From IMG/VR virus record IMGVR_UViG_3300017917_004490, positions 1-37,542 of that record: a stretch of DNA of 37,542 nt; one strand, written 5' to 3'. The notes beneath the pieces are model-generated. The model did not search any database. It had not been told where the DNA came from and saw nothing but the letters and a program-made list of their open reading frames with translations. The translations under genes and the position numbers were made by a program. The DNA is from a virus. Below are positions 1 through 37,542 of this stretch, piece after piece. Each line of letters starts with the position of its first letter. Within the stretch, counting starts at the first letter, position 1.

Positions 1-38
1 AATTGCGGCCATTAGTGGACAAACAATATTCCCGGCGA

Positions 39-524
39 TCAACATTCTACACCTTGACACCAGTCGACCCGCAGAACTCCGGCGTTCAGAGCCTTCGAAA
101 CCTCAGAAATTGCGCGATCATGCCGCCGCCGCAGGCCATCTTTTCCAAACGCGACGCCCATCCGGCGCTTGATCTTGCCCCAAGGCACCCGCGAATAGCC
201 CCTCGCCAGATAGTCACAGGCCATGATGACCAGCCTGCGGTCCTCAGGCTTCTCGATCGCGCGCAACCACTCACTGACCGCATCGCGCCTCGCCACTTCC
301 TCGCACGACAGCGGCAGCGGCTTGAGCGGCACGTCGCTTGACACCCCATCCCCGCCCCTGGCGTCATAGTCGCCTGCCGAGCGCTCCCGCGTCATCAGAT
401 GCCATGGCCCGTCCGATGCGAAGGGCCAGCGCCCGCCACCTGGTGACCGCGCCCACAAAGCCGCCGCATCGACCAGGGCGTCGCGCACCGCCTCGAAGGT
501 CCACCACGTTCCACCATTGGCCAT
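39..524 (-). CDS. DUF6362-like helix-turn-helix phage protein
   Basis: A 161-residue basic protein. The C-terminal half (about 80-155) has the look of the DUF6362 family: a Trp-Leu-Arg stretch, then a conserved Asp-Arg-Arg-Leu-Val helix, then a basic HTH-like segment (VPWGKIKRRMGV followed by an Arg-rich helix). Such proteins are often found beside terminase genes in alphaproteobacterial prophages, where a regulatory or packaging role is suspected but unproven. I chose the ATG at 524 because AAGGGGAAGG lies just upstream; a longer frame to 560 lacks this. It is the last gene of the leftward early operon and is separated from the helicase gene by a 300-base repeat-rich region. If the window ends are joined it directly precedes terS. 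Family call moderate, function unknown. Confidence 0.7.
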   Translation of the reverse strand: MANGGTWWTFEAVRDALVDAAALWARSPGGGRWPFASDGPWHLMTRERSAGDYDARGGDGVSSDVPLKPLPLSCEEVARRDAVSEWLRAIEKPEDRRLVIMACDYLARGYSRVPWGKIKRRMGVAFGKDGLRRRHDRAISEVSKALNAGVLRVDWCQGVEC

Positions 525-547
525 CGCCTTCCCCTTTCCAGATACCT

Positions 548-808
548 GACAGTTAAACACAGATATTCATATTTCTCGCGCGCCTGCGCACACGGCTGAA
601 ACCAATCGGGCGCAAAACTGTCCGCACTGTCCGGAAGCCCGGTTTTTCAAGGCTTTCAACTGTCAGGCGGACTGTCTGGCAACTGTCCCGCGCCACTGTC
701 AGAACGCCCCGCCGCGCCCCCTTGCGGCCCTGCCGGCACACCCCGCCGCACCCCTGCCGAACAGTCCGCCAGACAGTTGCCCTGACAGTCCGCCAGACAG
801 TTCAATCC
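548..808. repeat. ACTGTC/GACAGT repeat array, candidate iteron origin or operator cluster
   Basis: This gene-free stretch contains six exact ACTGTC hexamers on the plus strand (starting at 617, 626, 659, 671, 682, 695) and four exact GACAGT hexamers (548, 772, 784, 796), plus a GAACAGT variant at 759. The left block (659-700) and right block (761-808) are in opposite orientation and separated by a C-rich spacer. In the right block the period is exactly 12 bases, and the units at 761-772 and 785-796 are identical (ACAGTCCGCCAG). Spacing near one helical turn suggests cooperative protein binding. An AT-rich stretch (about 553-577) flanks the array. Position next to primase and helicase genes favours a replication origin; a promoter/operator region for the DUF6362-like gene is the alternative. 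The repeats are seen directly; the role is inferred. Confidence 0.75.
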
Positions 809-823
809 ATGCCCCGGCGCGCG

Positions 824-2464
824 TCACAGGCCCGGCCCCTGCCCCAGCCACGGGTCGTCCAGATCGTCGAACGGCGCCGGTGGCGGGATGAAGCCGCCCA
901 CTTCCGACGCCGCGCCCGGGCGGCTCTTCAGGCGTATGCCGACGCGCTCCTTCTTGCCGGTCTTGTGGTTGGCCACGGCATAGACCTGGGCGTTGTTCAG
1001 CTCCTTGCCGAAGGTGGTCTGGCTGATGATCCGGTCTTCCTTGTCCCCGCGATCCAGGCAGAACTGGCGGAACGCCTGGTACAGCGGCGTCGCCTCTTCC
1101 CGCGCCTCGGGGTCGCTCAGGTCGCAACAGGTCTCTATGAACTCGCCCAGCGCGCTCGTCACCTGCCAGAAGCTGGCACTGGCCCGCTGCGCCAGCTCCG
1201 GCTCCGGCACGGTGCCCTCGTTCAGCCAGGCGATGCAGCCCTCGATCATCCAGTTCAGGATGCCCGGCCCCTCGTCCAGCAGGCGCTGCTTCACCAGGTG
1301 CACCGGCTCGTCCGCCACCCCCGGCGTAATGCCGAACTGCACCACCCACGGATACAGCTTGAATCGGCGGCGAAAGCCCCGGTCGTCGCTGGGCGGCTTG
1401 GGCAGCCCGTTGCACTCGAAGATCAGCTGCCAGTGCGGGGTAAAGGAAAGTTCGGTCGTGGCATGGGCCCCGCGCGCAATCATCTCGCTGCCCGTCGCCT
1501 GCTTGATCCGCTGCCCGTCCCACGTCGCGCCCTTCTTGGGCTCGTCGCACACCACCAGGCGGACGTCGCCGGCCAGGCGCACGATATCGCTCTGGTGGGC
1601 AGCACTGGCCTGCGCCGGGCCTTCCAGGAAGGTCTTGGGGTCGGCCTTGCGGGCATAGGCGCCATGCAGCTGGCAGATCACGTCATTGGTCGCGCTCTTG
1701 CCGTCCTGCCCCTTGCCCTGGAAGATATAGAACGCCTGATCGGAAATCAGCTGGGTCAGGCCCATGCCGTATATCCGCCTGATCGCCTCGCGCTGCACCG
1801 GGTCATGGTGCATGGTCTCCATGCGCGCGATCCATTCCCGCGCCACCGCTCCGGCATGATAGGCCACATTGGCCACCTGCATGAAGCGGTCCGCCGCCCG
1901 GTGGCCGGGCGTGAAGGTATGGGTCCAGCCATCCGGCCCCCGCACCATGCGGATCACGCCGTTGGCGGCATGATAGGCGTGCACTTCCGTATCGAAATCG
2001 CGGATCCATGCCTGCGTCACGAAGGGCGCGTCCAGATCGTCGCCGGCCTCCATGTCGCGCAGGCCCTTGTACTGGTTCAGGCCGGCGGTGCACTTGGCAT
2101 GGTCGCCGCACTTGATGCCGTAACCGAACAGCTGGCCCACGCGCTCGTCGGCCATCTCGCGGGTATATTTCGGGCCGAACACGGCGGCCAGGTCCTCAGG
2201 CTCCGCATCGCGCAGCGCGGCCGATTCCTCGCTGATCGCCATGGCCGCCTTCTGGGCATAGGCCAGCGCCCGCATCGGCCCCTGGTCGGTTGACCAGCGG
2301 ATTCCGTCAAAGGCCACCCAGCACCCCTTGCCGCCGGCCCCGTCGGCCAGCCACAGCAGCTGCGCGGCCCCGGCGGCATCGCGCGCCGCCTCATAGACCC
2401 GCCGGGCAAAGCCCAGGTCGTTCATCGGCAGGCGCGCCCGCTCCAGGGCGGAAAGGCGCTTCAT
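824..2464 (-). CDS. Phage/plasmid primase-type SF3 helicase (D5/P4 family)
   Basis: A 546-residue protein of the D5-like/P4-type superfamily 3 helicases, which unwind DNA at phage and plasmid origins. The Walker A motif is QGKGQDGKS (residues 249-257) and the Walker B is LVVCDE (303-308). Motif C/sensor 1 follows as FECNGLP with the key Asn at 352, then an Arg-rich finger region (DRGFRRRF). The N-terminal 230 residues match the D5_N-like region rather than a primase domain; priming is supplied by the adjacent DnaG gene. The start overlaps the dnaG stop by 4 bases (ATGA), so the two are probably translationally coupled. It lies immediately upstream of the ACTGTC repeat array, which fits loading at a nearby origin. 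Confidence 0.9.
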   Translation of the reverse strand: MKRLSALERARLPMNDLGFARRVYEAARDAAGAAQLLWLADGAGGKGCWVAFDGIRWSTDQGPMRALAYAQKAAMAISEESAALRDAEPEDLAAVFGPKYTREMADERVGQLFGYGIKCGDHAKCTAGLNQYKGLRDMEAGDDLDAPFVTQAWIRDFDTEVHAYHAANGVIRMVRGPDGWTHTFTPGHRAADRFMQVANVAYHAGAVAREWIARMETMHHDPVQREAIRRIYGMGLTQLISDQAFYIFQGKGQDGKSATNDVICQLHGAYARKADPKTFLEGPAQASAAHQSDIVRLAGDVRLVVCDEPKKGATWDGQRIKQATGSEMIARGAHATTELSFTPHWQLIFECNGLPKPPSDDRGFRRRFKLYPWVVQFGITPGVADEPVHLVKQRLLDEGPGILNWMIEGCIAWLNEGTVPEPELAQRASASFWQVTSALGEFIETCCDLSDPEAREEATPLYQAFRQFCLDRGDKEDRIISQTTFGKELNNAQVYAVANHKTGKKERVGIRLKSRPGAASEVGGFIPPPAPFDDLDDPWLGQGPGL

Positions 2465-4224
2465 ACGTCCAGCCCCCGGGCATCGATCAGGGCATGGGTC
2501 GCGGCGCGGCGGCGCAGCTGGGCGCTGGGCGCGCGCGCCCGGCCTTCCACCACCTGCGGCAGCATGGCCTCGGTCATCGGCCCCCGGATGCCCAGGGTGC
2601 GCCGATACAGCACGCGGGCCATCTCGGCCTCCTCGCGCACGGCAGGCCCGTGGGCCAGGTCGCTTTCAATGTCGCGCACCACGGCGCTGATTTCCTTCTT
2701 CACAAATCCCAGGGCCTCGGCCATTTTCATCACGTCGGCGATTTCCTCGGTAATGGCCTTGCGCTCGGCCCGTTTCTTCACCACGGCCCGCACGATGGCG
2801 ATCAGCCGGGCGGCACTGTCGCTCTCGCTTTCGGGAAAGGCATATTCGCCTTCCTCGGCCTGGCGCACGGCGTGCAGGGCATGGTCCCCGGCCACGGCCG
2901 GCACGGCGGAAACCTCGCGGTCAAACCGCGCCCGCCACGCCGCCAGCACCTGCACCCGCGTCTCGTCATGGCCAATCTGCGCCACCAGTCCAGACAGTTC
3001 GTCCCAGATCCCGGCCACCCTCTCAGGCGCGCGCGCGGCGGCGTGCTGCGCCTCATCCCCCAGAACCCCGGCCACCACCGCGTCAAACAGCACGTCATGA
3101 CCGCCGCGTGCCTCGCAGACCATGGCATCGATCGCGCGCGCCGCCGCATCCGGACCCAGCGCGCGCACCAGGTCGTCCGGGTCCTGCCCGGCGGGCAGAA
3201 AGGCCACCCCCAGGCCATGCCCCGGCCCCAGCATCGGCAGGGCCGTGGTAACCGCGCGCACCGCGGCCCGCCGCCCGGCCTCGTCGCCATCGAACAACAG
3301 CACGGGCCGGTGATGCACCCGCCAGCAACGTTCCAGCTGGTGGGCCGTCATGGCCGTGCCCATCGGCGCCACCACGGCCCCCACGCCCGCCCCGGCCAGG
3401 GCAATGACGTCAAAGTACCCTTCCACCACCAGCAGGCGGCCCTCGGCCTGCGGCCGGGCCAGCGGTGCGGCGCGGTGCAGGTTGAACAGCAGCCGCCCCT
3501 TGTCGAACAGCGGCCCGTCCGGTGAATTGACGAACTTGGGCTGCTGGTTGCGCCGCTGCGGCCACACCCGCGCGCCAAAGCCCGCCAACCGCCCCCGGCT
3601 GTCATGGATCGGAACGGTGATCCGGTCCCAGAACAGTTCCTTTACGCCCATGGGCTCACCCGGCCCGGCGCCAATGTCCTGCCGGTCGACCAGCAGGCCC
3701 GCCTGCCGCCCCAGCCCCTCGCTGATCCCCTGCCCCTTCAGGCTGCCGGCCATGCCGCGGGCATAGCCCAGGCCAAAGGCGCGCACCGCATCCGGCCCGA
3801 TGCCGCGCCCGGCCAGATATTCCATCACCGCGCCGGCCTGTTCCAGCTGCCCGGCATAGATCGCCTGGGCCCGGTCCAGCACGTCGCGCACCGTCGCCGC
3901 CGCCTTCGCCGCCTCGGCCGCACGCGGCGAAGGGGCCGGCATCTCGATCCCCGCCGCCTCGGCCAGCTGCCGCACGGCTTCGATGAATGTCAGCCCGTCA
4001 TGCTGCATCAGCCAGCGGAACGCGTCCCCGTGCCAGCCACAGCCAAAGCAATGGGCGAACTGCTTGTCATCATTGATGGTAAAGCTGGGCGTCTTCTCGC
4101 CATGGAACGGGCAGCACGCCTTGAACTCGCGCCCCGCTTTCGTCACCTTCACCGTCCGCCCGATCAGGCTGGACAGCACCGTCGCATCCCGCACCCGGTC
4201 CAGAAACCCCGCGTCCAGCGCCAC
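2461..4224 (-). CDS. dnaG: DNA primase, DnaG type
   Basis: A 587-residue DnaG-like primase that makes RNA primers for phage replication. The CHC2 zinc-binding domain is complete: Cys38-x2-His41 in CCPFHGEKTPSF, then Cys59-x2-Cys62. The catalytic TOPRIM domain shows VVEGYFD (acidic Glu268) and LLFDGDEAG (Asp312-Asp314). The C-terminal third is Ala-rich and has no clear DnaB-binding match, which suits a partner SF3 helicase. The start is GTG at 4224; the Shine-Dalgarno GGGGAGG is at 4233-4239, inside a palindromic repeat element. It overlaps the downstream helicase gene by 4 bases. Family call is very secure. Confidence 0.95.
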   Translation of the reverse strand: MALDAGFLDRVRDATVLSSLIGRTVKVTKAGREFKACCPFHGEKTPSFTINDDKQFAHCFGCGWHGDAFRWLMQHDGLTFIEAVRQLAEAAGIEMPAPSPRAAEAAKAAATVRDVLDRAQAIYAGQLEQAGAVMEYLAGRGIGPDAVRAFGLGYARGMAGSLKGQGISEGLGRQAGLLVDRQDIGAGPGEPMGVKELFWDRITVPIHDSRGRLAGFGARVWPQRRNQQPKFVNSPDGPLFDKGRLLFNLHRAAPLARPQAEGRLLVVEGYFDVIALAGAGVGAVVAPMGTAMTAHQLERCWRVHHRPVLLFDGDEAGRRAAVRAVTTALPMLGPGHGLGVAFLPAGQDPDDLVRALGPDAAARAIDAMVCEARGGHDVLFDAVVAGVLGDEAQHAAARAPERVAGIWDELSGLVAQIGHDETRVQVLAAWRARFDREVSAVPAVAGDHALHAVRQAEEGEYAFPESESDSAARLIAIVRAVVKKRAERKAITEEIADVMKMAEALGFVKKEISAVVRDIESDLAHGPAVREEAEMARVLYRRTLGIRGPMTEAMLPQVVEGRARAPSAQLRRRAATHALIDARGLDV

Positions 4225-4227
4225 CGC

Positions 4228-4488
4228 TCAAACCTCCCCGGCACGGGGAGGGGGACCGCCGGCAAAGCCGGTGGTGGAGGGGTCCTCACCCCCACCCCCG
4301 CAACCCGCCGGCACCCCCACCACCGCGCGGATCTTGTCGATCTGCCGCAAGGCCCGCTCCACGTCGCACCCCGGCCCGGCCACGGTCAGCTCCAGCGCGA
4401 TCCGCGCCAGGGCGTGCACTTCCGCCGCCACCACGTGCACCTGCAACCGCGAAGGCCGCTGCGGCCCGATCTCCTGGTAAACCCCCAT
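4228..4488 (-). CDS. Small hypothetical protein with repeat-derived C-terminus
   Basis: An 86-residue protein of unknown function (87 if the GTG at 4491 is used). Its N-terminal 65 residues form a plausible alpha/beta domain (LQVHVVAAEVHALARIALELTV, then a Lys-Ile-Arg helix). The C-terminal tail (Gly/Pro-rich) is encoded by a palindromic repeat at 4233-4283 and is probably not part of the ancestral fold. The start overlaps the previous gene's stop as TGATG, and only 3 bases separate its stop from dnaG. Its place in the replication operon suggests an accessory role, but nothing in the sequence names one. Confidence 0.6.
   Translation of the reverse strand: MGVYQEIGPQRPSRLQVHVVAAEVHALARIALELTVAGPGCDVERALRQIDKIRAVVGVPAGCGGGGEDPSTTGFAGGPPPRAGEV
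4233..4283. repeat. REP-like palindromic element inside the replication operon
   Basis: Two consecutive hairpins. CTCCCC (4234-4239) pairs with GGGGAG (4245-4250). ACCGCCGGC (4255-4263) pairs with GCCGGTGGT (4267-4275), with one mismatch and an AAA loop. A closing GGAGGGG follows. This CTCCCC...GGGGAG...GGTGGTGGAGGGG layout resembles the short interspersed palindromes common between genes in sphingomonad and other alphaproteobacterial chromosomes (from memory, not searched). It encodes the tail of the 4228-4488 protein and, read on the minus strand, supplies the GGGGAGG Shine-Dalgarno of dnaG. Confidence 0.6.
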
Positions 4489-4763
4489 CACTGCAGGCCC
4501 CCGGTAAGGCCCGCTGCCGCCACCCCCCGCCGATGCGCAGTTTCCACTGCACCGGGCAGCCGTTGGCAGAACATGCCGACCAGCGCGCCACGCAATGCGG
4601 CGTCATCGATGGCACCGAAACCGCATGACAGGACCTCACCCAGAACAGCTGTCACATCGACGGCGAACTGCGCATAGGGCTGTCCCTGGCGCTCGCGCTC
4701 AACGCCCCAGGCGTCGACAATCTGCAGAATGGCCAGCATGGCCTCTTTGGCATCCTCAGGCAT
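4488..4763 (-). CDS. Hypothetical protein in replication operon
   Basis: A 91-residue, mostly helical protein (PEDAKEAMLAILQIVDAW..., then a second helical region with two Cys residues). I do not recognise the family. Stop/start overlaps of the TGATG form on both sides tie it to the clamp gene upstream and the small gene downstream. A GTG one codon earlier (4766) is an alternative start. Coding is supported by tight packing in the operon and by the lack of any better frame on either strand. Confidence 0.6.
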   Translation of the reverse strand: MPEDAKEAMLAILQIVDAWGVERERQGQPYAQFAVDVTAVLGEVLSCGFGAIDDAALRGALVGMFCQRLPGAVETAHRRGVAAAGLTGGLQ

Positions 4764-5989
4764 CACGCCACCCGCATCGGCATCAGCACCTGCAACAGGC
4801 CGCCTTCGCCGTCCGCGCTGCTCAGCAAGGCCGGGTCGCCGGCCGTCCGCATCGCCATTGTCACGCTCTCGCTCGCCAGGGCGGCCAGGGCCTCGCGCCA
4901 GTAATTGCCGTTAAAGCCGATGGTCACCGGCTCCCCGGTCAGGCTACAAGGCACGTCTTCGCTGGCCGTGCCGTTATCGGCGCTGGTCACCGTCAGCGTC
5001 GCCAGCCCGTCGGCAAAGGCGCACTTGACGCACCGGGTCTTGTCGCTGGCCATCACCGTCACGCGCCCGATCGCCTCGGCCATGGCCTCGCGGTCAAAGG
5101 TCGCCACGTTCGGGCACTGGGCCGGGATCACGCGGGTATAGTCGGGAAAGGTCCCGTCAATCAGCTTGCCCAGCAGCTTCACGTCGCCATCGCCAATGGT
5201 CCAGCGCACCGCCGCCGGGCCATCCATGGCCACGGTCACCACCGGCGGCGCGGCATCGGCCTTGTCCGCCGCCTTCACCGCATGGGCCAGCAGGGGACGC
5301 AACAGGTCCACCGTGCGCCGGGCAACAATCCCCGCCGGCCAGCTCGCCCCGCCCTCGGGCAGATCGATGCACAGCACGGCCAGCCGGTGACCATCCGTCG
5401 CCGCCGCCTTCAGGTCCATGCCATCGGCGTGCAGGTAAACCCCGTTCAGGTAATACCGCGTCTCTTCGGTCGAAACGGCATGACGCACGGCATTCAGCAT
5501 GTCGTCCAGGCGGGTGGCCGGGATCTCCATCGATGCCGGGCAATCGCGCACCGGCGGCAGCGGGAAATCGGTAACCGGCAGGGTCGGCAGGCGGAACCTG
5601 GTGCGCCCCGCCTTCACGTTCAGCACAGCGCCGTCCACTTCCAGCACCGCCATGGCATCGCCATCGAACCGCGCCACGGCAGCCGCCAGCAGCTTGGCCG
5701 GCACCGTCACACCAAACGGCGCGGTGCCTGCCTGCCACTCCCGGCTGTCCGGCTGGCCGGAATCGTCGCTGGCCAGGCGGCGCACGGCCCAATGGTCCAG
5801 GTCGCAGGTAGTCAGCACGATCTGGCCATCCGCCGCTTCCAGAAAAACGTTGGCCAGCACCGGAATGGTGTTGCTGGCCTGCACCACCCCGGCCACGTCC
5901 TTCATCGCGGCGGCCAGGCGCCCGGCCCGCACGCGGGTGCGCATCGCGCGCGGATCGGCCGATGTCTCAGTCTTCTTTGCCACGGTCAT
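4763..5989 (-). CDS. dnaN: DNA polymerase III beta subunit (sliding clamp) homologue
   Basis: A 408-residue protein with the three-domain DnaN architecture: an N-terminal domain with VFLEAADGQIVLTTCDLDHW, a FRLPTLPVTDFPLPP segment typical of the first inter-domain region, and LNGVYLHADGMDLKAAATDGHRLA, the classic domain 2 signature. The C-terminal part has a LTVTSADNGTASEDVP stretch and ends in a MPMRVA-like tail, as in bacterial clamps (usually about 370 residues). It should form a ring that tethers DNA polymerase. The ATG at 5989 has a Shine-Dalgarno GGAGA directly against it, so the GTG at 5983 is a possible better start. A clamp encoded by a 37-kb phage without its own polymerase is uncommon. 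Confidence 0.9.
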   Translation of the reverse strand: MTVAKKTETSADPRAMRTRVRAGRLAAAMKDVAGVVQASNTIPVLANVFLEAADGQIVLTTCDLDHWAVRRLASDDSGQPDSREWQAGTAPFGVTVPAKLLAAAVARFDGDAMAVLEVDGAVLNVKAGRTRFRLPTLPVTDFPLPPVRDCPASMEIPATRLDDMLNAVRHAVSTEETRYYLNGVYLHADGMDLKAAATDGHRLAVLCIDLPEGGASWPAGIVARRTVDLLRPLLAHAVKAADKADAAPPVVTVAMDGPAAVRWTIGDGDVKLLGKLIDGTFPDYTRVIPAQCPNVATFDREAMAEAIGRVTVMASDKTRCVKCAFADGLATLTVTSADNGTASEDVPCSLTGEPVTIGFNGNYWREALAALASESVTMAMRTAGDPALLSSADGEGGLLQVLMPMRVA

Positions 5990-6251
5990 TCTCCAATCGG
6001 CCCATCATCTCGGCCAGCCCTTCGTGCAGCCCGGCCCGAACATCGCCGGCGATGATTTCCAGCTGGCACGCCCGGTCGCGCGCCCACTCGCAATAAGTGC
6101 TGTCCGCCTCGGCAATCCGCCGGGCATTGCCCGCGCGCCGCGCCAAATAGGCCAGCATGTCGGCGCGCTCCGCCGCCACTGCCTGGGCAAGCAAGGCCCG
6201 CACCTTCGGCGGCAGGCGGTCGGGCAAGGGGGCCGGCACAGGCGCGGTCAC
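5967..6251 (-). CDS. Hypothetical helical protein upstream of clamp gene
   Basis: A 94-residue protein with a GTG start at 6251. It is helical and Ala/Arg/Glu-rich, with the pattern AEADSTYCEWARDRACQLEI. Its 3' end overlaps the clamp start by 23 bases, and its start lies 4 bases after the preceding stop. No family recognised. It has no membrane segment or signal peptide. An accessory role in replication or regulation would fit the position only. Confidence 0.6.
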   Translation of the reverse strand: MTAPVPAPLPDRLPPKVRALLAQAVAAERADMLAYLARRAGNARRIAEADSTYCEWARDRACQLEIIAGDVRAGLHEGLAEMMGRLENDRGKED

Positions 6252-6255
6252 CGGC

Positions 6256-6705
6256 TCAGTCTTCCACGGCCAGCATGGCGGGATGCGCGCGGAACACGAA
6301 GTGCGGCGGCTGCCCGTTGGCCGGGCGGATCGCCTCGATCCGCGCCTCGCTGAATTCCGGAAAGGTCAGGGAAAACAGCCCGTCCGCCGTCGCCGCGTTG
6401 ATCGTGAAACTGAAATTCCCGGCCTTGTCGCGCTTGGCCCGGAACTTGCCGGCCTCGTTGTCCACCGAAACGCGGATCTTGCCGGCATCCTCGTCCGTGC
6501 CAAACAGCACCCTCAGGCCATGCTCCTCGCGCGCCAGGGCAATGCCCTTGGCCAACCCGGCCCCGATCTGCACCCGGATATAGTGCGTCCGCCCCTCACC
6601 ACCGCGCGAACCCAGGTAACGCGCCGTCACCCGCACTCCGTCCGCCGGCACCTTGCCGCCCTTGGGCGCAGACGCGCCAACGCATTCGATCTCTTCGAAA
6701 GCCAT
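6256..6705 (-). CDS. Hypothetical conserved-type phage protein
   Basis: A 149-residue, largely beta-strand protein (repeated short strands such as THYIRVQIG and KIRVSVDNEAGKFRAKRD). It has an excellent ribosome-binding site, AAGGAGG, 8 bases before the ATG at 6705, the strongest in the operon, so high-level synthesis is likely. There is no transmembrane segment and no recognised catalytic motif. A DNA-associated role would suit the early replication operon but nothing proves it. Confidence 0.7.
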   Translation of the reverse strand: MAFEEIECVGASAPKGGKVPADGVRVTARYLGSRGGEGRTHYIRVQIGAGLAKGIALAREEHGLRVLFGTDEDAGKIRVSVDNEAGKFRAKRDKAGNFSFTINAATADGLFSLTFPEFSEARIEAIRPANGQPPHFVFRAHPAMLAVED

Positions 6706-6726
6706 GTGGTCCTCCTTGCCCGGCGC

Positions 6727-7122
6727 TCAGGCCGGCATTTCCTCTGGCAGCCGCCCCCGCCGGGGCAGGCCGTACTTGCGCTGTTCCAGATCCAGCCATT
6801 GCATCCGGCGCGCGCGCAGCCGCGCCTGATCTGCGGCAACCCGCGCCGCCAGAACTTCGGAAGGCAAGGGCACGCTCGCACCCGTGCACGGGTCGGGCTT
6901 CGGCTTCCGGCCGATGAAGCCGTGCGGCGCGCGGCGGATTGCGGCACGCGCCACGTCCCGCTGCCAGATCGCGCAGGTGCCGCCCGCCAGCAGGTCTTCC
7001 ATGGCCCAGCGCGGCACATAGGCTGCGGCGCAAAAGTCCACCATGCGCGTGCCCGTCCGCTCCAGCCAGTCGCCCAGCTCTGCGGCAAAGGCCCGCGCAG
7101 CGGCCTCTTCCAGCGGCTCCAT
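6727..7122 (-). CDS. Hypothetical basic protein
   Basis: A 131-residue protein. I placed the start at the ATG at 7122 (MEPLEEAAARAFAAELGDWL) because AGGACAGGAAG lies upstream; the longer frame to 7341 reads through an unlikely Gly/Pro-rich shadow. The C-terminal half is strongly basic, with RLRARRMQWLDLEQRKYG, and the N-terminus is an amphipathic helix followed by a possible HTH (MVDFCAAAYVPRWAMEDLLAGG). Probably nucleic-acid binding; family unknown. Confidence 0.6.
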   Translation of the reverse strand: MEPLEEAAARAFAAELGDWLERTGTRMVDFCAAAYVPRWAMEDLLAGGTCAIWQRDVARAAIRRAPHGFIGRKPKPDPCTGASVPLPSEVLAARVAADQARLRARRMQWLDLEQRKYGLPRRGRLPEEMPA

Positions 7123-7151
7123 GCGCCGCTTCCTGTCCTGCGGCCGCCAAC

Positions 7152-7661
7152 TCACAGCGCCGCCTCCGCCGTGGCACACCCGGCCCACCGGCCTTTCAGG
7201 ATGGTCACCACCCGGCGCGCCATCGGCCCCCGGTCCTCCACGGCAATCCGCTGCTGCCGGGCCAGCAAACGCACCCGGTAAGATGCGGCCGCCCGGCCCG
7301 AAAGGCCGCACAGCGCCGCCAGCTCCTCGTTGGTCGGGCACGGCTGCCCGCGCCGCGCCGCATCGGCCAGCACCGCCATCACGGCGGAAAGGCCCGTCTT
7401 CGCCGGCCGACGCAGAAATCCTGGGCGCACCGCGCCGCGCGCGGGCCTCGGCGGCCGCACCGGCCCGTCACCCCGCACCACCATAAACAGGAAGTCGCGG
7501 CCCTGGCGCTTGGCCACCGGCATCAGCGCGCCTGCATCCACCAGCTGGCGCATGGCCTGCACCAGCTCGCGCGGCGGATTGCTGCCCCGGCCATAAGCGG
7601 CGGCATCGCCCGGCCTCGCCGTCTCGGCAAAGCGCAGGATGTCTTCCGCCGCGCGCAGCAT
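7152..7661 (-). CDS. Putative winged-helix DNA-binding protein
   Basis: A 169-residue protein. Residues 105-150 read as a winged-helix/HTH: PTNEELAALCGLSGRAAASYRVRLLARQ, the spacing of a MarR/GntR-like recognition unit. The N-terminal part carries another helical segment (PPRELVQAMRQLVDAGALMPV). It overlaps the preceding gene's stop (TGATG at 7659-7663) and lies among regulators close to the repressor region. Likely an early regulator or a replication-initiation accessory. Precise role unknown. Confidence 0.65.
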   Translation of the reverse strand: MLRAAEDILRFAETARPGDAAAYGRGSNPPRELVQAMRQLVDAGALMPVAKRQGRDFLFMVVRGDGPVRPPRPARGAVRPGFLRRPAKTGLSAVMAVLADAARRGQPCPTNEELAALCGLSGRAAASYRVRLLARQQRIAVEDRGPMARRVVTILKGRWAGCATAEAAL

Positions 7662-7876
7662 CAGCGCACCACCAGGCCGGGCCGCCGCGTGATATAGGCC
7701 GGGCCCCGCTGCCCCGGCACCCGCTCGATCGCCGGCACATCGGCCACCACCGCGCCGATCCGCTCCACCGCGCCATCGGGCCGCATCTGCCAGCCCGGCG
7801 CGCGCAGCGCCGCTTCCCAGGCCCCGGCATCGCTGCCCAGGTCAATGAACACAGTCTCACGCCTGTCCAGTTTCAT
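7661..7876 (-). CDS. Small hypothetical protein
   Basis: A 71-residue protein (MKLDRRETVFIDLGSDAGAWEA...). The ATG at 7876 forms an ATGA overlap with the upstream stop; the longer frame to 7993 is a shadow of that gene. A short alpha/beta pattern is visible (Trp-Gln-Met-Arg-Pro-Asp-Gly, then VVADVPAIERVPGQRGPAYITRRPG). No recognised family. Confidence 0.6.
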   Translation of the reverse strand: MKLDRRETVFIDLGSDAGAWEAALRAPGWQMRPDGAVERIGAVVADVPAIERVPGQRGPAYITRRPGLVVR

Positions 7877-8271
7877 ACCCCGAACTCCGCCCGCTTCATG
7901 TTCAGAACCCGCGCCTCGCCCGGCCCGATGTCCGGCCCGGATTCGCTCTCGGGGTGCCGCGAACCCGCAAGCTGACCCACAAAGTCCAGGCACCGGGCGG
8001 CAAAATCATCGTGATCCATGCCCTCAGGCAGGCACACCACGACCAGCCCGTCGTCCAGCAACAGGGCCGTGGCATCGGCCGGAAATGTCCGGGCAAAGGC
8101 CCCCAGGGCATCCAGCGGCATTTCCGCGCTGCCCTCGGCCCAGGTCCGCACCGTCCGCTCCTTGCGGCCCATCCGGTGCGCCACCTGCTTCATCGTCAGG
8201 CCGGTTCCATGCATCCCGATCCGGAACGCGTCCCGCTGCCGCTCCTGCATGATGCTGCGATCAGCCGACAT
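7873..8271 (-). CDS. Putative HTH regulator of the early operon
   Basis: A 132-residue protein. Residues about 15-50 form an XRE/Cro-like helix-turn-helix (GLTMKQVAHRMGRKERTVRTWAEG), followed by a segment on Asp/Ala-rich helices (PLDALGAFARTF) and an acidic C-terminus. I chose the ATG at 8271 with AGGA upstream; it overlaps the Cro-like gene by 11 bases. Being the second gene of the leftward operon, it could act as a secondary switch protein with a role like CII or Cro. That role is inference. Confidence 0.65.
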   Translation of the reverse strand: MSADRSIMQERQRDAFRIGMHGTGLTMKQVAHRMGRKERTVRTWAEGSAEMPLDALGAFARTFPADATALLLDDGLVVVCLPEGMDHDDFAARCLDFVGQLAGSRHPESESGPDIGPGEARVLNMKRAEFGV

Positions 8272-8521
8272 GATCCTGCGCCCCTTCCGGCGTAGAAGCG
8301 GCACCATGACAACCAATGCTCTCAGTGCGCGCAACAAACTCGAAGAAATCGTTGGGCGTTACCTGTCCACCCGTGTGGTGGAAGATCGCCTCCAGCAGCC
8401 GCCGCGATGGCATGATCTCGCCACGCGCCGCACGCGTAATTGTCGAAACGGCAACGCCGCATGCCTGCCCGAGGCGCGAAGCACTATTGCCGTCAATCTG
8501 CAGATACTCGGAGAGGGTCAT
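8261..8521 (-). CDS. Cro-like HTH repressor
   Basis: An 86-residue protein of a type common in alphaproteobacterial prophages: a YdaS/Cro-like HTH at residues 10-45 (SASRLGQACGVAVSTITRAARGEIMPSRRL split by a turn), then a Thr-Gly-Gly-x-Val-Thr-Pro-Asn-Asp-Phe motif. It is the first gene of the leftward operon and diverges from the CI-like gene, the classical position for Cro. The predicted -10 ends 8 bases before the ATG at 8521, so its mRNA is probably leaderless; an ATG at 8530 lies within the -10 and is unlikely to be used. Confidence 0.8.
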   Translation of the reverse strand: MTLSEYLQIDGNSASRLGQACGVAVSTITRAARGEIMPSRRLLEAIFHHTGGQVTPNDFFEFVARTESIGCHGAASTPEGAQDHVG

Positions 8522-8528
8522 GACCGCC

Positions 8529-8557
8529 ATATTGCGTAATGCGCAATTCGCAGTCAA
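8529..8557 (-). promoter_or_regulatory. Leftward early promoter (PL-like)
   Basis: On the minus strand, TTGACT (8557-8552) is followed by a 17-base spacer and CAATAT (8534-8529). The palindromic operator at 8531-8547 fills the spacer and enters the -10, so a bound repressor would block polymerase. The transcription start should fall at about 8522, next to the ATG at 8521. Confidence 0.7.
8531..8547. promoter_or_regulatory. Repressor operator OL1
   Basis: ATTGCGTAATGCGCAAT is a perfect 6-base inverted repeat (ATTGCG/CGCAAT) with a 5-base centre. It lies within the leftward promoter, and three related sites are found around the repressor gene. Confidence 0.75.
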
Positions 8558-8564
8558 GGCAAAC

Positions 8565-8581
8565 TTTGCGCATCACGCTAT
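8565..8581. promoter_or_regulatory. Repressor operator OL2
   Basis: TTTGCGCATCACGCTAT matches 14 of 17 positions of the reverse-complement consensus ATTGCGCATTACGCAAT. Its centre is 34 bases from OL1. It lies upstream of the -35 of the leftward promoter and could affect the repressor's own promoter. Confidence 0.6.
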
Positions 8582-8615
8582 GGTTGCGCATCGGTCAGCA
8601 TGCGACGCTAGCGTC

Positions 8616-9263
8616 ATGCGCATACGCCTCAAGGAATTCCGCGAAAAGCTGGCCCTCTCCCAAGAGGAGATGGCCGGGAAACTGGGTGTCTCTGTCAGCC
8701 AGATCTCCCGGTGGGAAAGCGGATCGAACAACATTCCCAGCGTAAAGCTGCCCGATCTTGCGCGCGCGTATCACTGCCGCGTAGGCGACATATTCGATGA
8801 CAGCGACGAAGATTTCCTGCAGCCGGGCCCCACTCTTTACGTCCAGGGGGCTGTCCAGGCCGGGCATTTCATCGAAGCCTGGCAGGTGCCTGAGGACGAA
8901 TGGGAGAGATACACAGGCCGGGCAGACATCTCCGCCCCACTGCAGCGCCGCTTCGGCCTGCGTGTGGTCGGCGAGAGCATGAATGAAGTTTATCCGTCAG
9001 GCACCATTCTGGATTGCGTCGCCTATGACGGACTGGAACCGATCCCCAACGGGAAGCGCGTCATTGTTCAGCGGCAACGTTGGCACGATGGCACAGAAAC
9101 CACCGTTAAAGAGTACTTCCGAGATGCCGAAGGGATAGAATGGCTGGTCCCCCGCTCATCAAATCCCGCGTTTCAGTCACCGTTCCGCTGCGACCAGCCG
9201 GGTGACGACATCGAAGAGATCCGGATCATAGCAATTGTGGTCGCTTCGATACGCCCAGAGTAG
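8616..9263 (+). CDS. CI/LexA-like phage repressor with S24 self-cleavage domain
   Basis: A 215-residue repressor. Residues 6-60 form an XRE helix-turn-helix (LSQEEMAGKLGVSVSQISRWESG). The C-terminal S24 domain has catalytic Ser121 (VVGESM) and Lys165 (TTVKEY), and the Ala82-Gly83 pair in VQAGHF fits the RecA-stimulated cleavage site. It should keep the prophage silent by binding the ATTGCGCATTRCGCAA operators on both sides and be inactivated in the SOS response. I start it at the ATG at 8616. It has no Shine-Dalgarno and is preceded at once by a 12-base palindrome, so a leaderless mRNA, as for lambda cI, is possible. A frame extending to 8316 is a shadow of the opposite genes. Confidence 0.9.
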   Translation: MRIRLKEFREKLALSQEEMAGKLGVSVSQISRWESGSNNIPSVKLPDLARAYHCRVGDIFDDSDEDFLQPGPTLYVQGAVQAGHFIEAWQVPEDEWERYTGRADISAPLQRRFGLRVVGESMNEVYPSGTILDCVAYDGLEPIPNGKRVIVQRQRWHDGTETTVKEYFRDAEGIEWLVPRSSNPAFQSPFRCDQPGDDIEEIRIIAIVVASIRPE

Positions 9264-9278
9264 CGCCGCCACCATCGC

Positions 9279-9295
9279 ATTGCGCAACACGCAAA
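9279..9295. promoter_or_regulatory. Repressor operator OR2
   Basis: ATTGCGCAACACGCAAA matches 14 of 17 positions of ATTGCGCATTACGCAAT. It lies just after the repressor gene and upstream of the rightward -35, with its centre 34 bases from OR1, the same spacing as the left pair. Confidence 0.65.
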
Positions 9296-9302
9296 TTATA
9301 GA

Positions 9303-9332
9303 TTGACTTGAAATTGCGCATTGCGCAAATAT
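9303..9332 (+). promoter_or_regulatory. Rightward early promoter (PR-like)
   Basis: TTGACT (9303-9308), a 17-base spacer, then CAAATAT from 9326. This copies the layout of the leftward promoter. Operator OR1 fills the spacer. It drives the operon beginning at 9354. Confidence 0.7.
9313..9329. promoter_or_regulatory. Repressor operator OR1
   Basis: ATTGCGCATTGCGCAAA is a near-perfect inverted repeat (TTGCGCA and TGCGCAA) between the -35 and -10 of the rightward promoter. It differs from the left perfect operator's reverse complement at two positions. Confidence 0.7.
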
Positions 9333-9353
9333 GGCCTCGCAAACGGAGGCCAT

Positions 9354-9812
9354 ATGTCCGATACCCTTGCCAACTTCGCTGCATCCATGTTCCGCGCCCG
9401 CCGCACCCGGCGCCTGCGCGCTGTGGAAGCCGGGGAACAGACGCCCGAACAGGCGGAACAGGTTCTGCGGCCCTGGCTGGCCATCGCCATCGATGTCGGC
9501 GCGGACCTTCACGAATTTGCCGATCTGCTGGCGGAAACCGTCATTTATGAACGCAACATGGATGCCGCCGCGCGCGAACGCCGCCAGCGCGACACTCGCC
9601 GCCGCGTCGCGGATGATATCGCCCCCCTGTCCGCCCGGCGCGATCTGGTCGAACGCGAACGCAACCACGCGCTGAACGTGCTGGGCCATGCCATGGCTTC
9701 CGCCCAGCCCCCGGCCACCCTTGAAAACCTGCGCCACACCGCCGCCATGCTTGTCGCTCTGGCAGACCATGTCGGCGTCACGGCCCCCTACCTGCCGAAG
9801 GTGCCGGCATGA
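9354..9812 (+). CDS. Hypothetical protein, first gene of rightward operon
   Basis: A 152-residue, almost wholly helical protein with many Arg and Glu residues (MSDTLANFAASMFRARRTRRL..., ERNMDAAARERRQRDTRRRV). The start at 9354 is supported by GGAGG at 9345-9349; a frame from 9321 begins inside the promoter. No recognised family. It is the first gene under control of the rightward promoter, so it is expressed as soon as repression is lifted. Its basic helical character would allow nucleic-acid contact, but that is only a suggestion. Confidence 0.7.
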   Translation: MSDTLANFAASMFRARRTRRLRAVEAGEQTPEQAEQVLRPWLAIAIDVGADLHEFADLLAETVIYERNMDAAARERRQRDTRRRVADDIAPLSARRDLVERERNHALNVLGHAMASAQPPATLENLRHTAAMLVALADHVGVTAPYLPKVPA

Positions 9813-10108
9813 CAGGCCCATTTCCGCCCACGCACCGCCAGATGCAGCTGCTGCGCTTCATCACCGGCTACCTCGAAGCACATTCCGGCGTCGGCCCTAC
9901 CTTGATCGAATGCGCGCAGGCCGTTGGCTATCGCTCGAAATCCAACGTCTACGGCCTGCTTTCCGGGCTTGAACGCCGGGGCCTCATTCACCGCCTGCCG
10001 CAACGCCAGCGCGCCATCGAAGTCCTGCACCCCGTCTCCATTCCGCGCGCGCCCGATGGCGCCCCGCTGCATCTCGTCACGCTTCCCACGCTGGAGAACC
10101 GCCCATGA
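9809..10108 (+). CDS. LexA-type winged-helix DNA-binding protein
   Basis: A 99-residue protein that resembles the N-terminal DNA-binding domain of LexA alone: THRQMQLLRFITGYLEAHSGVGPTLIECAQAVGYRSKSNVYGLLSGLERRGLI, with the recognition helix around residues 40-58. No peptidase part follows. It overlaps the previous gene by 4 bases (ATGA). It may regulate phage or host LexA-type operators, or act as a simple repressor. The domain assignment is good; its target is unknown. Confidence 0.75.
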   Translation: MTGPFPPTHRQMQLLRFITGYLEAHSGVGPTLIECAQAVGYRSKSNVYGLLSGLERRGLIHRLPQRQRAIEVLHPVSIPRAPDGAPLHLVTLPTLENRP

Positions 10109-10278
10109 CCGGCCCCGAACTGCAACGCATCTTCGATCTGGAATCCGCAGCCCTGGCCCAGATGCAGGCTGACATCGCCGCCCACCACGCGGCCAACCCG
10201 CTCAACACCAGCCCCCTGATGGCCGCCTTCCTGCCCCTGCTGGGCGCGGCCATGGCGATCTGCATGGTGCTGGCATGA
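10105..10278 (+). CDS. Small single-span membrane protein
   Basis: A 57-residue frame (MTGPELQRIFDLES...) joined to its neighbours by ATGA overlaps at both ends. Residues 38-57 are hydrophobic (MAAFLPLLGAAMAICMVLA) and would form one C-terminal transmembrane helix; the N-terminal part is a soluble amphipathic helix. Function unknown. The overlaps make it a real gene despite its size. Confidence 0.6.
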   Translation: MTGPELQRIFDLESAALAQMQADIAAHHAANPLNTSPLMAAFLPLLGAAMAICMVLA

Positions 10279-10583
10279 CCGCGCGGCACACTCCGGGGCC
10301 GTGGCGCGCTGACGGTCCGCCGCACAATCGCATTGTCTGGTGCGAAGGCACGGACAATCGCGTCTGCTTCATGGCTCACAGCGATGGCGCAGACAACGAA
10401 CGCGACATTGCCACCAGCAACCTTGTCGCCGCCGCCCCGCTCCTGCTGGAAGCCCTGCAGGAAGCCGTGGCCCAATACGGCAAGCCCGGCGGCCCGTGGA
10501 ACGTCCCCAGCGATCCCGGCGGATGGATCGCCCGCGCAAAGGATGCCCTCGCCGCCGCCACCCCGGAAGGACCCGCAGCATGA
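10275..10583 (+). CDS. HTPGPW-type conserved small phage protein
   Basis: A 102-residue protein starting with the HTPGPW motif (residues 5-10) and carrying later SNLVAAAPLLLEALQEAV, the pattern of a widespread family of small phage/prophage proteins whose typical form is HTPGPW followed by an Ala-rich AAAPDLLEAL block. The function of the family is not known. It is joined by ATGA overlaps to both neighbours, in the early rightward operon. Confidence 0.75.
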   Translation: MTARHTPGPWRADGPPHNRIVWCEGTDNRVCFMAHSDGADNERDIATSNLVAAAPLLLEALQEAVAQYGKPGGPWNVPSDPGGWIARAKDALAAATPEGPAA

Positions 10584-10792
10584 ACTGCACCTGCCACGCC
10601 TATCCGAACCCCGATTGCCCGCGCCACGGCTGGCCGGAAGAACGGGAAATCGACCCCGCCCTGCAAGACCGGCTGGACCGCGCCGAAGCGATCGGCATCG
10701 CCTCCATGGCCTGCCTGATCGCCGCCATCCTGCTGGCCGCCATCGGCTTCGGCCTGCACGGCTTCGTCCGCTTCATGGGCTGGGCGCAATGA
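10580..10792 (+). CDS. Small Cys-containing membrane protein
   Basis: A 70-residue protein. The N-terminus has Cys3, Cys5, Cys13 and His residues (MNCTCHAYPNPDCPRHGW), a possible metal-binding knuckle. Residues 39-58 form a transmembrane helix (GIASMACLIAAILLAAIGFG). It starts with an ATGA overlap. No family recognised; the function cannot be stated. Confidence 0.6.
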   Translation: MNCTCHAYPNPDCPRHGWPEEREIDPALQDRLDRAEAIGIASMACLIAAILLAAIGFGLHGFVRFMGWAQ

Positions 10793-11064
10793 TGGAAACC
10801 AGCGGCCTCATGTTTCTGGCGGGCTTTGCCTGGCGCTGGTGGCTGCGCACCCAGGACGTGAAGCCCGAACGGCCCTTGCCGCCGCCGTGGAAGCTGGAAC
10901 TGGTCGACGGCCTGCTGGCCAAGATCGATCGCTTCCGCACGAACATGCGCTTTGCCGGGATCGACGAACATTCCGAATGGCGCACCACGGCTACTTTCCA
11001 GATTGAACGCAAGGGCCAGCCCACCGTCTACCTCACCCTTTCCAACCGGGAACTTGTGCCATGA
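10789..11064 (+). CDS. Hypothetical protein with hydrophobic N-terminus
   Basis: A 91-residue protein with two consecutive ATG codons at its start (10789 and 10792). The first gives an ATGA overlap with the preceding stop. A short hydrophobic/aromatic stretch near the start (LMFLAGFAWRWWLR) is followed by a soluble alpha/beta region with an RTTATFQIERKGQPTVYLTLS strand pair. No recognised family. Confidence 0.6.
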   Translation: MMETSGLMFLAGFAWRWWLRTQDVKPERPLPPPWKLELVDGLLAKIDRFRTNMRFAGIDEHSEWRTTATFQIERKGQPTVYLTLSNRELVP

Positions 11065-11252
11065 CGCCCAACCCCCAACCGCACGGCACCATTGCCGGCA
11101 CGGCCTATATCCTGCGCACCGCGCGCGGCTGCAACGTGCTGATCTTCGACGATCTGGCCCGCGCCCGCGCGGAAAAGGCCCGCCTCGAAACCCGCAGCAA
11201 GGCCCGCTTCGCCATCGTCAAGGCCACCACCATCGAAGAGGTGCTGCAATGA
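11061..11252 (+). CDS. Small hypothetical protein
   Basis: A 63-residue alpha/beta protein (TAYILRTARGCNVLIFDDLARARAEKARL). It begins and ends in ATGA overlaps in the same chain of short genes. No family recognised. The tail TTIEEVLQ is typical of proteins that use short domains to modify host functions, but no evidence for this exists here. Confidence 0.55.
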   Translation: MTPNPQPHGTIAGTAYILRTARGCNVLIFDDLARARAEKARLETRSKARFAIVKATTIEEVLQ

Positions 11253-11395
11253 TCCCGCGCTTTGCCATTTTCCACACCACCACCAGCGCGGCCGACGATG
11301 CACGCGGCACCGGCCCCGAATTCGAAGGTCGCTCCCTCTGCATCACCTGGGGCCGCTGGACGCTGGAAATCACCCTCGCCCGGTGGGTCGCCTGA
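11249..11395 (+). CDS. Very small hypothetical protein
   Basis: A 48-residue frame (MIPRFAIFHTTTSAADDARG...) rich in aromatic and beta-forming residues at its end (SLCITWGRWTLEITLARW). It is joined by an ATGA overlap to the gene before and by TGATG to the one after. Coding is supported by these overlaps only. Confidence 0.5.
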   Translation: MIPRFAIFHTTTSAADDARGTGPEFEGRSLCITWGRWTLEITLARWVA

Positions 11396-11538
11396 TGGGC
11401 CGCGTCCTGATCGCATGCGAACGCTCCGGCGTCGATCGCGCGAAGAAGCGCAGCGAAACCTTCCCCGGCCTCGCCCGGGCCATGGCCAGCCAATGGGGCG
11501 CCCTGCTTCCCGAAACCCCGGCCAGCGCTTCGGCCTGA
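11395..11538 (+). pseudogene. Short frame, possible remnant of a phage cytosine-methylase-like gene
   Basis: A 47-residue frame beginning MGRVLIACERSGVDR. This start resembles the N-terminal nucleotide-binding strand (RVLIACExSGxVR) of a family of phage-borne methylase-like proteins, but the resemblance ends after about 15 residues and the rest lacks any methylase motif. It may be a degraded relic or a genuine small protein. It begins with a TGATG overlap and ends 21 bases before ssb. Confidence 0.4.
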
Positions 11539-11559
11539 CCACCACATAAAGGAACCCTT

Positions 11560-11997
11560 ATGTCATCCGTCAACAAGGTCATCATCGTCGGCCACCTCGG
11601 CGCAGACCCCGAAGTCCGCTCCTTCCCGAACGGCGGCAAGGTGGCCAGCCTGCGCATCGCCACCAGCGAAAGCTGGAAGGACCGCGCCACCGGCGAACGC
11701 AAGGAGCGCACCGAATGGCACAGCGTGTCCATCCAGTCGGGCAGCGAAGGCGGCGGCCTCGTCGGCGTGGCGGAACGCTGGCTGCGCAAGGGCAGCAAGG
11801 TCTACATCGAAGGTAGCTTGCGCACCCGCAAGTGGCAGGACCAGTCCGGCGCGGATCGCTACACCACCGAAGTCGTCCTGTCCGGCCCCCGCGCCACGCT
11901 CGTCATGCTGGACACCCAGCGCCGCGACGGCACCCCCGCCGGCCACGCCGACCCCGGCCCCGGCCCCGCCGATCTCGATGATGAAATCCCGTTATGA
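11560..11997 (+). CDS. ssb: Single-stranded DNA-binding protein
   Basis: A 145-residue SSB with a complete OB-fold: [22 protein letters not shown], then [13 protein letters not shown], then a TEWHSVSI strand and [15 protein letters not shown]. After a Gly/Pro/Asp-rich linker it ends in DLDDEIPL, the acidic tip that normally recruits replication and repair partners (canonical DDDIPF, so here the last residue is Leu). It coats single-stranded DNA in phage replication and repair. AAAGGAA lies 6 to 12 bases before the start. It is slightly shorter than host SSBs, as expected for a phage copy. Confidence 0.95.
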
Positions 11998-12098
11998 CCC
12001 CATCCGCAGAACGCGCGGCAATGGGTCGCGCGGCGGTATTCGGCCCGAGCCGGGGCGGGTGGGTAACACCCCGGCAGACTTCAAGTAGGAAAGAATAA
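11994..12098 (+). CDS. Possible tiny frame after ssb
   Basis: A 34-residue frame ([20 protein letters not shown]...) that starts in an ATGA overlap with the ssb stop and ends one base into the ATG of the next gene. It is basic and without recognisable features. It may be a real coupling peptide or only spacer sequence. The overlaps at both ends are the only support. Confidence 0.3.
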
Positions 12099-12277
12099 TG
12101 CGCCTGGCCGACTGCATGATATTTATTGCGTCATTCTGCTGCGCCGTTGCTGGCACCTATGCTGCTGCCTGGGCGATCGACACAAAGCTGGATGATTTCG
12201 ACAAGACAAACGCCCTTGTCATCGCCGGCACAACTACGATCGTGGCCGCACTGCGCCGCAAGGGTAGCAACTCATGA
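12098..12277 (+). CDS. Small two-span membrane protein
   Basis: A 59-residue protein with two hydrophobic segments (residues 4-26, MIFIASFCCAVAGTYAAAWAI region; residues 39-51, ALVIAGTTTIVAAL) separated by a charged turn (DTKLDDFDKT). Its sequence has visibly lower GC than its neighbours, suggesting separate acquisition. AGTAGGAAAG lies upstream as ribosome-binding site, and it overlaps the next gene by ATGA. Function unknown. Confidence 0.55.
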   Translation: MRLADCMIFIASFCCAVAGTYAAAWAIDTKLDDFDKTNALVIAGTTTIVAALRRKGSNS

Positions 12278-12510
12278 CCCTCCCCACCCGCATCCGCGAA
12301 GCCGCGCGCCCCGGCCTGCCGCTCGGCCCCGACACGCCGCTGGACGCGGCGCTGGACCAGGTGGACCGCATCTGCAGCCTGCCCTTCTGGCTGGAAGAAG
12401 CCACGGGCCGCATCCCCACCGATGCCGAACTTCTCAGCTGGCACACCCTGGGCGACGCCCTGCGCTGGGCCGGCATCACATGGCCAGAGGAACAGGAGAC
12501 CCAGACATGA
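12274..12510 (+). CDS. Small hypothetical protein
   Basis: A 78-residue protein (MTLPTRIREAARPGLPLGPDTPLDAALDQVDRIC...). Helical with a Trp-rich second half (LPFWLEEATGRIPTDAELLSWHTLGDALRWAG). It has ATGA overlaps at both ends. No recognised family. Confidence 0.6.
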   Translation: MTLPTRIREAARPGLPLGPDTPLDAALDQVDRICSLPFWLEEATGRIPTDAELLSWHTLGDALRWAGITWPEEQETQT

Positions 12511-12932
12511 GGAAAATCCCCAAGGTCAAGCCCGCCACCATCGAAAACCCGCTGGCCTGGTATGCCGGCACGTCAGATGAATTTATGAACATCGCCGGCC
12601 CCCTGGCCACGCGCGACGAAGCCATTGCTGCCGGGCGCGATCATCAGGCGGGCGAACCGTTCTACATCTGCCAGGCTGCGCCTTATGGCTGGCGCGCGCC
12701 CGATGCCGATAGCGTCATGGATGCATGGATCGAAGACCATGATGAACTTTGGTGGGAAGATGGATTTGATAGCTTCGTGGGCAAGAATGGCGAAGAGGTG
12801 ATTGCGGTCGACGATTTGCAGACTGTCTTGAACGAATGGTTCCTGCGCCACCGCGCCATGCTACCCACGGCCACCGCCTTTTGCATCAAACGCGACGGCG
12901 AATGGATCGACAGCAGGGAACAACCCGCATGA
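12507..12932 (+). CDS. Conserved prophage protein with WYAGTSDE motif
   Basis: A 141-residue protein. The segment WYAGTSDEFMNIAGPLATRDEAIAAGR followed by EPFYICQAAPYG resembles a family of uncharacterised proteins seen in alphaproteobacterial prophages, always with a Trp-Tyr-x-Gly-Thr-Ser-Asp-Glu start and a Phe-Tyr-Ile-Cys strand. The middle is acidic (DAWIEDHDELWWEDGFD). Function unknown. It overlaps the methyltransferase gene by 4 bases. Confidence 0.65.
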   Translation: MRKIPKVKPATIENPLAWYAGTSDEFMNIAGPLATRDEAIAAGRDHQAGEPFYICQAAPYGWRAPDADSVMDAWIEDHDELWWEDGFDSFVGKNGEEVIAVDDLQTVLNEWFLRHRAMLPTATAFCIKRDGEWIDSREQPA

Positions 12933-13507
12933 GCCCCTTCGCTCACCTCCCCCTGTTCGGCTTCAACATCATCCACGCGGACCCGCCGTGGGCGTTTGAG
13001 AACTATTCGGAAAAGGGCGAGGGCCGGAACCCGAACCAGCATTACCCCACCATGGGCTGGGAACAGATCGCCGCCCTGCCGGTGGGCGATCTTGCCGCGC
13101 GGGACTGCGCGCTGTTCCTCTGGTGCGTCGATCCGCTGCTGGACCGGGGCTTTGACGTCCTGCGCCGGTGGGGCTTCCGCTTTGTCACCGTCGCCTTTAC
13201 CTGGGCCAAGCGATCCAGCACCGGCGCGGCCTGGCACATGGGCACCGGCTATTACACGCGCGCCAACCCGGAAATCTGCCTGCTGGGCATGATGGGCAAC
13301 CTGCCCCGGCAAAGCGCCGCCGTCCGCCAGCTGGTGGTGGAACCCATCCGCGAACACAGCCGCAAGCCCGATCGCATCGCGGCCGACATCGAGTCGCTGT
13401 TCGGCGACGTCCCCCGCATCGAACTCTTCGCCCGCACCACCCACCCCGGCTGGACCAGCTGGGGCAACCAGGTGGACAAGTTCACCCCGGAGGCCGCTCC
13501 CCAGTGA
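12929..13507 (+). CDS. MT-A70 family adenine methyltransferase
   Basis: A 192-residue enzyme of the MT-A70 superfamily, which methylates adenine N6 in DNA or RNA using S-adenosylmethionine. The catalytic motif DPPW is at residues 18-21 (IIHADPPWAFENY). Later features fit the family: LFLWCVDPLL, then a WAKRSSTGAAWHMGTGYYTRANPEICLLG segment around the SAM pocket, REHSRKPDRIAADIESLFG, and the closing ELFARTTHPGWTSWGNQ. No specificity domain is attached, so the target site cannot be read from it. It lies between small accessory genes and the recombinase; self-modification against host restriction is the usual role. Confidence 0.9.
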   Translation: MSPFAHLPLFGFNIIHADPPWAFENYSEKGEGRNPNQHYPTMGWEQIAALPVGDLAARDCALFLWCVDPLLDRGFDVLRRWGFRFVTVAFTWAKRSSTGAAWHMGTGYYTRANPEICLLGMMGNLPRQSAAVRQLVVEPIREHSRKPDRIAADIESLFGDVPRIELFARTTHPGWTSWGNQVDKFTPEAAPQ

Positions 13508-13692
13508 CACCCTCGGCAGCCCCAGAATTTGACACGATTGCCCTGGCCATTGCGCGCGCGCTGGCCCGGCGGCATCATGCCGATTCGCAGGCAGCCCTCC
13601 CACAGCGGGTCACAGAGCCACTCGCACCACGCCGGAACCAACATGCGCACCGCCATCTACGCCCGCTTCAGCACCCAGCTGCAGAAGGATAG
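13504..13692 (+). CDS. Small basic protein overlapping recombinase start
   Basis: A 62-residue frame with a GTG start that overlaps the methyltransferase stop by GTGA and covers the first 50 bases of the recombinase gene in another frame. The helix FDTIALAIARALARRHHA resembles small proteins encoded just before recombinases in related prophages, and the tail is basic. It could be an excision or directionality accessory factor, but this is inference. Confidence 0.45.
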   Translation: MTPSAAPEFDTIALAIARALARRHHADSQAALPQRVTEPLAPRRNQHAHRHLRPLQHPAAEG

Positions 13693-15289
13693 CTCGATAG
13701 AGGACCAGGTGCGCATCTGCACCGAACGGGCCCTGCGCGAAGGGTGGACCGTCACCCAGGTCTTTTCCGATTACGCCATCAGCGGCGCTGTCCGTGATCG
13801 CCCCGGCCTCAATGCCCTGATTGATCACATTGCCACCGGCCAGGCCGATCAGGTCATGGCCGAAGCGATTGACCGCCTCAGCCGAGATCAGGAAGATCTT
13901 GCCGCCATCCACAAACGGCTGCGATTCCACGGCGCGCGGATATTCACCCTGTCCGAAGGGCCGGTGGATGAACTGCAGATCGGCTTCAAGGGCACCATGG
14001 CCAGCCTGTTCCGCAAGGATCTGGCCGACAAGATACGGCGCGGCCAGTCCGGCCGCGTGGCTGCCGGCCACACCCCCGGCAACATTGTCTACGGCTATCG
14101 CAAGGTCCACCGCATGGACGCCCGCGGCGAACCGATACGCGGCCTGCGAGAGATTGACCCCGAACAGGCCGCCGTCGTCCGTCGCATCTATGCCGAATAC
14201 CTGGCCGGGGAATCGCCACTGGCTATTGCGCGCCGTCTCAATGCCGAAGGCCTGCCCAGCCCGTCCGGCGGGCAATGGACGGTCAGCGCCATCAATGGCG
14301 ATGCGGTGCGCGGCAACGGCATCCTGCACAACGAAATCTACCGGGGCCAGCTGGTCTACAACCGCACAACGATGGTGCGCGATCCTGACAGCCGAAAGCG
14401 CGTGCCACGCGTCAATCCGCCGGATCAGTGGCAACGCCAGCCGGTCGAACACCTGCGCATCGTCAGCGATGATGACTGGGAAGCCGTGCGGCAGCGCAAG
14501 GCGGCCCGGGAAAACTGGGACTTTAACCGGCAGCGGCGGCCCAAGCGCCTGCTCTCGGGCCTGCTGCGGTGCGGCCAGTGTGGTGGTCCCTATGTCGTGA
14601 TCGGCAGCGACAAGTGGGGCTGTGCCCACGCCCGAAGGGCCGGCACCTGCACCAATGGCCGCACGATTGACAGCACCGTTCTGGAACGTCGTGTCACTCA
14701 GGGATTGAAGGCCGGCCTTCTGTCGCCGGAAAGGGTCGCCCGCGTGGTCAAGGCGTACCATGATGAACGCACCCGGCTCGATGCCCAGGCCCGGACAGAA
14801 GCAGCCCGCAACGAACGCAAGGCCGCAGCGCTGGACGCCACCATCGCCCGCCTGGTCGCCGCCGTTGGCGCGGGCGCGGGCGATATCCCGGAGATCGTCG
14901 AAGCCCTGCGCACCGCCCGTGCAGAACGTGACGCCCTACAGGACGCCGCCGCATCGGCCAACGCCGCCCAGGTCATCACCCTGCACCCAGCCATTGCCGA
15001 AGCCTACCGCGCCGCGGTGGAGAACCTGTTCGAAACCCTCGCGGGCGATGACCAGGCAAGCCGCGAAGGCCGAAATGCCATCCGCGCCCTGATCGAAGCC
15101 GTGGTACTCACCCCCAAGCCCGAAAACGAAGGCCGCGGCCTAGACATCGACCTCGAAGGCCGCCTGCCAGACATCCTGAACCTCGCCCAGGGCAAGCCCC
15201 GGCAACGCCGTCAATCCCAAGGTATGTTAAAGGTGGTAGCGGAGGAGGGACTCGAGCTACAGCATACCCTCCGCCGCATCAGGGTCTAA
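13643..15289 (+). CDS. Large serine recombinase (phage integrase)
   Basis: A 548-residue site-specific serine recombinase. The resolvase-type catalytic domain starts MRTAIYARFST with nucleophile Ser10. Arg and Asp residues typical of the family follow (SGAVRDRPGLN, EAIDRLSRDQEDLA). Next comes the recombinase domain (VAAGHTPGNIVYGYRKV, EAVRRIYAEYLAG region), a zinc ribbon (LRCGQCGGPYVVIG, then Cys-Ala-His and a later Cys) and a helical coiled coil. The last 20 or so residues (KVVAEEGLELQ...) are read from a tRNA-3'-end-like sequence, the probable attP. It inserts and excises the prophage. I chose the ATG at 13643 because the catalytic domain begins there. It converges on the Dam gene with stop codons overlapping. 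Confidence 0.93.
   Translation: MRTAIYARFSTQLQKDSSIEDQVRICTERALREGWTVTQVFSDYAISGAVRDRPGLNALIDHIATGQADQVMAEAIDRLSRDQEDLAAIHKRLRFHGARIFTLSEGPVDELQIGFKGTMASLFRKDLADKIRRGQSGRVAAGHTPGNIVYGYRKVHRMDARGEPIRGLREIDPEQAAVVRRIYAEYLAGESPLAIARRLNAEGLPSPSGGQWTVSAINGDAVRGNGILHNEIYRGQLVYNRTTMVRDPDSRKRVPRVNPPDQWQRQPVEHLRIVSDDDWEAVRQRKAARENWDFNRQRRPKRLLSGLLRCGQCGGPYVVIGSDKWGCAHARRAGTCTNGRTIDSTVLERRVTQGLKAGLLSPERVARVVKAYHDERTRLDAQARTEAARNERKAAALDATIARLVAAVGAGAGDIPEIVEALRTARAERDALQDAAASANAAQVITLHPAIAEAYRAAVENLFETLAGDDQASREGRNAIRALIEAVVLTPKPENEGRGLDIDLEGRLPDILNLAQGKPRQRRQSQGMLKVVAEEGLELQHTLRRIRV
15234..15255 (-). other. Probable attP core (tRNA 3'-end-like)
   Basis: Read on the minus strand this stretch has the form TCGAGT (T-loop part), CCCTC (T-stem), CTCCGCT (acceptor strand), A (discriminator), CCA. 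That is exactly the layout of the last 22 bases of a tRNA gene. No tRNA body lies beside it. It is in frame at the 3' end of the recombinase, giving the residues VVAEEGLEL, like the EEGLEP/GFEPTT tails known from prophage recombinases that end in tRNA genes. Phage genes continue on both sides, so this appears to be an intact attP and not a prophage junction. Confidence 0.6.
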
Positions 15290-16128
15290 GCGAGAATACG
15301 AGCCAGTTCGGCTTGCGGCACATTCGATATGACCACCTCTCGGGTGTGTTGAGTCTTATCACCCCCACCCACTGAATAGGTAACATCTACCTCGACCATG
15401 GCAAAGCTGCCGAAGATTCTGCGAACTTCCGGATGATCATTGAGGCTCAACAAAAAACGCCCCTCGATCCGCGCTAATTGAGCCGCCATAGCATCGAACT
15501 GGGATCTGTCGAAAAGGTCGCTGCCGTAGTCCGTTTCGCAGCCGAAATAGGGCGGGTCGAGATAGAAAAGCGTCTCCGGCGTGTCATATCTGGTAACGAA
15601 TTGGTGCCAGGGCAAGCGCTCGATCGTAACCGGCGCCAGTCGCTCGTGAATTGCCTCCAACATGGGCACAAGCTTTGTAAGGTCAAACCCGCTGGAGCCA
15701 TACGGATCGACGCCGAAATTACGGCCGGCCACCTTCCCGCCAAAGGCAAGGCGCTGGAGGTAAAGGAAGCGAGCCGATCTCTCGAGGTCAGTCTGGGTTG
15801 ATGGGTCCACCTTCAGCAGGCGTTCGAAACCGGCCCTGGTCGAAAGCTGGAAGCGCAGCATGTCCAGAAAAGCGACATAATGACGCTGCAGGATGCGGAA
15901 GAAGGTCGCCACGTCTTCTGACCAGTCATTAATGAACTCGGCCTGCGGAACCCGTGTTCGGCGCAAGAAAACGCCACCCATTCCCATAAAGACTTCGCCA
16001 TATCGCCGGTGCGGAAGACGATCGATGGCCCGGCATATCCGGCGGGCCAGCTTGCGCTTGCCGCCGATGTAAGGCGCCGGTGGATGCAACGGGCGCACGA
16101 AATCATCGAAAAGGGGAGTCGACTCCAT
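15286..16128 (-). CDS. D12-class (Dam-like) DNA adenine N6-methyltransferase
   Basis: A 280-residue enzyme. The N-terminal SAM-binding motif is PYIGGKRKLARRI (19-31), followed by a GGVFLRR loop and FINDWSEDVATFFRIL, and the catalytic DPPY is at 191-194. This is the motif order of Dam-type D12 enzymes, which transfer methyl to adenine, commonly in GATC; this one's site is not determined. The start at 16128 excludes a long upstream shadow frame. The gene's base use is clearly lower in GC than its neighbours (about 53-55% over 15301-15420 by hand count), so it looks recently acquired. It may protect phage DNA or reset host methyl signals. Confidence 0.9.
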   Translation of the reverse strand: MESTPLFDDFVRPLHPPAPYIGGKRKLARRICRAIDRLPHRRYGEVFMGMGGVFLRRTRVPQAEFINDWSEDVATFFRILQRHYVAFLDMLRFQLSTRAGFERLLKVDPSTQTDLERSARFLYLQRLAFGGKVAGRNFGVDPYGSSGFDLTKLVPMLEAIHERLAPVTIERLPWHQFVTRYDTPETLFYLDPPYFGCETDYGSDLFDRSQFDAMAAQLARIEGRFLLSLNDHPEVRRIFGSFAMVEVDVTYSVGGGDKTQHTREVVISNVPQAELARILA

Positions 16129-16149
16129 GGGGCATGTCCTTGCATAAGC

Positions 16150-16244
16150 CCACCGCCCTCGCGGGGCGCGGTGGTGGCCTGAAAGGCCGTTCAGGTCATG
16201 ACGGGGTCGACTCCCGTCGGGATGGGCGTTCCTGCGCCCGTCCC
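16150..16244. terminator. Run of hairpins between late genes and Dam gene
   Basis: Four inverted repeats lie in succession: CCACCGC/GCGGTGG (16150-16174), GGCC/GGCC with a 5-base loop (16176-16188), GACGGG/CCCGTC (16200-16218), and a 10-base stem GGGATGGGCG/CGCCCGTCCC with loop TTCCTG (16219-16244). No U-tract follows on either strand, so this is not a classical intrinsic terminator. It may stop or process late mRNA, or be the remnant of a mobile insert beside the acquired Dam gene. Confidence 0.4.
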
Positions 16245-16262
16245 CGCCGCAGCGGTCAGCTA

Positions 16263-16577
16263 TCAGGCCGCGCGAACGCTCAGCCGCGCCCCTGCCGGGA
16301 TGAACAGATAGTACTCCACCCCCGCAAGATACTTGGCGCTGTTGGCCACCGTCGCAGCGACACCCACGCCCACTGCCACGCGGCAATCGGCATCAGTGAC
16401 AAAACGGGCCAGCGCGCCATTGCTCTGGGCGGCACCCGGTACAACCCCGCTGGTGAAATCCAGCTGCTGCGAGTCCCCCAGTTGCTCCGGCAGGATGCCG
16501 ATCGGCACGTCGGCCATGGCGCGGCGCAGCGGGTCAATGCCGTCGGCGGAGTGGTAGGTAACGTCGAGAATAGGCAT
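16263..16577 (-). CDS. Hypothetical late protein
   Basis: A 104-residue protein (MPILDVTYHSADGIDPLRRAMADVPIGIL...). The C-terminal half is beta-rich (VAVGVGVAATVANSAKYLAGVEYYLFIPAGARLSVRAA), the profile of a small virion or decoration protein. No family recognised. AAAGG lies upstream in the 44-base gap after the spanin gene. It is the last gene of the late operon before the hairpin region. Confidence 0.6.
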   Translation of the reverse strand: MPILDVTYHSADGIDPLRRAMADVPIGILPEQLGDSQQLDFTSGVVPGAAQSNGALARFVTDADCRVAVGVGVAATVANSAKYLAGVEYYLFIPAGARLSVRAA

Positions 16578-16621
16578 GGGATCAGCCTTTCACTTGGGTT
16601 GAACAGAAACTCGATCAGAAT

Positions 16622-16906
16622 TCACTCGGCCGCGTCGCGCCAGGCGCGCAGGCCGTCCACCTTCGCCCGGCAGTCGCCCCAGGCGCTGCGCAAGTTCAGG
16701 ATGTAATCCAGCGTCAAGGCGTCCCGCTGGCGCTGGGTTGCCTCTTGCCCGTCACGCGCGGGGATCTCCGGCGCAGTGGGCTCATCGGCACAGATCGTCA
16801 GCTCCGGCGGCGGCAGCGACAGGCGCGGGCGCTCAGCGCCGCAGCCTGTCAAGGCCAGACTTAAGAACGTCATCGCTGCGGCTTGCAGCATCGCGCGCTT
16901 CGGCAT
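16622..16906 (-). CDS. Rz1-like outer-membrane spanin lipoprotein
   Basis: A 94-residue protein with a lipoprotein signal: Lys-Arg N-terminus, hydrophobic core AMTFLSLALT, lipobox Leu-Thr-Gly-Cys with Cys22. The mature part begins with a Pro-rich stretch (RPRLSLPPPEL) typical of Rz1. The start at 16906 lies inside the i-spanin gene in another frame, with GGAG 9 to 12 bases upstream, giving a 74-base overlap. It joins with the i-spanin to fuse inner and outer membrane in the last step of lysis of a Gram-negative host. It is longer at the C-terminus than classic Rz1. Confidence 0.8.
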   Translation of the reverse strand: MPKRAMLQAAAMTFLSLALTGCGAERPRLSLPPPELTICADEPTAPEIPARDGQEATQRQRDALTLDYILNLRSAWGDCRAKVDGLRAWRDAAE

Positions 16907-17126
16907 TTTCACGCTCCACTTCCTGCTTGGTTTCAGTGATGGCCTTTGCCGCATCGCTGGCGGCGGCCGTCTCGATCTCGCGGACCTCTTCCGCCAGCTC
17001 GGCTTCATGCTCCCGTATGACGGACCGGTCATAGAGCGCCTTGGCTGCCCACAGCAGCAACAGCGCCCCCACCAGCCCCAGCCCCGCCTGCGCCCAGCGC
17101 GGCAGGCCCAGCAATTGCGAAATCAT
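16833..17126 (-). CDS. Rz-like inner-membrane spanin
   Basis: A 97-residue protein with one N-terminal transmembrane helix (residues 13-30, AGLGLVGALLLLWAAKAL) and a periplasmic coiled coil (EHEAELAEEVREIETAAASDAAKAITETKQEVE...). This is the i-spanin architecture. It overlaps the holin gene by ATGA at 17123-17126, and the Rz1-like gene is nested in its 3' part. The tandem gives a complete lysis cassette. Confidence 0.8.
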   Translation of the reverse strand: MISQLLGLPRWAQAGLGLVGALLLLWAAKALYDRSVIREHEAELAEEVREIETAAASDAAKAITETKQEVERENAEARDAASRSDDVLKSGLDRLRR

Positions 17127-17401
17127 GTCGTATCTCCCGTGTCGGAATACTCCACGCCGTCCCGGCCCACGCGGAACGTGCGTTTCACCAGCAAGGCCGA
17201 AAATCCGGTCAGCACGATGCCGACCAGGCCCAGCGCGGCTAGGCCCAGGTAGAAGACGAAAGCCAGCGGCGCGTTGCCCAGGTACAGCACCCACAGCGCG
17301 GCGGCGGCATAGATCGTCATGGCCATGCCTCCCCCCGCCAGCAGGATCAGCCCCCAGTTGCGCCGCCGATCGCTGGCCTTGGTGTCGACAAGGTCGCTCA
17401 T
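17123..17401 (-). CDS. Holin-like two-span membrane protein
   Basis: A 92-residue protein with two hydrophobic helices (about 16-38 and 45-70; WGLILLAGGGMAMTIYAAAALWVLYL and FVFYLGLAALGLVGIVLTGFSALLV) and polar, charged ends. Size and form suit a class II holin, which makes the inner-membrane holes that release the endolysin. It sits between the endolysin/small membrane gene and the spanins, with ATGA overlaps both sides. Confidence 0.7.
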   Translation of the reverse strand: MSDLVDTKASDRRRNWGLILLAGGGMAMTIYAAAALWVLYLGNAPLAFVFYLGLAALGLVGIVLTGFSALLVKRTFRVGRDGVEYSDTGDTT

Positions 17402-17502
17402 CCCAGCACCCAAAGCACCAGCAGTGTCGGCCCGCCCAGCAGGGCGACGAGCATGGCCAGATCGCGCAGCGCGCCCAGCCACTTGCGCGTGCGGGGCGTC
17501 AT
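17398..17502 (-). CDS. Tiny single-span membrane protein in lysis cassette
   Basis: A 34-residue protein: basic N-terminus (MTPRTRKWLGALRD) then one transmembrane helix (LAMLVALLGGPTLLVLWVLG). It is fitted between endolysin and holin by ATGA overlaps at both ends. A pinholin or antiholin role is possible; its position and form are all that can be used. Confidence 0.6.
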   Translation of the reverse strand: MTPRTRKWLGALRDLAMLVALLGGPTLLVLWVLG

Positions 17503-18161
17503 GCCGCACCTCCGGCCATCGCCCGGGCCAGCTTCTGGTGATACATGAACCGCTTGTAGGCGGGGCCGTTATAACCCTCGGCAAAGGCCTCGCATGTTGC
17601 CGGATCGGCCGAAAGGGCACGCAGGGCCTTCAACAGACCGAAGGTCTCCACGTATCGCGCCAGCAACTCGTAATGCGCCGCTTCGGATTTCACGGTGGAC
17701 CGCGCCAGTTCAAAGGGCGAAGCAAAGCCCAGCTTGCGCCAGTGCAGCCCCAGCACCTGGAACCGGCCCCAGGATGCCGAGGCAAAGGCCGCCTCCGGGG
17801 CCTTGCCCGCGGCATAGGTAAGCTTCACCCAGCTATCCTCGTTATACCCGCCATAGGCCGGGTTGCTGAACGGCGCGGGCGAATGGCGGCCAGCGGTCTG
17901 CCGGTGGAATAGGTGCCGCTCGAACAACATCTTCGGGCGGCCGAACTTGTCAAAGCCGCTGCCGCTGCTCTCGACTTTCGCCACCGCGCGGATCTGGGCC
18001 GGCTTGCAACCCAGACGGCGGGCAATCGCAGCGATATCGGCATCGCCGGCCGCAGGCGCGGACAGGTTGGTGAACGCCGCCACCAGTCCCGCCCGCGAAG
18101 CCGGCCCCCACAGGCCATCAGCCGCCACCCCGATGGCGGTTTGCAGTTCCTCGATCGTCAT
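17499..18161 (-). CDS. Endolysin, N-acetylmuramidase (DUF3380) family
   Basis: A 220-residue lysin. Residues 1-30 look like a peptidoglycan-binding unit (LQTAIGVAADGLWGPASRAGLVAAF). The catalytic domain of the N-acetylmuramidase/DUF3380 type follows: AVAKVESSGSGF with probable catalytic Glu64, KMLFERHLFHR, SWGRFQVLG and the terminal FAEGYNGPAYKRFMYHQKLARAM. It cleaves the glycan backbone of the host wall. AAGGAG lies 6 bases before the start. There is no signal peptide, so release depends on the holin. Confidence 0.9.
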   Translation of the reverse strand: MTIEELQTAIGVAADGLWGPASRAGLVAAFTNLSAPAAGDADIAAIARRLGCKPAQIRAVAKVESSGSGFDKFGRPKMLFERHLFHRQTAGRHSPAPFSNPAYGGYNEDSWVKLTYAAGKAPEAAFASASWGRFQVLGLHWRKLGFASPFELARSTVKSEAAHYELLARYVETFGLLKALRALSADPATCEAFAEGYNGPAYKRFMYHQKLARAMAGGAA

Positions 18162-18171
18162 GTGTGCTCCT

Positions 18172-18492
18172 TCAGCGCAGGATGTCGGCTGCGCTCTGCT
18201 TGATGGCGAAGACGATTGCCCCCCAGGCCACCACGATGGCCGTCATCACCGGGGCCACCCACTTGATGAACCGCCCCACATTGCGGGCCGTGTCCCAGGC
18301 TTCCACCACGTCCTTCGTGGCATCGGCCGTTTCCTTGACCTCGCCCAGCTGGCGCGCCATGTCGCCCTGCGCTTCGGCCAGGCTGGCTTGCGCCGCAATG
18401 ATCTGGTCCAGCTTTTCGTCCATGGTGGCGAAGCGCTTCCTTCCGACCTCAAGCTGGGCATAGATGTCGGCGTGCGAGGGCTCCCGCCTCAT
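18172..18492 (-). CDS. Coiled-coil protein with C-terminal membrane anchor
   Basis: A 106-residue protein with a long coiled coil (KRFATMDEKLDQIIAAQASLAEAQGDMARQLGEVKETAD) and a C-terminal transmembrane helix (WVAPVMTAIVVAWGAIVFAI). This resembles small phage lysis-associated proteins of the XhlA or DUF1515 kind, but I cannot choose between them. The ATG at 18492 overlaps the previous stop by ATGA. Its place before the endolysin supports a role in lysis. Confidence 0.6.
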   Translation of the reverse strand: MRREPSHADIYAQLEVGRKRFATMDEKLDQIIAAQASLAEAQGDMARQLGEVKETADATKDVVEAWDTARNVGRFIKWVAPVMTAIVVAWGAIVFAIKQSAADILR

Positions 18493-19286
18493 GCCCCGAC
18501 CGCCGTCACAAATGCCGACAGGCGATTGTTCAGGGCCGCCACCTCGGTCGCCGTCAGGGCTGCCCCCCAGTGAAACAGCGCCAGGTTCCGGGTGGAAAAC
18601 CCCGTTGGGACCCCGCTGTTCTGGTTGGCCGCACATACGAGGAAGGGCTGGCTGAACGGCGCTGCTGTCGTCACTGCCGGGGCCGCCAGAAAGGCTCCGT
18701 TCTTGTAGATTTCCGCCGTTGTCGCGTTTGGCTTCACCCAGACGGAATGTCCCACCGAGGTAGCAACTGGCAGGGTCGCTGAAGCCGCATTGGCGTTCGG
18801 ATAAGACTGCACCAGGGTGCCGCTCCGCGCCGCGATGTGCGATCGTGCATAGTGCCCGATATCAGCCTGGTTAAAGGCGCTCACGTCGTTCCGGCACCAC
18901 ACGCCCATGTGCGCGTTGTTCTGGGTGAACTTCGGCGCCACGGCCGTCAGCGGATTCCAGTTCGTGTTGAAATAGCTGTCGACCCCGTTCCCGGTCCACC
19001 CTCGGTCCGTCACGAACGATGGATCGTTGACCGGTGTCAGCACCAGCGAAGGGGCGACGATGTTCGGCAGGCCAGCCTGGAAGTCGTGCACGGTGCCGAT
19101 GCCCAGCCAGTCCAGCTTGCCCCACACGCCGTCCGCCTTGATCCCCCGGATCAGCGCGTCATACAGCGCCTTCCGGCTAGCGGATGGCTGCACCGTCATG
19201 GCGGCGAACAATGCCACGGATGCCGCGTCGAACCCCGCGGCACGCCGCCGCCTGGGAAGCAGCCCCAATCGCCCGAAGTCCCTCAT
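18489..19286 (-). CDS. Tail appendage protein, LamG-like fold suspected
   Basis: A 265-residue late protein. Pattern elements (GHSVWVKPNATTAEIYKNGAFLAAPAV, then FLVCAANQNSG..., LALFHWGAALTATEVAALNNRLSAFVTA) resemble concanavalin/LamG-like jelly-roll domains used in phage tail fibres to bind surfaces; the final ALTATEVAALNNRL helix is typical of this group. It overlaps the gene upstream (DUF4376-like) by ATGA. Host recognition or a virion-associated accessory role is plausible. Confidence 0.65.
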   Translation of the reverse strand: MRDFGRLGLLPRRRRAAGFDAASVALFAAMTVQPSASRKALYDALIRGIKADGVWGKLDWLGIGTVHDFQAGLPNIVAPSLVLTPVNDPSFVTDRGWTGNGVDSYFNTNWNPLTAVAPKFTQNNAHMGVWCRNDVSAFNQADIGHYARSHIAARSGTLVQSYPNANAASATLPVATSVGHSVWVKPNATTAEIYKNGAFLAAPAVTTAAPFSQPFLVCAANQNSGVPTGFSTRNLALFHWGAALTATEVAALNNRLSAFVTAVGA

Positions 19287-19822
19287 GCCCGGCCCCCATT
19301 GCCGCAGGTCCAGCCCGCCATGAAGTCGATCGAAAGCAGGTCATCCACCCCCGCCGCCGCGTCCACGTCCCTGCGGATCTCGCGCGATCGTTCATGAGCC
19401 GCCGCTTCATGCCGGATCATGGCCGCATCCAGCGCGATCAGCCCTTCGGCATCCAGCAAGACTTCGGCGTTACCGGCATCGGTCCAGATGGCAGAGAACT
19501 GCGGATCGCGGGCCGCCAGCGCGGCATTGCGCGAAATTGCCGCACGGGCTTCCGCCGATGCCTGGAACCGGCCCAGCGGGGTCTCGACCAGCCCGCTGAT
19601 CACCTTCTCGCGCTGACGCTTGACCGCTTGCCACACCGCCGTACGCAGGATGTCGGACCGATCTTCGCTGACGATGCTTTCCAGCGTGTTGCCGGCAGGG
19701 ACAATGATCTGCCGCCAGCCATCGGGCGGGTTCTGCAGGAAGGCATCCTCGATCCTGGACGTCCCGTTAAACCATCGGGCCGCGCCATTCTCGATGCCGT
19801 AAATGATCCATGATACCAGCAT
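19283..19822 (-). CDS. DUF4376-like tail fibre associated protein
   Basis: A 179-residue protein. Its C-terminal 110 residues follow the DUF4376 pattern: GRFQASAEARAAISRNAALAA, then WTDAGNAEVLLDAEGLIALDAAMIRHEAAAHERSREIRRDV, ending in an Asp-x-Met-Ala-Gly-Trp stretch. This domain occurs in tail-fibre proteins and fibre-assembly chaperones. The N-terminus (LVSWIIYGIENGAARWFNG) is beta-rich. The ATG at 19822 was chosen because the longer frame to 19960 overlaps the tail hub gene without reason. Confidence 0.7.
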   Translation of the reverse strand: MLVSWIIYGIENGAARWFNGTSRIEDAFLQNPPDGWRQIIVPAGNTLESIVSEDRSDILRTAVWQAVKRQREKVISGLVETPLGRFQASAEARAAISRNAALAARDPQFSAIWTDAGNAEVLLDAEGLIALDAAMIRHEAAAHERSREIRRDVDAAAGVDDLLSIDFMAGWTCGNGGRA

Positions 19823-19830
19823 GATTGCCC

Positions 19831-21801
19831 CTATCGTTTGAATTCCTGCCGAAGCATGTGGTAGGTCCCGCTCGTTGAACAGGTCTTCGCCGTGTAACGC
19901 TGGACATATGTCCGCACCTCGTAAGTCCCGGCGCTGAACCCAGAAAACACGTGCTGCCAATGGAACGCCTGATAGGTGTTGCCGTTACTGTCGATTTCGC
20001 TCTGGAACTGGCGCTGCGCCACCATCGATCCGCCCTGCCACAGCTCGATGAAGACATAGACGTCGACCGAGTCGTTGCCGAACATCGGTATTTGCGTGTG
20101 GACGTGGATGAAGCTTGAATTCTCAGCCTTGGTAAAGCTCTCGCTCAGCACCAGCGTCTTTGTCGCCGCCGCGAAGGTGATCGTGGTCGAACTGTCGGTA
20201 TAGCCGGCAGAGGAAACCGCCGCCGCCGCCAGTGACCCCGTCTCCGCCTTGCCTGTCTGTACCACCCCACCCGATGTCAGACCGGCTGACACCCGGCCGT
20301 CCGTCAGCTCCGTGGGCCGCGCGCTGACCTGGCTGGTCCATGATGCCGAATTCGCCGTCGCCAGCGCGCCCTGCCCGGCGATGGCTGCCGCCGTGTTCGC
20401 AGACGTCACGTCCGCCCCGGCGGCAGCCGGCTTCAGGTCCTCGATCGGCGTGCCGTCGGCATAGGCCAGCCCCTCGGCCGTCAGCGGCGGCGACGATACG
20501 CTCCACCATGCATTCGACGTTGTCGGCCAGGCCGGTGGCGCATTACCGGCTGAAGGCGTGGCATTGATGTAGACCCAGGTGCTGCCGTCTTCCAGGTCCA
20601 CCAGGTCGTCAAGGCGATAGACCCGCGAACTGTTCCACCGCCCGCGCAGCACGTACTGGCTGGCCACGCTGGCGCTGTCGTGCACCTGCCAGGTGATTTC
20701 CGCCGAAGTCGCCAGGCGCCAGAATGGCGCAGCCACAGGCTGGACGGCAACCGATTCCACCGGCGGCAATGCCGTCCCGTCTGCCGCCAGCGTCAGCGAT
20801 GCGGTTCCCCAGCCCAGCGGCGCGACAAACAGCTTGCCCGTCCACGTCACCCCCGCCACGGCGCACACGCTGCCGGCAATGCGCTGGATCTGCTCCCGCG
20901 CTGTCGTCTGCGCGTTCACCACCAGCGCCAGGTTCCACGGCCGCGCCGTGTCCAGCGCCGCCAGGTTGGCCGTGTCCACCGTTCCGCCCGCCAGCTCGGC
21001 AATGCGCCGGATCATGGCCCCGGGCCGGCGGACATAGCCGCCAGCCCCCGCCTTGTCCCCGCTCACGTCGAAACTGGCCAACCCGTCTGCCGGTGCGCCC
21101 GTGCGCACCAGCCCCAGCGCGCGGCACGTGGCGAAGGCCCCATTCGGAATGGACGCGGCCACCAGTGCGGCATGGCTGGCGAAATCCGCCGTCGGCCCGC
21201 TCAGCGCCACGACGCGGTCATAGGCCTTGTTGATCGCCTGCACTTCGCCATGGCCGGAGACCTGCCACACGTTGTTGACGGCATCGACCAGCACACCCGG
21301 CACAAAACGGGCATTGCCCAGCACCAGCGGTTTCACCTGGCCTTCAAGATCCTGCGTCCCTTCCGCGCCACCGGTGCCGGCGAACAGCGAAAGCAGCGGC
21401 TTGTCCAGCCAGGCATCGTCCACCTGCGCGGCGAAGCTGGCGATGCCCTCGGCTACCGCAGGCTCCGCCGCGATCCGGCCATCGAAGCGCAGCACAAAGC
21501 TGCCCCAGGCATTGCCCAGCATGGCGGACCATATCCGCACCCGGGCACGGGAAAATCGCAGCCCGGCCATCCCGGCAATGCCTTCCACCGCCACTGCGAA
21601 TTCGGCGGTCGGCGTGCCGATGGCGGCGCGAAAATCCCCGCCGAAAAAGTCGTATCGCAACACTGGCAACCGCGCGATCGCCGGCACCCACTGCTGCCCG
21701 TCCAGATGGCACAGCGATGCCCGGTCCACGCTCGCCAGGAAAACCGGCGCGGCGGCTCCTGCCGCCGTCTGCGCGTCAATGCGGATCAGGTGGACGCGCA
21801 T
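19831..21801 (-). CDS. Tail tip/hub protein
   Basis: A 656-residue protein that follows the tape measure and two short tail genes, the place of the baseplate hub or central tip. The N-terminal 350 residues are beta-rich (VHLIRIDAQTAAGAAAPVFLASVDRAS, RVRIWSAMLGNAWGSFVLRFDGRI, LDTARPWNLALVVNAQTTAREQIQRIAGSV), like hub domains of siphovirus tails. The C-terminal part (about 560-656) has alternating strands with GTYEVRTYVQRYTAKTC and could be the receptor-binding end. It is shorter than lambda J (1,132 residues) and has no NlpC/P60 neighbour. Confidence 0.75.
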   Translation of the reverse strand: MRVHLIRIDAQTAAGAAAPVFLASVDRASLCHLDGQQWVPAIARLPVLRYDFFGGDFRAAIGTPTAEFAVAVEGIAGMAGLRFSRARVRIWSAMLGNAWGSFVLRFDGRIAAEPAVAEGIASFAAQVDDAWLDKPLLSLFAGTGGAEGTQDLEGQVKPLVLGNARFVPGVLVDAVNNVWQVSGHGEVQAINKAYDRVVALSGPTADFASHAALVAASIPNGAFATCRALGLVRTGAPADGLASFDVSGDKAGAGGYVRRPGAMIRRIAELAGGTVDTANLAALDTARPWNLALVVNAQTTAREQIQRIAGSVCAVAGVTWTGKLFVAPLGWGTASLTLAADGTALPPVESVAVQPVAAPFWRLATSAEITWQVHDSASVASQYVLRGRWNSSRVYRLDDLVDLEDGSTWVYINATPSAGNAPPAWPTTSNAWWSVSSPPLTAEGLAYADGTPIEDLKPAAAGADVTSANTAAAIAGQGALATANSASWTSQVSARPTELTDGRVSAGLTSGGVVQTGKAETGSLAAAAVSSAGYTDSSTTITFAAATKTLVLSESFTKAENSSFIHVHTQIPMFGNDSVDVYVFIELWQGGSMVAQRQFQSEIDSNGNTYQAFHWQHVFSGFSAGTYEVRTYVQRYTAKTCSTSGTYHMLRQEFKR

Positions 21802-21805
21802 GGCC

Positions 21806-22618
21806 TCAATCCAGCGCCAGCAGGTTGAACTGCGCCTCGAAACCGCCGGGTCGCGCCCAGATGGTCCCCAGATCGCCGATCAGGTGGCCGAAGAACATCC
21901 GCTCCATCAGGTAAAGGTCCGCATCGGGATCGGTCACCAGCAGGATCGGCGTGTCGTTGCCTACCCGCTCCAGCAGCGGCTGCACCCGGGCCTGCACTTC
22001 GTCGCGGCGCACGTGGGGATAGGTAATGCCCACGCCGCGCAGCTTGGCCCCCCGCCTGCGCAACAGCACCCCGCGCGCCGAATGGTCGACCGTGCCCAGC
22101 GGCCGCACGCCAAACGTCGCGCCAAAGCGGAAGTTTCGTTCCAGCACGATGGCCCGCCCGATGACGATGCGCGATACCCGCAGGAATGCCCCGGCAACGT
22201 TCGCCACATTGATGCGAACATAGCGCGCCGATGCCGGAGCCCCTGCCGGCGCGCGCCACAGCGCCTTGTAACCGCCGCTGATGGGCACCGGCGGACTGGC
22301 CGCCGTTCCGTTCCATGTCATGAACACCTGGGCACCCGCCCAGAAGCTGCCGGTGAAGGCCCCCTGCGCTGCCGTCGCCAGATCGATCGACCACAGGCGA
22401 TAGTTCACCGCCGGAATCAGGCCGAACAGGGCGATGCTATCCACCCGGGTATCAGCCCCCAGGTCTATCGTCAGCGTCGCCGTCAACACTCCTGCGGCGG
22501 ACTGCCACTGCAGGCCCATCCAGTCGTTCGCCAGGTTCGCCGTGGCATAGCCTGCGGCCGTCGTGTCAGCCGTGATGGATGCCATGGTCAAAGGCTCGAC
22601 AATGATTGCATTGGCCAT
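21806..22618 (-). CDS. Distal tail protein with galactose-binding-like domain
   Basis: A 270-residue tail protein. Residues about 25-160 resemble an F5/8 type C-like (discoidin/galactose-binding) beta-sandwich: TLTIDLGADTRVDSIALFGLIPAVNYRLW, then SARYVRINVANVAGAFLRVSRIVIGRAIV. The C-terminal half is a Dit-like region with ERNFRFGATFGVRPLG. The ATG at 22618 overlaps the preceding stop as TGATG. Likely part of the tail tip complex that binds the host surface. Confidence 0.7.
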   Translation of the reverse strand: MANAIIVEPLTMASITADTTAAGYATANLANDWMGLQWQSAAGVLTATLTIDLGADTRVDSIALFGLIPAVNYRLWSIDLATAAQGAFTGSFWAGAQVFMTWNGTAASPPVPISGGYKALWRAPAGAPASARYVRINVANVAGAFLRVSRIVIGRAIVLERNFRFGATFGVRPLGTVDHSARGVLLRRRGAKLRGVGITYPHVRRDEVQARVQPLLERVGNDTPILLVTDPDADLYLMERMFFGHLIGDLGTIWARPGGFEAQFNLLALD

Positions 22619-22980
22619 CAGCCCAGCACCTCCACGGCGGTTGTCTCCTGCTCCATGTCCAGTTCGATACGGCAGGCCAGGCAATCAGCATCGATGCCCG
22701 TTTCGCTGTCCTTCAGGCGCACGGTCGGCACGCCCGAAAGCGGATCGATCCACACTTCGTCCGCCACCCGCACCAGAAAGCGCCGCCGGAACTGCCCGAT
22801 CAGCGCCGCCTTCAGCGCCAGGGCCGAAGACGCGTCAGCCGCCGTTTCGAACAGGCCCGGCTCCGGCTCGCTGGCAGCATCCCGCGCCCCCGGAAAGGCC
22901 GCCTGGATCGCGCTGTCTGTGCGCGTGACGATGCGCGCCGGGCGCGTGGCCCGCATGATATCGGCGGAAAGGGCAGGCAT
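22618..22980 (-). CDS. Small tail protein
   Basis: A 120-residue protein directly after the tape measure (1-base overlap region). An alpha-helical middle (ADASSALALKAALIGQFRRRFLVRV) is followed by beta strands (WIDPLSGVPTVRL) and an acidic end with two Cys residues. This is the position of minor tail proteins such as lambda M. No certain family match. Confidence 0.65.
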   Translation of the reverse strand: MPALSADIMRATRPARIVTRTDSAIQAAFPGARDAASEPEPGLFETAADASSALALKAALIGQFRRRFLVRVADEVWIDPLSGVPTVRLKDSETGIDADCLACRIELDMEQETTAVEVLG

Positions 22981-25900
22981 CAGCTCGTCCAGTTACGCTG
23001 CTGGCCAACCCACCACAGGTTGGCGCCGTTGTCGTTCATCGCCGAAAGCCGGCTCGAAATGTCCTTCAACAAGGTGTTCTGGTCCGCCATCAGGTTGACC
23101 AGGTCCGACGTGTTGTTGGCCGTCATCTGGGCAAAGGGGTCGCGCCCCTCGCCCGGTGCCGGCGTCGCCGCATCCACCAGCCCGGCCGCGCCGCCCGTCA
23201 GCGCGCGGATCCGGTCGAAGTCGTTGAAGAAGTCCCCGCCGCTGGCATTCATTGACCGGCTGACCCCCAGCAACAGCGATGCGCTGGACCGGAACCCTTC
23301 CTGGTCGATACCCGCCGCCGCCAGGCGCGCGGCCTGCTCGGCTGCGGCAATCTGTTCGGCGCTCGCGCCGCTTCCCGTCAGCCGCGTCACTTCGTCGCGC
23401 GCGGCCTGGGCAGCAGCCACCTGAGCGGCATAGGGGGCAAAGGCGCGCTCGGCCTCCTCGCGCTGCTGCCGCAGGGACAGCGGGCTGTCGCTGCCGGCGT
23501 TCAGGCCCAGCAGGAACTCCTTCAGGCTGGCCGATGCCTCGCCGATCTGCTGGATCGCGTCGGCCCGTTCCAGCTGCCACAGGCGGCGGGCATCGGCAAT
23601 CTGTTCGGCGCTGGCCCCGCCTTCGCGCAGGCTTTCCGCCAGGCGGGCAAACTTGGTGTCGATCTCGTCCAGCGCCGCGCCCAGCGGGTCCGTCCGGGCC
23701 TTCAGCAGCTTCGGCACCGACTCGATCAGCGCCGCCTTCTCGATCGACTTTTGCAGGTCCTTGCCGCTTTTCAAGATGTTCAGGCTGGCCTGGCTGATGC
23801 CCGAAAGCACGCCATCCTCGATCAGATTGCGGATAGCTGCGGCTACCGCCTCTTCCTGGTCGCGCCCGAAATCGATGGCCCCGCCGCTTTTCTTCGTCCG
23901 GCCCTTGCCGGTCGGGTCAACCCGCCAGTTTTTCTTGCGCACGCCGATGGACACGGCTCCCAGCGATGCGTCGACGTCGGCCCCCAGCGCCTCGGCGATC
24001 TGCTCGATCGCGCCCAGAACCGAATCTGCCGCGCCCGAACTGGCTTCCTTCCGGCTGCGCGAATTGCCCTTCACGCCCAGCACGGACAGCTCGTCGCCGC
24101 TCATGCCGATGCTGGCGCTCGCCTTCTTCGTCTTCTTGAAGACCGAGGTGAAGATACCCAGCGGGCCACCCTTGAACCCGAAGATATCGCCGATAAGCTC
24201 GTTGACGGCCACGGCCGCGCCAAAGGCCCCCAGCGCCGAACCGGCACTCCCCAGGAAACCCCCGGAACCGGCTCCACCCATGCCCGCTTCCTTTGCCGCC
24301 GACTGCGCGGCAGCGCCACTCAGCGGCCCGCCCGCCCGGCCGAATAGACTGCCGGCAGACCCCAGCACCGCGCCCCACGGCCCGGCGTTGCGCCCCATGG
24401 CCGCCGTCGCCATCTGGCCCAGGCTGCCCCCGCCCTGCCCGGACAGCAGCGACAGGGTCCACTGCGCGGCAATATCGGCCAGCACGCTCTGGCCCATCCG
24501 CTTGAAGTTCTTCCAGATCCGGCCCGTCCCGCCGGCAAACAGGTCCTCGTACAGGCCGGACAGGTCGCGCAGGGTCTTTTCCTGCTCGCGCTCGGAACGC
24601 AGGCGCTCCTCGTCCACTTTCTGCTGCGCCTTTTTGCGCGCCGCGGTCACCGCCAGGTCTTCGGCGGCATTGGCCGAATTGATCAGGCCCTGCAGGCGCA
24701 GCCGCTCTTCGTCGTTAAGGGCGCGGGTGATGCCAAGGGCCTTGGCCAGCTCCTCCACGCTGTCATGCAGCGCCAGCGGGTGCTGCCGCAGGAATTCAAG
24801 CCGCGCCTCCTCGGCCGCCGCCGCCACTTCGCCCTGCTCGCGCCGGATCGTTTCAAGCCGGACCGATTCCGCCTGCGCTTCCAGGCTGCGCTGGATGGCA
24901 TCCTCGAACTGCTTTTCCGCCTGGGCTGCCGCCTCGATCTCGCGCGCGCGATTGTCGTTCGCGGCCGCGCCGGCCGACCCCGAACCTCCCGCGCGCGCGC
25001 GCGCGCGACTGGCCCCGTCCAGCCCTAGTCGACTGGCCGCAGCATCCTGCCTGGCGCGAACAACACCTGAAAGGCGTATCTGTTCAATCTGACCATCCGC
25101 TTCAGCAATGCGAGTTCGTGCATCTAAGAGGCGCCGCTGCGCCTCCTGAGCGCTGAACTGCTGATAGTTGCCAGAAATCCCAGCAACACCGGGTGTCTTG
25201 GCCAAAGTTGCTGCCATTGCATTGGCGGCGTTTAGATCGCGCTGCGCGGCAGCTTCGTCAGCCATTGCGGAAATGCGCTTTTTTGCGACCTTATCCAGCG
25301 CATCAGTTACCTGACCAGCCTGTCGTAAAGATGCAAAAAGCCGATCCAGCGCGTTTTGCGCCTCGTCACCCATTTCCTTGGCTGCGTCGCGGGTCTCGAA
25401 CAGCTTGCCGATAAACGGCGTCAGCGCAATGGCAGCCGTACTGATGGCGATGCCCCATGGCCCACCAAGGAAACCGGCAAGTCGACTGGTGCCGCCACTC
25501 ATCAACTGCACGGCCTGCAAGGTCTGGCCAAGCTGGGATGCAAAGATCTGGGCGGCGTTTCCACCCATGGCGAACATCGTCGCCGCGTCACCAATCTGAT
25601 AGCCCAGCTGCTGCATGCCCATCCGCGCCGCGCCGCTTGATTGCCCGGTCGCCTGCAGATGGGGGTTCAGCCCGGCCATGGCAGACCCGGCCTGGACCGT
25701 TTCCTGCGCGGCACGGCGCAACTGCGCCTCCATGCCCTGCAGTTCGGCCTTGACCAGCGCTAGGCCGGCCTTGGTCTGCCGCACCGCTACCTGGTACTGC
25801 TCTTGCGAAATCGTCCCGGCCGTCAGCGCCGCCTTGTGTCCCGCGATTTCCCGGTTGGCCATCGATTCAGCGGCCACGAACTGCTCGATCGCCCCTGTCG

Positions 25901-26087
25901 TCTGGGCCAGCGCCCGTTCATAGATGCTGGCGCTCTTCGCACCTTCGCCAAAGCCCTGGCCGAACTTCGAACCGGCGCTGGCGCCAACCTTGGCCGCGGC
26001 GGACTCCAGCGGCGCAAGGGCCTTGTCGACTTCGGCACTCAGGTTCTGGGCATTGACCGATAGCTTGAAACGGACATCTGTCGTCAT
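22980..26087 (-). CDS. Tail tape measure protein
   Basis: A 1,035-residue protein, the longest gene, which sets tail length and passes DNA into the host. It has helical coiled coil at the N-terminus (ALAPLESAAAKVGASAG..., MANREIAGHKAALTAG), hydrophobic membrane-like segments (LAGFLGGPWGIAISTAAIALTPFIGKL), long Ala/Glu/Arg helical middle (EIEAAAQAEKQFEDAIQRSLEAQAESV), Gly-rich hydrophobic stretch (GSGGFLGSAGSALGAFGAAVAV) and a helical C-terminus. Residues for about 25021-25380 lie in DNA of lower GC (203 of 360 by hand count), bordered by a (GC)8G tract at 24991-25007, so the gene is a mosaic. Confidence 0.92.
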   Translation of the reverse strand: MTTDVRFKLSVNAQNLSAEVDKALAPLESAAAKVGASAGSKFGQGFGEGAKSASIYERALAQTTGAIEQFVAAESMANREIAGHKAALTAGTISQEQYQVAVRQTKAGLALVKAELQGMEAQLRRAAQETVQAGSAMAGLNPHLQATGQSSGAARMGMQQLGYQIGDAATMFAMGGNAAQIFASQLGQTLQAVQLMSGGTSRLAGFLGGPWGIAISTAAIALTPFIGKLFETRDAAKEMGDEAQNALDRLFASLRQAGQVTDALDKVAKKRISAMADEAAAQRDLNAANAMAATLAKTPGVAGISGNYQQFSAQEAQRRLLDARTRIAEADGQIEQIRLSGVVRARQDAAASRLGLDGASRARARAGGSGSAGAAANDNRAREIEAAAQAEKQFEDAIQRSLEAQAESVRLETIRREQGEVAAAAEEARLEFLRQHPLALHDSVEELAKALGITRALNDEERLRLQGLINSANAAEDLAVTAARKKAQQKVDEERLRSEREQEKTLRDLSGLYEDLFAGGTGRIWKNFKRMGQSVLADIAAQWTLSLLSGQGGGSLGQMATAAMGRNAGPWGAVLGSAGSLFGRAGGPLSGAAAQSAAKEAGMGGAGSGGFLGSAGSALGAFGAAVAVNELIGDIFGFKGGPLGIFTSVFKKTKKASASIGMSGDELSVLGVKGNSRSRKEASSGAADSVLGAIEQIAEALGADVDASLGAVSIGVRKKNWRVDPTGKGRTKKSGGAIDFGRDQEEAVAAAIRNLIEDGVLSGISQASLNILKSGKDLQKSIEKAALIESVPKLLKARTDPLGAALDEIDTKFARLAESLREGGASAEQIADARRLWQLERADAIQQIGEASASLKEFLLGLNAGSDSPLSLRQQREEAERAFAPYAAQVAAAQAARDEVTRLTGSGASAEQIAAAEQAARLAAAGIDQEGFRSSASLLLGVSRSMNASGGDFFNDFDRIRALTGGAAGLVDAATPAPGEGRDPFAQMTANNTSDLVNLMADQNTLLKDISSRLSAMNDNGANLWWVGQQRNWTS
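24991..25007. repeat. GC dinucleotide tract in tape measure gene
   Basis: Seventeen bases of alternating G and C, encoding alternating Ala-Arg. The tract is next to the change to lower-GC DNA on its right, and could be a slippage site or a recombination border. Confidence 0.8.
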
Positions 26088-26107
26088 GCGTCACCCAATG
26101 CCGAAAG

Positions 26108-26131
26108 CCCCGGAGAGCAAGCTCCCCGGGG
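26108..26131 (-). terminator. Strong hairpin between moron candidate and tape measure
   Basis: CCCCGG (26108-26113) pairs with CCGGGG (26126-26131), with an A/C mismatch, then GAG/CTC and a CAAG loop. On the minus strand it is 47 bases after the stop of the 26179 gene and before the tape measure start, followed by CTTTC only. It could be a weak terminator of a moron or an mRNA processing or translation-control element. Confidence 0.5.
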
Positions 26132-26178
26132 TGGTTGAAATCTGTAATTCGTGTCAGGTCAGGCGCGGGCCCGGCCGC

Positions 26179-26487
26179 TCAGATGCCGCCGCCGTTAATC
26201 CCGCCCGATGCCCAAGACAGTCCCTTGTCCACCGTGCAGAACGCGCCATTCCGGATGGGCGCGCCCATGGCATTCTCGGCATCGAACTCGATGTCGACGG
26301 AATAGCGGTCATCCAGCTTGGTCACTTCACTCGAAACGCGCCGGTAGGTCGCGGGTGCGACCAGGTCGTCCATGATCAACTGCTCGCACAACCGCGTCGC
26401 CCGGGTCGACGGCATCACCTGGTAGATGCCGATCGCCGCGACGGCGGCCAGAATCACCAACCCGGCCACTTTCACAATTCTGTTCAT
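26179..26487 (-). CDS. Small membrane-anchored protein, candidate moron
   Basis: A 102-residue protein (two residues longer if the GTG at 26493 is used). It has an N-terminal signal-anchor or signal peptide (KVAGLVILAAVAAIGIYQVM) and a soluble periplasmic part with two Cys (Cys in RLCEQLI and in GAFCTVDK), ending in a Gly-rich tail. It interrupts the usual order (DUF6441-like gene then tape measure) and is followed by a strong hairpin. Exported or membrane proteins in such places often are morons, for example superinfection exclusion factors. That function is inference. Confidence 0.65.
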   Translation of the reverse strand: MNRIVKVAGLVILAAVAAIGIYQVMPSTRATRLCEQLIMDDLVAPATYRRVSSEVTKLDDRYSVDIEFDAENAMGAPIRNGAFCTVDKGLSWASGGINGGGI

Positions 26488-26489
26488 GC

Positions 26490-27152
26490 TCACACCTGTC
26501 CCCGAATCCGCGTCACCTCGCGGCCAATGCCACGGGCGATGTAGTCATGCGCACGGCGCACCGGCGCGTCCAGCGATATGCGGTTGGCATGGCGCTGCTG
26601 CGGGATCAGCAGGAATATGGGAACCGTCTCTTCATCTCGCCCTTGGGCGGCGCGGCGCGCCGTAAGCTTGCGCACGCCCCGGCCGTTCTTGGCGGCTGTC
26701 GAAACGGCCACCAGCATGGCAAATCGCCGCCCCGTATAGACGAACTGCAAGCGCATGCCGTTGCGTCTTTCCCACTCGCCCGGGGTCAGCTCGCGCCCGC
26801 GCGTGTTCGGCCCGGCAGCAGGCAGCGGGATGGCCAGCCACTGCCCACCTTCCGGCCGGTTGACGCCCGGCTGCGTCCAGTAGGACACCATCCCCTTCGA
26901 CCGGCGATTGCCGTTGGCGAAGACCTCGCCGGCCGGGGTGTAGCTGGGTTGCCCGGCGCGGGGATAGACCGCGCTTTTCCACACGCGCCAGGCGTTGCCC
27001 TTGATGGTGGCCTTGAACAGGGCTTCCAGTTCCCGCTCCAGCACCTTTGTCGCCACATGAACCGTATCGGTCGCCCCGCGCAGAATGTCGGACACGATCT
27101 GCTCTGACACGCCCCGCAGCTGCGCCGTTTCAACTTCAAGCTTCAGGCTCAC
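26490..27152 (-). CDS. DUF6441-like tail assembly protein
   Basis: A 220-residue protein that carries the DUF6441 signature: WLAIPLPAAGPNTRGRELTPGEWERR, then LQFVYTGRRFAMLVAV, TVPIFLLIPQ and a final RISLDAPVRRAHDYI. Members lie between tail tube and tape measure genes and are thought to act in tail completion or assembly; no activity is known. I chose the GTG at 27152 (VSLKLEVETAQLRGV) with GGAG 8 bases upstream over the ATG at 27194. It overlaps the end of the frameshift extension gene. Confidence 0.75.
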   Translation of the reverse strand: MSLKLEVETAQLRGVSEQIVSDILRGATDTVHVATKVLERELEALFKATIKGNAWRVWKSAVYPRAGQPSYTPAGEVFANGNRRSKGMVSYWTQPGVNRPEGGQWLAIPLPAAGPNTRGRELTPGEWERRNGMRLQFVYTGRRFAMLVAVSTAAKNGRGVRKLTARRAAQGRDEETVPIFLLIPQQRHANRISLDAPVRRAHDYIARGIGREVTRIRGQV

Positions 27153-27444
27153 CGGGCTTTCTCCGTTTTTCCATCCAGCCATCCAGCAAGGCAAAGGCCT
27201 CGATGACGAAGACCGGCTGCTCGAAGTAACCGCCGCTTACCGGCATCAGCGGAGCCTGCCCCATCGATCCAGAGGCAAGGCTCCGCATTTCAGCCCAGCG
27301 TTGCACCAGGCGGGTGGCCCAGCCCGGCGTCGTGAAGCGGGGGTTTTCGGCATATTCATGGCCGCCGAAGGCCCAGCCACCTTTGACCTTCCGGGGGAAC
27401 TGGAAGCCCTCCGGCGCGGCAAACAGCTCAAAGGCGGCTCTCAG
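27136..27444 (-). CDS. Frameshift extension of tail chaperone (no start codon of its own)
   Basis: A 102-codon open frame (LRAAFELFAAPEGF..., HEYAENPRFTTPGWATRLVQRWAEM, ...FEQPVFVIEAFALLDGWM) in the -1 frame relative to the 27441-27995 gene. It has no early ATG, GTG or TTG but joins the preceding gene exactly at an A-AAA-AAC heptamer (27444-27450). It continues to a TGA at 27136, overlapping the GTG of the next gene. This matches lambda G-T, in which a minority of ribosomes slip to make a longer chaperone. A stop codon follows the slip site at once in frame 0. Confidence 0.75.
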   Translation of the reverse strand: MRAAFELFAAPEGFQFPRKVKGGWAFGGHEYAENPRFTTPGWATRLVQRWAEMRSLASGSMGQAPLMPVSGGYFEQPVFVIEAFALLDGWMEKRRKPGEPEA

Positions 27445-27995
27445 TTTTTTCGCTGGGTCCCGGCATATTGCCGCGCATAGGCCTCCAGGCCCGCCGCGCG
27501 GATCTGGGTGAAGGGGATGCGCCGCAGGATCTCCTCCGGAATCTTGCCCAGGGGGTTGCGCTCGTAAGGCACAACCTCGCCGCTTTCATCCTTCACGTTC
27601 TCCCAGCCATCGCACCACTGCACAAAGGCCAGTGTCGGCAAAAGCCTGTTGCGCCGCGCCTCCTGCTCGACCAGCAGGCGATAGTCCGGCCAGTGCTCCT
27701 CCAGCACCGCAATGGCCCGCCGGAACTTCACCTGGTCGGCGACGGACAGCTTCTCGCCGCCCGCCTCAGCCCGCACCAGTTCGATCAGGGCTTGCCCCTC
27801 GTCGCCGGGCAGCAAGGCCTCGATCCCGGCGACCGCCGCTTCCTCGATCATGAACTGGAGGACGACACCCGCCCTCCAGCGCCCGTCAAGCTCGCCCTCG
27901 AAGCCGTCGCGCTCCAGCACGGTGCCGCAGCGCAGGTGAAACACAGGCTTGTCATCCTCGGCGTCAAGCCAGGTCGGCGTGAATGGTCCCATCAT
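27441..27995 (-). CDS. Tail assembly chaperone, gpG-like (upstream frame)
   Basis: A 184-residue protein after the tail tube gene, the place of lambda G. It is rich in acidic residues and helical (VLQFMIEEAAVAGIEALLPGDEGQALIELVRAEAGG, KFRRAIAVLEEHWPDYRLLVEQEARR). It ends Arg-Lys-Asn-stop on CGA AAA AAC TGA, so the last codons form a programmed -1 slip site. Like gpG it probably holds the tape measure and tail tube subunits during assembly. I start at the ATG at 27995; the longer frame to 28034 overlaps the tail tube gene. Confidence 0.8.
   Translation of the reverse strand: MMGPFTPTWLDAEDDKPVFHLRCGTVLERDGFEGELDGRWRAGVVLQFMIEEAAVAGIEALLPGDEGQALIELVRAEAGGEKLSVADQVKFRRAIAVLEEHWPDYRLLVEQEARRNRLLPTLAFVQWCDGWENVKDESGEVVPYERNPLGKIPEEILRRIPFTQIRAAGLEAYARQYAGTQRKN
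27444..27450 (-). promoter_or_regulatory. -1 programmed frameshift heptamer A-AAA-AAC
   Basis: On the minus strand the zero-frame codons CGA AAA AAC TGA contain the canonical X-XXY-YYZ heptamer AAAAAAC. Slipping back one base reads AAA, then CTG AGA..., entering the open 102-codon frame. The stop codon directly after the slip site would help the pause. Confidence 0.75.
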
Positions 27996-28005
27996 TGCCC
28001 CGCCC

Positions 28006-29244
28006 TCAGTAGAAGCACAGGATGGTTTCAGCATCCCGGCTGCCGGCGTCGACGCCGGGGTTCAGCACGGCAAGCGAAAGCTGCTCCGTGCGGTAGATGC
28101 CGCGCTGCCCCACCTGCGGATCGGCCGGCGCCACCAGCGGATTGACGATCGACCAGCGGTTGCCCGCCACCCCGCCAAAACGCAGCACAGACGGGTACTG
28201 CGTGCCCGCCTCGATCTCGGCAATTGTGTCGCGCGTCGCTTTCAGGGTCACAGTCGGATCGATCGCCAAGGTCGGCGCGCGGCCCGCCAGTTCCGGGCTG
28301 GAAAAGCCGAAAGGCGTGTTCGGGTCGTCGACAACTTCCTTCACCTGTCCATCGTTCAGAGACCACTGGCTGATAGCCAGCTCGCGCCGGTTGATGACAA
28401 AGGCCGGATCGATGCCCGCAGCGCCCTGGGCCAGCACTGGCGCGGCCTGCTGCGGCACGGTGATCGCGGGCATGGTCGCATCGCTCTTCCCGGCATAGAT
28501 GCCCATCAGGTTGAAGGTGCAGAAGCCGGGCCGGGCGGACTGGCCCGAAAGGTCGGAAATCGAGCCACGGCAACCGACGAACTTGTGCAGCGTGCCATCC
28601 TCGTAGAGGTAGAGCGTCCCTGCCGGGTGGTCAGTGGCGCGCGCCACCGCATCTTTCGGGCTGGTCCCGGCATAGGTCCAGTTGGCCGGCACGGCAGCCG
28701 TGACAGACGTGTTCAGCGCCGCGCCGAAGATGTCGGTCAGGGTCGCGACCTTGGCCGCCGTGTAGTCCGAAACATGCACCAGGCGGCCACCGCTGTTACC
28801 GGCGGCAAGCTGCAGCGGCATGCCGCGATAGGCCTGTGCCGTGGCGGCAAAGCTGGCACCCAGCGTCGCCGAAGTGGTCGTACCCGCGACGATGGCCTGG
28901 GCGGCAACTGCTGCGGTGAACAGACCCCGCTTGCCGCAGGCGGAAAGCAAAGCGTGGTGCGGCGGGCGGATCAGGGATGTATAGGTCGTCCCGGCACCGG
29001 CGCCCTTCAGCCGCACGCGGATGGAAACTTCCGCCGGCTGCCCCACAATCAGCGGCGCGGATGCCACCAGCGAACCATTCGCTTCGTTGCTGCCTTCGCT
29101 GCGATAGGGCGCGTTGTAGCTCCAGCCATCCGCTTCGAACGGGAAGGCATCGGCCGCCGTCGGCGCGGCATCGGTGCCCACCGTCGTTTCCAGCTTGAAC
29201 AGCATGGCCACGTTGCGGGGGCGAATTTTGGTGGAAGTGTCCAC
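28006..29244 (-). CDS. Major tail (tube) protein
   Basis: A 412-residue protein, larger than lambda V (246). The N-terminus starts KIRPRNVAMLFKLETTVGTDAAPTAADAF, typical of tail tube proteins that build the hexameric tube. Long beta-rich stretches with GQPAEVSIRVRLKGAG and a domain of Ala/Thr/Gly (AAVPANWTYAGTSP..., LYLYEDGTLHKFVGCRGSISDLSG) follow. The extra C-terminal domain could be surface-exposed. GTG start with AAAGGAGA upstream. Position between tail terminator and chaperone genes supports the call. Confidence 0.82.
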   Translation of the reverse strand: MDTSTKIRPRNVAMLFKLETTVGTDAAPTAADAFPFEADGWSYNAPYRSEGSNEANGSLVASAPLIVGQPAEVSIRVRLKGAGAGTTYTSLIRPPHHALLSACGKRGLFTAAVAAQAIVAGTTTSATLGASFAATAQAYRGMPLQLAAGNSGGRLVHVSDYTAAKVATLTDIFGAALNTSVTAAVPANWTYAGTSPKDAVARATDHPAGTLYLYEDGTLHKFVGCRGSISDLSGQSARPGFCTFNLMGIYAGKSDATMPAITVPQQAAPVLAQGAAGIDPAFVINRRELAISQWSLNDGQVKEVVDDPNTPFGFSSPELAGRAPTLAIDPTVTLKATRDTIAEIEAGTQYPSVLRFGGVAGNRWSIVNPLVAPADPQVGQRGIYRTEQLSLAVLNPGVDAGSRDAETILCFY

Positions 29245-29256
29245 AGCCAGTCTCCT

Positions 29257-29688
29257 TTACTCGATGATCCGGGGATCGCCCCGCTTCGTTGCATAGTTGA
29301 TGGTCAGGTCCATGCTCATGGCCAGGCGGCGGCGGCTTGCCCGCTCCGCCACCAGGAACCGCACCTGCTGCACCTCGATCTCGGCGGCCAGTTCAGCCAG
29401 CACTGGGCTGGCGAACAGGGCATCGATCACGTCGGCATGCAGTTCGTTGATCGCGGCATGGGCCACCGCGCCGCCGTCTCCCTGGACATAGCCGTCGATG
29501 CCCAGCGACATGGCCCAGCGGTCAGTCCCGGCTTCGCCTTCAATCAGGCTGTCGCCATCGTCGAAGCAATGCACCGCCGGAAACCGCGCCGGATCGCCTG
29601 AAGGCATCCGCTCGTACTCGCCCAGGCCTGTGATGGCCGACAACGCGGTATCCACGGCAGCGAAGATCGTTTCTCGCACAGCCGGCAT
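29257..29688 (-). CDS. Tail terminator, minor tail protein U-like
   Basis: A 143-residue protein. The pattern MPAVRETIFAAVDTALSAITGLGEYERMPSGDPARFPAVHCFDDGD, then a strand SLGIDGYVQGD and a helix AINELHADVIDALFASP, is that of tail terminator (gpU-like) proteins that cap the tail and join it to the head. It overlaps the previous gene by a TGATG-type junction at 29688 and precedes the tail tube. Confidence 0.7.
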   Translation of the reverse strand: MPAVRETIFAAVDTALSAITGLGEYERMPSGDPARFPAVHCFDDGDSLIEGEAGTDRWAMSLGIDGYVQGDGGAVAHAAINELHADVIDALFASPVLAELAAEIEVQQVRFLVAERASRRRLAMSMDLTINYATKRGDPRIIE

Positions 29689-30008
29689 CAGGCCAGCTCC
29701 ACGATCAGGTGCCAGGCATCGACGTCGTCGCGCCGGGTGATATCGACGACGCGCCAGGCCGGGCCGCTTCCGTCATTCTCGACCAGCTCGTCGCCCTTGT
29801 CCGGCTCCTGCGGCAACTGGGCCGCGCGGATCTCGAAACCCACTTCCCGCAAGGTCCCGCCCGGGCCCTGGAAGGAATCGGCAGGCCGGTCGCTGCGCAC
29901 GGCCTGGACCTGCCCGGCGGAAAGCCCTGCGCCGGTATAGCGCACCGGCGCGGCAAAGGCGGCATGGATATCCGCCAGTGCTGCTGCTCCGCCGGGCAGG
30001 CCGCTCAC
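29688..30008 (-). CDS. Head-tail joining protein, gpFII-like
   Basis: A 106-residue protein: helical start (LADIHAAFAAPVRYTGAG), then beta strands (REVGFEIRAAQLPQEPDKGDELVEN, AWRVVDITRRDDVDAWHLIVEL). This follows the lambda FII layout: a short helix, a Gly-Asp turn (KGD) and a final aromatic strand. It would attach the tail to the completed head. ATGA overlap with the upstream gene. Confidence 0.7.
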   Translation of the reverse strand: MSGLPGGAAALADIHAAFAAPVRYTGAGLSAGQVQAVRSDRPADSFQGPGGTLREVGFEIRAAQLPQEPDKGDELVENDGSGPAWRVVDITRRDDVDAWHLIVELA

Positions 30009-30244
30009 GCCGGGATGCCCCCGGTTGCCTCGGCAGTGCCCCCGCTCGCCTCGGTGGGCGCTGCGCGGACCTTGGCCGGCGTGGACTTGTCCGGCACCGC
30101 ATCTGCCAGCCGGTCGGCGACAAGGCGTTCGGCCAGGTTGGCCGAAACTTCGCTTTCGCCGTCACCCACCGTCACGATCTCGCCGGGTTCGATGCGACTG
30201 CCGCCGTTGCTGGCGATTGCCGTGTTCGGGATGATGCTCTTCAT
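30005..30244 (-). CDS. Small head-completion protein
   Basis: A 79-residue protein (MKSIIPNTAIASNGGSRIEPGEIVTVGDGESEVSANLAERLVADRLADAV...). The first 50 residues form strands around Val-Thr-Val-Gly-Asp; the end is Pro/Ala/Lys-rich. The ATG at 30244 is preferred over 30250 because AAGGA lies 6 to 11 bases before it. Position between capsid and head-tail joining genes suggests head completion. Confidence 0.6.
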   Translation of the reverse strand: MKSIIPNTAIASNGGSRIEPGEIVTVGDGESEVSANLAERLVADRLADAVPDKSTPAKVRAAPTEASGGTAEATGGIPA

Positions 30245-30279
30245 GGGCATTCCTTTTCAGCTTCGCAGGTGCGTGGCGA

Positions 30280-30627
30280 TCAATCCGCCGCCGGTTCCGC
30301 AGTCGAGCCTTCCGGGTTTCCCTCGGCCGCGGCATCAGCGGGTTCACTCACGGGCGTGGCAGCGGCAGCATCTTCAGAAGCGGCCACCGGTGCCTCGGCC
30401 GAGACCGGCGCTTCCGGCTCCGCCGCTTCGGCAGCAAACTGCGCCGGCGTCAGGCTGGCCACATACTGCGCATAGGTGCCGACGCGCCCCGCGCTGTGGG
30501 CCAGGCGCACCTGTTCGCCATCTGCGCCGCCCACTTCGCTGCCGGCGGTAAAATGCTCGCCGTCGATGGCGATGTCGGACAACGCGACAAGCGCGTCCGC
30601 CGCAGGCTTTTTGGTCTTCTTCGACAT
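30280..30627 (-). CDS. Acidic Ala/Pro-rich head protein
   Basis: A 115-residue protein. The first 70 residues are folded-like (ALSDIAIDGEHFTAGSEVGGADGEQVRLAHSAGRVGTYAQY), the last 45 are a low-complexity Ala/Glu/Pro tail (PEAPVSAEAPVAASED...). This recalls lambda FI or decoration proteins with extended acidic tails. The ATG at 30627 has AGGAG upstream; the longer frame is spurious. Role uncertain. Confidence 0.6.
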   Translation of the reverse strand: MSKKTKKPAADALVALSDIAIDGEHFTAGSEVGGADGEQVRLAHSAGRVGTYAQYVASLTPAQFAAEAAEPEAPVSAEAPVAASEDAAAATPVSEPADAAAEGNPEGSTAEPAAD

Positions 30628-30752
30628 GATGGTTTCTCCTTGACCTCGGGAGACGCCCGGACCGGCAGGGGGGAGGACCAAGCCCCGGCCCGGACGTCAC
30701 CCGAAGGCCGGGGCCGAATTGCTCCGGCCCCGGCACGTTCGGCTTTGATGCG

Positions 30753-32777
30753 TCAGCCCGCCGGGGTCAGCGCATCGAGCATGGCGGCAAAGCTGGCCGG
30801 CTGGCGGCAAGCGAAGTCGACATCCTGCAGCGCAACCACGCGGACCGTGCCGCTGGTCGAACCGGTGAACGGGTCGACCACCAGATCGAGGCCGCCCCAC
30901 ATGCCCATCAGCAGGTCGGACCAGTTGCCGTAGATGATCGCGGAGCAGATGCCCGAAGCAGTGCCCTTGGTCAGGTTCGAGGGCACCTGGTTCGAGGCGA
31001 TCGCGCGATAGCCGTTGACCGTGTTGTCGCGGTCCCACACGCGCATGCCCGAGCCGGAGAACTCCTCGGTCTTCTTCAGGCGGCCACGCACGGCGGCATT
31101 GGTCAGGTAACCCAGGTTGCCGATGGCGGCGTTCGCCACGGCAACCGCGGTTTCCAGGTCCACCATATGGGCATAGGTCGGCGCGGCGCCATTGGTGCCG
31201 CCGGCAACCGAACCGATACCCGAAGTGTTCAGGATGCCTCGGGGCTGGTTGGAAGAACCCGAACCGTTGATGCCGGCCTGGTCGATCATCAGGCCCAGCA
31301 CCATGGCCAGATCCTGGCGGACCAGGCCTTCCACGTCGATCGAGCTCTGCAGCAGCAGGCGGCGGCTGATATCGGTGAAGGCGCCGGCCGTCTTCGGCGT
31401 CAGCGTCACCTGGTCGAAGGCCTGCTGGCTTTCGGTCGGCGAACCCGATTCCGCCAGCCAGTAACCGGTGGCGCCGCCGGTCTGGCGCGGAATGGCGATA
31501 TTGCCATTCAGCTCCCCCAGCGTGCGGATACCCATCTGCTGCAGCGCCATGGAATTGCGCAGCATGTCGATAAAGCTGCCCGCCAGCAGGTCCGTGGCCA
31601 CCGTGTGGCCGCCGGCAGTTGCCGTGCCGACCGTCAGGTCGCGCTGGCCACCGCCCGCCGCCAGTGCCGACCGCAGGACATCGACAGGCACGGTCTCGCC
31701 GCGCTGTTCCGTCTTGTGGGTGCGCCGACGCGCTTCGGCCGAACATTCGAATTCAAAGGCGGCAGCTTCCTGCGCGCCGCGATCGTTCGGGTTGGCCAGG
31801 GCGTTGAGCAAGCGAACGAAGCTGTAGCGCTGCTGATCGCGGTTGCTCATGCCGATTTCGGGGGTTTCCGCCGTGCGGATCGCCGTCGCGGGGCCGGCAG
31901 CGCGCTGATAATCGGCGATGAAGGCTTCCAGGCTGCGGCCATCAGCCACGGCCGCGTCAGCCAGCTCGCCGCAGTTCAGACGCATGCCCATCGCGCGGAT
32001 GTTGGCAATGCGGTCGCGTTCGGCGGCGCGCACGGCCTCGGCATCCAGCGCCGGCGCAGCCGGAGCAGCAGCCACCGGCGCGGCGGCGCGGGCTTCGAAG
32101 GTAGGCTGGACCGGCGCGACGGGCGCGGCGGCAACAGGCGCGGCGGACTGGCCGCCGTCGTTACGGGCAAAGTTCATCTCGTCTTCCTCTTCGTTGTGGC
32201 AAAGCAGCGTGCGGGGATCGAAGCCTTCCGGCTTGCCGTCCCGGCCAACACCAACGGTGGTATCGGCGGGCACCGCGACGATGCTGATTTCGTAGGGTTC
32301 CCAGTCGGTTGCACGATAGGTCGCTTCCCCGTCACTCTCCTTTTCGAGAATGATTTCGTGGATGCGATAGCCAACGCTCACCAGCTTTCGGATGCCGTCC
32401 TGGACATCCTGCCAGATCTCCTCCGCGCGCGCCGATTTGCCGAACCGGACGATTGCGAAGCCCTTGCGGCCCTTGATCCAGGCCTTTTCCACAACGCCCA
32501 CCTGGTCGCGGGTGTTGTGGTCCATCAGCAGGGCGGCGGCGCCGTTCAGGCGGCCAAGCCGGACAGCGCTTGCCCTGTGATCCAGTATCTCGGTGCCCCA
32601 CCAGCGCTGGTAAGGCTCTTCCGAGGAAAAGCTCAGCTCGACAGTGCGGGCCTGGGCGTTGACCGAGTCTGCCCGCACCTCGAACACCATGTCGCGGGTC
32701 ATCCGGTCGCCCGGAGCCTCGCCGTCGCGCACAAGCGCCTTCGCCCCCGCCAGCGCGGGGTCGTTGATATGCGTCAT
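30753..32777 (-). CDS. Prohead protease-major capsid protein fusion (HK97 type)
   Basis: A 674-residue single frame. Residues 1-190 are an HK97-type prohead protease: VFEVRADSVNAQARTVELSFSSEEPYQRWWGTEILDH, catalytic His87 (LMDHN) and Ser134 (LVSVGY), then TDWEPYEISIVAVPAD. Residues 200-300 are an Ala/Pro-rich linker and helical delta-type scaffold (DAEAVRAAERDRIANIRAMGM). The rest is an HK97-fold major capsid protein (ETVPVDVL, TVATDLLAGSFIDMLRN, AESGSPTESQQAFDQVTLTPKTAGAFTDISRRLL, ending FACRQPASFAAMLDAL). An internal Met201 at 32177 has AGAGGAAG upstream and could start a separate 474-residue capsid protein. The start has AAGGAG. Confidence 0.92.
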   Translation of the reverse strand: MTHINDPALAGAKALVRDGEAPGDRMTRDMVFEVRADSVNAQARTVELSFSSEEPYQRWWGTEILDHRASAVRLGRLNGAAALLMDHNTRDQVGVVEKAWIKGRKGFAIVRFGKSARAEEIWQDVQDGIRKLVSVGYRIHEIILEKESDGEATYRATDWEPYEISIVAVPADTTVGVGRDGKPEGFDPRTLLCHNEEEDEMNFARNDGGQSAAPVAAAPVAPVQPTFEARAAAPVAAAPAAPALDAEAVRAAERDRIANIRAMGMRLNCGELADAAVADGRSLEAFIADYQRAAGPATAIRTAETPEIGMSNRDQQRYSFVRLLNALANPNDRGAQEAAAFEFECSAEARRRTHKTEQRGETVPVDVLRSALAAGGGQRDLTVGTATAGGHTVATDLLAGSFIDMLRNSMALQQMGIRTLGELNGNIAIPRQTGGATGYWLAESGSPTESQQAFDQVTLTPKTAGAFTDISRRLLLQSSIDVEGLVRQDLAMVLGLMIDQAGINGSGSSNQPRGILNTSGIGSVAGGTNGAAPTYAHMVDLETAVAVANAAIGNLGYLTNAAVRGRLKKTEEFSGSGMRVWDRDNTVNGYRAIASNQVPSNLTKGTASGICSAIIYGNWSDLLMGMWGGLDLVVDPFTGSTSGTVRVVALQDVDFACRQPASFAAMLDALTPAG

Positions 32778-32792
32778 CGCCTGGTCTCCTTG

Positions 32793-34313
32793 TCAGTCTT
32801 GCGCCGCTGCCGGCGCGGGGGTGGCCTGCTGCCCGTTCCCGGGGACCACCAGGCCCATGGCCTCTTCAGCCTTCAATTCGGCCCACACTTCATCCGGATC
32901 CCGGCCCCGGTTGCGGATGATCTGGGCCCGGCTGTCGATGCCCAGGGCAACCGCCTCACGCGCGGCCTGGACGTCGCTCTTCGGGTCAACCCAGTCCCAC
33001 CGCCGCCCGGAAAAGACCGGGGCATTGAACTTGTCGAACTTGGCATAGGGCAACTGCCGAAGGTCGGCGTCGTAAAGCATGGCCCGCGCCAGCCACCATT
33101 CGAAGACCGGCCGCTTGCAACCGTCGATGTAGAAGCTCTGCAACTGCTTCCACATTTCCCGCTCGTCCAGCGTACCGGCGCGGATAGAACTGAAGTTCAC
33201 TTGCGTCAGATCGCCGGTCAGGCCGTGGTAGCTGACCAGGCACCCCGTCGCCAGGGCGCGGGCAATCGCTTTCACGAAGGGGTCATAGGTGGCCGTCGGA
33301 TACTCCGGCGACCAGTCCTTGAACTCGTACCCGTCCGGAATGATGCTGAACTCGCCAGGCGTGGCCTCGCTGATGAAGTCCTGCCCGGCCTGGGCCTCAC
33401 CGTCCTCGCCGTCATCCGTACCCATCGGCGCGCCGGCCTCGGGGTCCTTCTGCTGGAAGAAGCCCATCTTGCTGGCGCCGACATTGGCCGCCACCAGCGC
33501 CGCTTCGTCGAACTGGTCCAGCTGCCGCGCCCGGCGCAGGGCGGCATAGGCCCATGGCACGCCGCGCCACTGGTCGATTTCCTCCGAAACGAACAGGTGG
33601 ATAATCTGTTCCGCCGGCACCCGCTCGTAACGCTGCGAAGTCGCGCCATGCAGGTCATCGCTCTTGCTCGTCACGCGCAGGTGATAGGCCACCGGCTTCA
33701 TCCAGGCATCGAACTCCACACCCATGCGGATGCGGTTGCCGTTGGCCAGGTCCCTGTTCATCTCCTCATCCAGCAGATGGCCGGGCAGCAGCTGCAACTG
33801 GCATCCATGGATGCCCCGGTCGCTGCCTTCTACCTTCCGGATCAGGGCTTCCCCGTCACGCGCGATCATCACGATAGCCAGGGCATCGAACTGTGTCTCG
33901 CTCAGTCGCCCCGTTACCTCATAGTTTCCGGCCTGCCCCCACCGGGCATAGGCGGCCCGCACGCGATCGCTGTCCTGCTTGTCCGGCGTGCCATCCGGCC
34001 GCCGGCAATCGACCTTCAGCGAAAAGCCGCCCGGCCCCACCACGTTGGTCCGCACCATGCTGGCGAACTTGCGGCCATACTCGTTGTTCCGGAAGAAATC
34101 CCGGCTGCGGGCGCGCATCGTTCGCAGGTCGCGATACAGCGACTGGTTGACCGTCAGGTCGGCGCGCGTCCAGCTCTGCACCAGCCGGTCGCTGGCACCA
34201 GCCTCGAAGGCGCGCCTCCCCTGCCTCGGCCTCGCGAAGGCGGGCGCGCGCGGTGCCGCCCCGTCGTCGTCACGACTGCGCTTGCCGCCGATCTCGAAAC
34301 CGAAAATCTTCAT
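32793..34313 (-). CDS. Portal protein, lambda gpB family
   Basis: A 506-residue protein that forms the dodecameric DNA entry ring of the capsid. The lambda-type portal pattern is present: RADLTVNQSLYRDLRTMRARSRDFFRNNEYGRKFASMVRTNVVGPGGFSLK, then DGEALIRKVEG, LQLLPGHLLDEEMN, PAEQIIHLFVSEEIDQWRGVPWAYAALRRARQLDQFDEAALVAA, and DLTQVNFSSIRAGTLDEREMWK. The last 30 residues are a polar Ala/Pro tail (AAEDs and QQATPAPAAAQD). Gap to the protease fusion is 15 bases, typical of an uninterrupted head operon. Confidence 0.95.
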   Translation of the reverse strand: MKIFGFEIGGKRSRDDDGAAPRAPAFARPRQGRRAFEAGASDRLVQSWTRADLTVNQSLYRDLRTMRARSRDFFRNNEYGRKFASMVRTNVVGPGGFSLKVDCRRPDGTPDKQDSDRVRAAYARWGQAGNYEVTGRLSETQFDALAIVMIARDGEALIRKVEGSDRGIHGCQLQLLPGHLLDEEMNRDLANGNRIRMGVEFDAWMKPVAYHLRVTSKSDDLHGATSQRYERVPAEQIIHLFVSEEIDQWRGVPWAYAALRRARQLDQFDEAALVAANVGASKMGFFQQKDPEAGAPMGTDDGEDGEAQAGQDFISEATPGEFSIIPDGYEFKDWSPEYPTATYDPFVKAIARALATGCLVSYHGLTGDLTQVNFSSIRAGTLDEREMWKQLQSFYIDGCKRPVFEWWLARAMLYDADLRQLPYAKFDKFNAPVFSGRRWDWVDPKSDVQAAREAVALGIDSRAQIIRNRGRDPDEVWAELKAEEAMGLVVPGNGQQATPAPAAAQD

Positions 34314-34317
34314 GCGG

Positions 34318-34854
34318 TCACAGCCTCGTCAGCACACGGCCCGGCCCACGCCGGCCGCGCTTCTCGCGCACCACGCGCGCCGCATAGTGCGCGCGCAGCC
34401 GCAACAGTTCGGAATGCGGCAGCCGCTCGATCGAACGGCCATCCTCGAAAACGTATTTCAGGTCGGCAGAGCCGGCCCGCCCTTCCAGCACTGCGTCAAT
34501 CGCCGCCAGCCCCCGTTCGGCCGCGCTCCGCAGATCACCGCCATCGGTCGGATCAGGCAGTACCGCCAGCGTTCCCGAAAGGACGGTGGCGCGCTCCCCG
34601 GTCTTGCTCGCCACCACGGCCCAGCGGTGGTCCCCTGCCACCAGAGCCGACGACGCGGCCGGCAGGATGGTGAAATCCCATGCCGTCGCGCCGCCGGCGC
34701 CGGTCGCCTCTACAGGCGTGCCGCCGCCGATGGGCGTCAGCACCAGGCGCAGGCCCCACCCGGCCGAAGCCGGGTAGCTGGCCGCCACGCCTTCCAGCGA
34801 AAGCGCCAGGCTGTCGCCCGCGACTAGCTGGGTCGGCATGGTGGTCAGGCTCAT
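34318..34854 (-). CDS. Connector protein, gpW-like C-terminus with extra beta domain
   Basis: A 178-residue protein between large terminase and portal, the place of lambda W. The C-terminal 75 residues resemble gpW-like connectors (AAERGLAAIDAVLEGRAGSADLKYVFEDGRSIERLPHSELLRLRAHYAARVVREKRG): helix, short hairpin with EDGRS, helix. The first 100 residues form a beta-sandwich-like region (VAGDSLALSLEG, WGLRLVLTPIGGG, TAWDFTILPA), absent from gpW. Head-tail joining and DNA retention are the suggested roles. Confidence 0.6.
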   Translation of the reverse strand: MSLTTMPTQLVAGDSLALSLEGVAASYPASAGWGLRLVLTPIGGGTPVEATGAGGATAWDFTILPAASSALVAGDHRWAVVASKTGERATVLSGTLAVLPDPTDGGDLRSAAERGLAAIDAVLEGRAGSADLKYVFEDGRSIERLPHSELLRLRAHYAARVVREKRGRRGPGRVLTRL

Positions 34855-34864
34855 GATCTCGGTC

Positions 34865-36904
34865 CTATTTCAATCGCCCCATCCAGCCCTTGCGGCGGCG
34901 CGGCGGAACTGCCTTGCGCCGCTGCCTCAAAGGCAGTTCTTCCTTCACAACCTCGACCTCGGGGGCGTCCCCGGCCGGGCTTTCATGCATCTGTGGCTCG
35001 GCCTCGCTGCCTTTCGGCCAGCTGATGGCATAGCCTCGCGGGATCCACCGCATATGCGCCTGGCTTTGCGCGAAGGGCGGCTTCAGGATCGCCGCTTCGC
35101 CATAGACCAGGTGGTCCCATGTCTCGTTGCGCCGCCGGCGCTTCGTCCACTTGCCGTTGACCAGCTCTTCGGCGGTCAGCTCCAGCAGGTGCTCTTCCTC
35201 GATATCATGCGGCAGGTGGACATATCCGGGCCCAGCCACCGTCCGGCGCAATCGTGCATCGATCGCGTTCTTGATCTTGTGGACGTTCGGAATCCACAAC
35301 CGGGCAGAGCTGCGCTTGCCGCCGCCCTTCAGTTTCTGGTCGGCAAACTGGCCCGGCGGCATCAGCTTGCCATTCGGGTTGGAACCGCCCTTCAACAGCG
35401 TGATCCTGTTCGCCTGCACGCCCAGGACGCGGGCCGCGGCAAAGAAATACTTCGCCCCTTCCGTTGCCTGGTCGCCTTCCCTGTCGGAACCGCCGGTGTC
35501 CACAGCAACCGAAAGCACCGGGGCATGCCCCACGATGTTTCCAGCACCATCGACCATGGGATACTTGCGGTCGAACAGCGGCAGCAGCACTTTCCAGTGC
35601 TCCTTGTGCACAAACGGCTTCACGCCCGTCAGCCCGTCATCCAGCACGTGGATGGCGAACCGGTCGATAATCCAGGTCTCGCGCCCGGCTGCCGTGCCGA
35701 TCGCCGCGCACTCGAAGCGATCATGCTGCGCGTCGACGACGATGTTCAGCACCCTTGGCCCCTTAGGCACCGTGCCAAGCCGCCAGTGGCGCTCCAGCCG
35801 GTCCTTCAGGTCCTTCGCCTCTACCGGCTTCTCGCCGGATAGCTGCGATCGATAGTTCTGGCCGCCCTTCACGTTGAAGAACGCCCGCAATTCGTTTTCA
35901 TCCTGCCTCAGGTCCCAGGCCAGCTGGGCCGCGCGCCACTGCCGCGCCAGTTTCGGCCAGCTGGTAAATGCCAGCAGGCCGTCGCGCCGGAATGACCGAT
36001 GCCGCTTCGACGCCGTCTTGTTGGCCGCGACAAAGCCCCTGTTCGGCAGGTCCCGCAGGCTTACCAGCAGTTCGCGCCGCGCCGACGGCTCCAGGATGCA
36101 GCCGCTGGCGGGGCAGACCACGTGCGCCGTGGCCTCCGCCTCATCCACTGTCCCGCTCGCGTCAAACTTCAGGTCGCGCCTGATGTTCAGTTCGATCCGC
36201 TCGCCGCATGACGGGCAGACCGGCTGCAATCGCTCGTCAGTCCCCCGCTCTACCAGGGCCTCGATGCCGGCCCCGTCCTGGGCGGGGCTGGACGACACAA
36301 GCGTCGTTTCCCGACCCTCGAATGTTGTCTGGCGGCCGTCGAGCAGCCCCAGCAGTCCGCCTTCGCCCTCGATGTCAGGCGGGATCGCGTCGAAGTCGTC
36401 CGCCCACACGTTGCAGTACGGCCTTTGCCGGATCTGCGATTTTACTGGCCAGGCCGCACCCAGATACATGCCCCGGAACAGCTTGAGGTGCATGTTATCG
36501 GCACTGGCGTCGGGCAGCAGCGCGGCCTTGACCACCGGCACCTGCCGCACCAGCTCGTTAATTCTCAATTTGACGAAGGCTTCCGCCGCCGCCTTGTCCG
36601 GCTGCACCATCAGGAACGGCTCTGGCCGCCGGTCGACGGTAAAGCCGATCCAGGCCTCCCCGATCATCGACTTGCCGCCCTGCGCCGGCCCCATGTCTGT
36701 CACCTGGCTGGTTTCCGGATCGCCCAGGGCGTCCATGATCTCCGCCAGGAAGGGCAGCGCGTCAGGGTCATAGTGCGGCATGAACCGCGCCGCCCACTGG
36801 CTGACCGTCAACCGCTCCTTGGGCCTTACAATCCCCGCCAGCCTGGCGAATATCTCGCGACCCGTCTCAAACGGCGGGATCGGCTCCATTCGCTGCATCA
36901 ACAT
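34865..36904 (-). CDS. Terminase large subunit, lambda GpA family
   Basis: A 679-residue packaging ATPase/nuclease. The motor domain has Walker A GPAQGGKS (72-79) and Walker B CNVWADDFDAI (164-174). Zinc-binding CPSCG and VVCPASGC patches (about 225-270) match the GpA family. The C-terminal nuclease region contains LSVAVDTGGSDREGDQATEG and HLPHDIEEEHLLELTAEELV, as in cos-type enzymes. It cuts and pumps DNA into the procapsid. It overlaps terS by 38 bases. ATG codons at 36904, 36898 and 36889 are all possible starts; the first is used here. Confidence 0.95.
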   Translation of the reverse strand: MLMQRMEPIPPFETGREIFARLAGIVRPKERLTVSQWAARFMPHYDPDALPFLAEIMDALGDPETSQVTDMGPAQGGKSMIGEAWIGFTVDRRPEPFLMVQPDKAAAEAFVKLRINELVRQVPVVKAALLPDASADNMHLKLFRGMYLGAAWPVKSQIRQRPYCNVWADDFDAIPPDIEGEGGLLGLLDGRQTTFEGRETTLVSSSPAQDGAGIEALVERGTDERLQPVCPSCGERIELNIRRDLKFDASGTVDEAEATAHVVCPASGCILEPSARRELLVSLRDLPNRGFVAANKTASKRHRSFRRDGLLAFTSWPKLARQWRAAQLAWDLRQDENELRAFFNVKGGQNYRSQLSGEKPVEAKDLKDRLERHWRLGTVPKGPRVLNIVVDAQHDRFECAAIGTAAGRETWIIDRFAIHVLDDGLTGVKPFVHKEHWKVLLPLFDRKYPMVDGAGNIVGHAPVLSVAVDTGGSDREGDQATEGAKYFFAAARVLGVQANRITLLKGGSNPNGKLMPPGQFADQKLKGGGKRSSARLWIPNVHKIKNAIDARLRRTVAGPGYVHLPHDIEEEHLLELTAEELVNGKWTKRRRRNETWDHLVYGEAAILKPPFAQSQAHMRWIPRGYAISWPKGSEAEPQMHESPAGDAPEVEVVKEELPLRQRRKAVPPRRRKGWMGRLK

Positions 36905-37469
36905 GGCCGGGCTGGACCTCGCAAATCCTTTCCATCTCGTCCGCGATCATGCGCAGGTCCTGGTCGACCAGCGCATCGATCGCGGCAATCGTCTCGCGCG
37001 GCAGGTCCATCCGCTTGGCCAGCCGTGTGGAAAACGTCCGGCCCCGGTCCCTGAACAATGTCAGGACAGCCGCCACCGCATCTTCTACGCTCGCCTTGCG
37101 GATCAACTCACCGCGCCGCTCCGCCAGCTTGATCGCCAGCAACTCTTCCTGCAGCAGCGCTTGCCGCTCGCTTGGGCTAAGACCGGCATTCACCTGGTCC
37201 GAAGCGGCGTCCGCGCCCAGAAGGTCCAGTGCGAACTGCCGCACCTCCTCGCTACGGGCTCGGGCCGCAGCCCGCTCCTCTTCGGCACGCGCCTTGATCC
37301 AGGCGACCGCCGCCTCGACATCGATCTCATAGGCAACCCCGTTCTTCCCCTGCGAAATCAGGGGAAAATCAGGGTTCTCGCGGATCATTTTCCGCAGCGT
37401 CGGCTCCGAAGGCATCCCCGGAACCGCCGCCAGATCGCCCAGCGTGCCGATCACGCGCCGCTCATTCAT
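36867..37469 (-). CDS. Terminase small subunit, Nu1/DUF1441-like
   Basis: A 200-residue protein. The N-terminus is a winged-helix DNA-binding domain of the Nu1 type (IGTLGDLAAVPGMPSEPTLRKMIRENPDFPLISQGKNGVAYEIDVEAAVAWI). Helical segments (ARAEEERAAARARSEEVRQFALDLLG, LSPSERQALLQEELLAIKLAERRGELIRKASVEDAVAAVLTLFRDRGRTF) match the DUF1441/Nu1 group. It recognises the packaging site and presents it to the large subunit. Its start is 73 bases from the window edge, and the start overlaps no other gene, so the promoter or cos lies at the edge. Confidence 0.9.
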   Translation of the reverse strand: MNERRVIGTLGDLAAVPGMPSEPTLRKMIRENPDFPLISQGKNGVAYEIDVEAAVAWIKARAEEERAAARARSEEVRQFALDLLGADAASDQVNAGLSPSERQALLQEELLAIKLAERRGELIRKASVEDAVAAVLTLFRDRGRTFSTRLAKRMDLPRETIAAIDALVDQDLRMIADEMERICEVQPGHVDAANGADPAV

Positions 37470-37542
37470 GGCGCAAATCCAAAGAAAAACAGAGCCTTGC
37501 CGGAAAAACCGGAACTCTCACACAACTCTCGCCTCCGGTCCC
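37470..37542 (-). other. Possible cos-proximal region before terS
   Basis: On the minus strand the window begins GGGACCGGAGGC, resembling the lambda 5' cohesive end (GGGCGGCGACCT) in its G-rich start. Next is a short inverted repeat in TTCCGG...CCGGCAAGG. The terS start codon lies 73 bases in. If the window edge is a true genome end, this is where a cos site would be. The similarity is short and could be chance. Confidence 0.35.

Follow-up and report, generated by a model that had tools for sequence, protein, structure and literature searches.

The ACTGTC repeat array located directly 3' of the SF3 helicase gene in a full-size sphingomonad phage is very probably an iteron replication origin bound by the helicase encoded beside it. 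The array consists of repeat sites in opposed orientation, and across related phages the sequence of the iteron covaries with a residue in the winged helix of the helicase. The window, which is the whole 37,542-nucleotide stretch analysed, corresponds to the IMG/VR virus record IMGVR_UViG_3300017917_004490 (37.5 kb, 67% GC).

The repeat array and its genomic setting

The minus strand of the window encodes, in this order, DnaN, DnaG, an SF3 helicase and a DUF6362-like protein, and the array occupies the gap between the stop of the helicase gene (824) and the start of the DUF6362 gene (524). The start of the helicase gene overlaps the stop of the DnaG-type primase gene by 4 bp. The same strand also carries genes for the terminase large subunit, portal, major head and head-tail joining proteins, together with a weak tape-measure match; with these genes, the window is a phage and not a satellite or a phage-inducible chromosomal island (PICI). 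A DNA polymerase III beta clamp (DnaN, 4763-5989, minus strand) is encoded by the phage itself next to DnaG and the helicase, and residues 473-545 at the C-terminus of the primase weakly resemble the GapR DNA-binding domain, below the match threshold (E 6e-4). The features of the region are as follows.

39-524, minus strand: DUF6362-like / phrog_6836 protein, neighbour of the array, dispensable for arrays elsewhere
548-553, minus strand: core iteron GACAGT, facing the 617/626 pair (exact match)
554-616: core spacer with the AT-rich stretch 553-577, a candidate unwinding element (conserved with locus L004)
617-631, plus strand: core iteron pair ACTGTC at 617 and 626, 9 bp step (exact match)
659-700, plus strand: iterons ACTGTC at 659, 671, 682 and 695 (positions conserved in L004, L155-157 and L161)
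701-759: C-rich spacer between two accessory opposed blocks (from the sequence and the alignment of relatives)
761-777, minus strand: near-copy iteron at 761 and iteron GACAGT at 772 (from the sequence)
784-801, minus strand: iterons GACAGT at 784 and 796, 12-bp steps (exact match)
824-2464, minus strand: SF3 (D5-type) initiator helicase, 546 aa (PHROG primase/helicase families)
2461-4224, minus strand: DnaG-type primase (Pfam CHC2, DNAG_N, Toprim)

All ten exact hexamers reported in the first-pass annotation were located, six as ACTGTC on the plus strand (617, 626, 659, 671, 682 and 695) and four as GACAGT (548, 772, 784 and 796), as was the near-copy, ACAGTC at 761. The 12-base period described there was also recovered, with identical 18-mers at 761 and 785 and an intervening unit at 773 that is 72% identical. 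The spacing of 9 to 13 bp given for the sites holds only inside the blocks; the gaps between blocks are 69, 33 and 65 bp. The whole window contains 18 hexamers where 7.2 were expected (sd 2.6), at least 18 being reached in none of 100 shuffles, and ten of the 18 lie within 548-801. The most frequent 7-mer of the intergenic region occurs six times, a count that likewise was reached in none of 100 shuffles.

The proposed layout was also refined. The C-rich spacer at 701-759 does separate opposed blocks, but these are a further pair, and comparison with relatives places the conserved core at 548-631, where the iteron at 548 and the pair at 617/626 are opposed around the AT-rich stretch 553-577. 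This stretch had been assigned to one side of the array, but with the core so placed it falls between opposed iterons. The core spacer shared with L004 is conserved as GAATATCTGT..TTTAACTGT.

The GC skew calculation suggested in the first-pass annotation added nothing, as the skew was negative everywhere along the window with no switch. A scan for promoters and terminators found a single weak promoter-like site on the plus strand (546-573) and no terminator; the site points rightward over the AT-rich stretch and so faces away from DUF6362.

Recurrence of the array beside related helicases

A megablast comparison of 25 kb of the window with phages gave zero matches, and relatives were therefore sought by protein, in viral contigs and in bacterial genomes from the family and the class to which one relative belongs. 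An array was scored when a significant 7-mer cluster lay no more than 420 bp from the helicase stop, and segments of equal length inside the gene served as controls. The first-pass annotation had proposed a search of this kind, and the arrays did recur: a clustered 7-bp repeat was found 3' of the helicase gene at 178 of 210 non-redundant loci, as against 2 control segments, which supports the origin reading. At the other 32 loci no array was found under the same criterion, and at five of them, L106, L222, L252, L261 and L276, an array lies farther downstream, from a few hundred to about 1,600 bp.

The sequence of the repeat varies by lineage, with CCTTCC, CCTCCC, CTCTCC, ACCCGCC and CCGTCC among the examples, while a common arrangement recurs, in which sites on one strand are followed by a spacer (median 62 bp) and by sites on the opposite strand. 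The commonest step between neighbouring sites is 9 bp (178 arrays). The AT content of the spacer across loci is 41%, compared with 36% in the gene, and because this excess is small on average the case for an unwinding element is not as strong as that for the iterons. At L004, whose helicase (70% identical) was the nearest one that the first search turned up, the array, its position and its layout are as in the window. Six related loci could be aligned with the window across the array, with the iteron positions retained. At L161 nearly all sites were jointly altered to ACTGTTC, an example of how the sites of one array change together.

The entire opposed-iteron core appears to be tandemly duplicated 3' of the helicase at L061 and L077, with 15 sites and about 200 bp between the copies. 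In many relatives (L013-L025, L034-L039 and others) the helicase protein is much longer, about 900-1050 aa, and probably carries a fused N-terminal primase domain, whereas the DnaG of the window is separate.

Covariation of the iteron with the helicase winged helix

The AlphaFold2 model of the helicase (pLDDT 86) has a C-terminal winged helix, with a predicted recognition helix at residues 482-491 and a predicted wing at 495-508. The alignment profile of the helicase matched PDB entry 7ola (SaPI5 Rep); an alignment of 13 rows was too diverse for pattern searches, and narrower alignments were used instead. A phmmer search of PDB with the C-terminal 116 aa yielded nothing useful. The best Foldseek matches of the model were ASFV C962R and MPXV E5, and the tail of C962R has been reported to be similar to the P4 origin-binding domain (PMC10516667).

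At loci that have both genes, the class of the iteron was more closely associated with the best helicase column, a wing residue (adjusted mutual information 0.60), than with the best column of DUF6362 (0.26). In a larger set of loci, the iteron base preceding CC, here called N4, was assigned by written rules on the consensus motifs, with three ambiguous loci excluded. Lysine occupies the wing position at 45 of the 48 loci in which N4 is C and at 3 of the 87 in which it is T, which corresponds to a phi of 0.90, the highest among 1404 helicase features.

When the wing residue was first tested on a tree, only 2-3 independent pairs were available, and a second test, on a column that was badly aligned, showed no signal; the winged helix was therefore realigned alone, which resolved the problem. 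On the tree the relation between N4 and the wing then comprised 9 changes, 5 of them co-changes. Since the wing column had been picked after scanning all columns, traits were simulated on the tree; none of 200 simulations attained a phi of 0.90 at any feature, and 13 of 200 matched the number of co-changes. The association between wing and base in these sequences rests on about nine changes and is thus strong but not numerous.

These alignments suggest, with even chances of being right, that within the alphaproteobacterial-type set the wing may read the centre of the iteron, lysine with CCC and other residues with TCC, so that a few residues could switch specificity predictably. The wing of the window itself is longer and has H500, and its ACTGTC class falls outside both the N4/lysine comparison and the simple lysine rule. 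This is part of a broader proposal, with the same even chances, that SF3 phage initiators and iteron origins form one large set of co-evolving pairs whose specificity can be read in part from sequence. The covariation of wing and base is the new and testable part of the finding.

Proposed origin function, alternatives and comparable replicons

Binding of the array, loading of helicase rings, melting and origin activity in the phage of the window are what we infer from these comparisons. The SF3 helicase encoded directly upstream would bind each ACTGTC iteron by its C-terminal winged helix, using the recognition helix and the wing. At sites facing each other, helicase rings would be loaded so that they flank the AT-rich spacer of the core (548-631). 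ATP-driven unwinding would open this spacer, and the co-encoded DnaG would prime the opened DNA, after which the replisome, including the sliding clamp that the phage encodes, would take over.

The first-pass annotation had also proposed that the array might be bound by the DUF6362-like protein, and an operator through which this downstream protein would control transcription of its own gene or of the replication genes is a very improbable reading. The DUF6362 gene follows the array in the window and at 117 of the 178 arrays, and at L106, L252 and L261 the array adjoins it while extra DNA separates the array from the helicase gene; at 61 of the 178, however, DUF6362 is absent within 1.5 kb, and at L035 and L084 the array stays by the helicase with DUF6362 1 kb off. 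The predicted fold of DUF6362 is all-helical and its C-terminal part, by our own reading, resembles a helix-turn-helix, but its model gave no significant structural match to any DNA-binding protein, and DUF6362 proteins 52-58% identical to that of the window adjoin quite different iterons. At the 91 loci of the N4 comparison that also have DUF6362, phi was 0.93 for the helicase but did not exceed 0.47 in any DUF6362 column. A DUF6362 site is disfavoured because of the 61 arrays that lack this neighbour and because the iteron tracks the winged helix of the helicase.

A cruciform or stem-loop arising from the opposed blocks, as proposed for plasmid pRN1 and phage BIP-1, is highly improbable as the functional element; the repeats would then be its by-product. 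The region in the window folds much better than shuffled sequences (z -6.9; median over the 178 loci -3.7), and stem-loops 3' of such genes were proposed in the pRN1 paper (PMC4234260). Such pairing, however, arises automatically from opposed copies of one repeat, and within each array it is the identity of the repeat that is kept rather than the pairing. L155 and L156 have the array but fold weakly (z -1.5 and -2.1), and BIP-1's sibling BMP-1 lacks an array and may represent a different type of origin.

Among known systems, the iteron origin proposed here is best read as working like the replicons of SaPI/PICI elements and of P4, but in a full-size phage. In SaPI and PICI elements, origin recognition is the task of the C-terminal domain of Rep (PMC6092414, PMC7581432), and SCCmec Cch2 uses its C-terminal domain in the same way as SaPI Rep (PMC7581432). 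The window resembles them in its D5/SF3-type helicase with the profile match to 7ola, in the position of the array (548-801) directly 3' of the helicase stop, which suggests the origin role, and in the iterons opposed around 553-577, the AT excess being modest in most relatives. In SaPI/PICI replicons the C-terminal domain of the initiator sets iteron specificity; among the relatives of the window a wing residue covaries with an iteron base, which may point to such a role but is not a complete code. Unlike these elements, the window has a separate DnaG primase and a different iteron sequence.

In P4 alpha, an SF3 helicase whose winged helix binds origin repeats is combined with a Toprim-type primase (PMC4234260, PMC10516667). 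The window likewise has an SF3 helicase with a C-terminal winged helix and a Toprim-type primase, with a different repeat sequence. In P4 the primase and helicase are a single polypeptide, and there is a second cis element; since the DnaG and helicase genes of the window are separate, it is not of the P4 alpha type. The C-terminal domain of the D5-type helicase Cch2 of SCCmec binds direct repeats just downstream of the operon (PMC7581432), but these are three AAGTG iterons, the element is not a phage, and it is a putative replicon in vivo. ORF904 of pRN1 is an SF3 helicase with a C-terminal winged helix and an essential region directly 3' of its gene (PMC4234260). That plasmid differs in having a stem-loop instead of iterons (PMC4234260) and an archaeal-type primase; the window has iterons, and hairpin potential is not universal among its relatives.

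An annotated parallel is Lactobacillus phage A2, in which GenBank annotates a rep_origin from the end of the SF3 gene onward; very AT-rich DNA there separates ACGGGAG sites from opposed CTCCCGT sites. The A2 origin has been the subject of published work. Like the window, A2 thus has opposed iterons around AT-rich DNA directly 3' of the helicase gene; it differs in its iteron (ATCCTCCCGT), in having primase and helicase in one 770-aa protein, and in a host of another phylum. The wing of the A2 helicase bears lysine, as expected for a CCTCCC iteron. Phage loci found with this helicase served as a held-out set, in which arrays were present at 39 of 50 non-redundant loci and in 2 control segments. 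Lysine accompanies all seven CCC-type arrays of this set, in two cases in wings one residue longer (read off the alignment), but the relation of wing to base is partial because lysine also occurs alongside CGTCA arrays.

With an origin placed in this way, an unannotated repeat would become the origin of a phage family that has none annotated. The combination of an initiator helicase with opposed iterons 3' of its gene, described in 2018 as a peculiarity of satellite islands, would be common in full-size phages, and a simple rule for finding origins could be applied to thousands of phage genomes. The natural series of helicase and iteron variants makes origin reading by SF3 initiators directly testable.

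Among the named phages, no arrays were found in phiC31, BMP-1, RR1-A and Javan124, and arrays were present in RcapNL, Mae-JY28, Pthi1, LilPharaoh, AmM-1 and Pan4. The helicase of the Microcystis phage Mae-JY28 (L320) is 52% identical to that of the sphingomonad phage L018 and is followed by a CCTTCCA array; this phage was recorded from a cyanobacterium, and its recorded host may deserve checking.

Follow-up and report, generated by a model that had tools for sequence, protein, structure and literature searches.

A putative tail assembly chaperone gene with a probable programmed -1 frameshift and a predicted downstream RNA stem in a virus genome

The window analysed here is the whole 37,542-nucleotide stretch of IMG/VR virus record IMGVR_UViG_3300017917_004490. 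Its genes follow the order terminase, head-tail joining, portal, capsid, head-tail attachment, tail terminator, tube-like, chaperone, DUF6441, small gene and tape measure. The putative chaperone gene sits between the tube-like and tape-measure genes, both of which were assigned from weak profile matches; the coordinates of all features are collected in Table 1. Rfam and tRNA scans of the window gave no matches. Elsewhere in the window, a prohead protease and a major capsid domain share the ORF at 30753-32777 (minus strand), with matches to Peptidase_S78 (just above cut-off) and Phage_capsid (E 4e-44), respectively; the annotation of Rhodobacter phages, for example RcKemmy, likewise lists a 'major capsid and protease fusion'. 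Moreover, a full three-domain DNA polymerase III beta clamp (DnaN-like) is encoded at 4763-5989 (minus strand), with a DnaG-type primase nearby at 2461-4224.

Table 1. Position, strand and supporting evidence of the features at the chaperone locus and of its neighbours.
Feature	Coordinates	Strand	Evidence or remark
Tail-tube-like protein, 412 aa, directly upstream of the chaperone gene	28006..29244	-	weak Phage_tube_2 and phrog_290 matches
gpG-like putative tail assembly chaperone, 0-frame product, 184 aa	27444..27995	-	ATG 27995; stop TGA 27443-27441; homologues, AF2 model
Slippery heptamer A_AAA_AAC, 0-frame context CGA AAA AAC TGA	27444..27450	-	same in all relatives
0-frame stop TGA immediately 3' of the heptamer	27441..27443	-	not present in L139-L141
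-1 frame extension (putative T-like domain), KKLRAAF...EPEA, 104 codons plus stop TGA 27138-27136	27136..27450	-	coding-type substitution pattern
5' arm of predicted 3' stimulatory stem, AGCCGCCUUUGA, 4 nt after the heptamer	27428..27439	-	folding, shuffles
3' arm of predicted stimulatory stem, UCAAAGGUGGCU	27375..27386	-	folding, shuffles
DUF6441 (PF20039) protein, next gene, GTG start	26490..27152	-	profile match
Small ORF, 104 aa, between the DUF6441 and tape-measure genes	26179..26493	-	
Tape-measure protein, 1035 aa	22980..26087	-	weak matches: TMP_2 below Pfam cut-off, phrog_7025

The gpG-like gene ends in ...ACC CAG CGA AAA AAC TGA, with the heptamer at its last two codons; the X_XXY_YYZ site that the original prediction had placed in the correct frame at this gene end is thus present and in phase. 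A -1 slip at this site would carry translation from ATG 27995 to TGA 27138-27136 and yield a fusion of 286 aa, close to the roughly 287 residues first proposed. The extension had been described as having no start codon of its own. This holds for its first 48 codons, there being no ATG, GTG or TTG in the -1 frame between the slip site and GTG 27306, 48 codons in; later candidate starts do exist (27306, 27288 and 27264), each of which would remove the conserved first half. The extension had also been thought to end exactly at the next gene; instead, its end overlaps the DUF6441 gene (GTG 27152) by 17 nt, and the same 17-nt overlap is found in most relatives.

The window contains a single copy of the extended motif AAAAAACTGA, against 0.02 expected from shuffles. 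The bare heptamer AAAAAAC occurs twice, with 1.27 expected, and is therefore unconvincing when taken alone. Similarly, 249 ORFs of at least 60 aa were called mechanically in this GC-rich window, and an open frame of about 100 codons is thus weak evidence; it is conservation that carries the case. Long open frames being common in the window, and a bare heptamer being expected about once in it, both features would also suit a chance open frame, or a sequencing error, in a GC-rich genome.

Relatives were not found by single-sequence scans, neither with the fusion protein in viral and genome contigs nor with the extension or the DUF6441 protein in viral contigs, and a plasmid search returned weak matches in malate synthase only. 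After the use of an exact DNA pattern over the slip site, a three-row alignment query built from protein seeds recovered 13 relatives (L130-L142), i.e. 12 IMG/VR loci and one Croceicoccus MAG contig, some of which are near-duplicates. In 13/13, the heptamer is in phase, and the upstream protein as well as the -1 frame is present in related form. Identity to the window is 35-57% for the downstream frame in the 13 relatives and 37-52% for the upstream G-like protein in L131-L142. The proposed comparison with related phages thus came out in favour of the extension: heptamer and downstream frame are kept in every relative and, in addition, in the more distant MinM1, L035 and L116, while the search for a refuting case among the relatives gave no broken frame and no extension that begins with a start codon served by a ribosome-binding site. 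Of the 13 relatives, 0 have a usable start before the slip site. In most relatives in which the contig reaches that far, a gene of the size of the DUF6441 gene overlaps the end of the extension.

The substitution pattern points in the same direction. The codon that holds the first A of the heptamer is GAA in 12, GCA in 5 and CGA in 1 of the family sequences, i.e. the residue varies between Glu, Ala and Arg while the A is constant. Outside the slip site, the G gene of the window contains AAG five times and AAA not once; at the slip site, it contains AAA. In the extension, changes at the first, second and third codon positions number 13, 11 and 37 in the close pair L132/L133 and 4, 5 and 22 in the close pair L139/L140, and close pairs have a third-position excess of changes in both the 0 and the -1 frame. 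Because changes cluster at third positions, the -1 frame evolves like a translated frame. With the frame, the heptamer and the protein sequence all kept in about a dozen separate contigs, together with a coding substitution pattern, the comparative data have already refuted a chance frame or sequencing error, to which we assign next to no probability.

A tblastn search with the fusion against 50,697 phage records gave a single match, which lies in Synechococcus phage MinM1 (ON981384) and covers the -1 part alone. This record ends and begins inside the chaperone gene (L003 4355-4609; L009 2-577), and it was read across its ends, the linear record being treated as circularly permuted. Read in this way, MinM1 resembles the window in having the heptamer followed by TGA (GCA AAA AAC TGA), a homologous -1 frame (KKLIAALHLSRAPKAFGF...) that is 38% identical to the window extension, and a DUF6441 gene directly after it. 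By contrast, its upstream protein is barely alignable and not recognisably homologous to that of the window, and the GenBank annotation has the extension as a separate 84-aa hypothetical protein starting within it. Because the record was opened inside the chaperone gene, the G-like part is annotated as a misc_feature only and the extension as a truncated CDS.

In the window, CTG is the first -1 codon after the slip and overlaps the TGA, an arrangement that would also allow stop-start coupling, in which ribosomes that have terminated at TGA would begin anew on the CTG of CTGA and produce the T-like protein as a separate chain. However, three relatives (L139-L141) keep the heptamer and the extension but lack the TGA after the heptamer; their 0 frame runs 36 codons further and CTC replaces CTG, and thus neither reinitiation at the TGA nor a CTG start is applicable there. 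Moreover, the window has no clear Shine-Dalgarno sequence at the right distance, and coupling would leave the invariant AAAAAA unexplained. Altogether, we consider stop-start coupling highly unlikely.

The original prediction did not include an RNA structure, and the present analysis adds a predicted stem that begins 4-6 nt after the heptamer; in the window, it comprises 12 bp. In comparison with protein- and codon-preserving shuffles, z is -2.05 for the 66-nt segment at +10 in the window, 23/1000 shuffles being as stable; the same segment in the relatives has z values of -1.4 to -3.6, and the family mean is -2.4. In a scan of ten family members, which are related to each other, the mean z was -2.50 at +10, as against -0.94 to +0.38 for the 17 other positions; in the window alone, another segment, at +160, reaches -2.58. 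With the codons of the 5' arm locked, the mean z was -1.58 in the family of related sequences and -1.55 in a wider census of loci (see below), which had been chosen for GCCGCC, i.e. for the 5' arm. The z value for the window stem with dinucleotide shuffles is -0.83. The window's own stem is only moderately more stable than shuffles.

Counting of named pairs showed 84.7% of cells to be paired versus 27-51% in slid versions, and compensatory changes are present in 4/11 stem pairs. RNAalifold gives a covariation term near zero, the pairing in L139/L140 is another one, and the two outer stem pairs are often broken. From the folding data, the downstream stem is probably a frameshift stimulator. A Shine-Dalgarno-like stimulator was also considered: GGAGAGG or GGCGAGG lies directly 5' of the heptamer in many relatives (L130-L138). 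It is not claimed here because the motif is not present in the window and a Shine-Dalgarno-like 4-mer lies within 16 nt in only 54/106 census loci.

The stem also bears on transcriptional slippage, in which RNA polymerase would stutter on the A6-A7 run and a fraction of the mRNA, longer or shorter by one base, would join the two frames. At the slip site, six A (seven in L130-L138) precede a C, and the product would be nearly the same as that of ribosomal slipping. However, the A run is short, and the conserved stem is found on the 3' side of the site, at a spacing of the frameshift type, whereas the stem proposed for transcriptional slippage would be formed by nascent RNA upstream of the site (PMC5009743). 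Moreover, the junction region of the annotated frameshift chaperones of Rhodobacter phages (e.g. RcKemmy) has GGGAAAC and no long run. We therefore regard transcriptional slippage as improbable. In total, the comparative evidence argues that the locus very probably encodes a tail assembly chaperone pair of the lambda G/GT kind made by programmed -1 ribosomal frameshifting. Counting against the frameshift reading, A_AAA_AAC is less slippery than A_AAA_AAG in E. coli (PMC5009743).

Neither the G-like nor the T-like half of the window protein matched a family in Pfam or PHROG, and among the halves of the relatives no chaperone family (Phage_tail_T, DUF1799, Phage_TAC_*) was found above the curated cut-off. 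A Pfam match to VMAP-M0 in 6/12 relatives (best E 5e-5) was disregarded as probably without meaning in a phage tail protein. By hhalign, links from the extension to other extension families are partial and weak. The AF2 model of the G-like protein is helical (pLDDT 90), and its best VIA match is YqbN (3klu; Z 5.3, rmsd 4.1, 86 aligned), which is the sole match with Z of at least 5 among the matches listed. YqbN and HK97 gp13 are counted among the structures of tail assembly chaperones in PMC9603447, where YqbN also matched another chaperone-like protein at a similar Z of 4.4. The match of the modelled structure is no more than suggestive of the helical chaperone fold of HK97 gp13, YqbN and Rbstp2171, as a Z of 5.3 may be attained by a common helical arrangement. 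A Foldseek search with the G-like model gave no significant match in PDB or BFVD, and HK97 gp13 (2OB9) was not among the matches listed for this model, which excludes nothing. The T-like model has a pLDDT of 74 and only a match of Z 2.2, to a ribosomal protein.

The wider census comprises IMG/VR contigs that match the DNA pattern AAAAAACTGANNGCCGCC (at least 120 contigs, 116 of them scorable). Among the matches listed, 106 of the 116 scorable loci have an upstream frame and a -1 frame of at least 60 residues each, and cluster representatives passed the cut-off for DUF1799 (PF08809) and Phage_tail_T (PF06223) and narrowly missed it for Phage_TAC_18 (PF23812). Judged from these two-frame loci and family matches, the exact signal AAAAAACTGANNGCCGCC is mostly a tail-chaperone signal. 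The KKLxAA motif in the census is not an independent finding because the search pattern itself fixes KKLxAA. On balance, we favour the interpretation that the locus represents an undescribed family of frameshifted tail assembly chaperones, neither half of which is in Pfam or PHROG, and that a single compact signal recurs in this family and in several chaperone families that are otherwise unrelated (DUF1799, Phage_tail_T and others), i.e. A_AAA_AAC, TGA and, 4-6 nt later, a stem with a 5' arm encoding the KKLxAA start of the extension.

The production of two chaperone lengths from one gene by a -1 slip is well known in tailed phages. What the locus adds to this mechanism is the undescribed protein family and, probably, the stimulatory stem. 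The heptamer, its phase, the conservation of the frame, the synteny and a downstream stem that exceeds chance expectation are shown by the analysis. In the scheme that we infer for the slipping event, its frequency, the role of the stem and the chaperone function, translation would mostly terminate at the TGA that follows A_AAA_AAC, giving the 184-aa G-like protein. In a minority of ribosomes, tRNA-Lys and tRNA-Asn would shift by -1 on the heptamer, aided by the mRNA stem 4-6 nt downstream, and the product would be the 286-aa fusion with the T-like domain at its end. If lambda serves as a guide, the G part would coat the tape-measure protein and the T part would recruit tail-tube subunits, both leaving before the tail is completed. 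In lambda (PMC5009743), G binds the tape measure, T recruits the tube protein and their ratio matters. For another chaperone cluster, a frameshift efficiency of 6-7% was measured (PMC3711429).

The lambda G/GT arrangement invoked in the original prediction applies to mechanism and position, but sequence homology to gpG or gpT is not detectable and two other genes lie between this gene and the tape-measure gene. In common with lambda gpG/gpGT (Levin 1993; Xu 2004, via PMC5009743), the window has the gene between the tail-tube and tape-measure genes and a -1 slip near the end of the first frame, with an extension of about 100 residues lacking its own start. The window differs in its heptamer, A_AAA_AAC, in the predicted 3' stem and in the DUF6441 and small genes that precede the tape-measure gene; no sequence match was found between the window and gpT (Phage_tail_T) or any listed chaperone family. 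The same heptamer, gene kind and slip direction occur in Caulobacter phage phiCbK gp93/gp94 (PMC3556154) and in the archaeal virus HCTV-2 (PMC5009743), a likeness at the level of the signal. By gene order, the window resembles Burkholderia phage KL1 gp18/gp19, HK97 and SPP1, in which an intervening gene precedes the tape-measure gene; KL1 also has a stop codon right after the heptamer and a predicted downstream stem-loop, but its heptamer is GGGAAAC (PMC3483164).

The results leave the understanding of tail assembly unchanged. They correct the annotation of phages in which the second chaperone product is missed or truncated, as in MinM1, assign a likely role to two new protein families and provide a testable case for the idea that a conserved 3' stem accompanies A_AAA_AAC sites in GC-rich phages. 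Finally, in Sc-Yong805-1 and Nostoc phage Nsp-JY21 (L005 and L006, 5829-6526), a DUF6441-like protein is encoded upstream of the presumed tail tube gene. Here, two CDS in the chaperone position are annotated as separate overlapping genes, the first of which contains the A-rich run GACGAAAAAAAAGG, and these may also be a frameshift pair.
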